Source of the DNA: Rhizobium tropici CIAT 899 | GTDB taxonomy: Bacteria; Pseudomonadota; Alphaproteobacteria; Rhizobiales; Rhizobiaceae | DNA: 64,000 nt | NCBI RefSeq assembly: GCF_000330885.1 | Contig: NC_020059.1 | Location: 3,505,501 to 3,569,500, forward strand | Direction of reading: 5' to 3' | Shown: one piece after another, positions 1 through 64,000 of the stretch | Layout: each line of letters starts with the position of its first letter | Position numbering within the stretch: position 1 is the first letter of the stretch | Program-made: the position numbers and the translations under genes | The notes under the pieces: generated by a model | Told to the model about the DNA's origin: nothing | Database searches by the model: none | The model's input: the letters and a program-made list of their open reading frames with translations, nothing else

Positions 1-337
1 AAGCGATAACGGCCGGGATCGACTGGATGCCGAGCTGACCGGCGATCGAGGGATGATCGTCGATGTTCATCTTGACCAGCTTGACCCGTCCCTGGGCCTC
101 GGTGACGACCTTTTCGAGAACCGGCGTCAGCTGCTTGCAGGGGCCACACCAGGGCGCCCAGAAATCGACCAGCACCGGCTGACGGCGCGATTCTTCGATA
201 ACATCCTTGGCGAAGTTGGCAGTCGTCGTGTCCTTGATCGGCGAAGCGCCACCGGCTGACGGCGCGCCGCCGTAGGATGCCGAGGCCGACATCTGCCCGC
301 CGAAGGAAGCGTTATAGGGATTGTTCGAACCGCTCAT
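1..337 (-). CDS. Thioredoxin-family co-chaperone, CnoX/YbbN-like (3' end outside window)
   Basis: Only the N-terminal ~112 codons are present, because the gene runs off the left edge. After a low-complexity Gly/Ser/Ala leader of about 37 residues the reading frame enters a thioredoxin fold with the active site WCGPCK and the cis-proline segment SIPAV. The long leader and the neighbouring ProX gene fit the YbbN/CnoX type, which carries C-terminal TPR repeats and holds unfolded clients. The TPR part would lie outside the window, so a plain thioredoxin is not excluded. The ATG at 337 is preceded by a GGGAGA-like ribosome binding site. Thioredoxin fold is certain; the CnoX subtype is inferred. 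Confidence 0.85.
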   Translation of the reverse strand, partial: MSGSNNPYNASFGGQMSASASYGGAPSAGGASPIKDTTTANFAKDVIEESRRQPVLVDFWAPWCGPCKQLTPVLEKVVTEAQGRVKLVKMNIDDHPSIAGQLGIQSIPAVIA

Positions 338-495
338 AAGTGTCTCCCGCCTGCCGGCATCCTTGATCTTGTGAGGAGCATGATTCCCAAACGAACCGAT
401 AAAGTTCGCCGGACAGCACGCCGAATGGAATGGTCAAAGCACGCGGACAGCCCGAAGAGAAGCCGCCTGCCATATCTTAGCGCTAAAATCGTACG

Positions 496-1005
496 TTAGC
501 TCGTCACTTTCAAGACTAGCGGCGCATGACCCGTCGCCTCCATGAAGCGCAGGAGATCGCCGCTGGCAATCGATGTCGTCGCATCGTTCGACAGGGGATG
601 GCAATTGACGGTGTCATGCGCCATCAAATCGGCATCGAGGACGAAGGTGACATTGTTGCCCGCGTCGTTGATCGCACCAAACGCCGTGACGGATCCCGGA
701 ATGACGCCGAGATACTCCATCAGCTTTTCCGGCTTGCCGAAGGACACCTTGCTGGCCGCGCCAATCAGCGTGTGGACGGTCTTCAGATCGACGGTCGCGT
801 TTTCCTCGACGGTCAGCAGGAAGAAATTGTCCTTTTTGTCCTTCAGGAACAGGTTCTTCGTGTGCCCGCCGGGGATCTCGTCACGCAACGACACCGATTC
901 GGCGACGGTGAAGACCGGAGCGTGATCCTTGGTGGTATGGGCAATGCCGAGCCCATCCAGGAATCGGAAAAGATCGTCGCGGGTTTTCGGAGTGGTCTCG
1001 GTCAT
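496..1005 (-). CDS. ProX/YbaK-domain prolyl-tRNA editing protein
   Basis: A 169-residue single-domain YbaK protein, of the kind that deacylates mischarged Ala-tRNA(Pro) in trans. The family hallmarks are visible: an early FTVAES segment, the GGHTKNLFLKD block with the conserved lysine, and a late NCHPLSND block. The length matches stand-alone ProXp-ala proteins. A TTG four codons upstream (1017) could extend it, but the ATG at 1005 gives the usual family start. It is transcribed toward the thioredoxin-like gene, 158 bp away, and may be in the same unit. The enzyme is cytosolic. Substrate specificity is assigned from family knowledge only. Confidence 0.85.
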   Translation of the reverse strand: MTETTPKTRDDLFRFLDGLGIAHTTKDHAPVFTVAESVSLRDEIPGGHTKNLFLKDKKDNFFLLTVEENATVDLKTVHTLIGAASKVSFGKPEKLMEYLGVIPGSVTAFGAINDAGNNVTFVLDADLMAHDTVNCHPLSNDATTSIASGDLLRFMEATGHAPLVLKVTS

Positions 1006-1076
1006 GACGTCTCGCAATCAAAAATGGTTCGCCCCTGATACGTCGCCCACAATTTCATTGCAATCTTCGAGACGAC

Positions 1077-1099
1077 AAAGCCCGGCGTTTCCGGGCTTT
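1077..1099. other. 9-bp perfect stem-loop
   Basis: AAAGCCCGG (1077-1085), loop CGTTT, CCGGGCTTT (1091-1099). The arms are fully complementary, and each strand ends the hairpin in TTT. It lies between the ProX gene and tRNA-Gly. No long U tract follows, so it is a weak bidirectional terminator candidate or just a hairpin. Confidence 0.4.
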
Positions 1100-1249
1100 C
1101 CGAGAGCTTATGGAAAGAAGATGCATTTTTTCTTCGCGAACTCGTCATTTCCCTGTTGCATTTGAAAAATGGTTAGGCCATATAGCGCCCGTCGCCGCAA
1201 GACGACGCCCAGCGGTCCAACACACTACCCCGGATCGCGACGGGAATGA

Positions 1250-1324
1250 GCGGGTGTAGCTCAGGGGTAGAGCACAACCTTGCCAAGGTTGGGGTCGAGG
1301 GTTCGAATCCCTTCGCCCGCTCCA
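1250..1324 (+). tRNA. tRNA-Gly(GCC)
   Basis: Complete cloverleaf. The acceptor arms GCGGGTG and CGCCCGC pair over 7 bp with one G-U. The D arm contains TAGCTCAGGGGTAGA, the anticodon loop is TTGCCAA with anticodon GCC, and the T arm contains GGTTCGAATCC. The discriminator T is followed by an encoded CCA at 1322-1324. There is no integrase or direct repeat at the 3' end, so this copy does not look like an occupied attachment site. Confidence 0.97.
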
Positions 1325-1525
1325 ATTTTCCAGATTTTTCCTCCGAAGAGAAAAAGTCACGGCTCAGGCCGAGGCTGATGTTATGCCGAAAAGGCAAGTT
1401 TCCGTAGTCCCGTTTCCTTTCCTTGCATCTATGCCTTGCCCACGCGCGAAGGGTCTCAAATCAGTCTCATTTGACGCTCAGATCTGCGCATCGGATAGAC
1501 CGGACGAAACGCGGTAGCTGCTCGC

Positions 1526-2176
1526 ATGAAAAGCATGAAAACAAAGATTTCCCTGCTGATTGCGATGCTGTCGCTTCTACCCGTTCCCGCATTTGCCCAT
1601 CCGCATATCTTCATCGATGCCAAGTTCGAGGTCGTCTCGGCGCCCGATGGCTCGATCAGCGAGCTACGCAACGTCTGGAGCTTCGACGAGGTGTTCACCT
1701 CCTCCGTGCTCATGGATTACGGCAAGAGCGGCGACCAGGCTTTGAGCGCGAGCGAGCTCAAAGCCGTGGGAAAGACGGTCAGGGATTCCTTGGCGCAATA
1801 TGGTTACTACACGAACGTCACCAGCAACGGCAAAGCGGTTCCGATGGCCAAACCGGACGCGGTTGAGGCCAATTACAAGGATGGTTCGCTGACGCTGACC
1901 TTTTCGCTGAAGCCGGAGCAGAAGACCTTCCTCAAGGGCACCACCATTTTCGGCATCTACGACAAGACGCTCTATACGGCGGTCGATTTCGCCACCGACA
2001 ACGATTTGACCACGTCGGGGCAGGCTTTAGGCCGCTGCAAGCGTAAGGTCATCAGGCCCAACCCCAAGGAAGTCATGGCGGAAAACCAGGCCGCGCTGAC
2101 CAGCATGTTCTTCAGCGACCCCAAGGGCACGGACTACTCACTGCTGGTCGCGACGCGGCTCGAAGTCCAGTGCTGA
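1526..2176 (+). CDS. DUF1007 family periplasmic protein
   Basis: A 216-residue protein with a clear Sec signal peptide: Lys-rich n-region, hydrophobic stretch LLIAMLSLLPVPAFA, then cleavage before HPHIFIDA. The mature N-terminus begins with the HPH motif typical of DUF1007. Members of this family often sit beside NicO/RcnA nickel-cobalt exporters. No such transporter is next to it here, so it would act with a partner encoded elsewhere, or alone. An internal ATG at 1535 is an alternative start. It converges on the PAP2 gene with a gap of about 20 bp. Function is unknown; a metal-related periplasmic role is a family-based guess. Confidence 0.8.
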   Translation: MKSMKTKISLLIAMLSLLPVPAFAHPHIFIDAKFEVVSAPDGSISELRNVWSFDEVFTSSVLMDYGKSGDQALSASELKAVGKTVRDSLAQYGYYTNVTSNGKAVPMAKPDAVEANYKDGSLTLTFSLKPEQKTFLKGTTIFGIYDKTLYTAVDFATDNDLTTSGQALGRCKRKVIRPNPKEVMAENQAALTSMFFSDPKGTDYSLLVATRLEVQC

Positions 2177-2197
2177 TCCTGCAAGGGGCAGCCTCCC

Positions 2198-2944
2198 TCA
2201 TTTGAAAGGCGGACCATCGTCTTCGGCAGGCCCCTTGCCGCCTGCGGCAGGTGATATATAGCGGCGGGCGATGATCCAGCAGGCGAGCGCCCAGGTCGCA
2301 CCGGCGCACCAGCCACCGAGAACGTCGGTCGGATAATGTACACCGAGATAGACCCGGCTCGCGCCGATCATCAATGTCAGCAGGATGCCGGCTGCGACGA
2401 TGAAGAAGCGCGTCGAACGATAGGTCCGCGTACCTGAGATCAGAGCGGCAAGCGTCAGATAGGTCACGGCCGATACCATCGCATGGCCGCTCGGAAAGCT
2501 CAGATCGTGAACCTCGACCAGATGTGGCACGATATCCGGACGCGCCCGCGCGACGCCGACCTTCAAGGCCGTGCTCAATGCCCATCCGCCCAGGACCGAA
2601 GCGAGGATGAAGATGGCGATGGAGCGCTGCCGGTCGAGAAGCAGATAGATCGTCACGAGCGCCGTCATCAGTGCGAGTACCGTCGTCCCGCCGAGGCTGG
2701 TAATGTCCTTGACGGCATGGGTCAGCCAACCCGGCCCGATCGGAACAGAAAGATCACCAGGCTGACGAAGCGCCAGCAGGATCGCCTCGTCGAATCCCTT
2801 CGTGCTGCCTTCGAGGACTTCTCCTGTGAGATAGATGAACAGAAGAATGCCGCCCGAAAGCGCGGCGAACATCACAAGCAGCAAGGGCTCGTAGCGGTTC
2901 AACCATCCAGGGATGCCCGATGTGCCGAATGGCCGATCCTTCAT
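2198..2944 (-). CDS. PAP2-superfamily membrane phosphatase
   Basis: A 248-residue integral membrane protein with several hydrophobic segments and the three phosphatase motifs in order: KVGVARARP (KX6RP), PSGH, and SRVYLGVHYPTD (SRX5HXXXD). These make up the active site of phosphatidic acid phosphatase 2 and undecaprenyl-pyrophosphate phosphatase-like enzymes, which act on lipid phosphates at the outer face of the inner membrane. The substrate cannot be read from sequence. It could be phosphatidate, phosphatidylglycerophosphate or undecaprenyl diphosphate, and rhizobial LpxE/LpxF-type lipid A phosphatases belong to the same superfamily. It is monocistronic, and the 383 bp upstream hold no gene. 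Confidence 0.9.
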   Translation of the reverse strand: MKDRPFGTSGIPGWLNRYEPLLLVMFAALSGGILLFIYLTGEVLEGSTKGFDEAILLALRQPGDLSVPIGPGWLTHAVKDITSLGGTTVLALMTALVTIYLLLDRQRSIAIFILASVLGGWALSTALKVGVARARPDIVPHLVEVHDLSFPSGHAMVSAVTYLTLAALISGTRTYRSTRFFIVAAGILLTLMIGASRVYLGVHYPTDVLGGWCAGATWALACWIIARRYISPAAGGKGPAEDDGPPFK

Positions 2945-3327
2945 GCGCTAAAACCCGCCTTGCCTGCTCTCATATCGTTTCGTCCAGAATCGAAGCCCGA
3001 TAGCGGACAAAGCCTATCTAGGAACAAAACGCGCAGCTTCCAACCGATCAAAGCCGCGATGATATATTCGGCGGCGCATGCGCTTCAGGTTCGTGAAATA
3101 AAACCTCTCTATCTTGACGGGAATTGCCGCAGGCACCGCGGCAGCCACGACAGGATGTGGCCTGCTTCGCTTTCTGCTGAAGGATGGTTCATGGGGGCGT
3201 TAGCAATACAGAAGCGTTCAGGCTGGTGGTCAGGCACCATGTCTGCTGTCAAACTTTCTACTGTTTTCCAAGCCGTGAGCTGTGCTACTAGAGCTGCAGG
3301 GGCGATCAGGCATCAGGTGTTTTCAGA
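2945..3327. other. Intergenic stretch without recognisable feature
   Basis: 383 bp between the divergent PAP2 and MipA/OmpV genes. Reading both strands I find no convincing coding frame, RNA gene or repeat. It must hold the promoters of both genes, but I cannot place them with confidence. Confidence 0.5.
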
Positions 3328-4179
3328 GTGTTAAATGTTGGGACATCTTTTTCCGCCCGGCTGTCTGTGCTGGCCGGAACGGGGCTGCTGGCAGCGTGTA
3401 TAGCCGGTATGTTTCCCACCTCATCCAAAGCGGCGGATGACACCTCTAAATCCTCATCCGATACCTGGGTTGTCACGCTTGGTGCGACGGTTGAATACGG
3501 CCCGAGCTATGAGGGATCGAAGCATTATACCTTCGGCGCCCTGCCCTCATTCGACATCCATCGTTTGGGTGAGGCGCAGGAATACAGCGCTCCGGACGAT
3601 AATTTCGATTATCAGCTCTTCGATCTCGGCGGCGTCGAAATCGGCCCCGTTGTGGGGCTACGGGACGACCGCTTCGACATCAACAACCTGCACCTGCAAA
3701 GCCAGCGCAGGGTGCGCTGGAACTTCGATGCGGGCGGCTTTGCCCAATATTGGCTGATGGACAATCGGCTCCGGTTCCGCACGGAAATACGCCAGTCACT
3801 TTGGGGCGGCGATGGACTGGTGGGCGATTTCGCTCTCGACTGGTTCCAGCCGCTCGGAGACAAATGGCTCCTGTCCGCTGGCCCTCGCCTGTCGATGGCA
3901 AATTCAGTCTATATGCGCACCAACTTCGGCATCTCGGAGAGTGAAGCTGCGAGACATGGCCATATCAATGCCTTCGATGCCGGCGCCGGCGTGAAATCGG
4001 TCGGCTTCACCGTGGCGGCGACCTATACGATCTCGCCGGAATGGAGCGTGCAGGTCTATGAGAAATATAACCGCCTGGTAGGCGACGCCGCCGATAGCCC
4101 GATCACCTCGCGCTTCGGCTCACCCAACCAGAACATCATCGGCTTTACGCTCAACAGAACCTTCAACGTCAAGTTTTGA
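3328..4179 (+). CDS. MipA/OmpV family outer membrane protein
   Basis: A 283-residue secreted protein. The N-terminus has a hydrophobic signal segment (LSVLAGTGLLAACIAGMF) ending near SSKAADD. The mature part begins WVVTLGATVEYGPSYEGS and continues as alternating aromatic/polar strands, ending in an aromatic-rich NRTFNVKF, the usual terminal beta-strand of an outer membrane barrel. The family scaffolds murein enzymes or acts as a small porin. The last 60 bp overlap the 3' end of the cyclopropane synthase gene on the other strand, an unusually long tail-to-tail overlap. A start downstream of 3328 would shorten the signal peptide and is less likely. Confidence 0.85.
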   Translation: MLNVGTSFSARLSVLAGTGLLAACIAGMFPTSSKAADDTSKSSSDTWVVTLGATVEYGPSYEGSKHYTFGALPSFDIHRLGEAQEYSAPDDNFDYQLFDLGGVEIGPVVGLRDDRFDINNLHLQSQRRVRWNFDAGGFAQYWLMDNRLRFRTEIRQSLWGGDGLVGDFALDWFQPLGDKWLLSAGPRLSMANSVYMRTNFGISESEAARHGHINAFDAGAGVKSVGFTVAATYTISPEWSVQVYEKYNRLVGDAADSPITSRFGSPNQNIIGFTLNRTFNVKF

Positions 4180-5460
4180 AGCGCTCTTCGCTTCATTCTC
4201 GGCGATATAGTTGCGCGTCAGCGGAATGATGTCATTTCGCTTGGCGATCTGGATCTGGAAGACGACGAGATCCTCGTAGCGGAAGGCGGCCTCCGCCGTC
4301 GAAAGATAATATTCCCACATGCGGCAGAAGCGCTCGTCATAGAGCTTGGCGGCGTCGTCCCAACGCGCCATGAAACGCTCCCGCCACGCCTCCAGCGTCT
4401 TGGCATAATGCAGCCGCAGCACCTCGACATCGGTGATGGCAAGCCCCGCCGCCTCGATCTCCGGCACGATCTCGGACAGCGCCGGAATATAGCCGCCGGG
4501 AAAGATGTATTTGTCGAGCCACGGCGTCGTGAAGCCGGGCGTCGCCGAACAGCCGATGGTGTGCAGCACCATGACGCCGTCATCCTCCAGAAGCTCAGCG
4601 CATTTGCGGAAGAAGGTGCGATAGGACGCCAGCCCGACATGCTCGAACATGCCGACGGAAACGATCCTGTCGAAGCGGCCGGTCAGGCTGCGGTAATCCC
4701 TCAGCGCGAACTGAACCTCCGCCGGTGTTCCGCCGGCTCTCTCGGCAACCCGCTTCGACGCGTATTCATGCTGCTCTTCCGACAGGGTCACGCCGAGCAC
4801 GTAACCGCCCGGCGCATGTTCGGCCATATGCAGCGCGAGGCCGCCCCAGCCGCAGCCGATATCGAGGATGCTGTTGTTCGGTTCGATCAAAAGCTTGGCG
4901 GCGAGATGCCGCTTCTTGGCAATCTGCGCATCGTCAAGCGATTGATCTGCATGCTCGAAATAGGCACAGGAATATTGCCGGTCCGGATCGAGGAAGAGCT
5001 CGTAAAGCCTACCATCGAGATCGTAGTGATGCGCGACATTCGCCTTCGATCGCCCCGGTAGGTTGCGATGGCGGAAAATCCGCAGCTTCGTCCTGATATG
5101 ATCGATGATGCGGGCAATGAGGGGGTGGGTACTGTTCTGCCCTTCGCGCAGCATCATCGCCACGAAATCGTAGAGCGTACCCTGCTCCACGATGAAGCGG
5201 CCATCCATGAAGAGCTCGCCAAGCCGCTTATCGGCATCGATGAGGAGCGCCCATTCGGCGCGGTCGTCGGTGAAACGGACATGGACCGGCTTGCCGGTGC
5301 CGTCGCCGAAGGTCAGCACACGGCCGCTGGCCGTGGTCACGGTCAATGCGCCGCGCGTCACGATCGAAGACAGCGCGCGCTTCACGCACCAGTCCACAAC
5401 GCCGGAGAAAAGGACATTGCTCTTGCCCGTGGAGCGGTTTTCAGCTGGAGAACCGGTCAT
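4120..5460 (-). CDS. cfa: Cyclopropane-fatty-acyl-phospholipid synthase family methyltransferase
   Basis: A 446-residue cytosolic, membrane-associated enzyme that transfers a methylene group from S-adenosylmethionine to the double bond of an acyl chain. The N-terminal ~120 residues form the CFA/SCP2-like lipid-binding part. The YELFLDPDRQYSCAYF segment and the SAM motif ILDIGCGWGGLALH are typical, and the C-terminal FQIQIAKR region matches the family. It is the last gene of the nine-gene train; its ATG overlaps the stop of the preceding SMR-like gene by 4 bp (ATGA). Its stop lies inside the MipA gene on the opposite strand. Being co-transcribed with a desaturase suggests it modifies the unsaturated product. 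Relatives that add methyl rather than methylene groups exist. Confidence 0.9.
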   Translation of the reverse strand: MTGSPAENRSTGKSNVLFSGVVDWCVKRALSSIVTRGALTVTTASGRVLTFGDGTGKPVHVRFTDDRAEWALLIDADKRLGELFMDGRFIVEQGTLYDFVAMMLREGQNSTHPLIARIIDHIRTKLRIFRHRNLPGRSKANVAHHYDLDGRLYELFLDPDRQYSCAYFEHADQSLDDAQIAKKRHLAAKLLIEPNNSILDIGCGWGGLALHMAEHAPGGYVLGVTLSEEQHEYASKRVAERAGGTPAEVQFALRDYRSLTGRFDRIVSVGMFEHVGLASYRTFFRKCAELLEDDGVMVLHTIGCSATPGFTTPWLDKYIFPGGYIPALSEIVPEIEAAGLAITDVEVLRLHYAKTLEAWRERFMARWDDAAKLYDERFCRMWEYYLSTAEAAFRYEDLVVFQIQIAKRNDIIPLTRNYIAENEAKSASKLDVEGSVERKADDVLVG

Positions 5461-5885
5461 CTTCCATCCTTACCGGCGCTGCTGCGCAGCCCGTCATGCT
5501 TGACATGCCAATCGTCGCCCTCTTCCGGCGCCGCATTGGCACCGGCGATCAACCAGACCCCCAGGAGGATCAGACCGCTGCCGACCACCTGCAGGGCGAC
5601 GACACGCTCGCCGAAGACGAACCAGCCTGTCGCGATGATCAGCACGTAGCTAATGCCGGAAAGCGGGAAGGCGCGGCTGAGATCGAGTTCCGCAAGCACG
5701 TTCATCCAGATGAAGAAGGTCACGATCTCGACGGCGATAGCTGCCAATATCCAGTATGAGGAGAGTGCTTGCCATAGCCAGCTTTCCGTGCGCCCAGCGT
5801 TCATCTGCTCGGCTCCGAGCTTGATGAAGAATTGGAACAGGGTATTCATTACCGGCACGGCAAGCCAGGAAAGACGCATCGGCAT
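5457..5885 (-). CDS. SMR/EamA-like small membrane protein (second of two in the cluster)
   Basis: 142 residues with four predicted membrane helices, plus a polar C-terminal tail rich in Asp, Lys and Gly. The pattern WFVFGERVVALQVVGSGLILLGVWL at the end of the membrane part is that of EmrE-like and ArnE/ArnF-like proteins. Such proteins work as homo- or heterodimers to export cations or flip lipid-linked sugars. The start codon overlaps the stop of the FemAB-like gene by one base, and its own stop overlaps the cfa start by 4 bp. Together with the SMR gene at 8688-9041 it could form an ArnEF-like heterodimer. The transported molecule is unknown. Confidence 0.75.
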   Translation of the reverse strand: MPMRLSWLAVPVMNTLFQFFIKLGAEQMNAGRTESWLWQALSSYWILAAIAVEIVTFFIWMNVLAELDLSRAFPLSGISYVLIIATGWFVFGERVVALQVVGSGLILLGVWLIAGANAAPEEGDDWHVKHDGLRSSAGKDGR

Positions 5886-7033
5886 TACAAATCCGCCTCA
5901 TCTGTCGAGAACAGCGGCGATACCAGTCGCAACAGTCCCTGAAGGAAAGGATTGCGGTGGCGGAAATACATCGCATTGGCCGTCAGCTTGCTGCCGAGCC
6001 GCACCTTGTTTTCATAATAGGCCTGACCGCTCTGGTACCGGCTCAAGCCATTATCGAGGCAATAGCGCAGATTGGTGAACCAGCTCAGGAAGTAGAGATT
6101 GTAGGGCCGGCCCTTTTCGCCATCCATGCAGAAGAACTTGTCGATCGCCACGCGCTCGTCATGGACAATCAGATTGGCGGCCATGAGCTTGTCTTCGACA
6201 AAATAGAAGGCGCAGAACGCGCGGCCGCTCATCCGGTCGAGAATGCCCTGGAAATAGGCAGGCGTCAGTTCTTCGAACTGCCATTCGCTGCGATTGCGCG
6301 TGTCATGATAGAGCGCCATGACCTCAGGCAGGAATTCGCCGAAATCCGTCCGGATCTCGACCCTGACCTGTTCGAAGGATTTCATCTTGCGGCGCATGTC
6401 CTTGCGCGTACCGGACGAAAGCCTGGCGAGATATTCGTCGACCGTCTTGAAATCGATGTCGAGCCAGGCCGTCGGAAGGCCACCGATCGTGGCATAGCCG
6501 CGCGCGGCAAACAGCGCGCCGAATTCGGCCGATGTCGGCTCGGGAATATCCTTGAGGCCGATCAGCCCGCAACACTCAGCCGCGGCGACCTGCTCGAAAA
6601 AGGACAGCATCTCGGCCAGCAAGACGCCGCGTCGCTCGCCATCGACGTCGGGATGAAAGCCGATCGCCCCCGTTTCCGTGCAGGGTGAACCCAGGCAGGC
6701 AAGGCGCAGCTTCAGGAACTTCGGAAAATAGCGCTGGACCTTGCGCATGGACCGACGCAGGAAGCCTTCCTCCAGCGTGGTATCGAGGGCATAAAGGCAG
6801 AGAAAGGCCGGCATGGCTGCGCTGACCCGTCCGCCTTCCGTGACGGTGATGTAGCGCCATTCAAACCCCTCAAGACCAGCTTCTTCGATCGCCAGCAGGC
6901 AATCATAGTCCTCGACTTGACCCGGGAAACACGCATTCCACGCATCGCGGCCGATGGCGCGGATGCTGACATGAACTTCGGCCACCGGATCGCCCGTCGG
7001 CTGCGGCGGGACTTTAAGCAGCGGCTGCGACAT
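5885..7033 (-). CDS. FemAB/GNAT-like acyltransferase (DUF482 type)
   Basis: About 382 residues from the chosen start. The protein resembles the peptidoglycan-FemAB-like family PF04339, which has a double GNAT fold and transfers acyl or aminoacyl groups. Typical segments are GFEWRYITV, the GLPTAWLDIDFKTVDEYLARLSSGTRKDMRRK region, FYFVEDKLMAANLIVHDE, and the late YLSWFTNLRYCLDNGLSRYQSGQAYYENKVRLGSK block, read here in pieces. I chose the ATG at 7033 because GAGG lies about 6 bases upstream; an upstream start at 7093 has no support. It overlaps the alpha/beta hydrolase gene by 20 bp. The acceptor and donor are not known. In this cluster it is the best candidate for joining an acyl chain to an amine. 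Confidence 0.75.
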   Translation of the reverse strand: MSQPLLKVPPQPTGDPVAEVHVSIRAIGRDAWNACFPGQVEDYDCLLAIEEAGLEGFEWRYITVTEGGRVSAAMPAFLCLYALDTTLEEGFLRRSMRKVQRYFPKFLKLRLACLGSPCTETGAIGFHPDVDGERRGVLLAEMLSFFEQVAAAECCGLIGLKDIPEPTSAEFGALFAARGYATIGGLPTAWLDIDFKTVDEYLARLSSGTRKDMRRKMKSFEQVRVEIRTDFGEFLPEVMALYHDTRNRSEWQFEELTPAYFQGILDRMSGRAFCAFYFVEDKLMAANLIVHDERVAIDKFFCMDGEKGRPYNLYFLSWFTNLRYCLDNGLSRYQSGQAYYENKVRLGSKLTANAMYFRHRNPFLQGLLRLVSPLFSTDEADL

Positions 7034-7829
7034 GACGCGCCTCGAAGAAATCGGCCGTGAAATCGGCCACCTGACGGTGCTGCCGGTCGACATGGATCAT
7101 GTGATAGCTGTCCGTGATCCATTTCAGTTCGTGCGGAGCACCGATATGCTCGGAAATGTAACGGGCATGCTTCGGGCTGGCGAGATCGTCATCCTCGGCA
7201 TGCAGGATCAGCGTCGGCGTCTGCATTTGCGGCAACAGGCTGCGAAGAGCCTTGCCCAGCCGGTGCATCTCGACCAGACCCTTGCCCGGGAATTTTTCCA
7301 AAACGCCTTCGCTCGCCATGCCTTCGATCAACCGGCGCATGCGCTCGTCCTTTATACCGAGCGAGGTTGTCTCGCTGAAGTTCAGCCGGTCGAGGAATGG
7401 AACGCGCGACAGCCAGCCGATCTGGGAGGCCAGCAGCGGATAGTAGAAGGGAACGTCCCAGCCGTCATAACTGAAGCAGGGAGAATAGATCGCCACCGCG
7501 CTGATGGTCTTCTTCTGCTGTTCGGCGGCCAGCATCGCCAGCTTGCCACCAACGCAGATGCCAGCCGCAAAGACTTCCTGCGTTCTGGATGCAAGAAATT
7601 CCGATGCGCTGACGACAGAGGCTAGCCAGTCTTCCCAGCTCGTTCCGCGCAGGGTCTTCGCATCGACGCCATGGCCTGCGAGCAACGGCGCATAGATGCT
7701 GTAGCCCCTGCGGTTGAGGTGACGGGCCACCAGCTTCATTTCGGCCGGCGCTCCCGTCAGACCGTGAATCAGAAGAACGCCTTTGCCGTTTGAGCCCTCC
7801 ATGAAGAAGCTCAATTCGTCAGCTTTCAT
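7014..7829 (-). CDS. Alpha/beta hydrolase with Cys nucleophile elbow
   Basis: 271 residues from the ATG at 7829, which has GGAGCTCTCT upstream. It has an Est30/monoglyceride-lipase-like fold with oxyanion segment HGLTG (22-26) and acid in HAEDDD (around 214). The histidine is in SYHMIHVD (H243). The nucleophile elbow reads GICVGG, putting Cys92 where most family members have Ser, as in dienelactone hydrolase (GYCLGG). A Cys-Asp-His triad can hydrolyse esters or thioesters, or transfer acyl groups. The gene overlaps the desaturase gene by 11 bp and the FemAB-like gene by 20 bp, so it belongs to the nine-gene train. It is cytosolic, with no signal peptide. Confidence 0.85.
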   Translation of the reverse strand: MKADELSFFMEGSNGKGVLLIHGLTGAPAEMKLVARHLNRRGYSIYAPLLAGHGVDAKTLRGTSWEDWLASVVSASEFLASRTQEVFAAGICVGGKLAMLAAEQQKKTISAVAIYSPCFSYDGWDVPFYYPLLASQIGWLSRVPFLDRLNFSETTSLGIKDERMRRLIEGMASEGVLEKFPGKGLVEMHRLGKALRSLLPQMQTPTLILHAEDDDLASPKHARYISEHIGAPHELKWITDSYHMIHVDRQHRQVADFTADFFEARHVAAAA

Positions 7830-8691
7830 GAGAGAGCTCCGACGGCCGGTTTTCCTTGGCCATAAAGCCAAGAGCATGGCAGGTGCTGATCACATGCGTG
7901 CCATTCTTTTCCTGCTCGTCCTTGATCTGCTCATGCAGCGCCTGGAGTTTCGTCCAGTGGGTCCGCGGGCGATAATGGTGCTCCGCATGATAGCCGTTGC
8001 CGAACCAGAGCCAGTTGTAGAAGGATTTGTGGCTCGAGACGCCCCAGGCGATCGGCTCGTCCGGATCGCCGTTCAGATGCTCGTAATAGCCGTTCAGCGA
8101 CGACAGGCAGTTGCCGATATAATAGAACGGCACGAAGAACAGCACCGCTTTCCAATCGTAGACAAGCGCGAGCGCGGCAAGTCCCAGGAAGAAGTAGAGT
8201 TCGAACCGTCCCCAGGCCGCGTCGAAGGGGCGGTTGCGGGCGATCGCCTTGTGGATGTCGCCGAGGCTGTCGCGGAAGAAGCTCAGAAACGTGTAGGACC
8301 AGACGTTTTCCGGCTGGCCGTCGCGGCCATGGCGATAGATCGACAACAGATCGACAGTGTCGCCTTTCTCATCCGGCCTGTCGCTGTTGCCTGAATGGTG
8401 GCGCATATGCACCCAATGATAATAGGTCTGCGAGAAACCGATCGCGACCGACTCCAGCAGGCTGAAACCGTAGTTCATCCAGCGCGGCTTGAAATAGGGC
8501 GTATGGATGAAATTGTGCGATATGCTGTTGATGTTCCAGGAGATCGAAACGGCGTAAAGACAGCCGAGAACGGCGGAGAGCCAAAGCGGCCGGCTTTCGA
8601 AGCCGACGATCAGATAGACATCGAAGGCGAGATGGGCGACAGCGGCCAGAACCGGTGCCAGATCCCATCGGGTGTGTGCAAAGATTTTCAT
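7819..8691 (-). CDS. Membrane fatty acid desaturase
   Basis: 290 residues from the ATG at 8691, which overlaps the SMR stop as ATGA. A longer open frame upstream to 8967 is only the SMR gene read in another frame. The enzyme has several membrane helices and the three His clusters of di-iron desaturases and hydroxylases: HNFIHTPYF near residue 80, HMRHH, and HAEHHYRP near the C-terminus. It would introduce a double bond (or hydroxyl) into an acyl chain at the inner membrane using O2 and reduced ferredoxin or cytochrome. With the downstream cyclopropane synthase it suggests an acyl chain that is first desaturated and then cyclopropanated. Regioselectivity cannot be predicted. Confidence 0.9.
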   Translation of the reverse strand: MKIFAHTRWDLAPVLAAVAHLAFDVYLIVGFESRPLWLSAVLGCLYAVSISWNINSISHNFIHTPYFKPRWMNYGFSLLESVAIGFSQTYYHWVHMRHHSGNSDRPDEKGDTVDLLSIYRHGRDGQPENVWSYTFLSFFRDSLGDIHKAIARNRPFDAAWGRFELYFFLGLAALALVYDWKAVLFFVPFYYIGNCLSSLNGYYEHLNGDPDEPIAWGVSSHKSFYNWLWFGNGYHAEHHYRPRTHWTKLQALHEQIKDEQEKNGTHVISTCHALGFMAKENRPSELSHES

Positions 8692-9041
8692 AGTCCTGTA
8701 ACTCCCACGCAAGCCACACCGGCGGTGACGAGGAACACGCCCGTCGCGTGGCGCAGGTTGATGTTTTCCTTGAAGATGACGGCGCCGGCGAGCACGATAA
8801 CCACATAGCTTAGCGCCATCAGCGGGAAGGCGATGGTCAGGGGGACGCGCTCGAGAACGGCCGTCCAGGCGAAAAGCTCCACGGCCCAAAACAGAATGCC
8901 GAGCCAGGTGATCGGCTTGGCCAGCGCCGAAAGCAGGGCGCCTTCGCCGGCCGTTTGCTTGAAGCAAACTTCACGGGCCGTCTCCGCGAGTATGCAGAAT
9001 AGGATCAGTCCGAGCATGGGAAGTGTCAGGCTGCCAGTCAT
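8688..9041 (-). CDS. SMR/EamA-like small membrane protein (first of two in the cluster)
   Basis: 117 residues with four predicted helices. The early CILAETAREVCFKQT segment carries the membrane Glu in a helix-1 context, as in EmrE (Glu14), and the end VTAGVACVGVTGL is SMR-like. It overlaps both neighbours by 4 bp (arginase-like gene before, desaturase after), which indicates tight translational coupling. ArnE/ArnF-type pairs flip undecaprenyl-linked aminosugars, whereas single EmrE or GdX proteins export cationic compounds or guanidinium. An exported amine or guanidino product fits the adjacent arginase-fold gene, but this is inference. Confidence 0.8.
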   Translation of the reverse strand: MTGSLTLPMLGLILFCILAETAREVCFKQTAGEGALLSALAKPITWLGILFWAVELFAWTAVLERVPLTIAFPLMALSYVVIVLAGAVIFKENINLRHATGVFLVTAGVACVGVTGL

Positions 9042-9991
9042 TCCATGTACTCCGCCAGCACCTCAAGCAGCGCATGATTGGCTGCACTGTTGATGTTTCT
9101 CATCGTTTCGGCACCCTGGCGCATACGCGGCTGATCGATGAAGATCTCCGCGCGCTTCATGAATTGGGTCCGAAGACTGCCAGCATAACTCGGGGTCGAA
9201 TAATCCCCGATGACATCGGCGCCGATGATGCGGTGACGGCTGCCGATTTCGCTGATGAGGGAGAGGAGATAGGGCAGCCGCATGCGGCCCTGATCCCAAT
9301 TGGTAACGGCATCGTCGGCGGCCAGCACGTCCTTGTCGATCGTTACGTAGACCGCTTCGGTGCGAATACGGCTGAGCATGTGATCGATGAAATTTTCCTC
9401 GCCGATTTCGGCGATCGACTTCCAGTGCAGCGCACCCCGTTCCTGTCGATAGCTGGCGCCATTGCCGTAATCGGCCAGGACGCGGCTCGGCGGATGTTCG
9501 TAAGGGTAGAGTTCCAGCTTGCCGTCGCCGAGCCAGTGCAGATTGGCCCCCTTGCGCTCCGGGCTACGAAGATCATGGCTGCAGACGCCGATCGTGATGA
9601 CCTTCTGGATGCTGGGATTGGCAAGTGCGCTGTTGACCCAGGAGCCGCAGTGCAGTCCGCCGTCGAACTTGACCCAATCCGGATGATTGTCGAAATGGAT
9701 CAGCGTGGCCGCACTGGACTGCCGCTCGAGCGCGTCGTCAAGCAGCAGGGCGGTGATATGATGGAAATCACCGGAGCCCATGAAGCACAATTGCGGCGTC
9801 TTGCCGGTCGCAGGCCTGTTCTTGACGATCTCGCGGCTGAGATCGTCAAGCGCGCTCTGTTTGCTCCAAAGCCGAACCTGCTGGCCGGCGTTCTTGCCGA
9901 AATACTGGTACGCGCCTGCGAATTTGCACGCGCGTACGAAGTCGGGCTGCAACTCCAAAGCATCATCGAGATGAAGAAGCAGCAGTTGCAC
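9038..9991 (-). CDS. Arginase/ureohydrolase-fold protein
   Basis: 317 residues. Three metal-binding blocks of the arginase superfamily can be aligned: GSGDFHH (in place of GGDHS), HFDNHPDW (in place of DAHxDxN) and TIDKDVLAADDA (SxDxDxxDP type). The binuclear Mn site is therefore probably intact, although each block is atypical. The reaction would be hydrolysis of a guanidino or related C-N bond (arginine, agmatine, guanidinobutyrate) or of an acylated amine, as in histone deacetylase relatives. It lies 4 bp downstream of the class III aminotransferase and overlaps the SMR gene. The divergent motifs mean the substrate should not be assumed to be arginine. Confidence 0.75.
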   Translation of the reverse strand: MQLLLLHLDDALELQPDFVRACKFAGAYQYFGKNAGQQVRLWSKQSALDDLSREIVKNRPATGKTPQLCFMGSGDFHHITALLLDDALERQSSAATLIHFDNHPDWVKFDGGLHCGSWVNSALANPSIQKVITIGVCSHDLRSPERKGANLHWLGDGKLELYPYEHPPSRVLADYGNGASYRQERGALHWKSIAEIGEENFIDHMLSRIRTEAVYVTIDKDVLAADDAVTNWDQGRMRLPYLLSLISEIGSRHRIIGADVIGDYSTPSYAGSLRTQFMKRAEIFIDQPRMRQGAETMRNINSAANHALLEVLAEYME

Positions 9992-9995
9992 CGTC

Positions 9996-11414
9996 TTATC
10001 TCCGGGCCGCGCGCGTCAGAAGCTGATCGAGAAGCGCAAGCGCCAGATCGATCTCTTCGCGGGTGATGAGCAGGTTCGGAGCAAACGTGATGACGTTCTT
10101 GTGGTAGCCGCCGACGTCAAGCACGAGGCCGTAGGTCCTGCCGCCGACTTGAAGGTCGCCCTTCATGCCTTCGTCGCACATCCAGTCCAACGTCGCCTTG
10201 TCCGGCGTGTAGCTGTCGTCCTTGCAGATTTCCATGCGCAGGGCGAGACCGAGACCATCGACCTCGCCGACGGTGGCGTGGCGCTTCTGCAGCTGCTTCA
10301 GCCCGTCGAGGAAATGCGCGCCCTTTTCCATGATCGCAGCGCCGAAGTCCTGCTCCTCCAGCATCTTCATCGTTTCCAGCGCAACGGCAGTCCCCATCGG
10401 GTTGCTGGCGAAGGTCGAATGCGTGGAGCCGGGCGGGAAAATCTCCGGATTGATCATCTCTTCGCGAGCCCAGACGCCGGAGAGCGGGTTGAGGCCGTTG
10501 GTGATCGCCTTGCCGAAGATCAGCGCATCCGGCGAAACGCCGAAATGCTCGATCGACCAGAGCTTGCCGGTGCGGTAGACGCCCATCTGGATTTCGTCGA
10601 CGACGAGCAGGATGCCGTGATCATCGAGCACCTTCTTCAGTTCGACGAAGAAGTTCATCGGCGGAATGACATAGCCGCCGGTGCCTTGAATCGGCTCGAT
10701 GTAGAAGGCCGCATATTCGGACTTGCCGGCCTTCGGGTCCCAGACACCGTTATATTCGCTCTCGAACAAGCGGGCGAACTTCTGGACGCAATAATGTCCG
10801 TATTCTTCCTTCGACATGCCCTTCGGACCGCGGAAGTAATAGGGAAACTCAACGAACTGCGCGCGATCGCCGAAATGGCCGTAGCGGCGGCGATAGCGAT
10901 AGCTCGAGGTGATCGCCGAAGCGCCGAGCGTGCGGCCGTGATAGCCGCCTTCGAAGGCGAACATCAGGCTCTTGCCGCCGGTGTAATTGCGCACGAGCTT
11001 CAGTGAATCCTCGACGGCCTGCGAGCCGCCGACGTTGAAGTGGACACGGCCCTTATGGCCGAACTTGCGCTCGGCATCCTGGGCGATCATCGCCGCAAGC
11101 TCCACCTTTTCGCGGTGCAGATATTGCGAGGCGACCTGCGGGAGACGGTCGAGCTGGCGATGCGCGGCCTCGTTCAGGCGCTCGTTGCGATAGCCGAAAT
11201 TGACGGCGGAATACCACATCTGCAGATCGAGGAACGGCGTCCCGGTCCGGTCGTAGACATAGGAGCCTTCGCATTCTTCGAAGAATTTCGGCTTGTCCAT
11301 ATAGTGAACCGTGTCGCCATGGGAGCAATAGATCTCCTCAAGCGCGCGCAATTCCTCTTCGGAGCGGACGGACTCGGTCTCACCGCTGAAGGCTTCGGCT
11401 ACATTCGTTTTCAT
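9996..11414 (-). CDS. Class III PLP-dependent aminotransferase
   Basis: 472 residues, PLP fold type I. Visible elements are GGSQAVEDSLKL (phosphate-binding loop, about 129-140), GGYHGRTLGA (156-165), VVDEIQMGV with Asp273 that contacts the pyridine nitrogen, and FGKAITNGLNPLSG with the Schiff-base Lys302. The family moves amino groups between omega-amino acids, diamines or ornithine derivatives and oxo acids. It sits 20 bp downstream of the HAD phosphatase and 4 bp upstream of the arginase-like gene, so it probably makes or uses an amine precursor in the same pathway. Glutamate-1-semialdehyde mutase is unlikely, since that gene is normally a solitary housekeeping gene. Confidence 0.88.
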   Translation of the reverse strand: MKTNVAEAFSGETESVRSEEELRALEEIYCSHGDTVHYMDKPKFFEECEGSYVYDRTGTPFLDLQMWYSAVNFGYRNERLNEAAHRQLDRLPQVASQYLHREKVELAAMIAQDAERKFGHKGRVHFNVGGSQAVEDSLKLVRNYTGGKSLMFAFEGGYHGRTLGASAITSSYRYRRRYGHFGDRAQFVEFPYYFRGPKGMSKEEYGHYCVQKFARLFESEYNGVWDPKAGKSEYAAFYIEPIQGTGGYVIPPMNFFVELKKVLDDHGILLVVDEIQMGVYRTGKLWSIEHFGVSPDALIFGKAITNGLNPLSGVWAREEMINPEIFPPGSTHSTFASNPMGTAVALETMKMLEEQDFGAAIMEKGAHFLDGLKQLQKRHATVGEVDGLGLALRMEICKDDSYTPDKATLDWMCDEGMKGDLQVGGRTYGLVLDVGGYHKNVITFAPNLLITREEIDLALALLDQLLTRAARR

Positions 11415-11434
11415 TCAATGCCTCTCGGTCTGTT

Positions 11435-12118
11435 TTACGCTGTCTTGAAATGCGGCAGCGTACGGGAGCGTCGCTCGACGCTCGGGAGAACGGCTTCCAT
11501 CTTTGGAAGCAGGTCGGAAAAATCTGCGAAACCGACATAGGGAATGCCGTTTTCCTCGCAGTAATCGACAAGCTTAGCCTTGGCGAAAACGAGGTCGACC
11601 TTGTCGGAAACGCAGAAGTCGCTTCGCCCGTCGCCGATGTAGACCTGAAGGTCATTGCTATCGACGACGCGGCATTTGCAGACACCGGCGCCGGATACGC
11701 AGCCGGTTGCCGTAAACGGCGGAAACAGCGAATAGGATTCGCGGCCCTGGGAAACGCTGCAGGTCAGCACATTGGCGACGATCGGCAGGCCCTCGATGCC
11801 ATGACGCGCCAGAATGCGCCGGATAAAATAATCCACACCATCGCTGACGATCGTGACAGGCAATTCGCCGCGACGGCAGAAGGACAGGAAAGCCTCAAAG
11901 CCGGGATCGATCGCCAGCGTATCGAGAAACCGATCGAGCTCGCCTCTGTTTGCTTCGATGAGAGCGATCTGCCGGCGCATGCATTCGCCGGAGCCGATCT
12001 GCCCCTGCTTCCACAACTGCTCGATATCTTCCCACTCGGAACCGGCGAAACGGGTTAGCACCATATCCGTCGCGTCTTCGATGGATATGGTTCCATCAAA
12101 ATCGCAAAACACCTGCAT
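11435..12118 (-). CDS. HAD-superfamily (MtnX/PSP-like) phosphatase
   Basis: 227 residues, HAD subfamily IB. Motif I is CDFDGT with Asp6 and Asp8, motif II is VSDG, and motif III/IV is GDGRSD. The cap is short, like phosphoserine phosphatase and MtnX. Four Cys residues cluster in GCVSGAGVCKC, which suggests a metal or structural site not usual for the family. It is the first gene of the nine-gene train; 103 bp separate it from the histidine kinase gene, and that gap holds a direct repeat that may be a response-regulator site. It would remove phosphate from a pathway intermediate. A methionine-salvage role is unlikely, as no mtn genes are nearby. Confidence 0.82.
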   Translation of the reverse strand: MQVFCDFDGTISIEDATDMVLTRFAGSEWEDIEQLWKQGQIGSGECMRRQIALIEANRGELDRFLDTLAIDPGFEAFLSFCRRGELPVTIVSDGVDYFIRRILARHGIEGLPIVANVLTCSVSQGRESYSLFPPFTATGCVSGAGVCKCRVVDSNDLQVYIGDGRSDFCVSDKVDLVFAKAKLVDYCEENGIPYVGFADFSDLLPKMEAVLPSVERRSRTLPHFKTA

Positions 12119-12178
12119 GAAATACCCCTTCGCCTTGTCTTAAGTTGCGTCTAACAACCTCAGATGAGCCGGGCATGA

Positions 12179-12199
12179 GCGGAAAATGATGCGAAAATG
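12179..12199. promoter_or_regulatory. Candidate response-regulator direct repeat upstream of nine-gene cluster
   Basis: Read on the minus strand, CATTTTCGC (12199-12191) and CATTTTCCGC (12188-12179) form a direct repeat with an 11-bp period, about one helical turn. OmpR/PhoB-type regulators commonly bind such repeats. It lies 60-80 bp upstream of the HAD start and just downstream of the histidine kinase stop. Binding is not shown. Confidence 0.4.
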
Positions 12200-12221
12200 A
12201 AAAGCGACGAGGCCGTGAGTT

Positions 12222-13598
12222 TTACCTGAGCGGCAATCTCAAATCGACCTGGAGACCGCTACCCAGACGGGATGTGGAGAGATCCACAGTTGCCGAGAGA
12301 CGATCAGCGGTGTCCGCGACGATCGCAAGCCCAAGCCCAGCCCCTTCGGTATGCAGCGTATGAAGGCGGTAGAAGCGTTGGAACACCGCTTCCCTTTCAT
12401 GCGGCGGAATGCCGGGGCCGCTGTCGCTGATGGAAATGCAGGCAAAGCCATCCTCCGAGGCGATAGAAACTTTGATTTCCCCTCCCGCAGGCGTGTATTT
12501 GATCGCATTGTCGAGCAGATTGGTGACGAGCATGCGCAGCAGCGCCTCATCGGTTCTGACCTGGATCGCCTCATCGCCTTCCAGCACGACGTCGAGTTCG
12601 CGGCTGGTGATGATATTGCCGAGTTCGGCGATGAGCGACGCCATCCAGTGATAAAGCTCTATCGAGGTGAGATTAAGGGGGTGGTGACTGACCCTGGCGA
12701 GCCGCAGCAGCTGTTCGATAAGATGAATGGTGCGGTTGTTGCTGGCCACGAGATCGGAAACGATCGCGTGCCGCTCCTGATCACTTTCGCTGTTTTCGAG
12801 CATCCGCAAAAGCAGCTTCACGCTCGCCTGGGGCGTACGCAGCTGATGCGCGGCAAGATCGGAGAAGCGCCGCTCCAGCGTCAGCGACTGGCCGAGCTTT
12901 TCCAGCAGCTGGTTGATCGACCGGCCAAGCGGCAGCAGATCGCGCGGCAGCTCTTCGACCGGGATAGCCGAGAGATCGTCAGGCGATCTTGTCCGGATCT
13001 GCCGCACCAGCCCATGAATCGTGCGCAGGCCGCTATTGATGCCGAGCCAGATGAGAAAGCCGATGACCGGCACCAGCATCAGCAGCGGAAAAAACAGATT
13101 GAGAAGAATGTTGGAAACGAGCGTTTCGCGAAGCGCGATCTTTTCGCCGAGTTCGATCACGATAGTCGTGTTCGGAATCGGCAGCGAATAGACGCGCCAT
13201 TCGTCGCCGCCATAGGTCAGCGTGGTAAAACCCACCTTCTGCTGCGGGACGTCAGAGAGGAAGGCGGTGCTGCTGTAGAAGCGGATATTGCCGTCGACCC
13301 AGGCGCGGAACATATGCGCATCGGCATAGTCATCAGCGTCTTCGTTGAAAGCCAGCTGATTGTCCATGTTGAAGTCGATATCGTCGATCTGCTTGGCGCC
13401 ATGGTCCGGATTCTTCTCCAGCGGCCGGCGCAGCAGGCTCCAGATCACGTTGGCATCGTCGATGAGCTGGGCATCGTAGATATTGTTGATCTCCCGCGTC
13501 GCGCTGTTGAAGGCGAAGGCGGCGATCACGACGATCGTCACCACGACGACAGGCGCGATGCGCAGAAACAGCTTGCGGGTAAGCGTGGAATTGTTCAT
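12222..13598 (-). CDS. Sensor histidine kinase (TctE/QseC-like)
   Basis: 458 residues: an N-terminal membrane helix (about 12-30), a periplasmic sensor region of ~125 residues, a second helix (about 162-188), a short HAMP-like linker, the dimerisation/phosphoacceptor helix with H251 in LAAHQLRTPQ, and an HATPase_c domain with N-box LLDNAIKYTP and G-box ISDSGPGIPP. The sensor region is acidic (DADDYADAH) and could bind cations or cationic peptides; that is a guess. Its ATG overlaps the regulator stop by 4 bp. The pair precedes the nine-gene cluster on the same strand, so it is the likely controller. Confidence 0.92.
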   Translation of the reverse strand: MNNSTLTRKLFLRIAPVVVVTIVVIAAFAFNSATREINNIYDAQLIDDANVIWSLLRRPLEKNPDHGAKQIDDIDFNMDNQLAFNEDADDYADAHMFRAWVDGNIRFYSSTAFLSDVPQQKVGFTTLTYGGDEWRVYSLPIPNTTIVIELGEKIALRETLVSNILLNLFFPLLMLVPVIGFLIWLGINSGLRTIHGLVRQIRTRSPDDLSAIPVEELPRDLLPLGRSINQLLEKLGQSLTLERRFSDLAAHQLRTPQASVKLLLRMLENSESDQERHAIVSDLVASNNRTIHLIEQLLRLARVSHHPLNLTSIELYHWMASLIAELGNIITSRELDVVLEGDEAIQVRTDEALLRMLVTNLLDNAIKYTPAGGEIKVSIASEDGFACISISDSGPGIPPHEREAVFQRFYRLHTLHTEGAGLGLAIVADTADRLSATVDLSTSRLGSGLQVDLRLPLR

Positions 13599-14251
13599 CG
13601 CTCGATCATATAGCCGACGCCGCGGATCGACTTGATGAAATCGGTGCCGAGCTTCTTGCGCAGATTGTAGATCGTCACTTCGATCGTATTGCTCTCGACG
13701 GTGTTTTCCGCATCATAGAGCGCATATTCGATATCGTTCTTTGTCACGTACCGGCCGCTGCGCTCCATGAGCAGCTTCAGGAGATGAAATTCTTTCGCCG
13801 TGGTATGAACCTGCACATTATCCTTGCGAGCCACCATGGCCGAGGGGTCGACCTCCACGTCGCCGCAGCGGATGACGCTTTCGGTCCGCCCGTCACGCCG
13901 GCGGATGAGCGCGCGCAGCCTCGCCAGCAGCTCGTCGAGATCGAACGGCTTGACCAGATAGTCGTCGGCGCCCTCATCCAGACCTTCGACCTTCTGGCGC
14001 ACGGAATCCATCGCCGTCAGCAGCAGCACGGGAACGGAATTTCCCCGCTGCCGGATGCGACGCAACACCTCCATGCCGCTTAGCTGCGGCAGATTGATAT
14101 CGAGCACGATCGCCGCAAAATGCGAATGCGCCGCCGCTTCGAGGCCGGATTCGCCGTCGCGCATCCAGTCGACCCCGTAGGCATGCTTTTCCAGCGCCTT
14201 CTTCAGCGATGAGCCGAGGATATTGTCGTCTTCAACAAGCAGAACGCGCAC
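13595..14251 (-). CDS. OmpR-family response regulator
   Basis: About 218 residues from a GTG at 14251, with GAGG six bases upstream. The upstream ATG at 14311 would add 20 residues foreign to the family. The receiver domain starts VRVLLVEDDN, the phosphoacceptor is Asp51 in VLDINLP, and the conserved Thr/Lys are in LLLTA and LVKPFD. The C-terminal winged helix contains AKEFHLLKLLM and ends with NLRKKLG and IRGVGYMIER. It is translationally coupled to the sensor kinase. Likely targets are its own operon and the downstream nine genes. Confidence 0.93.
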   Translation of the reverse strand: MRVLLVEDDNILGSSLKKALEKHAYGVDWMRDGESGLEAAAHSHFAAIVLDINLPQLSGMEVLRRIRQRGNSVPVLLLTAMDSVRQKVEGLDEGADDYLVKPFDLDELLARLRALIRRRDGRTESVIRCGDVEVDPSAMVARKDNVQVHTTAKEFHLLKLLMERSGRYVTKNDIEYALYDAENTVESNTIEVTIYNLRKKLGTDFIKSIRGVGYMIER

Positions 14252-14413
14252 GACCGACCTCACTTGACGGTGTATTCCATAGCGGATGTGAGCCGCAATT
14301 GGAGCGGCCATGTGGCAAAGCTATGACGGATATTTTCCGCCTGGCAAGAGCTTCGGGAAGAGACGGCATTCCTAGCGGTGGCTCGAAGGCACGGTTTTGC
14401 GCCGAATACGGCC

Positions 14414-15271
14414 TCATTGCTGCGTCGCCATCAGGCATTCCGCAAGACAGATTGCAGCTGGTGCGCTCTCCTGCGGCTGCAATATCCCTATCTCGCGATA
14501 AAACCCCGGTTCGGATAAGGGCACCATGCGGATCGGCGCCACCGGAGGAGGGCTGCCGTCGACAACAGGCAGAAGCGCCACCCCGAGCCCGAGCCCGACC
14601 AATGCGGCAATCCCGGCGATGTCGTCGACCTCCACCGATTCACGCGGAACGATCGAATGCGACCGCAGGAAGCGGTCGACCTGCCGCCCTCCGAAAGAGC
14701 TGCGATCATAGCGGATGAAGGGCTGCTCGCGCAGCAGTGTCCGCCAATCATCGCCCTGCAGCTTTTCGGGAACCGCAAGCACGTAGGGCTCGCGCACCAG
14801 GGGCCGCCAGATGAGATTCTTGGGCAAGCCGAAGGGTGGTTCGATGAGCACGGCAAGATCGAGTTCGCCGGCATCGAGCAGGTCGAGCAAATGCAGAGAG
14901 ACCCCTGGGACAATGCGGAGATGATGATTTGCGAATCGCAGGCGGAAGGAGCCGAGAGCGCGGGCAAGCAGCGCCGATTGGACGGAAGCAATTGCGCCGA
15001 CGCGCAGCTCGCCGCCCGAAGCCTCGTCGACGGGATCGGCAATGTGCTCGAACATCGCGATAATGCTCTTGGCGCGTTCGAGCGTTCTAAGCCCGGCAGC
15101 ATTCAGTGTCGCGGAGCGGCCCGTCCGCTCGAACAATTTAACGCCAAGCCTTTCCTCGAGCCGCTTCATCTGTCCGCTGACGGCGGCCTGCGTCAGGCCG
15201 ATCCTGTCCCCCGCCGCAGCAAACGTTCCAAAGCGGGCGATAGCAACAAGGGTTTGAAGTTCCGCAATCAT
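14414..15271 (-). CDS. LysR-family transcriptional regulator
   Basis: 285 residues. The N-terminal winged helix reads [39 protein letters not shown] when taken in short segments, the classic LysR recognition region. A type 2 periplasmic-binding effector domain follows (residues ~88-285). It is divergent from the VOC-family gene with about 100 bp between starts, and that gap contains a perfect inverted repeat. It probably controls the VOC gene and itself. The effector is unknown. Confidence 0.92.
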
Positions 15272-15310
15272 GATTCATAATTTTTCCTGTATCTCAACAT
15301 CACGATATAC

Positions 15311-15331
15311 CATTTTTCATAGAGAAAAATG
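15311..15331. promoter_or_regulatory. Perfect inverted repeat in LysR/VOC divergent promoter
   Basis: CATTTTTC (15311-15318), spacer ATAGA, GAAAAATG (15324-15331). It contains a T-N11-A-compatible dyad, as expected of a LysR site, and lies about 45 bp upstream of the VOC start. The region is AT-rich compared with its surroundings. Confidence 0.5.
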
Positions 15332-15374
15332 TATCTTATTCATGGCTGCATCACTTCGCTTCTTGGAGACGATC

Positions 15375-15803
15375 ATGAGCGCAGCACCGCTTCATCCCTT
15401 CCACCTCGCATTTCCCGTCAACGATCTCGCTGCGGCGAGAACCTTCTATGGCGGCCTTCTCGGTTGCCCCGAAGGCCGCAGTTCGCCTGATTGGATCGAT
15501 TTCAACTTTTACGGCCATCAGATCGTCGCCCATCTGGCGCCGGGTGAAACGACAGACGTGGCAGCAAATGCCGTCGATGGCCATGGCGTTCCGGTACGCC
15601 ATTTCGGCGTCGTTCTGTCGATGGAGGAATGGGAGGCCGCCGCCGAGAAGCTGACGAAAGCCAACATCGAATTCGTCATCAAGCCCTATATCCGCTTCCG
15701 GGGCGAGCCGGGAGAACAGGCGACCATGTTCTTCAGGGACCCGAGCGGCAATGCCATCGAGATGAAGGCTTTCGCCGACATCAACAGCCTCTTCGCCAAA
15801 TAG
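15375..15803 (+). CDS. VOC-family (glyoxalase/dioxygenase-fold) protein
   Basis: 142 residues from the ATG at 15375, which has TTGGAG upstream; earlier in-frame starts run into the LysR promoter. Paired beta-alpha-beta-beta-beta modules are suggested by [16 protein letters not shown] at the start and the [15 protein letters not shown] ending, which supplies the typical Glu metal ligand. His residues at HLAFPV and RHFGVV could complete the site. The family includes glyoxalases, extradiol dioxygenases and antibiotic-resistance proteins, so no reaction can be assigned. It is divergent from LysR, its likely regulator. Confidence 0.85.
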
Positions 15804-15848
15804 GGATCAAGCCGGCGACAGGAGCAGCCTCGTGTCGCCGGTAAACCT

Positions 15849-17300
15849 CTAGGCTGCCGTAATGCCGCTCGCAGCGGCATCCTTGTGTATCGCCCGCAGC
15901 TTTCGCATGGACGCTTTCAGCACGTCGAAGATCCGGGGATCGGCCGATTGCGCGACGTTGAACCGCATGAAGCGGCCGGCCGTCTCCGACAGGCTGAAAA
16001 CATTGCCGGGCGCGAGGATGACCCCTTCCGCGAGGCAAGCACGGGCAAGGTCGGCGGCATCAAGCCCTTCCGGAAGCCTGCACCAGAGAAACATGCCCGC
16101 ATGCGGCTTGAGCCATGGGGTGATACCGATCGCTTCCAGCCGGGCCGCAACCTCATCCATCGCCTTCGCAAGCCGGACGCGCAGCGCCTCGACATGCTTG
16201 CGATAACTTCCATCCTTCAGCGCGAGATAGATGAGCTCGGCCGACACTTGCCCGCAGCTGAAGCTGCTGGCGACCTTGAGATCGACGAGATCGTCGATCC
16301 ACTCGGGCTTCGCGGCGATGAAGCCGCAGCGAATGGAGGCCGAAAGCGTTTTCGAGAAACTGCCGATATGGATCACCCGGTCCAGCCCGTCATAGGCGGC
16401 CAGACGCGGCGCCGGCACCTGCTCGAAATCGGCGAAAATATCATCCTCGATGATGATGAGCCCGGAAGCATCCGCCAGCTTCAGCAACCGATGCGCCGTG
16501 ACGGGGGAAAGCGCCGCACCGGTCGGATTGTGAATGGCGGAGTTGGTGATGTAGAGCCGCGGCTTGTGCCGTTCGAGCACCTGGCCGAACAGCTCGACAT
16601 CCGGCCCCATCGGCGTGAAAGGCACGGAAACGACCTTGGCGCGATGCGCGCGCAGCAGTGCATGGAAATTGAAGTAGCAGGGATCGTCGACCACGACGGT
16701 ATCGCCGGGTTCCAGCAGGAACCGGCAGAGAAGATCGATCGCCTGCGTGCCCGATTCCGTCAGCATGATCTGATCCGGAGGCACGTTGATTCCATGTTCG
16801 CCCAGGCGCCGGGCCAGCAGCTGCCGCAATGGCGGCAGGCCGAGCGGTGTCCCGTAATTCGCAAGCACTCCGATATCGCCGCGCGCAAGTGTGCGCATCG
16901 CCTTGCGCAAGGCCGCCTGCGGCAGCCATGAAGGCGGCAGCCAGCCGCAGCCCGGTTTCATGGCATCGTCGCCGACTTCGAGCGATTGCCGCGAGATCCA
17001 CAGCGGATCGACATTGCGGCCCGATTTCTCTCCCGTTTCGGAGAGCGATAGGGGCGGCAGCGGCCCGCAGACATAGAAGCCGGATCCCGGCCGTGAGCGG
17101 ATCACCCCCTCGGCCGCAAGCCGTTCATAGGCCTCCACAACGGTCGAAACCGACACTCGCATCGTCTTGGAAAAGCTGCGCACGGAAGGAAGCCGCGCGC
17201 CGGGTACGAGGCTGCGCGTAGCGATGCGCTCTGATATCGCCGCCATCACGCCTTCGATCCGGGTCGTGCCGGCAGCGCCGGTCATCGAGAGACTATCCAT
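15849..17300 (-). CDS. MocR-type GntR/aminotransferase regulator
   Basis: About 483 residues from the ATG at 17300. Starts at 17321 and 17408 are possible but would place the operator repeat inside the gene. The N-terminal GntR winged helix contains ARLPSVRSFSKTMRVSVSTV and RSRPGSGFYV. A fold type I aminotransferase-like domain follows, with NYGTPLG, DDPCYFNFHALL and the PLP lysine in HIGSFSKTLSASIR. MocR proteins sense PLP or amino acid adducts and usually control a neighbouring gene. The divergent EamA transporter and the exact direct repeat between them fit that model. Confidence 0.93.
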   Translation of the reverse strand: MDSLSMTGAAGTTRIEGVMAAISERIATRSLVPGARLPSVRSFSKTMRVSVSTVVEAYERLAAEGVIRSRPGSGFYVCGPLPPLSLSETGEKSGRNVDPLWISRQSLEVGDDAMKPGCGWLPPSWLPQAALRKAMRTLARGDIGVLANYGTPLGLPPLRQLLARRLGEHGINVPPDQIMLTESGTQAIDLLCRFLLEPGDTVVVDDPCYFNFHALLRAHRAKVVSVPFTPMGPDVELFGQVLERHKPRLYITNSAIHNPTGAALSPVTAHRLLKLADASGLIIIEDDIFADFEQVPAPRLAAYDGLDRVIHIGSFSKTLSASIRCGFIAAKPEWIDDLVDLKVASSFSCGQVSAELIYLALKDGSYRKHVEALRVRLAKAMDEVAARLEAIGITPWLKPHAGMFLWCRLPEGLDAADLARACLAEGVILAPGNVFSLSETAGRFMRFNVAQSADPRIFDVLKASMRKLRAIHKDAAASGITAA

Positions 17301-17302
17301 CC

Positions 17303-17348
17303 GTACTGCACCTTCAACCATAACAGTTCGCATAGATTGTACTGCACC
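17303..17348. promoter_or_regulatory. Direct-repeat operator for the MocR regulator (candidate)
   Basis: GTACTGCACC occurs twice in the same orientation, at 17303-17312 and 17339-17348, 36 bp apart start to start, between the divergent MocR and EamA genes. GabR, TauR and PdxR (MocR class) bind spaced direct repeats, so arrangement and position fit. Confidence 0.6.
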
Positions 17349-17407
17349 GTCTCTGGTTCCGCCAGACAAATGCGCCGATACCGCGAAAGCCAATAGGAGC
17401 ATGCGCA

Positions 17408-18271
17408 ATGGACAAAACGACGACGGGATGGATCTACGGTTTGACGGGAGTGGTGATCTTCAGCGGCTCGCTGCCGGCAACGCGCGTAGCCGTCATGGAT
17501 TTCGACCCTCTGTTCCTGACCGTTGCCCGAGCCGTAATCGCCGGCCTTCTGGGTCTTGGCCTGTTGCTCGCTTTTCGCGAGAAGCGCCCGGCTCGCGGCG
17601 ACATCGTCTCGCTGACGATCATCGCCCTCGGCTGCGTCGTCGGCTTTCCGCTCTTGACGGCACTGGCGCTGAAGCATGTCACGTCAGCCCACTCGATCGT
17701 CTTCATCGGACTGCTGCCGTTGGCGACCGCCGTCTTCGGCGTACTGCGCGGCGGCGAGCGGCCCCGTCCGGCCTTCTGGGTATTCTCCATCCTCGGCAGC
17801 GCGCTGGTGTGCAGCTATGCGCTGGCACAGGGCCTATCGGCCTCGCCGGTCGGCGATCTCCTGATGCTTGCAGCCGTGATCGTCTGTGGCCTTGGCTATG
17901 CCGAAGGTGCCGTTCTCTCACGCCGGCTGGGCGGCTGGCAGGTCATCTGCTGGGCTCTCGTGCTGTCCCTGCCCGTCACCATCGCGCTCTGCTTCATGAC
18001 CATGCCGCACAGCATTGACGGTATCGGCGGCCCTGCCTGGCTCGGCCTCATCTATGTCTCGCTCTTCAGCATGCTGATCGGCTTCATCTTCTGGTATCGC
18101 GGGCTCGCCCAGGGTGGCATAGCCGCCGTCGGCCAGCTGCAATTCCTGCAGCCTTTCTTCGGCTTCGCGCTCGCCGCGGCCCTTCTCAAGGAAAGCGTCA
18201 GCTGGTCGATGCTCGTCGTAACCCTCGCCGTCGTCGCCTGCGTCGCCGGAGCCAGAAAATTCGCACATTGA
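17408..18271 (+). CDS. DMT/EamA-family transporter
   Basis: 287 residues with ten predicted membrane helices in two EamA repeats. It begins with a helix starting GWIYGLTGVVIFSGSLPATR and ends in a short positively charged tail. Family members export amino acids, their analogues or other small metabolites across the inner membrane. It is divergent from the MocR regulator across a 107-bp promoter with the direct repeat. MocR-EamA pairs are common, and the substrate is likely an amine or amino acid, but this is unproven. Confidence 0.9.
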   Translation: MDKTTTGWIYGLTGVVIFSGSLPATRVAVMDFDPLFLTVARAVIAGLLGLGLLLAFREKRPARGDIVSLTIIALGCVVGFPLLTALALKHVTSAHSIVFIGLLPLATAVFGVLRGGERPRPAFWVFSILGSALVCSYALAQGLSASPVGDLLMLAAVIVCGLGYAEGAVLSRRLGGWQVICWALVLSLPVTIALCFMTMPHSIDGIGGPAWLGLIYVSLFSMLIGFIFWYRGLAQGGIAAVGQLQFLQPFFGFALAAALLKESVSWSMLVVTLAVVACVAGARKFAH

Positions 18272-18303
18272 GACCATCACCCGGCAAATCAAGGCACTTG
18301 ATC

Positions 18304-18344
18304 TTCTAAACCGATCGGTCCATTTAAAGCCAATCAGTTTAGAA
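18304..18344. promoter_or_regulatory. TetR-type operator upstream of NTF2-like/TetR pair
   Basis: Inverted arms TTCTAAACCGAT (18304-18315) and ATCAGTTTAGAA (18333-18344), one mismatch. The left arm also contains the short palindrome ACCGATCGGT (18311-18320), the core seen in operators of LmrA/YxaF-type TetR regulators. It ends 10 bp before the NTF2-like start and is probably autoregulatory. Confidence 0.6.
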
Positions 18345-18354
18345 GAAGCACATC

Positions 18355-18819
18355 ATGCCGACCTCTCTCGTCCCACCTTTCACCCGCGAAACTGCGATCG
18401 CCAAGGTCCGCATGGCAGAGGATGGCTGGAACAGCCGCGATCCGGAGCGTGTCTCCAAGGTCTATACGGAGGACAGCCAGTGGCGGAACCGTGCTGAATT
18501 CCCGCGCGGCCGCAAGGAAATCGTCGAATTCCTGACGCGCAAATGGGCACGCGAACTGGACTATCGGCTGATCAAGGAACTCTGGGCCTTCGAGGACAAT
18601 CGCATCGCCGTGCGCTTTGCCTATGAATGGCATGACGATGGCGGCCATTGGTTCCGCTCCTATGGCAACGAGAATTGGGAATTCGACGCCGAGGGCCTGA
18701 TGCAGCGCCGTTTCGCCTCCATCAACGACATGCCCATCAGGGAAGAGGGCCGGAAATTCCACTGGCCGCTCGGCCGCCGGCCGGACGATCATCCTGGCCT
18801 CTCCGACCTCGGCCTTTGA
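18355..18819 (+). CDS. NTF2-like (DUF1348) family protein
   Basis: 154 residues, single domain of the nuclear-transport-factor-2/SnoaL fold. [22 protein letters not shown] and [23 protein letters not shown], read in short segments, match DUF1348 proteins. The catalytic role is unknown; such folds act as isomerases, hydrolases or ligand binders. It is the first gene of a two-gene unit with the TetR regulator, one base apart, behind a TetR-type operator. The target of the repressor is therefore probably this gene, which may detoxify the inducer. Confidence 0.85.
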
Positions 18820-18820
18820 G

Positions 18821-19384
18821 ATGGCGCGTACCGTCTTCGAAAAATCCGACGCCATTGCCCTCGTTGCCGAAGTCTATCGCGAGCTCGGCTACGAGGGCGC
18901 GTCGATGAGCGAAATCACCGCCCGTACCAAACTGTCCAAGGGCAGCCTCTATCACTTCTTTCCGGGCGGCAAGGAACAGATGGCCGCCGAGATCGTGGCC
19001 AATATCGACGCCTGGTTCGTGACCGAAATGTTCAAGCCGCTCGAAGAGGAAGAGCCGCGTGCCGCCATCGCCCGCATGTGGGAGACAACGGATAGCTATT
19101 TCCGCTCCGGCCGTCGCGTCTGCCTGATCGGCGCCTTTGCGCTGGACGAAACGCGCGACCGTTTCTCCGCTGCCATCCGAGGCTACTTTCATCATTGGAT
19201 CGAGGCGCTTTGTGGCGCTTTGCTCAGGGGCGGCGTGCCAGGTGCCGAGGCGAAAATGCTCGCTGAAGAGGCTGTCATCGGCATTCAGGGCGCGTTGACG
19301 CTTGCCAGAGCCCTTGAAGATGAGACGGTGTTTGGCAGAACCTTGGCGCGCCTAAAGCACCGGTTGGAAACCGCCCTCGGCTAA
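18821..19384 (+). CDS. TetR/AcrR-family regulator (LmrA/YxaF-like)
   Basis: 187 residues. The N-terminal helix-turn-helix is in MSEITARTKLSKGSLYHFF, followed by GGKEQMAAEIV typical of the YxaF/LmrA branch. The C-terminal ligand domain has CLIGAFALDETRD. The ATG follows the stop of the NTF2-like gene by one base. It would repress the pair by binding the inverted repeat at 18304-18344. Confidence 0.9.
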   Translation: MARTVFEKSDAIALVAEVYRELGYEGASMSEITARTKLSKGSLYHFFPGGKEQMAAEIVANIDAWFVTEMFKPLEEEEPRAAIARMWETTDSYFRSGRRVCLIGAFALDETRDRFSAAIRGYFHHWIEALCGALLRGGVPGAEAKMLAEEAVIGIQGALTLARALEDETVFGRTLARLKHRLETALG

Positions 19385-19663
19385 AGCCATTTCATCGACG
19401 CGAATCACCGGACTATCGATGCTTCGCCCTTGCCGAATGCGCTCGTACTATTAGCTATTCCTCCACTTTTGCTGACGATATCCCCGAAAATCGCCGGGAA
19501 ACGGCATCTCCAGGCCCACGAGGTTGGGGATGACTACTTCAACAACCCACTGATATTAAAGAATCCTCCACAAAAGTATGTCATCGTTAATCATCTTTGA
19601 TTTGCAACTATCCAAGCTCCCATGTTCAGCAGGGAATGGGAGCATCGAGGAGATGGATAGAAG

Positions 19664-20989
19664 ATGCTGCAGCAGGTAAACGAAACCGACGACGCGCTGA
19701 TCGACCAATTGCAACGCTCGGCGTTCGACTATTTCATGCTCTATACCAATCCGGAAAACGGACTGGTGGCGGATACGTCGATCAAGACGAGCCATTGCAG
19801 CATTGCCGCCGTCGGCTTCGCGCTATCGAGCTATCCGGTCGCCGTCGAGCGCGGCTGGATCAGCCGCGCCGATGCCGCAAAACGGGTATTGGCCGCCCTC
19901 GATTTCTTTGCCGACAGCCAGCAGGGCACCGAACGCGGCGCCACCGGCCATCGCGGTTTCTATTATCACTTCCTTTACATGGAAACCGGCAAGCGCGCCT
20001 GGAACAGCGAGCTTTCGACGATCGATACCGGTCTGCTGCTGCTCGGCGTCTTGACAGCCGCCGCCTATTTCACCGGAAACAGCCAGGTCGAGCGCGATCT
20101 CCGCAAGCAGGCGAAATTTCTCTATGAGCGTTGCGACTGGCATTGGGCCTTGAACAAGGGCCAGACCATCAGCATGGGCTGGAAACCGGCCAGCGGCTTC
20201 CTGCGCTGGCGCTATCAGGGCTATGACGAGGCGATTTTCCTCTATTTGCTGGCGCTCGCCTCGCCGACGCATGCGATCCCATCCTCCAGCTACGACGCCT
20301 TTGCCTCGACCTATACTTGGATGATGTTCAAGGACGCGCCCTTTCTCTATGCTGGGCCGCTGTTCATCCACCTCTTCTCGCATGCCTGGATCGATTTCCG
20401 TGACATCCGCGACAAGCACGTCGCCGACAAGGACACCGATTACTTCCGCAATACCCAGGCGGCAATTGCGGTGCAGCGCGATTACACCGAGCGCAATCCC
20501 GGCCATTTCGTCGGCTATACGAAGGATATCTGGGGCCTTTCCGCCTGTGACGGTCCGAACCCGACTGGCACCAAACATAGCCTGCGCTATGCCCCGAAAG
20601 TCTTCGGCTATGCCGCCCGCGGCGCGCCGCTGGGTCCCGACGACGGCACCATCGCCCCATGGGGACCGCTATCCTGCCTGCCGTTCGACCGCGAAGCGGC
20701 GCTCGATGGCACGCGGGCGCTGCTTTCAACCTATCCCAACCTGCTGCTCGACGGCCGCTTCCCCGGCGGCTTCAATCCGAGCGTGAAAGGCCCCGGCCCG
20801 GAAGGATGGGTGGACGACCGCTCGGTGGCGATCGACCAGGGGCTACTGGTCATGATGATCGAAAACGCCCGCACCGGCATGATCTGGGACCTCATGCGGC
20901 AATCTCCGATCCTCCGCACCGGCCTGGAACGCGCCGGCTTCACCGGCGGCTGGCTGGACGAGAAAAAGGCAAAGCCTGCCATCGCTTGA
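19664..20989 (+). CDS. Glycoamylase-domain glycoside hydrolase (GH144-like, probable beta-1,2-glucanase)
   Basis: 441 residues forming an (alpha/alpha)6-type barrel. GFYYHFLYMETGKRAW, STIDTGLLLLG, FLRWRYQGYDEAIFLY and FSHAWIDFRD match the PF10091 glycoamylase domain. That domain occurs in GH144 endo-beta-1,2-glucanases and in the cyclic glucan synthase NdvB/ChvB. There is no signal peptide, so it would be cytosolic, or exported by another route. Rhizobia make cyclic beta-1,2-glucans, which makes turnover of these a plausible role. It stands alone, with 279 bp upstream in which I see no gene. Confidence 0.8.
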   Translation: MLQQVNETDDALIDQLQRSAFDYFMLYTNPENGLVADTSIKTSHCSIAAVGFALSSYPVAVERGWISRADAAKRVLAALDFFADSQQGTERGATGHRGFYYHFLYMETGKRAWNSELSTIDTGLLLLGVLTAAAYFTGNSQVERDLRKQAKFLYERCDWHWALNKGQTISMGWKPASGFLRWRYQGYDEAIFLYLLALASPTHAIPSSSYDAFASTYTWMMFKDAPFLYAGPLFIHLFSHAWIDFRDIRDKHVADKDTDYFRNTQAAIAVQRDYTERNPGHFVGYTKDIWGLSACDGPNPTGTKHSLRYAPKVFGYAARGAPLGPDDGTIAPWGPLSCLPFDREAALDGTRALLSTYPNLLLDGRFPGGFNPSVKGPGPEGWVDDRSVAIDQGLLVMMIENARTGMIWDLMRQSPILRTGLERAGFTGGWLDEKKAKPAIA

Positions 20990-21046
20990 TCTGCCGATCG
21001 CGGTGGCCATCAGATGGCTCCGTCAATACAGCGGCTATCTGCCAAG

Positions 21047-21184
21047 CCCCTCACCCTAGCCCTCTCCCCGCAAGCGGGGCGAGGGGACGATCGAGCCAAC
21101 CAACTATCCTCTGATCAATGCAGCGCCCTGTTTTGCGCCATACCTTCCTCGCCCCGCTGCGGGGAGAGGGCTGGGGTGAGGGGC
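21047..21184. repeat. Pair of palindromic intergenic repeats (inverted)
   Basis: Two copies of a ~38-bp unit: CCCCTCACCCTAGCC plus CTCCCCGCAAGCGGGG (21047-21087) and its inverted copy ending in GGGGTGAGGGG (21147-21184). Each unit holds its own small palindrome, and together they make a long inverted repeat around ~60 bp of unrelated DNA. The pair lies between the convergent glucanase and dpkA-like genes. Similar pairs occur at 25652 and 33651. Confidence 0.85.
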
Positions 21185-21237
21185 CGTGTATGCAAGCGCG
21201 GCAAACACACACTCACCCGACTAGCACCTTTGACATC

Positions 21238-22227
21238 TCAAAGCCTCTCGATTGCCGCAATCACCTCATCCTCGACGGTAACCCCCTCCGTCAACGCAAG
21301 ATGTCGTGCACTCTGCCCGCGCCGGCCGGGCAGACGGACGTTCGGATCGCGGGTGATTTCGCCTGCCAGCAAGGCCAGCCGTTGTGCCGTATCCCCGGCA
21401 CTCGTCGCCTCCGGATTGATGGCAATGATCGTGTGCCCGAGCGCCGGCGGAGCGCCTTTGTCGTCGAAAAGCGAGGAAGCCTCGAAGGCGTAGTTGGCGC
21501 CGGTCAGGCCGGCCGCCAGAATTTCGACCATGAAGGCAAGTGCCGCACCCTTGGCATCGCCGGCCGGGACCATCGTCCCGGCCAGAGCCTCTTCGGCATC
21601 CGTGGTCGGCCTGCCCTCGCGATCGAAAGCCCAGTCCGCGGGGATCGAAGCGCCCTGCTGCCGCGCCGCCATCACCTTGCCGCGCGCCACCTTGGACAGC
21701 GCGAGGTCGATGACAACAGGCTCGTCGCCAGGAAGCGGTGCGGCGAAAGCGATCGGGTTGGTGCCGAAAACAGGTGTCTTGCCGCCCCAGGGCGCCATGG
21801 AGGCCGGCGCATTGGCGACCATCAGCGCCACCAGCCCTTGATCGGCAAAACGCTCGACCGTCAGGCCCATGACGCCGGCATGATGCGAACGGCTGATGGC
21901 GGCAAGCGCAATCCCCTGCTCCCGGGCGACAGCCGGAAGCTCGGCAACGGCAAGGTCGAGCGCGGGATAGGCATAGCCGTTGCCGGCATCGATGCGCAGC
22001 ACGGCAGGAGAAGGCCGGCTGAGCTGCGGCTGAGCGAAGCCATCGACCTTACCAACCTTGGCCTGTCCGGCATAGGCAGGCACGCGCCGCAGCCCATGAC
22101 CACTCTGCCCGGCGGCCTCCGCCGCGACGAGCGCGACCGCCACCGAGCGGGCATTCGCATCACTCACCTTGCTTCGCCGCAGAGCCGCCACAACAAGCGT
22201 TTCAGCTTCGGCGAGCGACAGGTGCAT
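21238..22227 (-). CDS. dpkA: Ldh-family imine reductase, probable delta1-piperideine-2-carboxylate reductase (DpkA-like)
   Basis: 329 residues of the malate/L-lactate dehydrogenase (YlbC/DpkA) family, a NAD(P)H enzyme fold distinct from Rossmann LDH. Typical segments are SGHGLRRVPAYAG, ISRSHHAGVMG with the catalytic His, FGTNPIAFAAPL and DLALSKVARGKV. DpkA reduces delta1-piperideine-2-carboxylate to L-pipecolate. It is the third gene of an operon with an L-pipecolate oxidase and a piperideine-6-carboxylate dehydrogenase, which gives a complete D-lysine/pipecolate route. Delta1-pyrroline-2-carboxylate reduction (hydroxyproline pathway) is an alternative, and many enzymes do both. Confidence 0.75.
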   Translation of the reverse strand: MHLSLAEAETLVVAALRRSKVSDANARSVAVALVAAEAAGQSGHGLRRVPAYAGQAKVGKVDGFAQPQLSRPSPAVLRIDAGNGYAYPALDLAVAELPAVAREQGIALAAISRSHHAGVMGLTVERFADQGLVALMVANAPASMAPWGGKTPVFGTNPIAFAAPLPGDEPVVIDLALSKVARGKVMAARQQGASIPADWAFDREGRPTTDAEEALAGTMVPAGDAKGAALAFMVEILAAGLTGANYAFEASSLFDDKGAPPALGHTIIAINPEATSAGDTAQRLALLAGEITRDPNVRLPGRRGQSARHLALTEGVTVEDEVIAAIERL

Positions 22228-22308
22228 GAGACAAGATCCTGAACAAGATGGGAGGTTAAGGGACCTTCTACGCCCTCATTCGCCTCATCGCAACGCAGCA
22301 AAGTGCCA

Positions 22309-23844
<1,536 letters not shown>

Positions 23845-23880
23845 CTTGTTTCCTCTTCCCGTAATGCCGGTTCGATTATT

Positions 23881-25164
23881 TTACACCCGGGCACCGACGA
23901 AATGCGCAGCCTGGGCGCCCGCCTCGTACCACATTTCCTTTGCCGCCCTGAAGCTCGGCTCGACGATATCGGTCACCGGCAGCGGCAGATCGGCCTCGGA
24001 AATCTGCCCGAGAATATGGCCGGCCAACACCTTGCCGAACACGGTGCCGGGCGCAATCCCGCGGCCATTATAGCCGGAGAAGCCGACGACATTCTGATCC
24101 AGCTTGTGAAAACGGGGCAGCGCATTGTCGGTCATGCCGATCTTGCCATACCATTCGCATTCGAAGGGAATGTCGCCGAGCTGCGGAAAGAGCTTTCTGA
24201 TCGACCGCCGAGCCCAGTTCTTGTGGATGGCAAGACCGGTGTTGCGCAGCGCACCGACGCTGCCGAAAACGAGCCGGCCGGCCTGATCCATGCGGAAGGA
24301 CGAGAGCACTTCTTTCGTATCCCAAGCCCCTTCGCGTCCGGGCAGCACGGATTTGCGCAAGTTGTCGCCGAGGGGGACGGTGGCGAAATTGAAATAGGGC
24401 AGATGCACCTGTTCGTTCCGCACCATTTCCCAGGGACCGGTGCTGTAGGCGTCCGTGGCCACCACGATCCAGTCGGCGCTGACCTTGCCGCCATCGGTCG
24501 AAACCACCCATTTCGCACCACTTCTTTCCGTCGATGTCACGCGGCTGCCGGTGTGAATGGTAACGCCGGCTTTGACTACGGCATGGGCAAGGCCGCGCGC
24601 ATAGGCAAGCGGCTGCAGCGTGCCGGCGCGCATGTCGAGCAGTGCCCCCGCATAGGCCGAACTGCCGACCCGGCGTTCCGTTTCCCGCGCATCCAGCACC
24701 GTGACCGGCGCGCCGCGCTTGCCCCATTGCCGGGCGCGCTCCTCGATTTCCTTCAGTCCCTCCGGCCCGACGGCGCAATGCAACGTGCCGTTGCGCTCGA
24801 GCTCACAAGCGATGCCGTGCTTGTCGATCAGCTCCATGACCAGCTTCGGCCCATTGCCAAGCAGATCGAGCAGCCGCTCGCCATGGACGGCGCCGAGTTC
24901 GCCCGGCAAATCGTCCGGCATCACCCACATGCCGGCATTGATGAGACCGACATTCCGCCCCGCCCCCCCAAAGCCGATTTCATTGGCTTCCAGCAGCACG
25001 ACGCTGGTGCCGGATTCCGCCAGATGCAACGCCGTCGAAAGACCGGTATAGCCGCCCCCGACCACCACGACATCGGCGGAAACTTCGCCGGAAAGTGGCT
25101 TCGTTGCTGGCGGCGAGGGGGCGGTTTTTTCCCAGAGACCATGGGAGCGTTGGTCATTCAGCAT
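23881..25164 (-). CDS. amaA: FAD-dependent L-pipecolate oxidase (DAO family)
   Basis: 427 residues. The N-terminal dinucleotide motif is VVVVGGGYTGLSTALHLAE, followed by LLEANEIGFGGAGRN with the glycine-rich FAD loop. The C-terminal block FSGYNGRGIAPGT contacts the isoalloxazine in the D-amino-acid-oxidase/glycine-oxidase-like family. By itself it could oxidise many secondary amines. Adjacency to amaB and the DpkA-like gene supports L-pipecolate as substrate, with piperideine-6-carboxylate as product. It is the first gene of the operon; the RAM-domain gene is divergent across ~207 bp. Confidence 0.85.
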   Translation of the reverse strand: MLNDQRSHGLWEKTAPSPPATKPLSGEVSADVVVVGGGYTGLSTALHLAESGTSVVLLEANEIGFGGAGRNVGLINAGMWVMPDDLPGELGAVHGERLLDLLGNGPKLVMELIDKHGIACELERNGTLHCAVGPEGLKEIEERARQWGKRGAPVTVLDARETERRVGSSAYAGALLDMRAGTLQPLAYARGLAHAVVKAGVTIHTGSRVTSTERSGAKWVVSTDGGKVSADWIVVATDAYSTGPWEMVRNEQVHLPYFNFATVPLGDNLRKSVLPGREGAWDTKEVLSSFRMDQAGRLVFGSVGALRNTGLAIHKNWARRSIRKLFPQLGDIPFECEWYGKIGMTDNALPRFHKLDQNVVGFSGYNGRGIAPGTVFGKVLAGHILGQISEADLPLPVTDIVEPSFRAAKEMWYEAGAQAAHFVGARV

Positions 25165-25371
25165 GAAATCGGTCCAATCGACAGAGATAATCGCGCCAAT
25201 CTAGCGCCATGCTCGAAATTGCGGAAGCGGCAAGAGCGACATCCGATGGACATGGCATGATGCCAAAAAATCATCGGCTTTGGAGAAAAACTTGCATGGC
25301 GGCGGCGCTTTCGACCATGATAGAGAAAAGCCGGCCGCGATCGCGGTCGCAGGCAAAAGCAGGACATTCTC

Positions 25372-25608
25372 ATGAAGCCCATTTTCGTTCAGCTCCAATG
25401 CGCCCCCGGCAAGACCTACGAGGTCGCCGACGCCATCTACCAGACGGAGTTGGTTTCGGAACTGTATTCCACGAGCGGCGACTACGACCTCCTGATGAAG
25501 GTCTACATTGCCGAAGAGCAGGATATCGGCAAATTCATCAACGACCACATCGCCAACATCCCCGGCATCGTCCGCTCGCTGACGACGCTAACCTTCCGAG
25601 CGTTTTGA
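25372..25608 (+). CDS. Stand-alone Lrp/AsnC ligand-binding (RAM) domain protein
   Basis: 78 residues covering just the effector/oligomerisation half of Lrp/AsnC proteins: FVQLQCAPGKTYEVADAIYQ, STSGDYDLLMKVYI with the GDYD turn, and a final TLTFRAF strand. There is no DNA-binding helix-turn-helix. Such proteins bind amino acids and can modulate full-length Lrp relatives by mixed oligomers. Being divergent from the amaA-amaB-dpkA operon suggests it senses lysine or pipecolate. The 5' region has no upstream frame that could supply an HTH. Confidence 0.88.
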   Translation: MKPIFVQLQCAPGKTYEVADAIYQTELVSELYSTSGDYDLLMKVYIAEEQDIGKFINDHIANIPGIVRSLTTLTFRAF

Positions 25609-25651
25609 GAGGTGCGGACTTCGGGTCGATACATCATCTACTTCGAAATTG

Positions 25652-25788
25652 CCCCTCACCCCAACCCTCTCCCCGTTTCGACGGGGAGAGGGAGCTCATC
25701 GAGCTTCACGGCAAGGACACGAGCACGCAGCAAACACGAAAACAGTCCCCCCTCCCCGCAAGCGGGGAGAGGGCTAGGGTGAGGGGCA
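25652..25788. repeat. Pair of palindromic intergenic repeats in 25609-25959
   Basis: CCCCTCACCCCAACCC plus CTCCCCGTTTCGACGGGGAG (25652-25692) and the inverted copy CTCCCCGCAAGCGGGGAG plus GGTGAGGGG (25748-25788). Same family and inverted arrangement as 21047-21184. The rest of the 351-bp gap between the RAM gene and the GT4 gene holds no feature I can support beyond the GT4 ribosome binding site. Confidence 0.85.
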
Positions 25789-25959
25789 GCCGCCTGCCCC
25801 GCTATTAACCCTCTTGCCCGAAACCGCGCGGCTTTCCGCCTGCGATTAAACCCTTTTTAACCGACCCGATGATCTGCTTCGCCGACTGATCAACGGGCGG
25901 CGCGCTGCAGCGTCGGATTGCTCGCCATGCGGCGCTGCATAGAGGTCGAGGGTGGATCG

Positions 25960-27162
25960 ATGACATCGGCTGTTGCGGATATTCAGGTAAACAAGCACAC
26001 CGGGCCGCTGATCGTGCATGTCGTGCGCCAGTTCCTGCCGAACAAGGGCGGCCTGGAAGACGTCGTTGCCAATCTCTGCCGCCAGCTGGTTTCCCGCGGT
26101 TATCGCGTGCGCGTCGTCACCTGCAACAGCCTGTTTTCCGATCCCGGCCGGAAGCTCGCGGAACACGAAACCATCGACGGCATCGAGATCGTCCGTATTC
26201 CCTGGTCAGGCTCCAGCCGCTATCCGCTGGCGCCGAAAGTCTTCCGCCATCTGGCCGATGCCGACCTCGTGCATGTTCACGCCGTCGATTTCTTTTTCGA
26301 CGCGCTGGCCTGGGGCAAGCTGATGCACTGTCGGCCCATGGTCGCCACCACCCATGGCGGCTTCTTCCACACGCAGAAATATGCAGCCATCAAAAAGGTC
26401 TGGTTCAATACCGCAACGCGGCTGTCCGCGCTCGGCTATGCCTCTCTCATCTGTTGCAGCCAGTCCGACGCGCGCCTGTTCTCCCAGATCGCCGAGAGCC
26501 GCGTGCACTTGATCGAAAACGGTGCCGATGTCAGCAAGTTTTCAAATTGCGCCGCCTTGGAAGCACGCCGCCGCATGGTCACCATCGGCCGATTCTCCGT
26601 CAACAAGCGGCTCGATCATCTTCTCGACGTCATGAAGGTGCTGGCGGCCCGCCATGACGACTGGCACCTCGATATTGTCGGCGCCGAGTCTGATCTCGAT
26701 CGTGCGATGCTGGAAAACGAAATTGCCGCCCGCAATCTGACGCGCAATGTCGCACTGCATGTGTCGATCGACGAGGGCTCGATCCGCAACATCATCGCCC
26801 GCGCCTCGCTCTTCGCTTCAGCTTCAGAATATGAAGGCTTCGGCTTGGTGGCGATCGAAGCGATGAGCGCCGGCCTGCTGCCGGTGCTGAACGTCAATGA
26901 GGCCTATAAGGCGATGGCCGAAACCCATCCGGCCCTCATGCTCGCAGATTTCGCAGATCCGGAAGCGGCCGCCGATACCCTGACCGCAGCCTTCGAGCGC
27001 CTAGAGGCCGACGATCTGAGCTTGCGGCAGGAATTGCTGCGGGACGCCCGCGCCTATGCCTGGAATGAAGTCGCCCAACGCTACATGGATGTCTATGCCG
27101 AGACGCTGACGCCGAGAGGCAAATCGCCTCAGCTTCTGCGCCAGCGTGGCCAGGCGGCGTAA
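25960..27162 (+). CDS. Glycosyltransferase family 4
   Basis: About 400 residues from the ATG at 25960, chosen because GAGGGTGG ends 4 bases upstream. GT-B fold: the N-terminal half begins LIVHVVRQFLPNKGGLEDVV, and the C-terminal donor domain has TIGRFSVNKRLDHLL, LFASASEYEGFGLVAIEAMSAGL with the EX7E-type motif, and a helical tail. It transfers a sugar from a nucleotide donor to a glycan or lipid-linked intermediate. Neighbours are a GT2, a Wzx-like flippase and a tandem hydrolase, so it likely builds a surface polysaccharide. Its 3' end overlaps the GT2 gene tail-to-tail by 34 bp. Confidence 0.92.
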   Translation: MTSAVADIQVNKHTGPLIVHVVRQFLPNKGGLEDVVANLCRQLVSRGYRVRVVTCNSLFSDPGRKLAEHETIDGIEIVRIPWSGSSRYPLAPKVFRHLADADLVHVHAVDFFFDALAWGKLMHCRPMVATTHGGFFHTQKYAAIKKVWFNTATRLSALGYASLICCSQSDARLFSQIAESRVHLIENGADVSKFSNCAALEARRRMVTIGRFSVNKRLDHLLDVMKVLAARHDDWHLDIVGAESDLDRAMLENEIAARNLTRNVALHVSIDEGSIRNIIARASLFASASEYEGFGLVAIEAMSAGLLPVLNVNEAYKAMAETHPALMLADFADPEAAADTLTAAFERLEADDLSLRQELLRDARAYAWNEVAQRYMDVYAETLTPRGKSPQLLRQRGQAA

Positions 27163-27983
27163 CCTTCCAGAATACCCATCAGCCAGGCGCGCTTGTAGCG
27201 TGCCGCCTCGACGTTGAAACGCGCCAGCGCCGCCAGCCAGCCGGCGACCGGGCGAAACAGCCGGTAGCCGACATAATACAGCGGAAACGCCTGCTTGCGC
27301 ATCAGAGCGCCGAAGCCGCGCCCATATTTGCGGGCTCGCTCTACCTGCCGCGGCCCATACTCGCTGGTGACTTGATCGTGATGGACGATCAATTCCGGGA
27401 AGAACATCGCTTGCCTGCCGGCGCCGAGCGCGCGCAGCAGGAAATCTGCCTCCTCGCCGCTCTGGAACGGCGATTCCGAACCGACCCCAAGATTCTCGTC
27501 GAAACCGCCGATATCGGAAAGCGCGGCGCGGCGGACGAAGATGCCGTTGGAATTGCCGCACTTCAAGTAGTTCCAGCGCGTCAGCGCCAGCCGCGTCTCG
27601 CCTGTTGGGCTGACGGAAGCGAGACCCTCGGCATCGAGCGTGCGGCCGGTGACGATCGCGAGCTCTGGATGGGCCGAAAACAGTGCCGCTGCTGTCGAAA
27701 GCGTCTCGGCCTCATACCAGCAATCATCATCGGGAAAGCAGATGTAATCGCCTGCCGCGACGACCATGCCATTGTTGCGCGCCCGCGAAAGTCCCTTCGG
27801 CGAACGGATGTGACGGATCGTGAAGGAAGAGGAGAAGCTGTCGATCAGCGTCCGCAGCCGGTCGTCGGCATTCTGATCGACGACAACAACCTCGAAATCT
27901 TTATGACTCTGTTGGGTCAGCGAACGGAATAGCCGCTCCAGCTGATCGAACCGATCGATCGTGCAGACGATGAGGCTGAACAA
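27129..27983 (-). CDS. Glycosyltransferase family 2
   Basis: About 284 residues. I prefer a TTG start at 27983 because GGAGGG lies 5 bases upstream; an ATG at 28016 would give 295 residues but lacks such a site. GT-A fold: FSLIVCTIDRFDQLERLFRSL, VVVDQNADDR, and the donor/metal motif in CFPDDDCWYE. The C-terminal part (SGEEADFLLRALG) matches rhamnosyl- or galactosyltransferase-like GT2 enzymes. It is encoded opposite the GT4 and flippase genes but clearly belongs to the same locus. The sugar is unknown. Confidence 0.9.
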   Translation of the reverse strand: MFSLIVCTIDRFDQLERLFRSLTQQSHKDFEVVVVDQNADDRLRTLIDSFSSSFTIRHIRSPKGLSRARNNGMVVAAGDYICFPDDDCWYEAETLSTAAALFSAHPELAIVTGRTLDAEGLASVSPTGETRLALTRWNYLKCGNSNGIFVRRAALSDIGGFDENLGVGSESPFQSGEEADFLLRALGAGRQAMFFPELIVHHDQVTSEYGPRQVERARKYGRGFGALMRKQAFPLYYVGYRLFRPVAGWLAALARFNVEAARYKRAWLMGILEGYAAWPRWRRS

Positions 27984-28166
27984 TGAAACCCTCCGCTCAA
28001 GCCCTGCGGCCAACATCAGAGAGAAAGAATATTAGCCAAAGTAAAAAACGAACTTATGGCAGCATTAAACCCTAAATATTAAGGCATATGAAATAGAACT
28101 GGCGCTATCCCCACGAAAAGCCGGATAGGAGCGAAGTCCCGGCAATTTGAGAAACGGTCAGTCTTC

Positions 28167-29681
28167 ATGACGAAGAGCATAATGGCAAATTCGGTTTTGA
28201 ACGCCGCGGCGGGATTGACCCTGCTTGCGACCGGCTTTGCCTGTTCGATCATCGCGGCGCGTCTGCTTGGCCCGGAGGCCAACGGCATCATCGCCTTCTC
28301 CCTGTGGTTGACGACAACAGGCGCGCTCGTCGCCGAGCTCGGGGCCGGCGTTACCCTGCTGCGCGTCCTGCCGCAGTTGAAGGGAAACGGCTATTCGACG
28401 GAAGAACGGCTGGGCTTTGCCGCTTACCTTCTGCAGCCGACGATTCTCGCAACTGTCATCCTGCTCGCCGGCTATGTCGCCTATTATTGGGATACGGAGC
28501 GGCTGCATTGGGCGGGCGATGCATCTGAAGTCATCGCCATAACGGGCGTGTTCTTCGTTCTTCAGTCTCTTGGCGCCTATAGCAAGAACTATTTGATCGG
28601 CGAGCAGCGCGTCAGCGCATTCCTGCGCCTCACCTTGATAAGCTCGGCGCTTCAGCTCGTTACGGTCCTCTTCGGCGCGATCTTCTTCGGCGTCAGCGGC
28701 GCGCTAGCCGGCTATGCGATTGGCCAGCTGCCGATGTTCATCGCGACGCTCAGAATCGCGATCGCCCGCAAGAACAGCTGCGGTGTCGGCCTTTCCGCTC
28801 TCGCCAGTTCGTCGCTCATTCTCTCGATCGAACTTATCAACAGCTCGATCTTCCTCAACCGCATCGAGCTTTTGTTCCTGCAGCGTTACTGGGGCATAGA
28901 AGCGGTCGGCTTTTACGCCGTCGGCCTGTCGCTCGCCAACCTGGCGCTGCAGCTACCGGTGCAGTTGAGCGGTAGCCTCTTGCCCTATTATTCCGAGCAG
29001 ATGCACGCGAGGGAATCGGACAAGCTGCCGGTCGAGGTCTTCGCCGGAGTGGCGCGCAGCATTGCCTATATCACCCTGCCGATGAGTTTCGGTCTGGCAG
29101 CCATCTCGCCGGAACTTGTCGTGACGATCTTCGGCCCAGCCTTTGCGCCGAGCGGCGGCATGGTGGCGCTGCTGTCCCTGACTGCCGTACCCTACGTCTT
29201 CATGCAGATCTGCACGCAATATCTCTATTCGCTGGATCGCGTGCGCGAACGCACCGTCATCGGCGTCGTCGCCAGCTTCGTCATGGTCGTCGGCTGCGCC
29301 GTCGCCGTGCCCTTCTACGGAGGCGAGGGTGCCGCGCTTGTTCGCCTGCTCGCCTTTGTCGCCCTGTGCATGATGACGGTACGCCGCATGGAATTCGAAG
29401 GATCGACGCGCGGTATGCTCATCAACCTTGCAAAAGTCACGGTTGCTGCCATTGTGTGCGCGGTTGCAGCCTATGGTTTCGTTCAGGCGCTGACCGGTGT
29501 CGCAGGCCTCGTAGGCGCCATCATCGCCGGCGCGCTGGCCTATGGCATTGCGCTCAGACTGCTGAAAGCCGTTCCAGCCGAAGATATCGACGTCATGCAG
29601 AAGATCGCGATGCGATTGCCTGCACGCATAAATCCGATTGCCACTCAGGCTCTGGCTCTCTTAGCGCCGCGCCGAATGTGA
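28167..29681 (+). CDS. Wzx-like lipopolysaccharide/oligosaccharide flippase (MOP superfamily)
   Basis: 504 residues with 12-14 predicted membrane helices. The start IMANSVLNAAAGLTLLATGFA and the GPEANGIIAFSLWL segment are typical of PST/Wzx proteins, which move undecaprenyl-linked repeat units across the inner membrane. A second-half landmark is TIFGPAFAPSGGMVALLS. The tandem hydrolase gene follows 10 bp downstream in the same unit. No Wzy polymerase or Wzz is visible in the window, so polymerisation genes must be elsewhere, or the product is a short glycan. Confidence 0.9.
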   Translation: MTKSIMANSVLNAAAGLTLLATGFACSIIAARLLGPEANGIIAFSLWLTTTGALVAELGAGVTLLRVLPQLKGNGYSTEERLGFAAYLLQPTILATVILLAGYVAYYWDTERLHWAGDASEVIAITGVFFVLQSLGAYSKNYLIGEQRVSAFLRLTLISSALQLVTVLFGAIFFGVSGALAGYAIGQLPMFIATLRIAIARKNSCGVGLSALASSSLILSIELINSSIFLNRIELLFLQRYWGIEAVGFYAVGLSLANLALQLPVQLSGSLLPYYSEQMHARESDKLPVEVFAGVARSIAYITLPMSFGLAAISPELVVTIFGPAFAPSGGMVALLSLTAVPYVFMQICTQYLYSLDRVRERTVIGVVASFVMVVGCAVAVPFYGGEGAALVRLLAFVALCMMTVRRMEFEGSTRGMLINLAKVTVAAIVCAVAAYGFVQALTGVAGLVGAIIAGALAYGIALRLLKAVPAEDIDVMQKIAMRLPARINPIATQALALLAPRRM

Positions 29682-29691
29682 GGAGACGAGC

Positions 29692-31482
29692 ATGGCTGGT
29701 TGGGGAGCCGCCGAAAAGCAGGACAAGGAAGGGCAGACAAGATCCGCAGCCATCCCGGTAACCTTCGCCGGCACGGTCGGCTTGTTTACATCAGCCGTCA
29801 CACCCTCGCGCGGTAGCGCTGTCTTGTTTCTCAGCCCCTGGGGTTTCGAGGAGATGTGCGTCCGCAAGTTTTGGCGAATTCTGGCGGAGGATCTCGCCGA
29901 TATCGGCATATCGAGCCTGCGTTTCGATTACGCCGGCACCGGCGATGCGCTTGACTTGGCCGATGAAGGCAAAGGTCTGGAGCCGTGGCATGAAACCGCT
30001 CTCGCGGCAGCAGCAAAGCTGAAGGCGCTTGCCGGCTGCGAGCGGCTGATCCTCGTCAGCCAGGGCCTCGGCGGGACCATCGCCGCTGCTCTTGCCGAGC
30101 GGCTTGCCGGCATCGACGGCATCGCCTTTCTTGCACCCGTCGTCTCCGGCCGTGCCTATCTGCGCGAACTGACCGTCTGGTCGAAGATGATCGATGAGAG
30201 CATGGGGCTTACCGAAGCGCAGCGCCAGACGGAGGGCGTCACCGTCGCAAGCCTCCGGATGCCCGATAGCGCCGCCGATGCAGTGAAGAAGCTGAACCTC
30301 ATGACACTGGATCGGCTCGCGACGCCGAATTGCCTGGTGCTGACGCGCCCGGGCCGCCCCGGAGACTCCGACTTCGCGCGCCATCTCGAAACGCTCGGCG
30401 TCGAGGTCACGCAGACTTCCTACGAAGGTTACGACGATCTCGTCTCGAACCCGACCATCGCCACCATGCCGACCGAAACCGGCCGGAAAATAGTCGAATG
30501 GGTGCAGTCGGTCGCTGCCAAAACCGGTGATGCCGCATCGACCGAACTTACGCCGCCCGTCGCGGAACCTCTCATCGGCGAAGGCTTTCGCGAGACGCCG
30601 CTGCGTTTCGGCGCAGACAACCGCCTGTTCGGCATTCTCTGCGAGCCCGAAGGTGCGCGCACCGGCGCGACCGCGCTGCTCCTGACGACAGCCTATGACA
30701 GGCACGCCGGCTGGGGTCGTATGTCGGTCACCATGGCGCGCGCGCTTGCCCGCGACGGCATTGCCTCGCTGCGTTTCGATACGGCCAATGTCGGCGACAG
30801 CCCGCCGCTTTCCGGCGCCCCCGAGCAGGTGCTCTATTCCCGCGAACAGCATCTCGATGTCGCCGAGGCGCTGGACCTGCTGGAGAGGCTGGCTCTGCTG
30901 CCGACCTATGTGGTCGGGCGTTGCAGCGGCGGCTATCTCGCCTTCCAGGCAGCATTGCGCGATGCGCGCTGCCGCGGCCTTATCACGGTCAATCCCTACA
31001 GCTTCCATTGGGACGAGAGCCGATCGGTCGATGAAGCCCTGCGCTTTGCTCCCCGTTCGCTGGAAACCTATGGGCGCAAACTCCTCCAGATGGAAACGCT
31101 GAAGCGGCTCTTCGGCGGCCAAGTCGATGCAAGGAGCGCCATATGCAACATGGCGACCGGGCTCGGTCGGCGGGCGATACGAACGGCTCGCCAAGTGCTC
31201 GGCGCGTTCCCGATCTTCGCTGCGGCTCAAGGGCCTGTGCTGGGTGGTTTCCGCACGCTTGCCAAGCGTGGCGTCGATATGTCCCTGATCTACAGCGCCC
31301 ACGACATCGGGCTCGATCATCTGCATGACGAGTTCGGCGAGAACGGTGTCGGATTAAAGCATTTTCCGGACATACGCCTCACCGTCATTCCCGAAGCCGA
31401 CCACAATCTGACCCCGCCCTATGCGCGCAAGGTCTATTTGCGAGAGGTCCGGGAGATGGGTTTGCGGCTCGCCAACCGATGA
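29692..31482 (+). CDS. Tandem alpha/beta hydrolase (degenerate N half, Cys-type C half)
   Basis: 596 residues that split into two alpha/beta hydrolase domains. The N half (about 25-275) has LFLSPWGFEE, LRFDYAGTGDA and an elbow SQGLGG in which Gly125 replaces the nucleophile; I also find no clear catalytic His. The C half (about 300-596) repeats the pattern (LRFDTANVGDS) and has GRCSGG with Cys411, an Asp in SAHDIGLDH and His in PEADHNL. So one catalytic unit with a Cys nucleophile seems fused to an inactive copy. It lies 10 bp after the Wzx-like gene. Polysaccharide loci with exosortase carry hydrolases of this kind; a glycan acyl-modification role is possible but unproven. Confidence 0.82.
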   Translation: MAGWGAAEKQDKEGQTRSAAIPVTFAGTVGLFTSAVTPSRGSAVLFLSPWGFEEMCVRKFWRILAEDLADIGISSLRFDYAGTGDALDLADEGKGLEPWHETALAAAAKLKALAGCERLILVSQGLGGTIAAALAERLAGIDGIAFLAPVVSGRAYLRELTVWSKMIDESMGLTEAQRQTEGVTVASLRMPDSAADAVKKLNLMTLDRLATPNCLVLTRPGRPGDSDFARHLETLGVEVTQTSYEGYDDLVSNPTIATMPTETGRKIVEWVQSVAAKTGDAASTELTPPVAEPLIGEGFRETPLRFGADNRLFGILCEPEGARTGATALLLTTAYDRHAGWGRMSVTMARALARDGIASLRFDTANVGDSPPLSGAPEQVLYSREQHLDVAEALDLLERLALLPTYVVGRCSGGYLAFQAALRDARCRGLITVNPYSFHWDESRSVDEALRFAPRSLETYGRKLLQMETLKRLFGGQVDARSAICNMATGLGRRAIRTARQVLGAFPIFAAAQGPVLGGFRTLAKRGVDMSLIYSAHDIGLDHLHDEFGENGVGLKHFPDIRLTVIPEADHNLTPPYARKVYLREVREMGLRLANR

Positions 31483-31545
31483 CGCACAGCTTAGAAAACC
31501 GCCTGAATTGTTCGCCATATCCGACACTTGCTGTATAGTCGCGCC

Positions 31546-32214
31546 ATGAGGCTCCTGATCGTCGAAGACAACCGCGAACTGGCGTCCTGGCTCGGCAAGG
31601 CGCTGCGTCAGGCGCAGTATGTCGTCGACATCGCCTATGATGGCGAGGATGCCGAGCACATGCTGAAAGTCGCAGCTTACGCCATCGTCATCCTCGATCT
31701 GTCGCTGCCGAAGATGGACGGGCTGACGCTGCTGAAGCGACTGCGTCAGAGCGGCAACAAGGTGCCGGTCATCATCCTGACGGCCAATGCCAGCCTCGAC
31801 GGCCGCGTTGCCGGCCTCGACAGCGGCGCCGACGATTATCTGGCGAAACCCTTCGAAATTGCCGAGCTTGAAGCGCGCATACGCGCGGCCGTCCGCCGCG
31901 GTCACGACCGCGCCGCTCCGGAGATCGCCGTCGGCGACCTGGTGTTCGATGGCGGCACGCGGCAATTCTCTCTGGCCGGAGAATCCCTGGCGCTGACACC
32001 GCGCGAGCACGCGGTGCTCGAACACTTGATCATGAAGGCAGGCACGACCGTTACAAAGGCGACGCTCTCCGAAAGCGTCTTCGGCTTCGACGATCTCGCC
32101 GATACCAGCGCCATCGAGATCTATGTGCATCGCGTCCGCAAGAAGCTCGAAGGCAGCTCCGTGCAGATCGCGACGCTGCGCGGCCTGGGTTATCTCCTTC
32201 GCCATGCGCAATGA
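31546..32214 (+). CDS. OmpR-family response regulator (TctD/QseB-like)
   Basis: 222 residues from the ATG at 31546; a TTG six codons earlier has no support. The receiver starts MRLLIVEDNRELA, the phosphoacceptor is Asp51 in VILDLSLPKMDG, and the switch Lys is in YLAKPFE. The winged-helix domain contains LTPREHAVLEHLI and ends with VHRVRKKLEG and TLRGLGYLL. The kinase gene follows with an 11-bp overlap. It probably belongs with carboxylate-sensing TctD-type systems, judging by the partner kinase. Confidence 0.93.
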   Translation: MRLLIVEDNRELASWLGKALRQAQYVVDIAYDGEDAEHMLKVAAYAIVILDLSLPKMDGLTLLKRLRQSGNKVPVIILTANASLDGRVAGLDSGADDYLAKPFEIAELEARIRAAVRRGHDRAAPEIAVGDLVFDGGTRQFSLAGESLALTPREHAVLEHLIMKAGTTVTKATLSESVFGFDDLADTSAIEIYVHRVRKKLEGSSVQIATLRGLGYLLRHAQ

Positions 32215-33619
32215 TAAGGCTGCACCACCCAAAGGCCTTGTAAGCCGCGCCCTCGGCGGGGTAGCGAGCAGTCTTCGCGCGCAGCTGTTTGCCTGGGTCG
32301 TATTGACCCTTATCGGCGCGATCTGTATCAACCTTTATCTAAGCTTCCGTTCCGCCGATGCGACGGCCGATCTTGTCACCGACCGTACGCTGCTTGCCTC
32401 CGCCCGCGTCATCGCGGAAGCGACGCATGTCGATGGAAGCGGCACCGTGCAGATCGATATTCCCCCTGCTGCGCTGGAAATGTTCGATACCGGCTATGGC
32501 GACCGCGTTTTTTATCAGGTGGTCACGGCATGGGGGAGCCTCATCGCCGGTTTTCCCGATCTGCCACGGCCGAAGCGGGATCTGATCGGCGAGGACATGA
32601 CGTTTCGGACCGACGGCGTGCGTGTACTCATGCTGAGCCACCCGGTTGTTGGCCTTGATCAGGACAGCACGATTTCCGTCGCCGTTGCCGTTACTCATAA
32701 CAGCCAATATGCCATGCGCCGCAGGCTTTGGCTGTCCGATTTCACCAAGCAGCTCGCGCTTGTCCTGCTTGCCGGGCTCGTCACCATCATCGGCCTGCAG
32801 CGCGGGCTTGCTCCAGTGCTGCGCCTGCGCGACGCCGTGCGCGAGCGCGGCCGCCAGCGTCTCGATCCGCTGGACCCTCACATGGTGCAGAACGAGCTTC
32901 GGCCGCTCGTCCACGCCCTCAATGATCACATGGAGCGGGTGCAGAACCAGATGGCGGCGCAGCGCCGCTTCGTCTCGAACGCCGCCCATCAGCTGCGCAC
33001 ACCGCTCGCGCTGATTTCGACGCAGGCAAGCGTAGCAGCGCGCGAGCTCGACAACGGCAGGCGCGACGAGGCACTGACCGCATTGCGCTCGAGCACGCGG
33101 CAGGTGACGCGCCTTGCCAGCCAGCTCCTGACGCTTTCGCGCGCCGAACCCGGCAGCCGCCGGCCGCGAAACGACACCATCGATCTGGCGGAAACCGCCC
33201 GGCGTGTGCTGGAAACCCTTGCCGAGGAAGCCCTGCGCCGGAATATCGATCTCGGGCTTGAGGCGGATGAGACGGCGGTTCATATCGAGGGCGACGGCAC
33301 CATGCTGCGTGAAATGCTGGTCAATCTCGTCGACAATGCACTGCGCTACACGCAAGCGGGCGGTCGCGTGACGGTCGGCGTCGGCCGCGACGGCGATACG
33401 GCCCTGCTATGGGTCGAGGACAACGGCCCTGGCGTCCCCGAAGCGGAACGCGCCCAGGTCTTCGAGCGCTTCTATCGCATCATGGGCACCGAACCGGAAG
33501 GCAGCGGCCTGGGGCTCGCCATCGTCCGCGAAGTCGTCGACGGCGCCGGCGGCTCGGTCATGCTTGACGAGGCGACGGGTGGCGGCCTGCTGGTCCGCGT
33601 GCGTCTGCCGGCTGTTTGA
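32204..33619 (+). CDS. Sensor histidine kinase with 2CSK_N-type sensor (TctE-like)
   Basis: 471 residues from the ATG at 32204. Membrane helices at about 29-49 and 182-200 flank a ~130-residue periplasmic domain beginning SADATADLVTDRTLLASAR, which resembles the two-component sensor kinase N-terminal domain of TctE. The phosphoacceptor is H262 in NAAHQLRTPLAL, the N box is LVDNALRYT, and the G boxes are DNGPGVPE and GSGLGLAI. TctE relatives sense tricarboxylates, but no tct transporter is adjacent. The nearest transporter is the ABC importer at 33.9-38 kb, on the other strand. Confidence 0.92.
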   Translation: MRNDKAAPPKGLVSRALGGVASSLRAQLFAWVVLTLIGAICINLYLSFRSADATADLVTDRTLLASARVIAEATHVDGSGTVQIDIPPAALEMFDTGYGDRVFYQVVTAWGSLIAGFPDLPRPKRDLIGEDMTFRTDGVRVLMLSHPVVGLDQDSTISVAVAVTHNSQYAMRRRLWLSDFTKQLALVLLAGLVTIIGLQRGLAPVLRLRDAVRERGRQRLDPLDPHMVQNELRPLVHALNDHMERVQNQMAAQRRFVSNAAHQLRTPLALISTQASVAARELDNGRRDEALTALRSSTRQVTRLASQLLTLSRAEPGSRRPRNDTIDLAETARRVLETLAEEALRRNIDLGLEADETAVHIEGDGTMLREMLVNLVDNALRYTQAGGRVTVGVGRDGDTALLWVEDNGPGVPEAERAQVFERFYRIMGTEPEGSGLGLAIVREVVDGAGGSVMLDEATGGGLLVRVRLPAV

Positions 33620-33650
33620 GCGTGGTGAGGTGCGGCTGTTGCGAGATAGT

Positions 33651-33816
33651 CCCCTCTCCCCGCTTGCGGGGAGAGGGTTAGGGTGAGGGGCTGTTCGCGA
33701 AACTTATAGAAATATCTTGCCAGCGACGCTTGCAGCAAAACCAATCGCTACTCATCCTCGAATCGATAGTCCGCGGCCCCTCACCCCAGCCCTCTCCCCG
33801 CCGCAATGGAAAGAGA
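33651..33816. repeat. Pair of palindromic intergenic repeats (outward arrangement)
   Basis: CTCCCCGCTTGCGGGGAG followed by GGTTAGGGTGAGGGG (33651-33690), then CCCCTCACCCCAGCCC and a decayed half palindrome (33777-33816). Same repeat family as at 21047 and 25652, but the two units are in the opposite order and the second one has lost its inner stem. Confidence 0.8.
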
Positions 33817-33832
33817 GAGTCTCTACGTCGAC

Positions 33833-33859
33833 AAAAAAGGCCGGGCGAAACGCCCGGCC
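33833..33859 (-). terminator. Rho-independent terminator of the ABC importer operon
   Basis: On the minus strand: GGCCGGGCG, loop TTT, CGCCCGGCC, then TTTTTT. The stem is 9 bp, perfect and GC-only, and begins about 30 bp after the permease stop. It is the clearest intrinsic terminator in the window. Confidence 0.9.
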
Positions 33860-33891
33860 CCTGGCCTTGGGAGGTACCAGAAAATCAACGC

Positions 33892-34773
33892 CTAGTGCGT
33901 GTCGAGGCTCTGCTGCGGACGCCAGCGGGTGATGCGGTTTTCGATGAGCGTCATCACATATTCGGCGCCGAGCGTGACAAGCATCACCAGGATGATTGCA
34001 GCATAGAGGCCAGCTGCATCATAGGTGCCCTTGGCGATCGAGATCAGGTAGCCGATGCCGGCCAGCGAACCGACGAACTCGCCGACGATCGCGCCGATGA
34101 TGGCGAAGGAGAAGGAGATGTGCAGGCTTGCAAAAATCCAGCTCATCGCCGAAGGCAAAATCACCTTGCGGGTAACCTTCCAGTTGGAAGCGCCGAGGAT
34201 GCGGGCATTGGCGATCATGTTGCGGTCGGCTTCGCGAACGCCCTGGAAGGCATTGGCGAACACGACGAAGAACACCATGATAAAGGCCAGCGCCACCTTC
34301 GACGCCAGGCCGAGACCCATGATCATCACGAAAATCGGCGCGAGAACGACGCGCGGGATCGAGTTGATCGCCTTGATGTAGATCGAGAGGATGTCGGACG
34401 CCAGCTTGTTGCGGCCAAGGGCGACGCCGACAAGGACGCCGGTCACCGAGCCGATGATGAAGCCGATCAGCGCTTCTTCCATGGTGACGCCGAGGTGATA
34501 CCAGAGCGAGCCGCTCTCGGTGCCCTCGGTGATCCACTCCCAGAGGCGCAGCGCGATGCCGTATGGGCTCGAATAGAAGAACGGATCGATCCAGTGCAGG
34601 TCGGAGGCGAGCTGCCAGAGACCGAGAATGGCGAGCAGAATGCCGATCTGCCATGCCACGACGACATACTTGCGGCGGGTGAGTGCCTTCAGCGCTGCGG
34701 CTTCGATTTCCGCGTCCGAGGTGCCGGCGCGGAAGATCGGAGCATTGCCTGCTTCGAGAGCTGTATTTGCCAT
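33892..34773 (-). CDS. ABC importer permease (NitT/TauT/SsuC-like)
   Basis: 293 residues from the ATG at 34773, which has GGGAGG upstream. It has six predicted membrane helices and the cytoplasmic EAA loop in GASNWKVTRKVILPSAMSW, which docks the ATPase. The family (BPD_transp_1 of SsuC/TauC/ThiX type) imports sulfonates, nitrate, pyrimidine precursors or aromatic nitrogen compounds. It is the last gene of the operon, 13 bp after the ATPase gene, and is followed by the terminator at 33833-33859. Confidence 0.92.
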   Translation of the reverse strand: MANTALEAGNAPIFRAGTSDAEIEAAALKALTRRKYVVVAWQIGILLAILGLWQLASDLHWIDPFFYSSPYGIALRLWEWITEGTESGSLWYHLGVTMEEALIGFIIGSVTGVLVGVALGRNKLASDILSIYIKAINSIPRVVLAPIFVMIMGLGLASKVALAFIMVFFVVFANAFQGVREADRNMIANARILGASNWKVTRKVILPSAMSWIFASLHISFSFAIIGAIVGEFVGSLAGIGYLISIAKGTYDAAGLYAAIILVMLVTLGAEYVMTLIENRITRWRPQQSLDTH

Positions 34774-34786
34774 GATCAATCCTCCC

Positions 34787-35605
34787 TTATGCCGCTTCCG
34801 CGGCACGGCGATAGCTGGTTTCGACCTCTTCGCGCAGGTCGTCCCAGATCGTCTTGCAATAATCGATGAAGTTCTGCTCGTAGCGGATCTCCGAGACGAC
34901 GCGCGGGCGCGGCAGGTCGATCGTGTAGACCGATTTGACCGTCGCCGGCCCAGCCGTCAGCACATAGACCTTGTCGGCGAGCGCAACGGCTTCTTCGAGA
35001 TCGTGCGTCACGAAGACGACCGATGCCTGGCGTTCGGCCCAGAGCTTCAGCAGTTCTTCATGCATGACCGTGCGGGTCTGCACGTCGAGCGCCGAGAAGG
35101 GCTCGTCCATCAGCAGGATTTCCGGCTCGTTGATGAAGGTCTGCGCCAGCGAGACGCGCTTGCGCATGCCGCCCGAGAGCTGATGCGGATAGTGATGCAG
35201 AAACTTGGAAAGACCGACACGGGCAAGCCAGTCCTTGGCCATCTTCTCGGCCTCGGCCTTCGACTTGCCGCGGAACAGCGGGCCTGCCATGACGTTTTCG
35301 ATGACATTCTGCCAGGGGAAGAGCGCATCCGTCTGGAAGGCGAAACCGACGCGCCGGTCGATGCCGTTGACGGGACCGCCCATCAGGCGGACTTCGCCGG
35401 CGCTCGGCTTGGCAAGGCCGGTGACGAGGTTGAGCGTCGTCGACTTGCCGCAGCCCGTCGGCCCGACAACGGCGACGAATTCGCCGCGCTCGACGGTCAT
35501 GTTGAAATCGCGCAGTGCGGTCAGCGACTTGCCGGTCGGCGATACGAAGCGGCGGCTGACATTGATGAGCTCTATCGCCGGGGTACGGCGTTCATCCTGT
35601 TGCAT
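34787..35605 (-). CDS. ABC importer ATP-binding protein (SsuB/TauB-like)
   Basis: 272 residues from the ATG at 35605; an upstream ATG at 35662 would extend into poorly conserved sequence. Walker A is VGPTGCGKST, the signature is LSGGMRKRVSLAQ, Walker B is ILLMDEPFSALD, and the switch His is in FVTHDLEEA. The downstream permease and the two upstream binding proteins complete one importer. The ATPase powers uptake; the substrate is set by the binding proteins. Confidence 0.94.
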   Translation of the reverse strand: MQQDERRTPAIELINVSRRFVSPTGKSLTALRDFNMTVERGEFVAVVGPTGCGKSTTLNLVTGLAKPSAGEVRLMGGPVNGIDRRVGFAFQTDALFPWQNVIENVMAGPLFRGKSKAEAEKMAKDWLARVGLSKFLHHYPHQLSGGMRKRVSLAQTFINEPEILLMDEPFSALDVQTRTVMHEELLKLWAERQASVVFVTHDLEEAVALADKVYVLTAGPATVKSVYTIDLPRPRVVSEIRYEQNFIDYCKTIWDDLREEVETSYRRAAEAA

Positions 35606-35726
35606 GGTGCTGATCCTGACGCGTGCCTTCAGGGCGTGCACGCAAAGCCCAGTGAACTGCAAAGTCTCTTGAACTGCCGCTTCCGGAACCTGTCTGAAAA
35701 CTGGCCGGAAGCGGCGTCAAGACTGT

Positions 35727-36743
35727 TTACTTGACGTTCTTCACGAATTCCGTCGTGTAGGTCTTCGACAGGTCGATCGTCTTGCCCTTGACGTTCTTGG
35801 AGAACTGCGAGAGCACGGCGAGAACGGTCTTCGGACCATCTTCCGGCATCACGCCGTCGGCGGTGAACATTTCCTTGCCGGCGTCGAGAGCCTTGATGTA
35901 GCCGTCCTTGTCACCGACGTAGAAGTCCTTCGGCATCTTCTCGGCAATTTCAGCGGCGGAATGCGTATGGATGAAGCGCAGCGTCTTGACGAAAGCGTTC
36001 GCGAGCTTCTGCACTTCTTCCTTATGAGCGTCAACCCATGCGGCATCCATATAGAGCGAGGCCGCCGGATAGGTACCGCCGAGCGCCTCTTCGGTGCCCT
36101 TCAGCGTACGCAGATCGACAAGGATCTTCGCTTCGCCGGTCTTGAGCAAACGCGAAATCGTCGGCTCGGTGGTCATGCCTACCTGGATGGCGTCCTGCTG
36201 CATGGCGGCGATGAAGGTCTGGCCGGCGCCGACCGGAACAGGCGTGATGTCAGCTGGCGAGAGGCCTGCCTTCGACGCCATGTAAAGCGTCAGGAAGTTC
36301 GTCGACGAGCCGAGGCCAGTGACGCCGGCGCGCTTGCCCTTCAGGTCGGCGAAGGACTTGATATCGGGATACTTGGCCGAGACCAGCTCGACTTCGCCGG
36401 GCGCCTGGCTGAACTGCACGACGGACTTGATGAACTTGCCCTTGGCTTGCAGGTCGACGCAGTGGTCGTAGAAACCGACGACGCCTTGAACGGCGCCTGC
36501 CAGCAGCTGGTTTTCGGCGTCGACGCCGGCGGATTCGTTGAGAAGTTCGACCTCGAGGCCTTCATCCTTGAAGTAACCGAGCCCTTCGGCAAGCTTGGCC
36601 GGCAGATAGATCTGCTTTTCGTAGCCGCCCACCATGATGGAAATCTTGTCGGCAGCATTGGCGGCCGTGGCTGCAAGGGAAGCAGCTGTCATGACGAGGG
36701 AAAGGGCTACGGTATGAAAAAACGTGCGCGATGGACGCATCAA
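35727..36743 (-). CDS. NMT1/THI5-type ABC substrate-binding protein (copy 2)
   Basis: 338 residues with signal peptide (VALSLVMTAASLAATAANA, cleavage before ADKIS). The mature part follows the NMT1/THI5 pattern: IMVGGYEKQIYLPAKLAEGL, GVVGFYDHCVDLQAKGKF, VTGLGSSTNFLTLY. It is a close paralogue of the next gene upstream, with most residues identical in a side-by-side reading. Ligand candidates are pyrimidine or purine derivatives, or other aromatic N compounds. The second binding protein may widen the ligand range of the importer. A leader element shared with copy 1 lies 46-92 bp upstream. Confidence 0.92.
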   Translation of the reverse strand: MMRPSRTFFHTVALSLVMTAASLAATAANAADKISIMVGGYEKQIYLPAKLAEGLGYFKDEGLEVELLNESAGVDAENQLLAGAVQGVVGFYDHCVDLQAKGKFIKSVVQFSQAPGEVELVSAKYPDIKSFADLKGKRAGVTGLGSSTNFLTLYMASKAGLSPADITPVPVGAGQTFIAAMQQDAIQVGMTTEPTISRLLKTGEAKILVDLRTLKGTEEALGGTYPAASLYMDAAWVDAHKEEVQKLANAFVKTLRFIHTHSAAEIAEKMPKDFYVGDKDGYIKALDAGKEMFTADGVMPEDGPKTVLAVLSQFSKNVKGKTIDLSKTYTTEFVKNVK

Positions 36744-36788
36744 TGTCTCCTCCTGTTTTATTCTTGCGCCACACGACGCTCTGGAAAG

Positions 36789-36835
36789 GCGCTTCCTCCA
36801 CGAAGCTCAACGAGACTAGCGCGGGCAACCTTTCA
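36789..36835 (-). promoter_or_regulatory. Conserved leader element, copy 2 (possible cis-regulatory RNA)
   Basis: In transcript direction: TGAAAGGTTG, CCCGCGC, GTCTC, ~12 nt, GGAGGAAGCGC. The same blocks in the same order and spacing precede copy 1 (37997-38046), although the surrounding DNA has diverged. The GCGC segments can pair around an internal loop. It could be a riboswitch-like element or the remnant of the duplicated promoter region. Confidence 0.45.
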
Positions 36836-36936
36836 GTCAGCTTTCAGTGCGCAACCCTGCGAGGAAACATTGCGATTTTATTAACGCGGACGCCGGCGGC
36901 TCGATATGCCGCCGGCGCCGGAAACGCTACGGCGCA

Positions 36937-37950
36937 CTATTTGGCGTTTTTGACGAATTCCGTCGTGTAGGTCTTCGACAGATCGATCGCCTTGCCCTGC
37001 ACGTTCTTGGAGAACTCGGAAAGCACGGCAAGAACGGTTTTCGGACCGTCTTCCGGCATCACGCCATCGGGCGTGAACATCGCCTTGCCGTTTTCAAGCG
37101 CCTTCACATAGCCTTCCTTGTCGCCGACATAGAAGTCTTTCGGCATCTTGTCGGCGATCTCGGCGGCCGAATGCGTGTTGATGAAATGCAGCGTCTTGAC
37201 GAAAGCATTCGCAAGCTTCTGCACCTCATCCTTGTGATCCTTAACCCACGACTCCTGCATATAAAGTGACGCAGCAGGATAGGTCCCACCCAGGGCGGCC
37301 CTTGTCCCGGCCATCGTGCGCATGTCGATGAGAACCTTGGCTTCGCCGGTCTTCAGGAGACGCGAGACCGTCGGCTCCGTCGTCATGCCGGCCTGGATGG
37401 CATCCTGTTGCATGGCGGCGATAAAGGTCTGGCCGGCACCGACCGGAACGGAGGTGAATTCCCCCAGCTTCAGGCCGGCCTTGATGGCCAGATACTGCGT
37501 CAGAAAGTTGGTCGAGGAACCAAGGCCGGTGACGCCGAGGCTCTTGCCCTTGAAGTCGGCGGGGGATTTGATTTCCGGATGCTTGGCCGACACCAGCTCA
37601 ACTTCGCCGGGCGCCTGGCTGAACTGCACGACGGATTCGACAAACTTGCCCTTGCCCTGAAGGTCGATGCAATGGTCGTAGAAGCCGACGACGCCCTGAA
37701 CGGCGCCTGCGAGCATTTCGTTTTCCGCATCAACGCCTGCAGGCTCATTGAGAAGTTCGACGTTCAGCCCCTGCTCCTTGAAATAGCCAAGCCCTTCGGC
37801 AAGCTTGGCCGGCAGATAGATCTGCTTTTCGTAACCGCCCACCATGATGGAAATCTTGTCGGCGGCGCTGGCGGCGGTGGCAGCAAATCCGGCTGCGGCT
37901 ATCGCAATGGAAAAAGCCGTCGAATATCTAAGAATGCTGGATGCACGCAT
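36937..37950 (-). CDS. NMT1/THI5-type ABC substrate-binding protein (copy 1)
   Basis: 337 residues from the ATG at 37950, with GGAGAGGAG upstream; the longer frame to 38001 is not needed. The signal peptide ends near AATAASAADK. The same motif order as copy 2 is present (YEKQIYLPAKLAEGLGYFKE, FYDHCIDLQGKGKF, GLGSSTNFLTQYL), with scattered conservative changes. The two genes are in tandem with 193 bp between them, a recent-looking duplication. It is the first gene of the importer operon. Confidence 0.92.
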   Translation of the reverse strand: MRASSILRYSTAFSIAIAAAGFAATAASAADKISIMVGGYEKQIYLPAKLAEGLGYFKEQGLNVELLNEPAGVDAENEMLAGAVQGVVGFYDHCIDLQGKGKFVESVVQFSQAPGEVELVSAKHPEIKSPADFKGKSLGVTGLGSSTNFLTQYLAIKAGLKLGEFTSVPVGAGQTFIAAMQQDAIQAGMTTEPTVSRLLKTGEAKVLIDMRTMAGTRAALGGTYPAASLYMQESWVKDHKDEVQKLANAFVKTLHFINTHSAAEIADKMPKDFYVGDKEGYVKALENGKAMFTPDGVMPEDGPKTVLAVLSEFSKNVQGKAIDLSKTYTTEFVKNAK

Positions 37951-37996
37951 GAAGTTCTCCTCTCCAATTGTGTACCACGCCGATTGACAACGGCAC

Positions 37997-38046
37997 GGCA
38001 CGCGCTTCCTCCTGAAGCAGGAGAGACATGCACGCCCAACCTTTCA
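37997..38046 (-). promoter_or_regulatory. Conserved leader element, copy 1 (possible NMT1-motif-like RNA)
   Basis: In transcript direction: TGAAAGGTTG, GGCGTGC (pairs with the final GCGTGCC, two G-U), internal loop ATGTCTC / GGAAG, apical hairpin TCCTG-CTT-CAGGA. This helix-loop-helix sits 46-96 bp upstream of the binding-protein start. NMT1-motif RNAs (a xanthine riboswitch class) are named for lying upstream of NMT1-domain genes, so the context fits. I cannot confirm the consensus from memory. Confidence 0.45.
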
Positions 38047-38217
38047 TTGAACTGAAAGCAAGTTCTTGGCTATCGCCTGTTGGCTTCGAATGCCTGCGGT
38101 TTTCCGCAGCGGCGACGTAAAGCCCGATTTCCGCACAACGGGAAGCATTCATCCACCTTGGCATTTCCCGCATCGCGACTATCTAAGATGGAACGCTTTC
38201 GCTGGGAGGGATCACCG

Positions 38218-38526
38218 ATGAGGACCATTGCCGCAGCCCTTGTCCTGATGACGATCACCGTAGCCGGACCGGCATCGGCGATTTCCCGCTACGAATCGCT
38301 CGGCAAGACGTGCGCATCGGTGCAGCAACTTATCGCGGCGGAACGGGCGGTGATACTACGCTATCCATCCTCCCGTGGCGGCCCCGTTCTTTACGACCGC
38401 TATGTGGCCGGCCGCGGGCAATGCGGCATCTCCGACTATGCCAGCCGCACTTATGTTCCCACCAGGGATAACCCGCTCTGCCCCGTCTACAATTGCAAGC
38501 CATCCTCCATTTTCAATCCGCATTGA
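38218..38526 (+). CDS. Small secreted Cys-containing hypothetical protein
   Basis: 102 residues from the ATG at 38218, with GGGAGGG upstream. The signal peptide is AAALVLMTITVAGPASA. The mature ~80 residues contain four Cys (GKTCAS, GQCGIS, PLCPVYNC), enough for two disulfides, and Arg/Tyr-rich segments. I do not recognise a named family beyond small periplasmic proteins common in rhizobia. It is divergent from the ABC importer operon. Confidence 0.75.
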   Translation: MRTIAAALVLMTITVAGPASAISRYESLGKTCASVQQLIAAERAVILRYPSSRGGPVLYDRYVAGRGQCGISDYASRTYVPTRDNPLCPVYNCKPSSIFNPH

Positions 38527-38713
38527 CGCGAATCAGCTTTTCTGGAGTTTATGCGAACAGCGGGCTATAAAAACTTTGCAGAAAAAGACTGTTGGTTGAG
38601 TTACACTCATATTTAACGCACATTTTGCGGGCAGATGGAGGACGCGTCCCTTCCCGAGAAGGGTCACGAGCATGGTGTTATACACCAGCCCTATGTAATA
38701 AGGAGATTGCGCA

Positions 38714-39172
38714 GTGAGTGCAAAAGTACCGAATCCGATCGATGCCTATGTTGGCTCTCGCGTGCGCACGCGCCGTCTCATGCTTGGCATGAGTCAGGAG
38801 CGGCTTGCCGAACAGATCGGCGTGACGTTTCAGCAGGTGCAGAAATACGAAAAGGGCACCAATCGCATCGGCGCCAGCCGGCTGCAGGCGATTGCCGGCG
38901 TGCTGGCGGTACCGGTTGCCTTCTTCTTCCAGCAGGATAATTCGCAGCCGCTGAACACCGATGGCCTCGGCGCGATCAATGGTCTGGAAGATCTGTCGGA
39001 CTTCCTGACATCGAAAGAGGGCCTCAGCCTCAACAAGGCGTTCATGAAGATCAATGATCCCAGCATTCGCCAGTCCGTGCTGACGCTGATCAAGTCATTG
39101 GCAAATGCTTCCGACGTTCTGCCAAATCATATTCCGCATGCAGCGGACGCGTCGGTCGGCCTGCGCAACTAA
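38714..39172 (+). CDS. PraR/PhrR-like Xre-family regulator
   Basis: 152 residues from a GTG at 38714, with AGGAG upstream. The Xre helix-turn-helix lies in MLGMSQERLAEQIGVTFQQV, followed by QKYEKGTNRIGASRL and VPVAFFF. This is nearly the arrangement of PraR of Rhizobium leguminosarum (quorum sensing, biofilm and attachment control) and PhrR of Sinorhizobium. The C-terminal ~75 residues differ from what I recall of PraR, so it may be a paralogue with different targets. No obvious target gene is adjacent. Confidence 0.85.
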   Translation: MSAKVPNPIDAYVGSRVRTRRLMLGMSQERLAEQIGVTFQQVQKYEKGTNRIGASRLQAIAGVLAVPVAFFFQQDNSQPLNTDGLGAINGLEDLSDFLTSKEGLSLNKAFMKINDPSIRQSVLTLIKSLANASDVLPNHIPHAADASVGLRN

Positions 39173-39494
39173 GGCTGCTGCCCCCACGAGAATGACGATG
39201 CGGTCGATCCGAGGCAGGCCGAAAGTTGCTGCTTTGGGCCGGCGCAGGATTATTGCCGACAACTGAGGTGCGGGCTGGCCTGGCCAGTCACGCGATCGGC
39301 GCTGAGATTGCGCCTCATTGCAATTGGCTCCGTGCCTGACCTTTGGAGGCGGTAAGAGCAGAATTTTGCCGCAACCAAGCATCGTGTCACGCTGCATGTC
39401 ACGCGCCAAGCTGCAAAACTTTCGTTACGGTTTGCTCATGTTCCTGGCCAGACACGATTCGTCTGCCGGGAACGGGGGCAATAGAGGGTACGAA
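39173..39494. other. Intergenic stretch without recognisable feature
   Basis: 322 bp between the PraR-like regulator and a short hypothetical gene. The open frames present lack ribosome binding sites and family-like composition. I see no RNA gene or repeat. Confidence 0.5.
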
Positions 39495-39734
39495 ATGACA
39501 GCAGCACTTCCGATCGACGCAGCATACCAGGATCCCGACTCGCTCAAGGAACTGGCATCAATCGCTCGGCTCATCACCTATGCACGGCAAAGCGCTAAAA
39601 ACCTGAACGCTGAATTCCCGGTCTGGTGCCTGGACTTGGCACTCGGGGCCGTGCTGCAGGAAATGTATGAAAATGGCTTGCCCAATCCCTTGTTCGAAAA
39701 GGGAACGGACACAGCAAAAGTGGTGGCACACTGA
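39495..39734 (+). CDS. Small conserved-looking hypothetical protein
   Basis: 79 residues from the ATG at 39495, with GAGGG upstream; the longer open frame starting at 39318 has no start signals. It is helical with no signal peptide: DSLKELASIARLITYARQSAKNL, then a hydrophobic WCLDLALGAVLQEMYENG. A 6-bp hairpin (TCCGGC / GCCGGA, 39746-39761) follows the stop. No family recognised. Function unknown. Confidence 0.65.
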   Translation: MTAALPIDAAYQDPDSLKELASIARLITYARQSAKNLNAEFPVWCLDLALGAVLQEMYENGLPNPLFEKGTDTAKVVAH

Positions 39735-39879
39735 ATTTAGATAATTCCGGCCTTTGCCGGATATGAAATGATGTCGGTATGGCTCCCAGGTCATATCGGC
39801 ATTTTTCTCATTTTTCTTATGAGGCGACCATCAGGACGACCAGGTTATCGCATGCCCGGGTGGAAGCTAGCGGCACGGT

Positions 39880-40593
39880 TTAGCAGCCGTCCTTGCGCGG
39901 CCGGACGCCGGCAGTAAAGATTGCGATGCAATGACGCAGATGGCGCAGCCGCATTTCGCGGTCCGTCCAATCCTTCGGACGGCCCGGCCTCGAGATCATC
40001 GCATCGAAGATCATGCTCATCAGCATGCGAGCGCCGCTTGCCGCATCGGCAATCTCGATCACGCCACGCCGCTGCTGCTCGAGAAGCCAATCCGCTAACA
40101 TCAGCTGCGATTGCTTGCCGCCGTATGTGTGCAGCAACATCGCGATCTCCGGAGATTGTTGCGATTCACTGATGGCGAGATGAATAAAAGCGTCCCGTTC
40201 ACGTTCCTGATCTTCATCGATATCGATCATGAATATCTGCTCAAGCGCCTTGTCGAACGGCAGGTTCTCATCCTCTGGCCGCGGCAGGGCCAGCATGGAT
40301 GCGCGATGCTCGACGATGATGGCCACAAACAGATCGGTCTTGCTCGGAAACAGCCTATAGAGGGTCTGCTTCGAAATCCGGCATCGCGTGGCAACCAAAT
40401 CCATGGTTGTACCGGCATATCCGAGTTCATAGAAGATTGCTCGCGCCTCTCTGACGATCTCAGCGCGGCGCTCATCGTCGCTCACGGTTTTCGGACGACC
40501 GCGCGGACGGCGCGTGGCAGCCTGGTCGGCCTTGGCTGTTCGTTCCTTTGTCAGCACACCGAATTGACCCCAACAACCGAATAGGATTGACAT
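39880..40593 (-). CDS. TetR-family repressor of the RND pump (AmeR-like)
   Basis: 237 residues from the ATG at 40593; no ribosome binding site is visible there, and a GTG at 40557 is an alternative. A basic leader RRPRGRPKTVSDDERR precedes the HTH in TTMDLVATRCRISKQTLYRLF. The C-terminal ligand domain is long. It is divergent from the membrane fusion gene with 65 bp between, the usual AmeR/AcrR-type layout, and probably represses the pump until a toxic ligand binds. Confidence 0.9.
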   Translation of the reverse strand: MSILFGCWGQFGVLTKERTAKADQAATRRPRGRPKTVSDDERRAEIVREARAIFYELGYAGTTMDLVATRCRISKQTLYRLFPSKTDLFVAIIVEHRASMLALPRPEDENLPFDKALEQIFMIDIDEDQERERDAFIHLAISESQQSPEIAMLLHTYGGKQSQLMLADWLLEQQRRGVIEIADAASGARMLMSMIFDAMISRPGRPKDWTDREMRLRHLRHCIAIFTAGVRPRKDGC

Positions 40594-40615
40594 TTGACGC
40601 TGTATAAATATTTTC

Positions 40616-40638
40616 GGTACGACTTGGTACTATAAATA
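40616..40638. promoter_or_regulatory. Repeats in the TetR/RND divergent promoter
   Basis: GGTAC occurs at 40616-40620 and 40626-40630, a 10-bp period, flanked by TATAAATA at 40603-40610 and 40631-40638. Only 65 bp separate the two genes, so a repressor bound here would block both. Confidence 0.4.
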
Positions 40639-40658
40639 AGGCAACAGGAAATAGCAAC

Positions 40659-41963
40659 GTGCGAAAGCTCGCTCCTCCCACTTCTGCACTCGTATATCCG
40701 CCGACATCCAACCGCCTTTCAGCCGGCCGCTCGTCGCTGACCGCCGCAGGATTGATCGCTGCGATGTTACTGGCCGGCTGCAACCAGCAGAATTCCGCGC
40801 AGAACAATGCGCCGGTCGTAAAGACAGAAGTCAGCGCGATGTCGCTGCATCCGCAATCCGTCGCCATCACCGCCGAACTGCCTGGCCGCACCAGCGCCTA
40901 TCTTGTCGCCGAAGTGCGGCCGCAGGTCGGCGGCATCATCCGCAGCCGCAATTTCAAGGAAGGCAGCGAAGTCAAGGAAGGCGACGTACTTTACGAGATC
41001 GATCCGTCCTCTTACCAGGCATCCTATGACAGTGCCGCCGCCGCCTTGCAAAAGGCCCAAGGCGCCTTGCCGAGTGCCCAGTCGAAGGTCGATCGCTACA
41101 AAAGCCTCACCCAGCAGGACGCGGTCAGCAAGCAGAACCTCGACGACGCGATTTCCACATTGGCCCAGGCCAATGCCGATGTGGCATCCGCAAAGGCTGC
41201 ACTGGAAACGGCGCGCATCAATCTCGACTACACCAAGATGCGCGCGCCGATCGGCGGCCGCGTCGATGCCTCCACGGTCACGGTGGGCGCTCTCGTCACC
41301 GCCGATCAGACGACGGCGCTGACAACAATCCGTCAGCTCGATCCGATCAATGTCGATGTCACGCAGTCGAGCACCAACCTGCTCGAATTTCGCCGCGCCG
41401 TCGCGGAAGGTCGGCTGAAGACCAGCGGCAACAATGTTTCGGTTCACCTGACGCTCGAAGACGGCAGCCAATACAAGGAAACCGGCACGCTGCAGTTTGC
41501 CGAATCCTCCGTTGCGGAAACGGTCGGCACGATCACCGTGCGCGCTGTCTTCCCCAATCCGGATCGCATCCTGCTGCCGGGCATGTATGTTCGCGCCACC
41601 ATTCAGGAAGGCATTGCCGAAAACAGCTTCGTGGTGCCGCAGCGCGCCGTGACCCGCAACACGAAGGGCGAACCGATCGCCATGTTCGTGACTGCGGAGG
41701 GCAAGGTACAGCAGCGGGTATTGAAGGTGGAACGCAGCATCGGCAATAGCTGGCTTGTCAACCAGGGCGTCGCCGACGGCGATCGCGTAATCGTCGAAGG
41801 CGTTCAGCGCGTCCGCGACGGTCAGGAAGTCACCGTGTCGCCGGTAACGATCGACGATGCGACCGGTGAAGTGAAGCAGGCCGCCGCCGATGGCAAGCCG
41901 TCTGCCGAGCAGGCCGGGCTGGAAAAGACCGATATCAAAGCCGCCTCCGGCGTCCAGAAGTGA
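40659..41963 (+). CDS. RND efflux periplasmic adaptor (AcrA/AmeA-like lipoprotein)
   Basis: 434 residues from a GTG at 40659, with CAGGAA upstream. The N-terminus is a lipoprotein signal with lipobox LLAGC. In order: the barrel-sandwich motif VAEVRPQVGGIIRS, a coiled hairpin with long Ala/Gln helices (SYQASYDSAAAALQKAQG), then DYTKMRAPIGGRV, and the beta-barrel and membrane-proximal domains. It links the inner membrane pump to an outer membrane channel. No channel gene lies in this operon, so a TolC-type protein from elsewhere is probably used. Confidence 0.95.
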   Translation: MRKLAPPTSALVYPPTSNRLSAGRSSLTAAGLIAAMLLAGCNQQNSAQNNAPVVKTEVSAMSLHPQSVAITAELPGRTSAYLVAEVRPQVGGIIRSRNFKEGSEVKEGDVLYEIDPSSYQASYDSAAAALQKAQGALPSAQSKVDRYKSLTQQDAVSKQNLDDAISTLAQANADVASAKAALETARINLDYTKMRAPIGGRVDASTVTVGALVTADQTTALTTIRQLDPINVDVTQSSTNLLEFRRAVAEGRLKTSGNNVSVHLTLEDGSQYKETGTLQFAESSVAETVGTITVRAVFPNPDRILLPGMYVRATIQEGIAENSFVVPQRAVTRNTKGEPIAMFVTAEGKVQQRVLKVERSIGNSWLVNQGVADGDRVIVEGVQRVRDGQEVTVSPVTIDDATGEVKQAAADGKPSAEQAGLEKTDIKAASGVQK

Positions 41964-41972
41964 GGTTAGACG

Positions 41973-44900
41973 ATGTCTCGTTTTTTCATCGACAGGCCGA
42001 TCTTTGCCTGGGTGATCGCCATCGTCATCATGCTGGCGGGCGCACTTTCGATCTTCCAGCTGTCGATTTCGCAATATCCGCAAATCGCGCCGACGACGGT
42101 CAGCATCAGCGCCACCTATTCCGGGGCTGACGCGGCGACCGTTGAAAACTCGGTGACCAAGGTCATCGAGCAGGGCATGACGGGTATCGACAACCTCGAC
42201 TACATGACCTCGACCTCGACCTCGACGGGCCAGGCATCGATTTCGTTGACCTTCACCAACAAGGCCGATCCCGACGTCGCGCAGATGCAGGTGCAGAACA
42301 AGCTGCAGCTCGTCACCGCACAGCTGCCGCAGACGGTGCAATCCACGGGTATCGTGGTTTCCAAGTCGACGTCGAACTTTCTAATGGTCGTGGGCTTCGT
42401 ATCGACCGACGGCAAGCTCAACTCGAACGACCTTGCCGACTACGTCGACAGCACCCTCAACGACACGCTGAAGCGCATCGAAGGCGTGGGCAACACGCAG
42501 ATCTTCGGTTCCGGCTACGCCATGCGCATCTGGGTCGATCCGGACAAGCTCGCCAAATACCAGCTGATGACGTCGGATGTCGTCTCTGCCATCCAGGCCC
42601 AGAACTCGCAGGTGTCGGCCGGCCAGCTCGGTGCATTGCCGCAGCGCAAGGGCCAGGAGCTCAATGCGACCGTCACGGCCAAGAGCCGTCTGCAGACGCC
42701 CGAGCAGTTCAACAACATCATCCTCAAGAGCCAGCCGAACGGTTCGCTGGTTCGCCTGAATGACGTCGCCTCGGTCGAACTCGGCGCCAAGAGCTATACG
42801 ACGTCGAGTACCTATAACGGTCACCCCTCTGCCGGTCTTGCGGTTATGCTGGCCTCGGGCGCCAACGCCATCAATACGGCGGAAGCGGTCCGCACGACTA
42901 TCAACAATCTCAGCCAGACGCTGCCGCCGAACGTGGAGATCGTCTATCCCTACGATACGACGCCCTTCGTGAAGCTATCGATCGAGGACGTGGTCAAGAC
43001 GCTCTTCGAAGCCATCGTGCTCGTCTTCATCGTCATGTTCGTCTTCCTGCAGAACATCCGCGCCACGCTTATCCCGACGCTCGCCGTCCCCGTCGTGCTT
43101 CTCGGCACCTTCGGCGTGCTGGCGCTGTTCGGATACTCGATCAATACATTGACCATGTTCGGCATGGTGCTCGCCATCGGCCTGCTTGTGGACGATGCCA
43201 TCGTCGTCGTCGAGAATGTCGAGCGCGTGATGGAGGAAGAGGGACTGTCGCCGCGCGAAGCGACGATCAAGTCGATGCAGGAAATCACCGGCGCGCTGAT
43301 CGGTATCGCCACCGTGCTTTCGGCCGTGTTCATCCCGATGGCCTTCTTCTCGGGCTCGGTGGGTGTCATCTACCGGCAGTTCTCGGTGACGATCGTCTCG
43401 GCGATGGTGCTGTCCGTCATCGTTGCTCTCATCCTGACGCCCGCCCTTTGCGCCACCATTTTGAGAAAGCCCAAGCATGGCGCCAGAGAGCGCGGTCTGT
43501 TTGGCTGGTTCAATCGCAACTTCGAGCGGGCGACGCATCGCTATCAGCGCGGCGTACACGGCATGATCCGCCTCAGCATTGTCTTCCTGCTGGTATTCGT
43601 CCTCATCGGCGGCGCCGTTGCTGCTCTGTTCAACCGCCTGCCGAGCTCCTTCCTGCCTGATGAAGACCAGGGCATCCTGCTGACCGCCATTCAGCTGCCG
43701 CCGGGCGCCACGGATTCACGCACCAAGGCCGTGCTCGACCAGGTGAGGAACTATTATCTCAACACCGAGAAGGACTATGTCGAAGGCGCATTCGCCGTCG
43801 CCGGCTTCGGCTTCAGCGGTCAGGGCCAGAACGTCGGCCTCGTCTTCGTGAGGCTGAAGGACTTCGACCTGCGCAAGACGCCGCAATCCAAGGCGCAAGC
43901 GATCGCACGTCGCGCCATGGGCGCTTTCTCGAAGATCAAGGACGGCAACGTCTTTGCGCTGGCGCCGCCGGCCATCCCCGGCTTCGGCAGCTCGAGCGGC
44001 TTCGACTTCTTCATCAAGGACATCAACGGGGCCGGTCACGCAGCACTGATCGCTGCCCGTAACCAGTTGCTCGGGGCTGCCGCCAAGAATCCGAAGCTCG
44101 CTGGCACCCGTCCGAACGGCCAGGAAGATACGCCGCAATTCTCCTTGAACATCGACGAGGAAAAAGCGAGCGCTCTGAATATCAGCCTGGCCGATATCGA
44201 CTCGATCCTATCGACCGCCTGGGGCGGCACCTATGTTAACGACTTCATCGACCGTGGTCGTGTGAAGCCCGTCTATGTTCAGGCCAACAAGGATTTCCGC
44301 ATGCAGCCCGAGGATTTCGGTCGCTGGTACGTGCGCAATTCCAGTGGCGACATGGTGCCCTTCTCGGCCTTCTCGAACGGCGAATGGAATTACGGTTCGC
44401 CGCGCCTGGAGCGCTATAACGGCTCCTCCGCCGTCGAAATCCAGGGCGCGGCCGCGCCGGGCGTCTCCTCAGGCGACGCTATGAACGAGATCGACAAGAT
44501 CATGGCGACCCTGCCGCCGGGCTTCAGCCACGAATGGACGAGCCTCTCGGCCCAGGAAAAGCTCTCGGGCAACCAGGCGACCCAGCTCTACGCCATCTCC
44601 ATCCTGGTGGTGTTCCTGGCACTCGCCGCCCTCTATGAGAGCTGGTCGATCCCCCTCGCCGTCATGCTGTCGGTGCCGATCGGCATCTTCGGCGCGCTCT
44701 TGGCTGCAACCCTGTTTGGCCAGTCGAACGACGTCTACTTCAAGGTCGGCCTTTTGACGACCATAGGTCTGGCGGCGAAGAACGCCATCCTGATCGTCGA
44801 ATTCGCCATCGAGCAGCAGAACCAGGGCAAGAACCTGATCGACGCCACGCTGGAAGCATCGCGCCAGCGCCTGCGGCCGATCTTGATGACCTCGCTCGCC

Positions 44901-45116
44901 TTTATCCTTGGCGTCATGCCGCTGGCAATCGCCAACGGGGCCGGCTCCGGCAGCCAGAACTCGATCGGCATCGGTGTCATGGGCGGCATGATCTCGGCAA
45001 CCGTGCTCGGCATCTTCTTCATCCCGCTGCTCTTCGTCGCCGTCCGCCGTGTCTTCAAGGGCAATGTTCGGTCGACCGCAGCGCCGGAGTCCGCCAACCC
45101 TGACGTTGCGCATTAA
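41973..45116 (+). CDS. RND multidrug efflux transporter (AcrB/AmeB-like)
   Basis: 1047 residues, 9 bp after the adaptor gene. The proton-relay pair Asp407-Asp408 falls in [14 protein letters not shown] at exactly the AcrB positions. Further HAE1-type marks are [20 protein letters not shown] at the N-terminus, [11 protein letters not shown], and [14 protein letters not shown] in the second half. It exports hydrophobic and amphiphilic drugs by proton antiport. Regulated by the divergent TetR protein. Length and motifs are complete. Confidence 0.96.
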
Positions 45117-45122
45117 GGCCTC

Positions 45123-45156
45123 CCCACTCGCCCTCTCGAAAGAGAGGACGAGTGGG
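45123..45156 (+). terminator. Terminator-like hairpin after the RND operon
   Basis: CCCACTC (45123-45129) pairs with GAGTGGG (45150-45156), and inside it CCTCTC with GAGAGG around a GAAA loop. No U tract follows, so it is a hairpin in the expected place rather than a textbook terminator. Confidence 0.5.
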
Positions 45157-45199
45157 ATCTCAATGAGGCATGGGATACTTCGTCTTGATTTGCCAAATT

Positions 45200-45234
45200 T
45201 GTCATCAATGATTAATATGCAATCATTGATGACA
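45200..45234. promoter_or_regulatory. Perfect palindromic operator of the FitAB/VapBC pair
   Basis: TGTCATCAATGATT (45200-45213), 7-bp spacer, AATCATTGATGACA (45221-45234). The 14-bp arms match exactly, and the element ends 10 bp before the antitoxin ATG. Ribbon-helix-helix antitoxins bind such repeats with their toxin to shut off their own promoter. Confidence 0.8.
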
Positions 45235-45244
45235 GGGTATTTTT

Positions 45245-45490
45245 ATGGCCAGTATGACGATCCGCAACATCGACGATCATTTAAAGACCCGGCTGCGCAT
45301 TCGCGCCGCTGCACACGGGCGATCGATGGAGGATGAGGCGCGAGACATTCTGCGGGCGGCCTTGTCGACGGAAGAAAAGCGTCAGCCCAATTTGGCTGAG
45401 ACAATCCGTCGTCGCATGGCTGCAAGTGGTGGGGTCGTGCTGGATATTGCCCCACGCGAACCAATCCGCCCGGTCGATCTCGATCCGTGA
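45245..45490 (+). CDS. FitA/VapB-type RHH antitoxin
   Basis: 81 residues. The N-terminal ribbon-helix-helix region MTIRNIDDHLKTRLRIRAAAHGRSMEDEARDIL, read in parts, is typical of FitA. The C-terminal tail (GGVVLDIAPREPIRPVDL) would thread through the PIN toxin. AGGG lies near 45233. The stop overlaps the toxin GTG by 4 bp. It binds the palindrome at 45200-45234. Confidence 0.93.
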   Translation: MASMTIRNIDDHLKTRLRIRAAAHGRSMEDEARDILRAALSTEEKRQPNLAETIRRRMAASGGVVLDIAPREPIRPVDLDP

Positions 45491-45912
45491 TCATTCTCGA
45501 CACGAATGTCATTTCTGACCTATTGGCACCATCACCATCGCCAATGGTTGAAGCTTGGCTCGCTGCCCAGCCCCCTCTCGCCATCTTTACGACGGCAACG
45601 ACGGAGGCGGAGATCCTTTACGGCCTCCGGCTGCTGCCTGCGGGCCGACGTCGAAGCGAATTGGAAGCTGCCATTCTCCCGATATTCGAAGAGGATTTCG
45701 CCGGAAGAATTCTCCCCTTCGATAGCGAAGCTGCGGGTGCATATTCTTTCATTGCAACATCGCGGCGTCGGGCCGGCAAGCCGATCAGCCAGTTCGATGC
45801 TCAGATCGCCGCAATTGTAGCGTCGCGAGGAGCAACCCTTGCAACCCGTAACGTGTCGGATTTCCTGGACACCGGAATAGCTGTCGTCAATCCGTGGGAC
45901 TATCGGGGCTGA
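45487..45912 (+). CDS. FitB/VapC-type PIN-domain toxin
   Basis: 141 residues, GTG start overlapping the antitoxin stop. The PIN-domain acidic residues are all present: Asp5 in ILDTNVIS, Glu42 in TEAEILYG, Asp104 in QFDAQIAAI and Asp125 in NVSDF. They coordinate Mg for RNA cleavage; FitB/VapC toxins cut tRNA or rRNA. With the antitoxin it makes a complete type II module, placed between two RND operons. Confidence 0.93.
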   Translation: MIILDTNVISDLLAPSPSPMVEAWLAAQPPLAIFTTATTEAEILYGLRLLPAGRRRSELEAAILPIFEEDFAGRILPFDSEAAGAYSFIATSRRRAGKPISQFDAQIAAIVASRGATLATRNVSDFLDTGIAVVNPWDYRG

Positions 45913-45940
45913 TCCGGTCCGTCCATACACTGCTAAACAT

Positions 45941-48900
45941 TCAAGTTGAGAGCGGAGATACTGGCGGCACCGTGGCTTGCGCCTTCGGCGACCATTTTGC
46001 ATGCAGCTTGGCAAGCATCAGATAGATGATCGGCGTGGTATAGAGCGTCAGCACCTGCGACACGACGAGGCCGCCGACGATGGTGATCCCGAGCGGGCGG
46101 CGCAGCTCCGCACCGGGCCCTGTTGCAATGATCAGCGGGATGGCGCCCATAAGCGCGGCGAGCGTCGTCATCAGGATGGGGCGGAAACGCTTGAGGCAAG
46201 CCTGATAGATGGCTTCCTCTGAAGACAGGCCGAGCGTGCGCTCGCCTTGCAGGGCGAAATCCACCATCATGATGCCGTTCTTCTTGACGATGCCGATCAA
46301 GAGAATGATGCCGATGAAGGCGATGATCGTCAGCTCCGTGCCGCTGATAGCGAGCGCCAGCAGCGCGCCGAGACCGGCCGAGGGCAGCGTCGAGATGATC
46401 GTCAGCGGATGCGCCAGGCTTTCATAGAGAATGCCGAGAACGATATAGACCGTCAGCAATGCCGCCAGCAGCAACAACGGCTGGCTGCCGGACGACTGGG
46501 TAACGCTCGCCGCATCGCCGGCGAAATCCGCATGCAGCGTATCAGGCAGATGCATGTCGAGCACCGCCTTCTGAATGGCGTCGTTCGCCACCTGCAGCGG
46601 CGTGTTGAGCGCCAGATTGTAGGAGATGGTGACGGCGGGATATTGACCTTGGTGATTGACCACCAGCGGCGCGAGCGTCCGGTCGATCGACGCCACCGCG
46701 CTCAATGGCACCTGCGTGCCGCCTGATGCCGGCACGTAAAGCTTGGAAATATCTTGGGGATCGAGCGCATAGTCGGGATTCGCCTCCAATACGACGCGAT
46801 ACTGGTTGCGCTGTGTATAGATCGTCGAGATCTGTCGCTGCGCAAAGGCGTTGTTGAGCGCGGAATCGATCGACTGGATGTTGACGCCGAGCTGGGAAGC
46901 GAGGGTACGATCGATATTGACGGTCGCCTGCAGGCCGTTGGGCTGCCTGTCGGTGGCAACATCGGTCAATCCTGGAAGAGCTTGCAGACGTTCCAAAACC
47001 TTAGGCGCCCATTCCACCAGCTCGTCGTAATTCGCACCCCAGATCGTGAACTGATATTGCGATTGCGACTGGCGCGCGCCGGCGCGGATATCGCCCGGCG
47101 AAAACAGGAATGTGCTGAGGCCCGGGACCGCCATCAACTGCTTGCGGAGCCGGTCTATGACATCGGCGGTCGGCGCACGCTCCGATTCCGGCTTCAGCGA
47201 GATGAAAAGCTGGCCCCGATTGACGGAGCTTGAAAAGCCGCCCCCGCCGACGGAAGAGCCGACACCTGACACCGCCGGGTCCTTGGCAACGATATCCGCC
47301 GCCAGCTGCTGGAGCTTCACCATGGCCGGATAGGAAATATCGGTCGCAGCCTGCGTCCCGCCCTGGATAAAGCCGGTGTCGTCCTGCGGAATGAAGCCCT
47401 TTGGAACCTTGACGTAGAGATAGCCCGTCATGACCACACAGGCGATGATGACGACGACCGAAAGGAGGCGGTGATGCAGCACCGCCCGCAGCGTGCGGCC
47501 GTAAAAGCCCGTAACGGCGCTAAGCGTGCCTTCGACGATACGGCCAAACGCGCCGGGCCGAGCGTCGATATCGTGCTGACGCAGTCGATGGCCGCAGATC
47601 ATCGGCGTCAGCGTGAGGGATACCAGCGTCGAAACGACGATAGTGAAGCCGAGCGTCAGCGAGAAGGTCTGAAAGAACCGGCCGACGATACCGCCCATGA
47701 AGAACAGCGGGATGAAGGCAGCAAGCAGCGACAGGCTGATGGAAATGACGGTAAAGCCGATCTGCTTCGCCCCTTCGAGCGCCGCTCGCATCGGCTTCAT
47801 GCCAGTTTCCAGATTGGCATAAATGTTCTCGATCATGACGATGGCGTCGTCGACGACGAAGCCGACGGAAACGGCAAGCGCCATGAGGGAAAGATTGTCG
47901 ATCGACAGCCCGAAGAGCCACATCGCGGCAAAAGTGCCGGCAAGCGACAGAGGCACCGTCACACCCGCGGCAAAGGTCGGCGTTGCCCGTCGCAGGAAGA
48001 CGAAGACAACGGCCATGACCAGGCAGATAGTGGCAAGCAGCGTCCATTGCATATCGGTGACGCTGGCATGAATCGTGGTGGTTCGATCGGAAAGAATGGA
48101 AACATTCACGCCGGCAGGAATGAGCCGCTGCAGCTCCGGGATCAGCTGCTTAACGCCATCGACGGTGGCGATGACGTTCGCATCCGCCTGCTTGGTGATG
48201 TTAAGCAGCACGGCCGGCTTGCCGTCGTACCAGGCATCCGAGCGGCTGTTGCGCACACCCGGCTCGACAGTGGCGATATCCGAAAGACGAACCGCCGTGC
48301 CGTCGCCGCTGCGCACCACGATCCGCCCGAAGGCTTCCGGCGTCTTCAACTGGCTGTTGACGGCGACGGAGAAAGCGCCGCCCGCACCGTCGATCGAGCC
48401 GAAGGGGCCGAGAACGTTGGCATTGACGACCGCCGTACGGACCGCATCGAGCGAGAGGCCCATGGCCGAAAGCCGGTCTGGATCCAGCCGGACGCGGATG
48501 GCGGGCTGGTCGGCACCGCTCACGGTCACACCGCCGACGCCATCCACCTGTGAAATGCGCTGCACCACCACGGTATCGGCTGCATCATAGATGGCGCTCG
48601 GAGAGACATTGTCCGAGGTCAGCGCCAGGATGAGAACGGGGGCCGCAGCCGGGTTGATCTTGCGGAAGGACGGGAGAGTGGGCAGATCGCCGGGCAGGTC
48701 CGTCGCAGCCGCGTTCAATGCCGCCTGCACATCCTGCGCGGCACCATCGACGCTGCGCGACAGGTCGAACTGGATGATGATCGTGCTCGATCCGAGCGAG
48801 CTGACGGACGTCATTTGAGTGACGCCGGCAATGGTTCCGAGGTGACGCTCCAGCGGGGCGGCCACGCTCGCCGCCATACTGGCCGGATCGGCCCCGGGGC

Positions 48901-49051
48901 GGCTTGAAGAAACGACAATGGTTGGCAAATCCACCGTCGGCAGGCTTGCAACCGGCAGGAAGCGATAGGCAACGATGCCGAGGATCACCAGCCCGATCGC
49001 CAGAAGCGTCGTCCCGACAGGGCGTTTGATAAACGGCTCGGAGATGTTCAT
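45941..49051 (-). CDS. RND efflux transporter, MdtC-like subunit
   Basis: 1036 residues. HAE1-type marks are NISEPFIKRPVGTTLLAIGL, the TM4 pair in GFVVDDAIVMIENIY, and GIVKKNGIMMVDFAL in the second half. It is the third gene of an mdtA-mdtB-mdtC-like operon and overlaps the second pump gene by 4 bp (ATGA). In MdtABC two different RND subunits (two B, one C) form the trimer, exporting bile salts, novobiocin and other compounds. A FitAB toxin gene converges on its 3' end. Confidence 0.93.
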   Translation of the reverse strand: MNISEPFIKRPVGTTLLAIGLVILGIVAYRFLPVASLPTVDLPTIVVSSSRPGADPASMAASVAAPLERHLGTIAGVTQMTSVSSLGSSTIIIQFDLSRSVDGAAQDVQAALNAAATDLPGDLPTLPSFRKINPAAAPVLILALTSDNVSPSAIYDAADTVVVQRISQVDGVGGVTVSGADQPAIRVRLDPDRLSAMGLSLDAVRTAVVNANVLGPFGSIDGAGGAFSVAVNSQLKTPEAFGRIVVRSGDGTAVRLSDIATVEPGVRNSRSDAWYDGKPAVLLNITKQADANVIATVDGVKQLIPELQRLIPAGVNVSILSDRTTTIHASVTDMQWTLLATICLVMAVVFVFLRRATPTFAAGVTVPLSLAGTFAAMWLFGLSIDNLSLMALAVSVGFVVDDAIVMIENIYANLETGMKPMRAALEGAKQIGFTVISISLSLLAAFIPLFFMGGIVGRFFQTFSLTLGFTIVVSTLVSLTLTPMICGHRLRQHDIDARPGAFGRIVEGTLSAVTGFYGRTLRAVLHHRLLSVVVIIACVVMTGYLYVKVPKGFIPQDDTGFIQGGTQAATDISYPAMVKLQQLAADIVAKDPAVSGVGSSVGGGGFSSSVNRGQLFISLKPESERAPTADVIDRLRKQLMAVPGLSTFLFSPGDIRAGARQSQSQYQFTIWGANYDELVEWAPKVLERLQALPGLTDVATDRQPNGLQATVNIDRTLASQLGVNIQSIDSALNNAFAQRQISTIYTQRNQYRVVLEANPDYALDPQDISKLYVPASGGTQVPLSAVASIDRTLAPLVVNHQGQYPAVTISYNLALNTPLQVANDAIQKAVLDMHLPDTLHADFAGDAASVTQSSGSQPLLLLAALLTVYIVLGILYESLAHPLTIISTLPSAGLGALLALAISGTELTIIAFIGIILLIGIVKKNGIMMVDFALQGERTLGLSSEEAIYQACLKRFRPILMTTLAALMGAIPLIIATGPGAELRRPLGITIVGGLVVSQVLTLYTTPIIYLMLAKLHAKWSPKAQATVPPVSPLST

Positions 49052-52000
49052 CTCTCGCCACCCGCCAATTCATTCATCTCGGCGCTCGGCGTGCCGCTGG
49101 TGCGGCCGACGACCTTGGCGCGCAGCCGCTCGAAGGCGAGATAGATCACCGGCGTCGTATAGAGCGTCAAAAGCTGCGAAAGCACGAGACCGCCGATAAT
49201 GGTGATACCGAGCGGAATGCGCAACTCTGCGCCTGTGCCCTGCGCCAGCGCCAGCGGCAAGGCGCCGAAGAGCGCCGCGAGCGTCGTCATCATGATCGGC
49301 CGGAAACGCAGGATCGAGGCTTTCAGAATGGCCTCGCGCGGCTCCAGGCCTTCCTTGCGCTCCGCCTCCAGCGCAAAGTCGATCATCATGATCGCATTCT
49401 TCTTGACGATACCCATCAGGAGCACGATGCCGATCAACGCGATGATCGAGAGATCCTGCCCGAACAGCATCAGCGCCAGCAGCGCGCCGACGCCAGCCGA
49501 AGGCAGCGTCGAAAGAATCGTCACCGGATGAACGGCACTTTCATAGAGCAGACCGAGCACGATGTAGATCGTCACGATTGCCGCGAGGATCAGCCAGGGC
49601 TCGCCCGCCAGCGACGAGGCAAATTCCTCGGCATCGCCCGAATATTTGCGCTGGATATTGTCGGGCATCTCGATATCGCGTTCCGCCGCCTTGATCTCGG
49701 CGACGGCATCGCTGAGCGACGCGCCCTTGGCGAGGTCGAAGCTGAGCGTCACGGCCGGAAACTGCTCATCATGACTGATGACCAGCGGCGCGGTCGTGAA
49801 ACTCGCCGTCGTGAAGGCATTGAGCGGCACCTGGGTATCGCTGGCACCGGCGACATAAAGCTTGTCGAGCGATTTCGGGTCGGACTGATATTGCGGCGCC
49901 GCCTCCAGAATGACGCGATACTGGTTGGCCTGCCCATAGATCGTTGCGATCTGCCGCTGGCCGAAAGCATCATTCAAAGTATCGCTGACGGCCTGCATGG
50001 ACACGCCGAGCCGAGAGGCGGTTTCGCGATTGACATCGACGAAGATGCGCCCGCCGCCCATCTCCACTTCGGAGGCGATATCCGTGAGCTTCGGACTTTC
50101 CTGCAGCCGCTGGGCAAGCTTCTGCGCCCAGTCGACCACCGTATTCGTGTCGGTGCCCGTGAGGGTATACTGATAGGGCGCACGGCTGGCCCTCGTGCTG
50201 ATCGAGATGTCGCGCACGCTCTGGAAGGTGACATGGATGCCGGGCAAGCCCGTCACCTCGCCGCGCATCCTGTCGATGATCTGATCGGCGGACGCGTTAC
50301 GCTCACTCCGCGGCTTCAGCACGAGACTGAGATTGCCGGTATTCAGCGTCAGATTGCTGGCACTCGCACCGATGACGGCAACGACGCTGGTGACATCCGG
50401 ATCCTTGCGCAGCCGGTCGACTACATCGGCCTGAATCTGCTTCATCGTCTCGAAGGAGGTCGTCGGCTCGGCCTCGATGACGGCGGTGATGAGACCCGTA
50501 TCCTGCGCCGGCAGGAAGCCCTTGGGAATGACGACATAGAGCGCGATCGTCGCAGCCAGCGTCACCACCGTCACCAGCAGCATGAGGCGGCTGCGATCCA
50601 CGGCCCAGACAAGGCTCCGCCGATAGCCTTCGACCATCCAGTCGGTGAAACGGTCGGCACCGGCCAGAAAGCCGCCCTGATGCTCTTTCGGCTTGCGCAG
50701 GATGCGCGCGCACATCATCGGCGTGAGCGTCAGCGAGACGACGGCCGACACGACGACGGCAATGGTGAGCGTCAGTGCGAATTCACGGAACATGCGGCCG
50801 ACAATGCCGGTCATGAACAGCAGCGGAATGAAGACGGCAACCAGCGAGACGGTGAGCGAAATGATGGTGAAACCGATCTCGCCGGCGCCCTTGAGCGCCG
50901 CCTGCATCGGATTTTCGCCCTCTTCGATATGACGGGCGATATTCTCGATCATCACGATGGCGTCGTCGACGACGAAGCCGGTGCCGATCGTCAGCGCCAT
51001 CAGCGAGAGATTGTCGAGGCTGAAGCCGGCAAACCACATGACGCCGAAGGTCGCGATCAGCGACAGCGGCAGCGCAACACCGGCAATGAAGGTCGCCGTC
51101 ATCGTCCTCAGGAATAGCAGGACGACCAGGATGACGAGGCCGATGCTTATAACCAGCGTCCACTGCACGTCATGGATCGAGGCGCGGATCGTCTCGGTGC
51201 GGTCATTGACGATATCAAGCGAAATACCGGCCGGCATCGCCTGCTTCAGCTTCGGGATCTGCTTCAGCACGTTCTCGACCGTCTGGATGACGTTGGCGCC
51301 CGGCTGGCGCATGATATCGAGAATGACGGCGGGCTGACCCTGATACCAGGCGCCGACACGATTGTTCTCCAGCCCCTCGACGACCGTTGCGACGTCCTTC
51401 AACTGCACCGGCGCGCTGTTGCGGTAGGCGACGATGACCGATTTATAGACGTTCGGATCGACGATCTGATCGTTGGCCGCGAGCGTGAAGCTCTGCTGCG
51501 TGCCATCGAGCGAGCCCTTGGCGCCGGCAACGCTGGCGTTGGTGATCGCCGAACGGATATCCTCCAGCGCAAGCCCGTAGGAAGCGAGACGCGGCAGGTC
51601 CACCTGAATGCGGATGGCCGGCTTGACGCCGCCCTGGATGTTGACGTCGCCAACACCTGAGACTTCGCTCAGGCGCTGCGCCATCATCGTATCGGCGAAA
51701 TCGCTGAGCTCGCGGATCGAATAGCTGTTGGAGCGCAGCGCCAGCGTCACGATCGGCGTATCGGCCGGGTTCACCTTCGAGTAGGTCGGCGGATAAGGCA
51801 GCGTGCGTGGCAAAGTCGATCCCGCGGCATTGATCGCCGCCTGCACATCCTGCGCGGCGCCATCGATATCGCGGCCGAGATCGAATTGCAGTGTGATCTG
51901 GCTGATACCGAAGGCACTCGACGAGGTCATGGAGGCGAGCGACGGGATCTGGCCGAGCGGCCGCTCCAACGGTGCGGTCACCAGCGCCGCCATCGTATCG

Positions 52001-52167
52001 GGATCGGCACCCGGAAGCTGCGTCGTCACCTGGATCGTCGGAAAATCCACCTGCGGCAGTGGCGCAACCGGCAGGAAGAGGAAGCCGAGAATGCCGCCCA
52101 ACAGAACCGCCACCCCGAGAAGCGAGGTGGCGATCGGCCTGAAGATGAAGAGCGACGAGACGTTCAT
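49048..52167 (-). CDS. RND efflux transporter, MdtB-like subunit
   Basis: 1039 residues. It begins NVSSLFIFRPIATSLLGVAV, the TM4 acidic pair lies in GFVVDDAIVMIENIARH, and GIVKKNAIMMIDFAL marks the second repeat. It overlaps the adaptor gene before it and the MdtC-like gene after it by 4 bp each, so all three are translationally coupled. Paired with the next gene it fits the heteromeric MdtBC type. No BaeSR-type regulator is adjacent. Confidence 0.93.
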   Translation of the reverse strand: MNVSSLFIFRPIATSLLGVAVLLGGILGFLFLPVAPLPQVDFPTIQVTTQLPGADPDTMAALVTAPLERPLGQIPSLASMTSSSAFGISQITLQFDLGRDIDGAAQDVQAAINAAGSTLPRTLPYPPTYSKVNPADTPIVTLALRSNSYSIRELSDFADTMMAQRLSEVSGVGDVNIQGGVKPAIRIQVDLPRLASYGLALEDIRSAITNASVAGAKGSLDGTQQSFTLAANDQIVDPNVYKSVIVAYRNSAPVQLKDVATVVEGLENNRVGAWYQGQPAVILDIMRQPGANVIQTVENVLKQIPKLKQAMPAGISLDIVNDRTETIRASIHDVQWTLVISIGLVILVVLLFLRTMTATFIAGVALPLSLIATFGVMWFAGFSLDNLSLMALTIGTGFVVDDAIVMIENIARHIEEGENPMQAALKGAGEIGFTIISLTVSLVAVFIPLLFMTGIVGRMFREFALTLTIAVVVSAVVSLTLTPMMCARILRKPKEHQGGFLAGADRFTDWMVEGYRRSLVWAVDRSRLMLLVTVVTLAATIALYVVIPKGFLPAQDTGLITAVIEAEPTTSFETMKQIQADVVDRLRKDPDVTSVVAVIGASASNLTLNTGNLSLVLKPRSERNASADQIIDRMRGEVTGLPGIHVTFQSVRDISISTRASRAPYQYTLTGTDTNTVVDWAQKLAQRLQESPKLTDIASEVEMGGGRIFVDVNRETASRLGVSMQAVSDTLNDAFGQRQIATIYGQANQYRVILEAAPQYQSDPKSLDKLYVAGASDTQVPLNAFTTASFTTAPLVISHDEQFPAVTLSFDLAKGASLSDAVAEIKAAERDIEMPDNIQRKYSGDAEEFASSLAGEPWLILAAIVTIYIVLGLLYESAVHPVTILSTLPSAGVGALLALMLFGQDLSIIALIGIVLLMGIVKKNAIMMIDFALEAERKEGLEPREAILKASILRFRPIMMTTLAALFGALPLALAQGTGAELRIPLGITIIGGLVLSQLLTLYTTPVIYLAFERLRAKVVGRTSGTPSAEMNELAGGER

Positions 52168-53675
52168 TGCTGCTGCGTCGGCGTAGCGGAGGAATTGTTG
52201 GAGGCCGAGCCGCCGCTCGTATCCGTGCTTTGTTCACTGCCGGCTGCCGGCTGACCATCCTGACCGCGATGGCCGTTGTGACCGCCCTGCCCACCTTGGC
52301 CGCCCTGCCCGCCTTGACCACCTTGGCCATTATGGCGTCGATGCGGGTGCTCGCTTGCATTCGCGGCCCCCGGAGCGGCATTCTGCGAATCGTTCTCCGC
52401 GACCGGCTGCCCGCTATTGTCAGACGTCGGAATATCCGGGGACGCCTGAGTCGGATTGGCCGAAATCTGCACCTTCGACCCATTCTGCAGCCGCGCGAAA
52501 CCGGTCGTCACCACCTTGTCGCCGGGCGCCACGCCATCGGCGATGACGGCGAGCGTATCGTCCTGCTGGCGCACCTTCACCGGCTTCATGGCAACGGTCT
52601 GATCCTGGCCGATGACATAGACGAAGGTGCCGTTCGGCCCGCGCTGCACGGCACCGCTCGGAATGACGGTGACGCCTTTCAGCGTCTCCACGAGCAGGCG
52701 GGCATTGACGAAGGCGCCGGGCCACAGCGCCAGCTTGTCGTTCGGGAAATTCGCCTTCAGCTTAACGGTGCCGGTGGTGGGATCGACCTGATTGTCGACC
52801 ACACCAAGCGAACCATTGTCGACCACCGTCTCGCCGTCGTTGCCCAAAGCCTGGACGGAAAGCGTTCCGGCTGCGCTTGCCGCGTTGATGCGGGCAAGCT
52901 GCTGCTGCGGAATGGAAAACAGCACGGAGATCGGCTTGATCTGCGAGAGCGTCACGATGCCTGTCGTGTCGCCCGAGCTGACGAGATTGCCGATATCGAC
53001 GTTACGGATGCCGGTGCGCCCATCGAAGGCCGCTCTGATCGTCGTATAATCGAGCGTCGCCTGCGCGCTTTCGATCGCCGCCACATCCACCTGGACCTGC
53101 GCGGTGTATTGCGCCACCAACGAGGTCTGCGTGTCGACCTGCTGCTGCGTGCCGGAGGCGCTCTTCACCATCATCTGATAGCGGGCGAGATCGCGCTGGG
53201 CGCCCGCAAGCAAAGCTTCGTCCTGAGCCTTCTTGGCGATCGCCTGGTCGAGCTGCGCCTTATAGACGGAATCGTCGATGCGGGCGATGATATCGCCCTT
53301 CTTGATGTCCTGGCCCTCGACGAAATTGATTTCGACGATTCGTCCGCTGACCTGCGCGCGCACCGTCACGGTATTCAGGGCCTTCACCGAGCCCACGCCG
53401 TTGATGTAGACGGGGACATCGGCCGTCGTCGCATCCGCGGCGAGCACCGGAACCGGTCCATTGAACTGCGACATGCTGCGCCGTCCGCCACCGCTGCCGC
53501 CCTGCCTTTGGCCACCACGGCGTCCGTCCTGGGCTTGCTCTCCCGGTGCTGCGGCATTTTGGTAGCCAAGCAGCTTCTCCGCCGGCCCAAGCCAACGATC
53601 GCGGGTCGCATAGGCGCCATACCAGACTGCGCCGATCACTGCCAACCAAACGACGACCCGAAACGTCCGAGCCAT
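52164..53675 (-). CDS. RND efflux adaptor, MdtA-like, with Gly/Gln/His-rich tail
   Basis: 503 residues, longer than most MdtA proteins (about 415). It has an N-terminal membrane anchor (VVVWLAVIGAVWYGAY), a Gly/Arg/Gln-rich linker (RRGGQRQGGSGGG), the adaptor core with VNTVTVRAQVSGR-like lipoyl motif (here ALNTVTVRAQVSGRIVEI) and DYTTIRAAFDGRTG, then a low-complexity tail from about residue 439. The tail has five QGG units and several His residues. Linker and tail are predicted disordered and periplasmic. First gene of the operon. Confidence 0.93.
   Translation of the reverse strand: MARTFRVVVWLAVIGAVWYGAYATRDRWLGPAEKLLGYQNAAAPGEQAQDGRRGGQRQGGSGGGRRSMSQFNGPVPVLAADATTADVPVYINGVGSVKALNTVTVRAQVSGRIVEINFVEGQDIKKGDIIARIDDSVYKAQLDQAIAKKAQDEALLAGAQRDLARYQMMVKSASGTQQQVDTQTSLVAQYTAQVQVDVAAIESAQATLDYTTIRAAFDGRTGIRNVDIGNLVSSGDTTGIVTLSQIKPISVLFSIPQQQLARINAASAAGTLSVQALGNDGETVVDNGSLGVVDNQVDPTTGTVKLKANFPNDKLALWPGAFVNARLLVETLKGVTVIPSGAVQRGPNGTFVYVIGQDQTVAMKPVKVRQQDDTLAVIADGVAPGDKVVTTGFARLQNGSKVQISANPTQASPDIPTSDNSGQPVAENDSQNAAPGAANASEHPHRRHNGQGGQGGQGGQGGQGGHNGHRGQDGQPAAGSEQSTDTSGGSASNNSSATPTQQQ
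52281..52325 (-). repeat. Five 9-bp coding repeats (QGG)5 in the MdtA-like tail
   Basis: Five consecutive in-frame 9-bp units, each encoding Gln-Gly-Gly (residues 451-465), with synonymous variation between copies. Such short repeats can change copy number by slippage without breaking the frame. Confidence 0.8.
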
Positions 53676-53887
53676 TCACCCACCTCTTCAAATCCCGGGG
53701 TGATCGACGATCTCCCGCTATTCATGGCGCGACCTTAGCTTGCATCGTGCCGCTTAGGAATTTGGTATGGGCATTAAATTTTGTCCATTTTAGCGCCACT
53801 TAGCGTAACAAACTGTAACATTGGACAAAAACCAGGGTTGTGGTTGCAAGGGAGGGTGGCGCTACCCACACCACCCGTTGCAGCAGA

Positions 53888-55003
53888 TCAAAGCACGCCC
53901 CAGCCCCGATAGCGCCCGCGCCCGGTCATTTCGCGCAGGCCGAGTTCGGTCACGAGATTGAGCGCGCCCCTTGAGGTAATGCCAACATGGCGCGCAATCA
54001 TTTTCGCCGAGACGATCGGACGCGATAGCACGATGTCGATGACCTCAGGCAGGCTGCTGTTGGACCGCCTGTCCTTGAGCCGCACTTCCATCTGCAGCTT
54101 GGCAAGCGAAAGCCGATCAAGCTCCTTGAGGCCCGAATCGGCCGAAAGCGCCATGGCCTCGAGAAAGGCGGTCAGCCGCGTGGTGCGGTCCGGCGCTCGC
54201 CGGCGGTCGTGACGAACGGCCTTCAGGCCGACATTCAGGCAGAAGAGATGAGACGTGACCTTGCCCCGGCTGCGCAGATAGGCGCTCGCCAGCAAGCCGC
54301 CGAGCCAATGCTGTCGCCGCAGCGGTTCGATCCTTTCCCAGGCATCGAAAAGCACCGCGGCACCCAAGGTAGCCGGCAGCAGATCCGCCTCGCGCATGAC
54401 GGCGCGCCAGCTGTCCAGCCGCTCATCCTCATCCCAATCCTCGTCTCGGATGAGAGCCAGGGGATCCTGGGCATCGATAATCGGCTGCCTGGGTTCCGGA
54501 ACGCCGCCATTCAGGATCTTGTCGGATCGGGCGAGGATCGCGTCGATCTCGGCGAAATCGACGCCGAAATCATCCCCCTCCTCCGGCTCGTCAGGCTCGA
54601 TGGCCCGGGCAGAGGTCGAACGCGGCGTGCTGCCCTCGTCGGTCTCGCCGACCTCCCCGCGCAGCACGGCAAGGCCAGCCGGCTCCAGGCCCCAGGACGG
54701 ATCGGCGGCCCATAGACGGCGACGGCTGCGCAGCACCGAATGGGCGATGGTCAATTCATGCGTCGGGGTGCGCGTATCCATGCGCGCATCGTGCAGGACG
54801 AGATCCTCGACATGCACGAGTTCGCCGCCCACCCAGAGCGCACCGGCGGCCTCGAAAAAGTGCCCACGCTCGCGAAAGCCATTCGCCACCGCATGCCTCA
54901 ACACGCGCTCATCCAGCCGGGCCAGCATATCTTCCGCCTTGACGACGGCAGGCAGAAGCGTGGCAAGCGGCAGCGTGGTCAGATCATATCGCATTGGAAT
55001 CAC
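53888..55003 (-). CDS. RHE_PE00001-family protein (DUF1612 + HTH)
   Basis: 371 residues. It matches the family named after a Rhizobium etli plasmid gene: an N-terminal helical part (LPLATLLPAVVKAEDMLARLDERV), a central acidic stretch (residues ~130-160, DEPEEGDDFGVDF), and a C-terminal winged-helix-like region ending in TGRGRYRGWGVL. The family occurs in many copies on rhizobial plasmids and chromosomes, often near repABC or mobile DNA. No rep genes are visible here. Its function is unknown; the C-terminal helix-turn-helix suggests DNA binding. An ATG at 54994 is an alternative start. Confidence 0.85.
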   Translation of the reverse strand: MIPMRYDLTTLPLATLLPAVVKAEDMLARLDERVLRHAVANGFRERGHFFEAAGALWVGGELVHVEDLVLHDARMDTRTPTHELTIAHSVLRSRRRLWAADPSWGLEPAGLAVLRGEVGETDEGSTPRSTSARAIEPDEPEEGDDFGVDFAEIDAILARSDKILNGGVPEPRQPIIDAQDPLALIRDEDWDEDERLDSWRAVMREADLLPATLGAAVLFDAWERIEPLRRQHWLGGLLASAYLRSRGKVTSHLFCLNVGLKAVRHDRRRAPDRTTRLTAFLEAMALSADSGLKELDRLSLAKLQMEVRLKDRRSNSSLPEVIDIVLSRPIVSAKMIARHVGITSRGALNLVTELGLREMTGRGRYRGWGVL

Positions 55004-55099
55004 ATCATTGCATCGATCTTACGGAACTTATCATCGCCATCCGCAGCGAGATAGGAAGGCCGCCCTGTGAACTGTGGATGGCAATCACTATTTTCCGGC

Positions 55100-55130
55100 T
55101 TGACCTTCCAGCGATGGGAAGGTCCATAGA
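55100..55130 (+). promoter_or_regulatory. CueR/HmrR-type promoter of the copper ATPase
   Basis: -35 TTGACC (55100-55105) and -10 CATAGA (55125-55130) are separated by a long 19-bp spacer. The spacer carries the inverted repeat ACCTTCC (55103-55109) / GGAAGGT (55117-55123), the MerR-type copper operator. The layout matches known copA promoters. The regulator gene itself is not in the window. Confidence 0.8.
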
Positions 55131-55165
55131 CCTGTCCGAAGCCCCTTCGGGCAAAGGAGTATGAC

Positions 55166-57664
55166 ATGGCACCGCATGACGAGCACGATCACAGCCATCA
55201 TGGACACGATCACCATAACACCCACACGCAGGATGAAGTGATCCGCGATCCCGTCTGCGGCATGACCGTCGACCCCGATGCCGGCAAGCCGTCGCTGGAA
55301 TATCACGGCCGCACTTTCCACTTTTGCAGCAATGGCTGCCGTGCAAAATTCGAGGCCGCACCGGAAAACTACTTCACGGCCAAGGATCCCGTCTGCGGAA
55401 TGACGGTCGATCGCGCCACTGCCCGCCATTTCACGAAGCACGAGGGCGAGAAATTCTATTTCTGCTCGGCCGGCTGCAAGGCAAAGTTCGAAGCGGACCC
55501 ATCGGCTTATCTCGACGGCAGCAAGCCCACGCCAAAGCCGATGCCGAAGGGCACGCTCTATACCTGCCCGATGCATCCCGAGGTGATCAGCGACCATCCT
55601 GGCGACTGCCCGAAATGCGGCATGGCGCTGGAGCCGATGGGTGTCCCGGCCGCCGATGAAGGCCCGAACCCCGAGCTTGTTGATTTCACGCGCCGGCTCT
55701 GGATCAGCGCCGCCCTGTCGCTGCCCCTGCTTGCCATCAGCATGGGGCCGATGATCGGCCTTCCCATTCGCGACAGGATCGGCGAGCCGATCGCCACCTG
55801 GGTCGAGCTTGTTCTTGCAACGCCGGTCGTGCTTTGGGCGGCTCTTCCCTTCTTCCGCCGCGCCTGGAACTCGCTCGTCAATCGCAGCCCCAATATGTGG
55901 ACGCTGATCGGTCTCGGCGTCGGCACCGCCTACCTTTACAGCGTGATTGCGACGCTTGCCCCCGGCCTGTTCCCGATGAGCTTTCGAGGGCATGACGAGA
56001 GCGTGCCCGTCTATTTCGAAGCGGCGTCCGTGATTGTCGCGCTCGTCTTCGTCGGCCAGGTACTGGAATTGAAAGCCCGCGAGCGTACCGGCTCGGCCAT
56101 TCGCGCCCTTCTCGATCTCGCGCCGAAAACGGCACGACGCATCGGCGCCAACGGTAGCGAAACCGATGTGCCCGTCGACGAGATCCAGGCCGGCGACCGG
56201 CTCCGGGTGCGCCCCGGCGAGCGCGTCCCTGTGGATGGCTCCGTTATCGAGGGACAATCGACCATCGATGAATCGATGATCACAGGCGAGCCCCTGCCGG
56301 TCGAAAAGGCCAAGGGCGATGCCTTGACCGGCGGCACGATCAACAAAAACGGCGCGCTCATCATGCAGGCCGAGAAAGTCGGCGCCGAGACAACGCTCTC
56401 GCGCATCGTCGAACTTGTCGCCAAGGCGCAGCGCTCGCGCGCGCCGATCCAGACGATGGTCGACCGCGTCTCGGCCGTCTTTGTGCCCGCGGTCGTCGCA
56501 GCCGCCGTCATCGCCTTTGCCGTCTGGGCATTCGTCGGGCCGGAGCCACGGCTGGCGCACGCGCTGCTTGCCGCTGTCGCGGTACTCATCATCGCCTGCC
56601 CCTGTGCACTGGGCCTGGCAACGCCCATGTCCATCATGATCGCCACCGGCCGCGGCGCGCAGGAGGGCGTGCTGGTGCGCGATGCCGAGGCGCTCGAACG
56701 CTTCGCCAAGGTGGACACATTGATCGTCGACAAGACGGGCACGCTGACGGAAGGCAAACCGAACCTGACCGATATCGTCACTGCGGCGGGCTCCGACGAG
56801 GCACGCCTTCTCTCGCTCGCCGCCAGCCTGGAGCGCGGCTCCGAACACCCGCTCGCCGAAGCCATCGTTGCCGGCGCTGAGGAACGCGGTGCGCGCTTCG
56901 TCGAGATCTCCGGCTTCTCGGCGGTGACCGGCAAGGGCGTGGAGGGCCGCGCCGGCGAAACCGCGATCGCGCTCGGCAATGCCGCGATGATGTCCGACCT
57001 TGCCGTTTCGACCGATGTCTTGAAGGCCGAGACAGAGCGCCTGCGCAGCGAGGGCAAGACCGTCATGTTCGTCGCCATCGACCAGAAGCTGGCCGGCCTC
57101 GTCGCCGTCGCCGACCGCATCAAGCCGACCACGGCAGCCGCCATCAAGGCGCTGCATGAAAGCGGCCTGACGATCGTCATGGCGACCGGCGACAACGGCA
57201 AGACCGCCGCTGCCGTCGCCAGAGAGCTCGGCATCGACGAAGTGCGCGCGGACATGCTGCCGGAGGGCAAGAAGGCGCTGATCGACGAGTTGCGGGCCAA
57301 GGGCCGCATCGTTGCCATGGCGGGCGACGGCGTCAACGATGCTCCGGCACTTGCATCAGCCGATGTCGGCATCGCCATGGGCACGGGCGCCGATGTCGCC
57401 ATGGAAAGCGCCGGGATCACGCTGGTAAAGGGCGATCTCAACGGCATCGTCCGCGCCCGCCATCTCTCGGAAGCGACGATCCGCAACATCAAGCAGAACC
57501 TCGCCTTCGCCTTCGGCTACAATGCGCTGGGCGTGCCGCTGGCGGCCGGCGTGCTCTACCCGATCTTCGGCCTGCTGCTGTCACCGATGATTGCGGCCGC
57601 CGCAATGAGCCTGTCGTCAGTCTCGGTGATCGGCAATGCACTGAGGCTACGGCTGGCGAAATGA
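55166..57664 (+). CDS. copA: Copper-exporting P1B-type ATPase with tandem YHS domains
   Basis: 832 residues, AAGGAG upstream. A His-rich leader (residues 3-20) is followed by two YHS domains (about 27-70 and 73-116, each with DPVCGMTVD and a CxxxC pair) and a heavy-metal-binding domain ([19 protein letters not shown], 132-158). The usual CXXC HMA domain is absent. Catalytic marks: TGE loop [13 protein letters not shown] at 478-480, phosphorylated Asp522 in [11 protein letters not shown] motif [20 protein letters not shown] in TM7 and MSxxS in TM8 indicate Cu(I). It pumps Cu(I) to the periplasm and is probably induced by copper through the upstream CueR/HmrR-type promoter. Confidence 0.95.
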
Positions 57665-57703
57665 GGACGGTTCATATGAATATGCATCAGAAATGAGGTT
57701 TGA

Positions 57704-58141
57704 CTATTTCTGATCGGGAGGAACAATGTCCAGATTCTTCATTGAGTGGCTCTGGACGTCACGCCTCATAGGTCGGCCGGTGACGAAATTTTGTAATATC
57801 CCGTCAACAAACGTCGCGGGCATTTTCACGCGACAGTTGGCCGGATCTTCTGGATCAATAAGCAGTGTAACAATCCGGCCCGGCAAGTAATTATCGAAAT
57901 CGCCATCATGTGTATTAAGGTCAAAGGCAGTAAGGCGTTTGGCCTCGTACTCATACTCAACATCAATGAACGGAGTTGGAAATTCCCCTACTAGAACGGA
58001 GCGTACGTCCACGACCGTTCCGCCAATCTCAACCCAACCGTGCGTTTTGGCCAGATAAACAAGCCGGACGCAAACAGCTAGTACCGCTAGAGCCAAAAGG
58101 CTCAGCCAGTGAATAAACGTCCAGATGGACCCTTCGCTCAT
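57704..58141 (-). CDS. DUF3592-like membrane-anchored hypothetical protein
   Basis: 145 residues with a single N-terminal helix (IHWLSLLALAVLAVCVRLVYL) and a soluble beta-rich part: GGTVVDVR, FIDVEYEYEAKRL, YLPGRIVTLLIDPEDPANC. The pattern of a strand pair followed by a V-x-x-DP-x-x-P segment matches DUF3592 proteins. Function unknown. It converges on the copper ATPase gene with a 40-bp gap. Confidence 0.7.
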   Translation of the reverse strand: MSEGSIWTFIHWLSLLALAVLAVCVRLVYLAKTHGWVEIGGTVVDVRSVLVGEFPTPFIDVEYEYEAKRLTAFDLNTHDGDFDNYLPGRIVTLLIDPEDPANCRVKMPATFVDGILQNFVTGRPMRRDVQSHSMKNLDIVPPDQK

Positions 58142-58208
58142 AATGCCATCATTGGGTTACCTTCATGTTTGGTCAAGGTCCCTATGATTCATCGGTTGAG
58201 TGATACCT

Positions 58209-59399
58209 TCACCCGACCCTCTCCACGGCAATCGCCGTCGCCTCACCGCCGCCGATGCAGAGCGCAGCAACACCCTTCCTTGCTCCCTGGCGTTCAAGCG
58301 CATGCAGCAACGTCACGATCAGCCGCGCGCCTGTAGCGCCGATAGGATGGCCGAGCGCGCAGGCGCCACCGTTGATGTTGAGCCGGTCGCGGGCAATGCC
58401 GAGTTCCTTTGCGGCAGCCATGGCGACGACGGCGAAGGCCTCGTTGATCTCGAAAAGATCCACGTCGCCGATCTTCCAGCCGCTCTTGTCGAGCACCTTG
58501 CGGATCGCCGGGATCGGCGCTGTGGTGTACCAGGCCGGCTCCTGGGAATGCGTGGCGTGCGCCTTGATTTCGGCAAGGATCGGCAATCCCTCGCGCTCGG
58601 CGAGCGAACGGCGCGTCAGGATGAGCGCTGCAGCACCATCGGCATTGGCCGAAGCGCTGGCAGCCGTAATCGTGCCATCCTTGCGGAAGGCCGGCTTGAG
58701 CGTCGGGATCTTTTCAGGTGAAACCTTTTGCGGATGCTCATCCTTGGCGATCGTGACCGGGCCACCCTTGCCACTCACCGAGATCGGCGTGATTTCCGCT
58801 TCGAAAGCGCCAGTCTCGAGCGCCTTGCGAGCGCGCGACAGGGTTTCGACCGCGTAAGCATCCTGATCGTCGCGGCTGAACTGATAGGCCTCGACCGCCA
58901 TTTCGCCGAAATCGCCCATGGAGCGACCCTTCTCATAGGCATCTTCCAGCCCGTCGAGCATCATGTGATCGAAGATGCGGTCATGGCCCATGCGATAGCC
59001 GCCGCGCGCCTTGGCGAGCAGATAAGGCGCATTCGACATGGATTCCATGCCGCCGGCGACCGCAATGGAGGCCGAGCCGGCGAGAAGCAGGTCATGCGCC
59101 AGCATGGTCGCCTTCATGCCCGAACCGCAGACCTTGTTGATGGTCGTGGCGCCGACGGCATCCGGAAGGCCAGCCCCGCGCGCAGCTTGCCGGGCCGGCG
59201 CCTGCCCTTGCCCCGCAGGCAGGACGCAGCCGAACAGAACCTCATCCACTCTCTCAGCAGAAAGTCCCGCGCGCTCCAGCGCAGCACGGATGACATGCGC
59301 ACCGAGCTCGGGCGCCTGCAGGGACGAAAGATCTCCCTGGAAACGACCGAGCGGCGTGCGCGTGGCGGAAACGATGACAACGGGATCGATAGCAGGCAT
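58209..59399 (-). CDS. Acetyl-CoA C-acetyltransferase / thiolase
   Basis: 396 residues, thiolase fold. The nucleophile Cys lies in NKVCGSGMKATML (about residue 90). The C-terminal His and Cys are in NINGGACALGHPIGATGAR and ALCIGGGEATA. N-terminal VIVSATRTPLGRFQG is typical. It condenses or cleaves acetoacetyl-CoA or longer 3-ketoacyl-CoA. It stands alone, so biosynthetic (PhbA-like) and degradative roles cannot be separated. A palindrome at 59447-59468 upstream may be its operator. Confidence 0.93.
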   Translation of the reverse strand: MPAIDPVVIVSATRTPLGRFQGDLSSLQAPELGAHVIRAALERAGLSAERVDEVLFGCVLPAGQGQAPARQAARGAGLPDAVGATTINKVCGSGMKATMLAHDLLLAGSASIAVAGGMESMSNAPYLLAKARGGYRMGHDRIFDHMMLDGLEDAYEKGRSMGDFGEMAVEAYQFSRDDQDAYAVETLSRARKALETGAFEAEITPISVSGKGGPVTIAKDEHPQKVSPEKIPTLKPAFRKDGTITAASASANADGAAALILTRRSLAEREGLPILAEIKAHATHSQEPAWYTTAPIPAIRKVLDKSGWKIGDVDLFEINEAFAVVAMAAAKELGIARDRLNINGGACALGHPIGATGARLIVTLLHALERQGARKGVAALCIGGGEATAIAVERVG

Positions 59400-59446
59400 G
59401 ACATCTCCTCAGATCAAGCAAACAGCTTGGTGTCATTGCTAGCACG

Positions 59447-59468
59447 TTAGATGATGTCCGTCATCTAA
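59447..59468. promoter_or_regulatory. Palindrome in the thiolase/VapB divergent region
   Basis: TTAGATGA (59447-59454), 6-bp spacer, TCATCTAA (59461-59468). Perfect 8-bp arms. It lies 48 bp upstream of the thiolase start and 94 bp upstream of the antitoxin start. The shape is that of a TetR-type operator, more likely for the thiolase. Confidence 0.5.
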
Positions 59469-59561
59469 ATACCGATGCAATCGGAATACAATCGGAAAAC
59501 GGCGATTGCCCTCTTACCAGACACGCCCTAAGGATATCCCCAAAGCTTGAAAGGATATCTC

Positions 59562-59786
59562 ATGCCGCTTTACATCAAGGACGACGCCATCGACCGCTTG
59601 GCGCGGCGCTACCAGGCCCTGACCAAGGCCCCCACCAAGACGGAAGCTGTACGGCTCGCCCTGCAAAAGGCGCTGGATGAGGAGCTAAGCAAACCGGCCC
59701 TTGCCGATGTCGCTGTCGCTTTTTGCCGCAATCTCAAGCAGAAGGCGGCCGCGCAGGGCCAAAACGCCAAGACAGGAGAGGCCTGA
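59562..59786 (+). CDS. VapB-type (Rv0623/PSK family) antitoxin
   Basis: 74 residues from the ATG at 59562, with AAAGGAT upstream. LYIKDDAIDRLARRYQALTKAPTKTEAVRLAL is the ribbon-helix-helix pattern of the PSK/Rv0623 antitoxins, followed by a basic Ala/Lys tail. It overlaps the toxin start by one base (TGATG). Confidence 0.88.
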   Translation: MPLYIKDDAIDRLARRYQALTKAPTKTEAVRLALQKALDEELSKPALADVAVAFCRNLKQKAAAQGQNAKTGEA

Positions 59787-60181
59787 TGTTCATCGACGCT
59801 TCGGTGCTGTCGGCGATGATGACCGACGAGGAAGAGGCGCGCGCCTTTGCCATCCGCATACAGCCGGCAACGGCACGCATGACCTCGCCGCTTGCCGCAG
59901 CGAATGCCGCAATCCTGGTCTCTGATGCTTTGGGATTGTCGCCGACCGAGGCAGGCGAAGCTGTCCGCACGTTTCTGCAGCTGATGAACATCCAACTGCT
60001 CGCCGTGCCGCCTCGTGCCGCAGTCCTCGCGACCGAAGCTTACGAGCACTATGGCCAAGGCGGCCATACGGCGCGCCTCAGCCTGGACGATTGCATGACC
60101 TATGCCTGCGCTCGCTATTATCGCCAGCCGCTATTGTCGAACAGCGACCGCTTCAAGCAGACGGATATCGAGCTGGCCTAG
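59786..60181 (+). CDS. VapC-type PIN-domain toxin, probably degenerate
   Basis: 131 residues. It opens MFIDASVLSAMM with Asp4, and the C-terminal acidic cluster is in LSLDDCMTYACARY and SNSDRF. In the second position, where related toxins read TSPxAxxE, this protein reads TSPLAAAN, with Asn40 in place of the metal-binding Glu. Loss of that ligand usually reduces or removes RNase activity. The rest aligns over the full VapC30-like length, including EAYEHYGQGGH. It may be an inactivated toxin, or one with altered metal geometry. Confidence 0.85.
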   Translation: MFIDASVLSAMMTDEEEARAFAIRIQPATARMTSPLAAANAAILVSDALGLSPTEAGEAVRTFLQLMNIQLLAVPPRAAVLATEAYEHYGQGGHTARLSLDDCMTYACARYYRQPLLSNSDRFKQTDIELA

Positions 60182-60290
60182 AGCATGTCGCGTAAGAGTG
60201 CGCAGCGGTTTTGCGACGACGACATACACAAAATCAAAGACCTAAAGCGTGAGAAGCGAATCTGAAAGATCGCGACCCGCTTTAGGCCAG
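60182..60290. repeat. Rhizobial dispersed intergenic repeat
   Basis: The stretch GAGCATGTCGCG ... GCAGCGGTTTTGCGAC ... CCTAAAGCGTGAGAAGCGAA ... GATCGCGACCCGCTTTAG matches from memory an element found many times between genes of Rhizobium and Agrobacterium. It follows the VapC-like stop directly. Only one copy lies in this window. Confidence 0.55.
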
Positions 60291-60307
60291 CTCGAGCCAT
60301 TACGCCA

Positions 60308-60613
60308 TTACGGGCAAAGCGAAGCGGAGCCTGCACTATAGGTGCTCGAACGAGCGCCGACGGAGTTAGGGGCAGCGGCGCACTGCAGGCGGGAAATGGA
60401 GTCGCCGGCGCGGATCGGGCCGGTCACCGACGGATCGGTGTTGATCGTGCCGTCCGGAAGGATTGCATCTTTCGAATGGTCGACGCTGCCGACATCGGCC
60501 TGGAACGCCTCGACGTTGACGCGCTTGGGGTGATGCTTGTGCACCTGCTCGGCCATGGCGGCGCTGGACACGCCGACGACGAGAGCGGAGATGGCGAGGG
60601 TTCTGAGCAGCAT
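60308..60613 (-). CDS. Small secreted hypothetical protein
   Basis: 101 residues from the ATG at 60613, with GGAGGCAG upstream. The signal peptide is LRTLAISALVVGVSSAAMA, followed by EQVHKHHPKRVNVEAF. The mature region has the segment SKDAILPDGTINTDPSVTGPIRAGDS and two Cys near the end (one the penultimate residue). I do not recognise a characterised family. Confidence 0.7.
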   Translation of the reverse strand: MLLRTLAISALVVGVSSAAMAEQVHKHHPKRVNVEAFQADVGSVDHSKDAILPDGTINTDPSVTGPIRAGDSISRLQCAAAPNSVGARSSTYSAGSASLCP

Positions 60614-60695
60614 GGGACTGCCTCCTGTGGGAGTTGACGCGAGTTTCATATGGGAACCGGCAGGCCATTTTACAGCGGCTTGCCTGTCAATATCA

Positions 60696-62156
60696 TTAAG
60701 AATTTGAAGGTTTTGATCGGGTCTTCACTTTGTGGCGGGATACCTCTGCGCCGGCATCGTGCGGCAGGCTGATAAAACGCAATGCGGAGATGGCACCGAT
60801 AAGGCCAATGATGAGGAAAGCCCAGCGAAAATCGATGAGCGAGAGCGTTTCCCCACCATGAATCGTGCGCGAGAGATTGAGAACGGCGGCGGCGACGGCG
60901 ACGCCCAGCAGCAGCGAAACCTGCTGCAGCATGCTCGACAATGTGGAAGCGGAGCTGCGTTGCGCGGCATGGATATCGGCAAACCCCAGCGTATTCAGCG
61001 CGGTGAAGTTCATCGAACGCGACAGGCCGGCGATGAATAGCAGGCAATATATCAACGGGTCTGGTGTCGAGGAAGACAGAAGCGCGCATCCGGCAATGCT
61101 GGCCGACGAGATCAGCCCGTTGACGACGAGCACGTTGCGGAAACCGAAGATCCTTAACATCTGCGTAGTGATCGCCTTCATGCCGAGATTGCCCGCGAAA
61201 TAGAAAAGCAGATAGGCGCCCGCGTCGATCGCCGAGCGGCCGAAGCCAACCTGGAAAAGCAACGGAATCAGGAAGGGCGTGGCGTTGATCGCCACACGGC
61301 TCGCCGTACCCGCCGAAAGCGTCGACATGGCGAAGGTTTGCACCTTGAAGGCGGAGAGATCGAGCAAGGGCGCATCGACCTTCATGAAATGCCGGGTGGC
61401 GATGATGGAGAAAACCGCGCCTGCGGCGATCAACGCAATGCTGGCCGCCAGCCCCGTCGTCCCCTGCACCACGAATTCGAGGCCGGCAAGCAGGAAGGTC
61501 AGCCCCGCCGCCGATTGCAGAAAGCCGATAAAATCGAGCCGCGCGACCTTCTCCTCCCGCTGATCCGGCACGAAGCGCAGGACGAGGCCGAGCCCGATGA
61601 TGCCGATCGGGATATTGATCAGGAAGTTCCAATGCCAGCTGAGATAGGTGGTGATGAAGCTGCCGAGCACCGGACCGATGACCGGAGCGGTCAGCGCCGG
61701 CCAGGTGATCATCGACATCGCATGCACCAGATCGGATTTGCGAGCATTCTTCAGCACGATGATGCGTCCCACGGGCGTCATCAGCGCGCTGCCGATGCCC
61801 TGAACGGCGCGGGCAATGATGAACTCGGTCAAATTGCCCGAGAGGCCGCAGAACAGCGACGCCATGGTGAATATGGCAATGGATGCCAAAAACACCCGCC
61901 GGGCGCCATAGCGATCGCCAGCCCAGCCGGCGAGCGGCACGAAAGCCGCCATGGTGAGCAGATAGACCGTGATGCCGATGCTCATCGAGACCGGCTCGAC
62001 GCCGAAACTTACCGCCATCTGCGGCAACGAGGTGGTGATGATCGTCCCGTCCAGAAACTGCATGAAAAAGGAAACGGCGACGACAAAGGCGATGATGCGG
62101 GACTGCCGGCCGAAACTTGCTTCGGAAGGCTCTTCTATAGTCCGGGCAACGGTCAT
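60696..62156 (-). CDS. MFS transporter, DHA2 family
   Basis: 486 residues with 12-14 membrane helices. Marks of the drug:H+ antiporter-2 family are FLDGTIITTSLPQMA in TM1, GWAGDRYGARRVFLA (motif A) and RAVQGIGSALMTPVGR (motif C region). It exports drugs or metabolites by proton antiport. It has no partner adaptor (EmrA-like) and stands alone. Substrate unknown. Confidence 0.92.
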   Translation of the reverse strand: MTVARTIEEPSEASFGRQSRIIAFVVAVSFFMQFLDGTIITTSLPQMAVSFGVEPVSMSIGITVYLLTMAAFVPLAGWAGDRYGARRVFLASIAIFTMASLFCGLSGNLTEFIIARAVQGIGSALMTPVGRIIVLKNARKSDLVHAMSMITWPALTAPVIGPVLGSFITTYLSWHWNFLINIPIGIIGLGLVLRFVPDQREEKVARLDFIGFLQSAAGLTFLLAGLEFVVQGTTGLAASIALIAAGAVFSIIATRHFMKVDAPLLDLSAFKVQTFAMSTLSAGTASRVAINATPFLIPLLFQVGFGRSAIDAGAYLLFYFAGNLGMKAITTQMLRIFGFRNVLVVNGLISSASIAGCALLSSSTPDPLIYCLLFIAGLSRSMNFTALNTLGFADIHAAQRSSASTLSSMLQQVSLLLGVAVAAAVLNLSRTIHGGETLSLIDFRWAFLIIGLIGAISALRFISLPHDAGAEVSRHKVKTRSKPSNS

Positions 62157-62352
62157 GAGATGAATTTCACTGAATGGCGTTCAAGGGAGTCGGTGCGTCG
62201 GCAGCAATCATATGATCATTGAATACGCCTATGATGGTGGCTTGCAAAGCCACAAACCCGGCTGGCGCCGCGAAAAATTGACACGGCGACATAGGAACTG
62301 TGGTTCGAGACGGCCAATCCAAGGCCCCCTCACCCGCAGCGCTCCGGAAGCG

Positions 62353-63012
62353 TCAATCGTCCGAGTAGCGCTGCTCCCGCCAGGGATCGCTATACATGTG
62401 ATAGCCGTTCTTCTCCCAGAAGCCGGCCCTGTCGGCGCCGATGAACTCGATACGGTTCAGCCACTTGGCGCTCTTCCAGAAATAGAGATGCGGCACGACG
62501 AGACGCATCGGGCCGCCATGTTCGACGGTCAGAGGCTGACCTTCCCAGGCGGTGGCGAGGATCGCATCCTCGGCCGCGAAATCCGCAAGCGGCAGGTTGG
62601 TGGTATAGCCGTCATAGCTCGTCAGCAACACATGATGCGCCTCTTCCGTCGGCATGGCGAGATCGAGGAGATCGCGCGTCGAAACTCCTTCCCAACGGTT
62701 GTCGTAGCGCGACCAGGTCGTCACGCAATGGATATCGCTGACACGGGTACTTTGCTCGAGCGCCCGGAAAGCCGCCCAATCCAAGCTGAGCCGATTTTCC
62801 ACGAAGCCGATCACATCGAGCCGCCAGCTGGATAGCGAAATCTGCGGCTGTACGCCGAGATCCAGCACCGGCCAATTCCTCACGAGATGCTGCCCCGGTG
62901 GCAGCCGCTCTGCCTCGGGCCGGCTGACACGCCCCGTCAGAAACTTGCCCTCCGCCGCCCAGCGGCGCTTGGAAGTCGTGAGCTTGCTATCGGCGGGGAT
63001 CTCGTCGCTCAT
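62353..63012 (-). CDS. Sulfite oxidase-like molybdopterin oxidoreductase (cytosolic, YedY-like)
   Basis: 219 residues covering just the Moco-binding fold. The Mo ligand Cys96 is in SDIHCVTTWSRYDN, and the cofactor contacts lie in GYTTNLPLADF and GGPMRLVVPHLYFWKSAKW. It lacks a Tat signal and the Ig-like dimerisation domain of true sulfite oxidase. Such proteins reduce or oxidise sulfur compounds; the substrate is unknown. A partner heme protein is not visible. Confidence 0.9.
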   Translation of the reverse strand: MSDEIPADSKLTTSKRRWAAEGKFLTGRVSRPEAERLPPGQHLVRNWPVLDLGVQPQISLSSWRLDVIGFVENRLSLDWAAFRALEQSTRVSDIHCVTTWSRYDNRWEGVSTRDLLDLAMPTEEAHHVLLTSYDGYTTNLPLADFAAEDAILATAWEGQPLTVEHGGPMRLVVPHLYFWKSAKWLNRIEFIGADRAGFWEKNGYHMYSDPWREQRYSDD

Positions 63013-63151
63013 GCCGGCTATCCTCTCTGCTGCGCAGAAATAGGATGCCCGAGCTGGGCAGGAGTCAAGTCAAGGAAGATCAGATGCGTCAGCCGATGGC
63101 ATCCCGGCGAGCGCAATGCTATGGCTCGGCAAACATGCCGAGGGGGTAAGC

Positions 63152-63706
63152 TTGAATACCGATATCACAGCCGTTCGCGAAATCAGGTACTCGAAATCCA
63201 GCTTCATAGTCGTTTTGGTGATCTATTGCTTCCTTGCGGCAGGGCTCGCAGCCATGCTGATTAAGGAGGGTCCACCGCGATTCCTTGCCCTGATCTTGTT
63301 GCCGATGCTGATTTTCTTCATCGCCTTTGCCGTGTACGAATATTTCCGCCGCGACTTTGTGACTCCAGTGATAACAATCGGTCCCCAGGGCATCCAGGAC
63401 ATCCGGATTGCCAGCGGTTTTATTCCTTGGGAGCATATGGATGGCGTGATCTTCGCCACCATGGACCCAAGAACGGCGAAGGCTGCCACCATATTCGTCA
63501 ACGCGGAAAGCAAGAGCAGCCTGAGCGACGACCTGGTCGCAAAAATCTGGAGGAGATCAAAGCGTCCGCGGCCGGTTTTGATCCGCCGCGGTCAGTTCGA
63601 CACGCAGTTCAAGAATATTGCTGTTGCGGTCGATCTCTACTATCGCGCCTACAAGCCGAAGGCGAGGAATGCGGAAAACAGCTCCCAGCAGCCCATTCCG
63701 GCTTAG
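63152..63706 (+). CDS. Membrane protein with two helices and PH-like domain (STM3941-like)
   Basis: 184 residues from a TTG at 63152, chosen because GAGGGGG lies 6 bases upstream; an ATG at 63116 lacks such a signal. Two helices (about 18-38 and 45-65) are followed by a soluble part with ITIGPQGIQDIRIASGFIPWEHMDGVIF (read in parts), the bacterial PH-like pattern of STM3941-type proteins. Function unknown. The last four bases overlap the HutD-like gene on the other strand. Confidence 0.7.
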   Translation: MNTDITAVREIRYSKSSFIVVLVIYCFLAAGLAAMLIKEGPPRFLALILLPMLIFFIAFAVYEYFRRDFVTPVITIGPQGIQDIRIASGFIPWEHMDGVIFATMDPRTAKAATIFVNAESKSSLSDDLVAKIWRRSKRPRPVLIRRGQFDTQFKNIAVAVDLYYRAYKPKARNAENSSQQPIPA

Positions 63707-64000
63707 ATTGCCGTGATCTCGATCAGGAAAAATCGTGCCGGTCCAGAAAGCCTTATGCACCTTCCGCTCGGACCATTCATAACGGCGCAATCCTGAGCGG
63801 ACAATACAAGGCTCTGGTCTCCATCGTCGATACGAAGGCCCTTGTCGTCATCACAAAGGAGCAGCGTACTACCTGCGGTCAGCTGCAATTCCATGTGGTC
63901 GCTGACAATATTTCGCGTGACCCTGTGCGCATACCTACCCCGCCGCGTCATCACGTTGAGATCAGTAATCGTCCCATTGATCAATGTCGCCGAGGTCGGC
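63703..64000 (-). CDS. HutD-family protein (5' part outside window)
   Basis: 98 codons are visible and no stop interrupts the frame up to the window edge, so the N-terminus is beyond 64000. TDLNVMTRRGRYAHRV is the signature of the HutD/Ves family (D-[LF]-N-[VL]-M-x-RRG), a bicupin protein often linked to histidine utilisation. QLTAGSTLLLCDDD and ARFFLIEITAI form the last cupin strands. Whether other hut genes lie next to it cannot be seen. Confidence 0.85.
   Translation of the reverse strand, partial: PTSATLINGTITDLNVMTRRGRYAHRVTRNIVSDHMELQLTAGSTLLLCDDDKGLRIDDGDQSLVLSAQDCAVMNGPSGRCIRLSGPARFFLIEITAI

Follow-up and report, generated by a model that had tools for sequence, protein, structure and literature searches.

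A conserved nine-gene operon of Rhizobium tropici CIAT 899, candidate for an envelope-stress-controlled aminolipid module

Organization of the locus

The window, a 64,000-nucleotide stretch of the genome of the bean symbiont Rhizobium tropici CIAT 899, now Martinezella tropici, carries nine consecutive minus-strand ORFs between positions 4120 and 12118 (ORF and Pfam/NCBIfam analysis; Table 1), in agreement with the one-strand operon described in an earlier note made from the sequence alone. That note also held that no gap between genes exceeds 20 bp, which stands when the most plausible start codons are used, and that seven of the eight junctions measure 4 bp, which is wrong: with the same starts only four do, namely the AT3/ARG gap and the ARG/SMR1, SMR1/DES and SMR2/CFA overlaps. 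The other junctions are a gap of 20 bp (HAD/AT3) and overlaps of 11 (DES/ABH), 20 (ABH/FEM) and 1 bp (FEM/SMR2). The operon is preceded on its own strand by genes for a response regulator and a sensor kinase, whose end lies 103 bp ahead of HAD; a conserved promoter occupies the interval. The true start of the response regulator probably lies ~60 bases inside the annotated ORF.

Table 1. Features of the operon and its flanks (window positions).
Feature	Positions	Strand	Models and remarks
Response regulator, OmpR family	13595..14311	-	Best models QseB and PmrA, both below cut-off
Sensor histidine kinase	12222..13598	-	2CSK_N, HisKA, HATPase_c
Conserved promoter element	12150..12202	-	Four TCA repeats 11 bp apart, then -10-like GTTAGA
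HAD, MtnX-like HAD-IB phosphatase, core gene	11435..12118	-	TIGR01489
AT3, class III PLP enzyme, core gene	9996..11414	-	Aminotran_3; highly conserved
ARG, ureohydrolase-like metalloenzyme, core gene	9038..9991	-	Arginase; two-metal motifs conserved
SMR1, ArnE/ArnF-like small membrane protein, core gene	8688..9041	-	ArnE/ArnF models, below cut-off
DES, membrane fatty acid desaturase family, optional	7819..8691	-	FA_desaturase
ABH, alpha/beta hydrolase, core gene	7014..7829	-	Hydrolase_4; monoacylglycerol-lipase-like, Cys nucleophile
FEM, FemAB-like transferase, core gene	5885..7033	-	FemAB_like; predicted Fem/MprF-type (tandem GNAT) fold
SMR2, second ArnF/EamA-like small membrane protein, core gene	5457..5885	-	EamA, ArnF models
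CFA, cyclopropane fatty acid synthase, optional	4120..5460	-	Brucella-type model NF053839
MipA/OmpV outer-membrane protein gene	3328..4179	+	PF06629; convergent with CFA

Protein families of the operon

The families first named for the nine genes were found correct with Pfam and NCBIfam models, except for the SMR label of the small proteins. HAD scores 106.1 bits with TIGR01489 (cut-off 81.55), and the MtnX equivalog models of NCBIfam stay below cut-off. AT3 passes Aminotran_3 (PF00202) with 250.8 bits and reaches the cut-off of none of the 25 named models listed. Its K302, conserved among the aligned homologues, is presumably the PLP lysine, a role that we take from the class III family, and Thr443 occupies a position where the four listed relatives that cover it carry Arg. 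ARG exceeds the cut-off of the Pfam Arginase model of the ureohydrolase superfamily (34.6 against 22 bits) and falls far short of agmatinase TIGR01230 (28.3 against 174 bits). Its DNHPD and DKD motifs, present in 36 of 36 sequences, align with the DAHPD and DVD two-metal ligands of arginase. DES matches FA_desaturase with 99 bits and ABH matches Hydrolase_4 with 81.5 bits (both Pfam). The description of ABH as a Cys-type hydrolase is borne out by its nucleophile motif GICVGG, the nucleophile being Cys in 80 of 87 homologues and Ser in seven. CFA, one of five strong cyclopropane-synthase matches in the genome, barely passes NF053839 (600.8 bits for a cut-off of 600).

SMR1 and SMR2 are both small membrane proteins, as first read, but SMR efflux models match them only weakly (~20 bits). 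ArnE and ArnF models give 49.5 and 41.7 bits for SMR1 and 21.2 and 43.2 bits for SMR2, scores that lie below the NCBIfam equivalog cut-offs of 92 and 99 bits. With the EamA model SMR1 is marginally under the cut-off and SMR2 marginally over it. The strongest resemblance of the two proteins is to lipid flippase subunits.

FEM scores 52.9 bits with FemAB_like (PF04339; gathering score 27) and also matches Acetyltransf_6. Among the matches listed by VIA-align, a list in which absence of a family does not exclude that family, its predicted model has a Fem/MprF-type tandem GNAT fold like that of FemX and MprF. K343, L346 and G347, which we take to resemble the FemX lysine motif, are invariant in the 35 of 88 FEM sequences that were aligned. 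The MprF domain LPG_synthase_C (PF09924) gave no match at E up to 10, a search in which HMMER filters may drop weak matches. A direct kinship of FEM with LpiA was rejected, since hhalign detected none (0.3%), and comparison with PDB sequences yielded zero matches from the single sequence and weak, chance-like ones from the profile. With the predicted fold, FEM, first labelled an acyltransferase, may transfer an aminoacyl group instead of a fatty acyl one. That FEM is a true FemABX enzyme, which would modify peptidoglycan or a surface peptide by attaching amino acids to a cell-wall precursor linked to a lipid, appears quite improbable: the profile listing of FEM at E up to 10 shows FemAB_like and a GNAT domain only, its partners are lipid-type enzymes, and no cell-wall gene was noticed among the annotated neighbours that were read.

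Conservation of the gene set

HAD, AT3, ARG, SMR1, SMR2, ABH and FEM form a core of seven genes. The whole core is clustered in 82 of 88 loci, and FEM similarity was the criterion by which most of the loci had been picked (80 loci, mostly from close Rhizobiaceae, by FEM; 7 plasmid loci by FEM or ARG). In two of these 82 (L076 and L083) AT3 is represented by a 23-24% identical PLP enzyme on the opposite strand. DES (66/88 loci) and CFA (49/88) are optional add-ons and not the defining genes for which they had been taken, and some relatives have ACP and ketosynthase genes in their place. Cluster variants occur in Pseudomonas, Xanthomonas, Roseomonas and Bartonella. In four rows of the locus table DES precedes SMR1, an artefact of stop-to-stop ORF starts. 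Single-linkage grouping merged SMR2 with CFA and was consequently not applied to these two families. Locus correlations were computed on 51 loci that were kept; L086 and L127, whose MBOAT and AlgX-like genes are identical, are probably one strain.

Genome searches, which scored just the best candidates per genome, gave strong AT3 and strong ARG matches in an identical set of 11 of 297 sampled family genomes. ARG matches at E up to 0.001 occurred in 25 of the 297, the 11 strong ones below 1e-50 and 14 short and weak. In another search 15 of 385 genomes had matches, three of them strong and a further one (G175) a fragment with a stop. Eight of the nine AT3-only genomes were examined (G774 was left out); three of these, L137-L139, are short contigs beyond whose end ARG could lie.

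The neighbourhood search proposed in the earlier note thus shows a set that travels as a block and not as scattered homologues. Because of this conservation across loci and the shared 11 of 297 genomes, the nine-gene grouping is more than chance. A role of AT3 and ARG, whose families include metabolic members, in ordinary polyamine or arginine metabolism adjoining lipid genes by accident is highly improbable, because in distant clusters, too, they occur alongside membrane and acyl genes, and because of Thr443 of AT3.

In line with the earlier note, which knew of no described pathway with this set, no description was found in the open-licence papers searched. The available part of a R. leguminosarum acid and nutrient study with arginase and GNAT matches names other genes, and among the papers listed on Agrobacterium vitis surfactants none was relevant to this cluster.

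The control region

The two-component system and MipA form a putative control circuit that the first reading had missed. The response regulator scores 207.8 and 216.7 bits with the PmrA and QseB equivalog models (cut-offs 330 and 345); its family was found in 72 loci, some members being paralogues. The kinase, with an acidic stretch (NEDADDYADAH) in its sensor domain, lies directly upstream of HAD in 69 of 86 loci, and the MipA gene (139.7 bits, above the PF06629 cut-off) is present in 68 of 86. Conservation of the promoter element was followed in the 33 promoters listed out of 71. Its pattern, drawn up once 23 of the regions had been read and compared with shuffles that preserve base composition only, has a single genomic site at up to three mismatches.

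Control through this element of the response regulator gene itself or of mipA was rejected, the repeats not being seen by eye upstream of either gene and the sole genomic site lying elsewhere. A response to acid is weakened by the lack of induction at pH 4.5 of the operon CFA, taken to be cfa2 of CIAT 899. The acid-sensitive response regulator mutant JG2646 probably does not affect this two-component system, as its tag (RS05450) is distant.

In P. aeruginosa MipA binds polymyxin, and MipBA-ParRS responds to it through the MexXY-OprA efflux pump (PMC10936184). The rhizobial locus is similar in that an outer-membrane MipA is encoded near a two-component system, but the output here is a biosynthetic operon; MipB was outside our search. 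The MipA linkage suggests envelope defence and speaks, as does the flippase-like character of the SMR proteins, against a secreted small molecule of amphiphilic character, either an N-acyl amine or a short lipopeptide, whose production the two-component system would time. Export would then fall to the SMR pair and, in relatives, to an ABC-HlyD-TolC system, but no exporter of this kind turned up next to 95 of the 105 loci, and we consider such a product rather unlikely.

Proposed function and relation to known systems

The earlier note proposed that the operon makes and exports an acylated amine or lipid. This is still the best reading, strengthened by the ACP and ketosynthase genes of some relatives, although the desaturase and CFA are optional and FEM may handle an aminoacyl group. 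From the observed gene content, conservation, co-occurrence, promoter element, linkage to the kinase and MipA, and predicted FEM fold, we infer a signal, all substrates, an order of steps, flipping and protection. With a probability of about one half, the locus would be a module under envelope-stress control and dedicated to an aminolipid: it would build this amine-bearing lipid and flip it outward, toughening the envelope. MipA and the acidic sensor kinase would detect a cationic or envelope-damaging signal, and the QseB/PmrA-like regulator would bind the four-repeat promoter and switch the operon on. HAD would supply or trim a phosphorylated precursor for AT3, which would form an amine either on a fatty-acyl building block or destined for one. 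FEM would attach to this amine either a tRNA-borne amino acid or an acyl group carried by ACP or CoA; ARG might hydrolyse part of the polar group, ABH move or remove an acyl chain, and DES and CFA tailor the chain in rhizobia. The ArnE/ArnF-like pair would then flip the finished lipid outward, and in the outer leaflet its positive charge could protect the envelope.

The paired ArnE/ArnF-like proteins, the aminotransferase and the PmrA-like regulator recall the arn operon (Ara4N lipid A) with PmrAB, but fatty-acyl enzymes replace the nucleotide-sugar enzymes among the nine genes. Classical Ara4N synthesis was rejected, as no ArnB in the genome exceeds the cut-off (best 73 of 631 bits; ArnT and ArnC were outside the search). 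An Arn-like pathway, in which the SMR pair flips an amino sugar on undecaprenyl phosphate for transfer to lipid A or another surface glycan, finds further support in a DegT/DnrJ aminotransferase encoded at 11 of 105 loci and, in Roseomonas, in an undecaprenyl-diphosphate phosphatase. We regard it as improbable: rhizobial loci have no DegT match, a glycosyltransferase is absent from the nine genes, and DES, CFA, ACP and ketosynthase point to fatty acyl chains.

Ornithine lipids are made by OlsB/OlsA/OlsF, and FeeM-type N-acyl amino acid synthases have a dedicated ACP. The aminolipid module would share with both the logic of a GNAT-fold N-acyltransferase, an ACP partner in some relatives and an amine lipid product, but the families differ, and we know of neither system with AT3, HAD, ARG and a flippase pair.

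The gene set stays together in distantly related bacteria and is tied to a sensor switch in rhizobia. If the aminolipid reading is true, it represents an undescribed way to put an amine-bearing lipid on the surface, common to proteobacteria that range from symbionts of roots to isolates from skin and bats. This route would be distinct from Arn, EptA, MprF and ornithine lipids and, in rhizobia at least, under regulation. Rhizobia contain unidentified aminolipids, which such a module could help to explain together with resistance to cationic peptides.

The predicted FEM fold is also similar to that of MprF/LpiA-AtvA (aminoacyl-phosphatidylglycerol synthase, flippase and hydrolase), but sequence similarity was not detected; the transferase here is soluble with separate small membrane proteins, and PLP, HAD and ureohydrolase-like enzymes are additional. 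A split analogue of MprF is an unlikely, more specific possibility. FEM would add an amino acid, in the simplest case arginine taken from Arg-tRNA, to the AT3-made amine lipid, and ARG would convert arginyl to ornithinyl, ornithine being an amino acid for which there is no tRNA. The ArnE/ArnF-like pair would flip the cationic lipid under the MipA-linked sensor of cationic peptides. Aminoacylated membrane lipids would thereby gain a new class. LpiA itself is encoded elsewhere in the same genome, followed by a gene read as AtvA-like.

Organization of the operon

The window is a stretch of contig 1, in a genome totalling 6.69 Mb over four contigs. The nine minus-strand ORFs that the earlier note had assigned to a single operon are present, and their junctions are tight, with gaps and overlaps of up to 20 bp; exact 4-bp junctions number four of eight, not the seven counted in that note. 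Response-regulator and histidine-kinase genes are found upstream on the same strand, and a convergent gene for a MipA/OmpV outer-membrane protein (MipA) lies downstream. HAD contains six cysteines, each kept in 97% or more of 86 homologues, that possibly bind a metal or form disulphides.

Features with coordinates in the window and in loci of relatives
Sequence	Position	Strand	Feature
Window	12118-4120	-	Operon, in order: HAD phosphatase (HAD), class III PLP enzyme (AT3), ureohydrolase-like protein (ARG), small membrane protein (SMR1), desaturase (DES), alpha/beta hydrolase (ABH), FemAB-like transferase (FEM), small membrane protein (SMR2), cyclopropane synthase (CFA)
Window	11435-12118	-	HAD
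Window	2198-2944		PAP2-family phosphatase gene near MipA; family recurs in 18 loci
Window	15849-18271	-/+	MocR-like regulator (-) divergent from EamA-type transporter (+), read from sequence only
L060	4485-5549		Gene resembling family 2 glycosyltransferase, between kinase and HAD
L082	12109-14994		FEM homologue annotated as one long protein with a kinase-length extension (Roseomonas mucosa plasmid)
L136	9430-11732		AT3 homologue (54% identical) adjoining a sulfotransferase gene in place of the usual partners

Conservation and distribution of the gene set

Eighty loci were fetched by FEM from contigs of one genome per species; searches with FEM or ARG supplied seven more from plasmid records, and the window brought the set to 88. 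Seven genes (HAD, AT3, ARG, SMR1, ABH, FEM and SMR2) all lie at most 9 kb from FEM in 82 of these mostly FEM-selected loci, a count that includes L076 and L083, whose sole PLP enzyme is 23-24% identical and encoded on the opposite strand. DES is found in 66 loci and CFA in 49. Among the six incomplete loci, L022 is cut by a contig end, L059, L075, L080 and L082 each lack one core gene at the thresholds used, and L086 (Bartonella) has AT3, FEM and ARG alone in the stretch read. The module is also plasmid-borne, and Pleomorphomonas oryzae carries two copies (L072, L079).

In genome samples not chosen by FEM the distribution of the module is patchy, judged from the low counts of ARG and AT3. Of 297 genomes belonging to the same family, 11 have strong ARG matches (profile, E < 1e-50); these 11, and no others of the 297, have AT3 matches of 70-100% identity, and in each the two genes share contig and strand less than 2 kb apart. 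Strong ARG matches were found in 3 of 385 genomes of the class sample. The phylum sample (398 genomes) has ARG (E up to 1e-10) in 16 genomes, all of which belong to the 25 with AT3 (E up to 1e-120). The AT3 homologues of G731 and G774 carry one or two in-frame stops and are possibly decaying copies or assembly errors.

Promoter element and probable two-component control

In 69 of the 86 loci having HAD, the kinase gene is its immediate upstream neighbour. The interval between the two genes holds a conserved element of four TCA (sometimes TAA) repeats spaced by 11 bp, mostly preceding a −10-like TAAA or TAGA; its distance to the start of HAD is 78-85 bases in the 33 sequences printed. This pattern is found in 71 of the 86 HAD upstream regions, namely all 69 with an adjacent kinase plus L050 and L060, the latter with its kinase one gene further upstream; it was not found in the remaining 15, 14 of which belong to more distant clusters. 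Among 66,000 shuffled regions of unchanged base composition 2 match the pattern, as do 73 of 17,008 250-base pieces from all loci, the promoters themselves included. A genome-wide search allowing three mismatches identified no site besides the operon promoter. OmpR-type regulators bind half-sites spaced by 11 bp. On these grounds the two-component system most likely controls the operon, and within this genome it may lack further targets of this type.

The kinase sensor domain has an acidic stretch in 12 of the 13 diverse sequences printed, with a median net charge over 50 residues of −6 (range −9 to 2; 71 sequences), as would be expected for sensing of cations or cationic peptides. A histidine kinase directly follows FEM in L078 (tested) and a kinase-sized gene does so in L080 and L083; in L082 a sigma-54 response regulator comes after the long FEM homologue.

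Variant clusters and the smallest recurring unit

Variants of the set are carried by an X. sacchari plasmid, whose FEM has close named relatives from Xanthomonas, Lysobacter, Rhodanobacter and Luteibacter, and by eight phylum stretches with the same FEM type (L114-L121). Five of these stretches (L115, L118-L121) have the full complement of HAD, AT3, FEM, ARG, ABH and the SMR pair; the remaining three are incomplete as far as they were read. A DegT aminotransferase, ACP, ketosynthase and ABC-HlyD-TolC exporter are variably present among the variants.

Nine phylum-sample genomes have AT3 without an ARG match. Eight were read, and seven of them have HAD, AT3 and ABH in a span of about 4 kb; these three genes thus form the smallest recurring unit of these clusters. 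Ketosynthase is present in three of the seven (two also with ACP), the SMR pair with an exporter in one, and a FEM-like stretch in two. The eighth (L136) is probably a different kind of locus. The additions to HAD-AT3-ABH are fatty-acyl enzymes (ACP and ketosynthase; DES and CFA in rhizobia) and membrane-crossing proteins, a composition that speaks for a lipid or lipidated amine as product rather than for ordinary amino acid metabolism. The Bartonella arrangement AT3-FEM-ARG departs from this unit. In L086 and L127, probably one strain, its neighbours are genes for an AlgX-like SGNH protein and for an O-acyltransferase of the MBOAT type, which suggests that a product bound for export is acylated.

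Proposed function and outer-membrane neighbours

The best-supported reading, to which we give a probability of about one half, is a stress-induced module that would synthesize an amine-bearing lipid and flip it outward by the SMR pair. Two observations count against it: the gene taken to be the operon's CFA shows no acid induction, and some relatives of the cluster are exporter-linked. The main rival, a secreted lipopeptide-like metabolite, is rather unlikely. Across 105 loci MipA is present in 69 and a tripartite exporter in 10, and the two are never found in one locus. According to PMC10936184, the MipA protein of P. aeruginosa is a polymyxin binder with a proposed role as co-sensor of the ParS kinase, and a two-component system adjoins mipA in most of the mipA loci screened there.

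New here is the recurrent gene set together with the sensor and promoter dedicated to it and the adjacent MipA gene; a description of the cluster was not found in the full text of open-licence PMC papers. Of the 105 loci eptA adjoins a single one, on an A. fabrum plasmid, where this gene and one for a diacylglycerol kinase follow the cluster.
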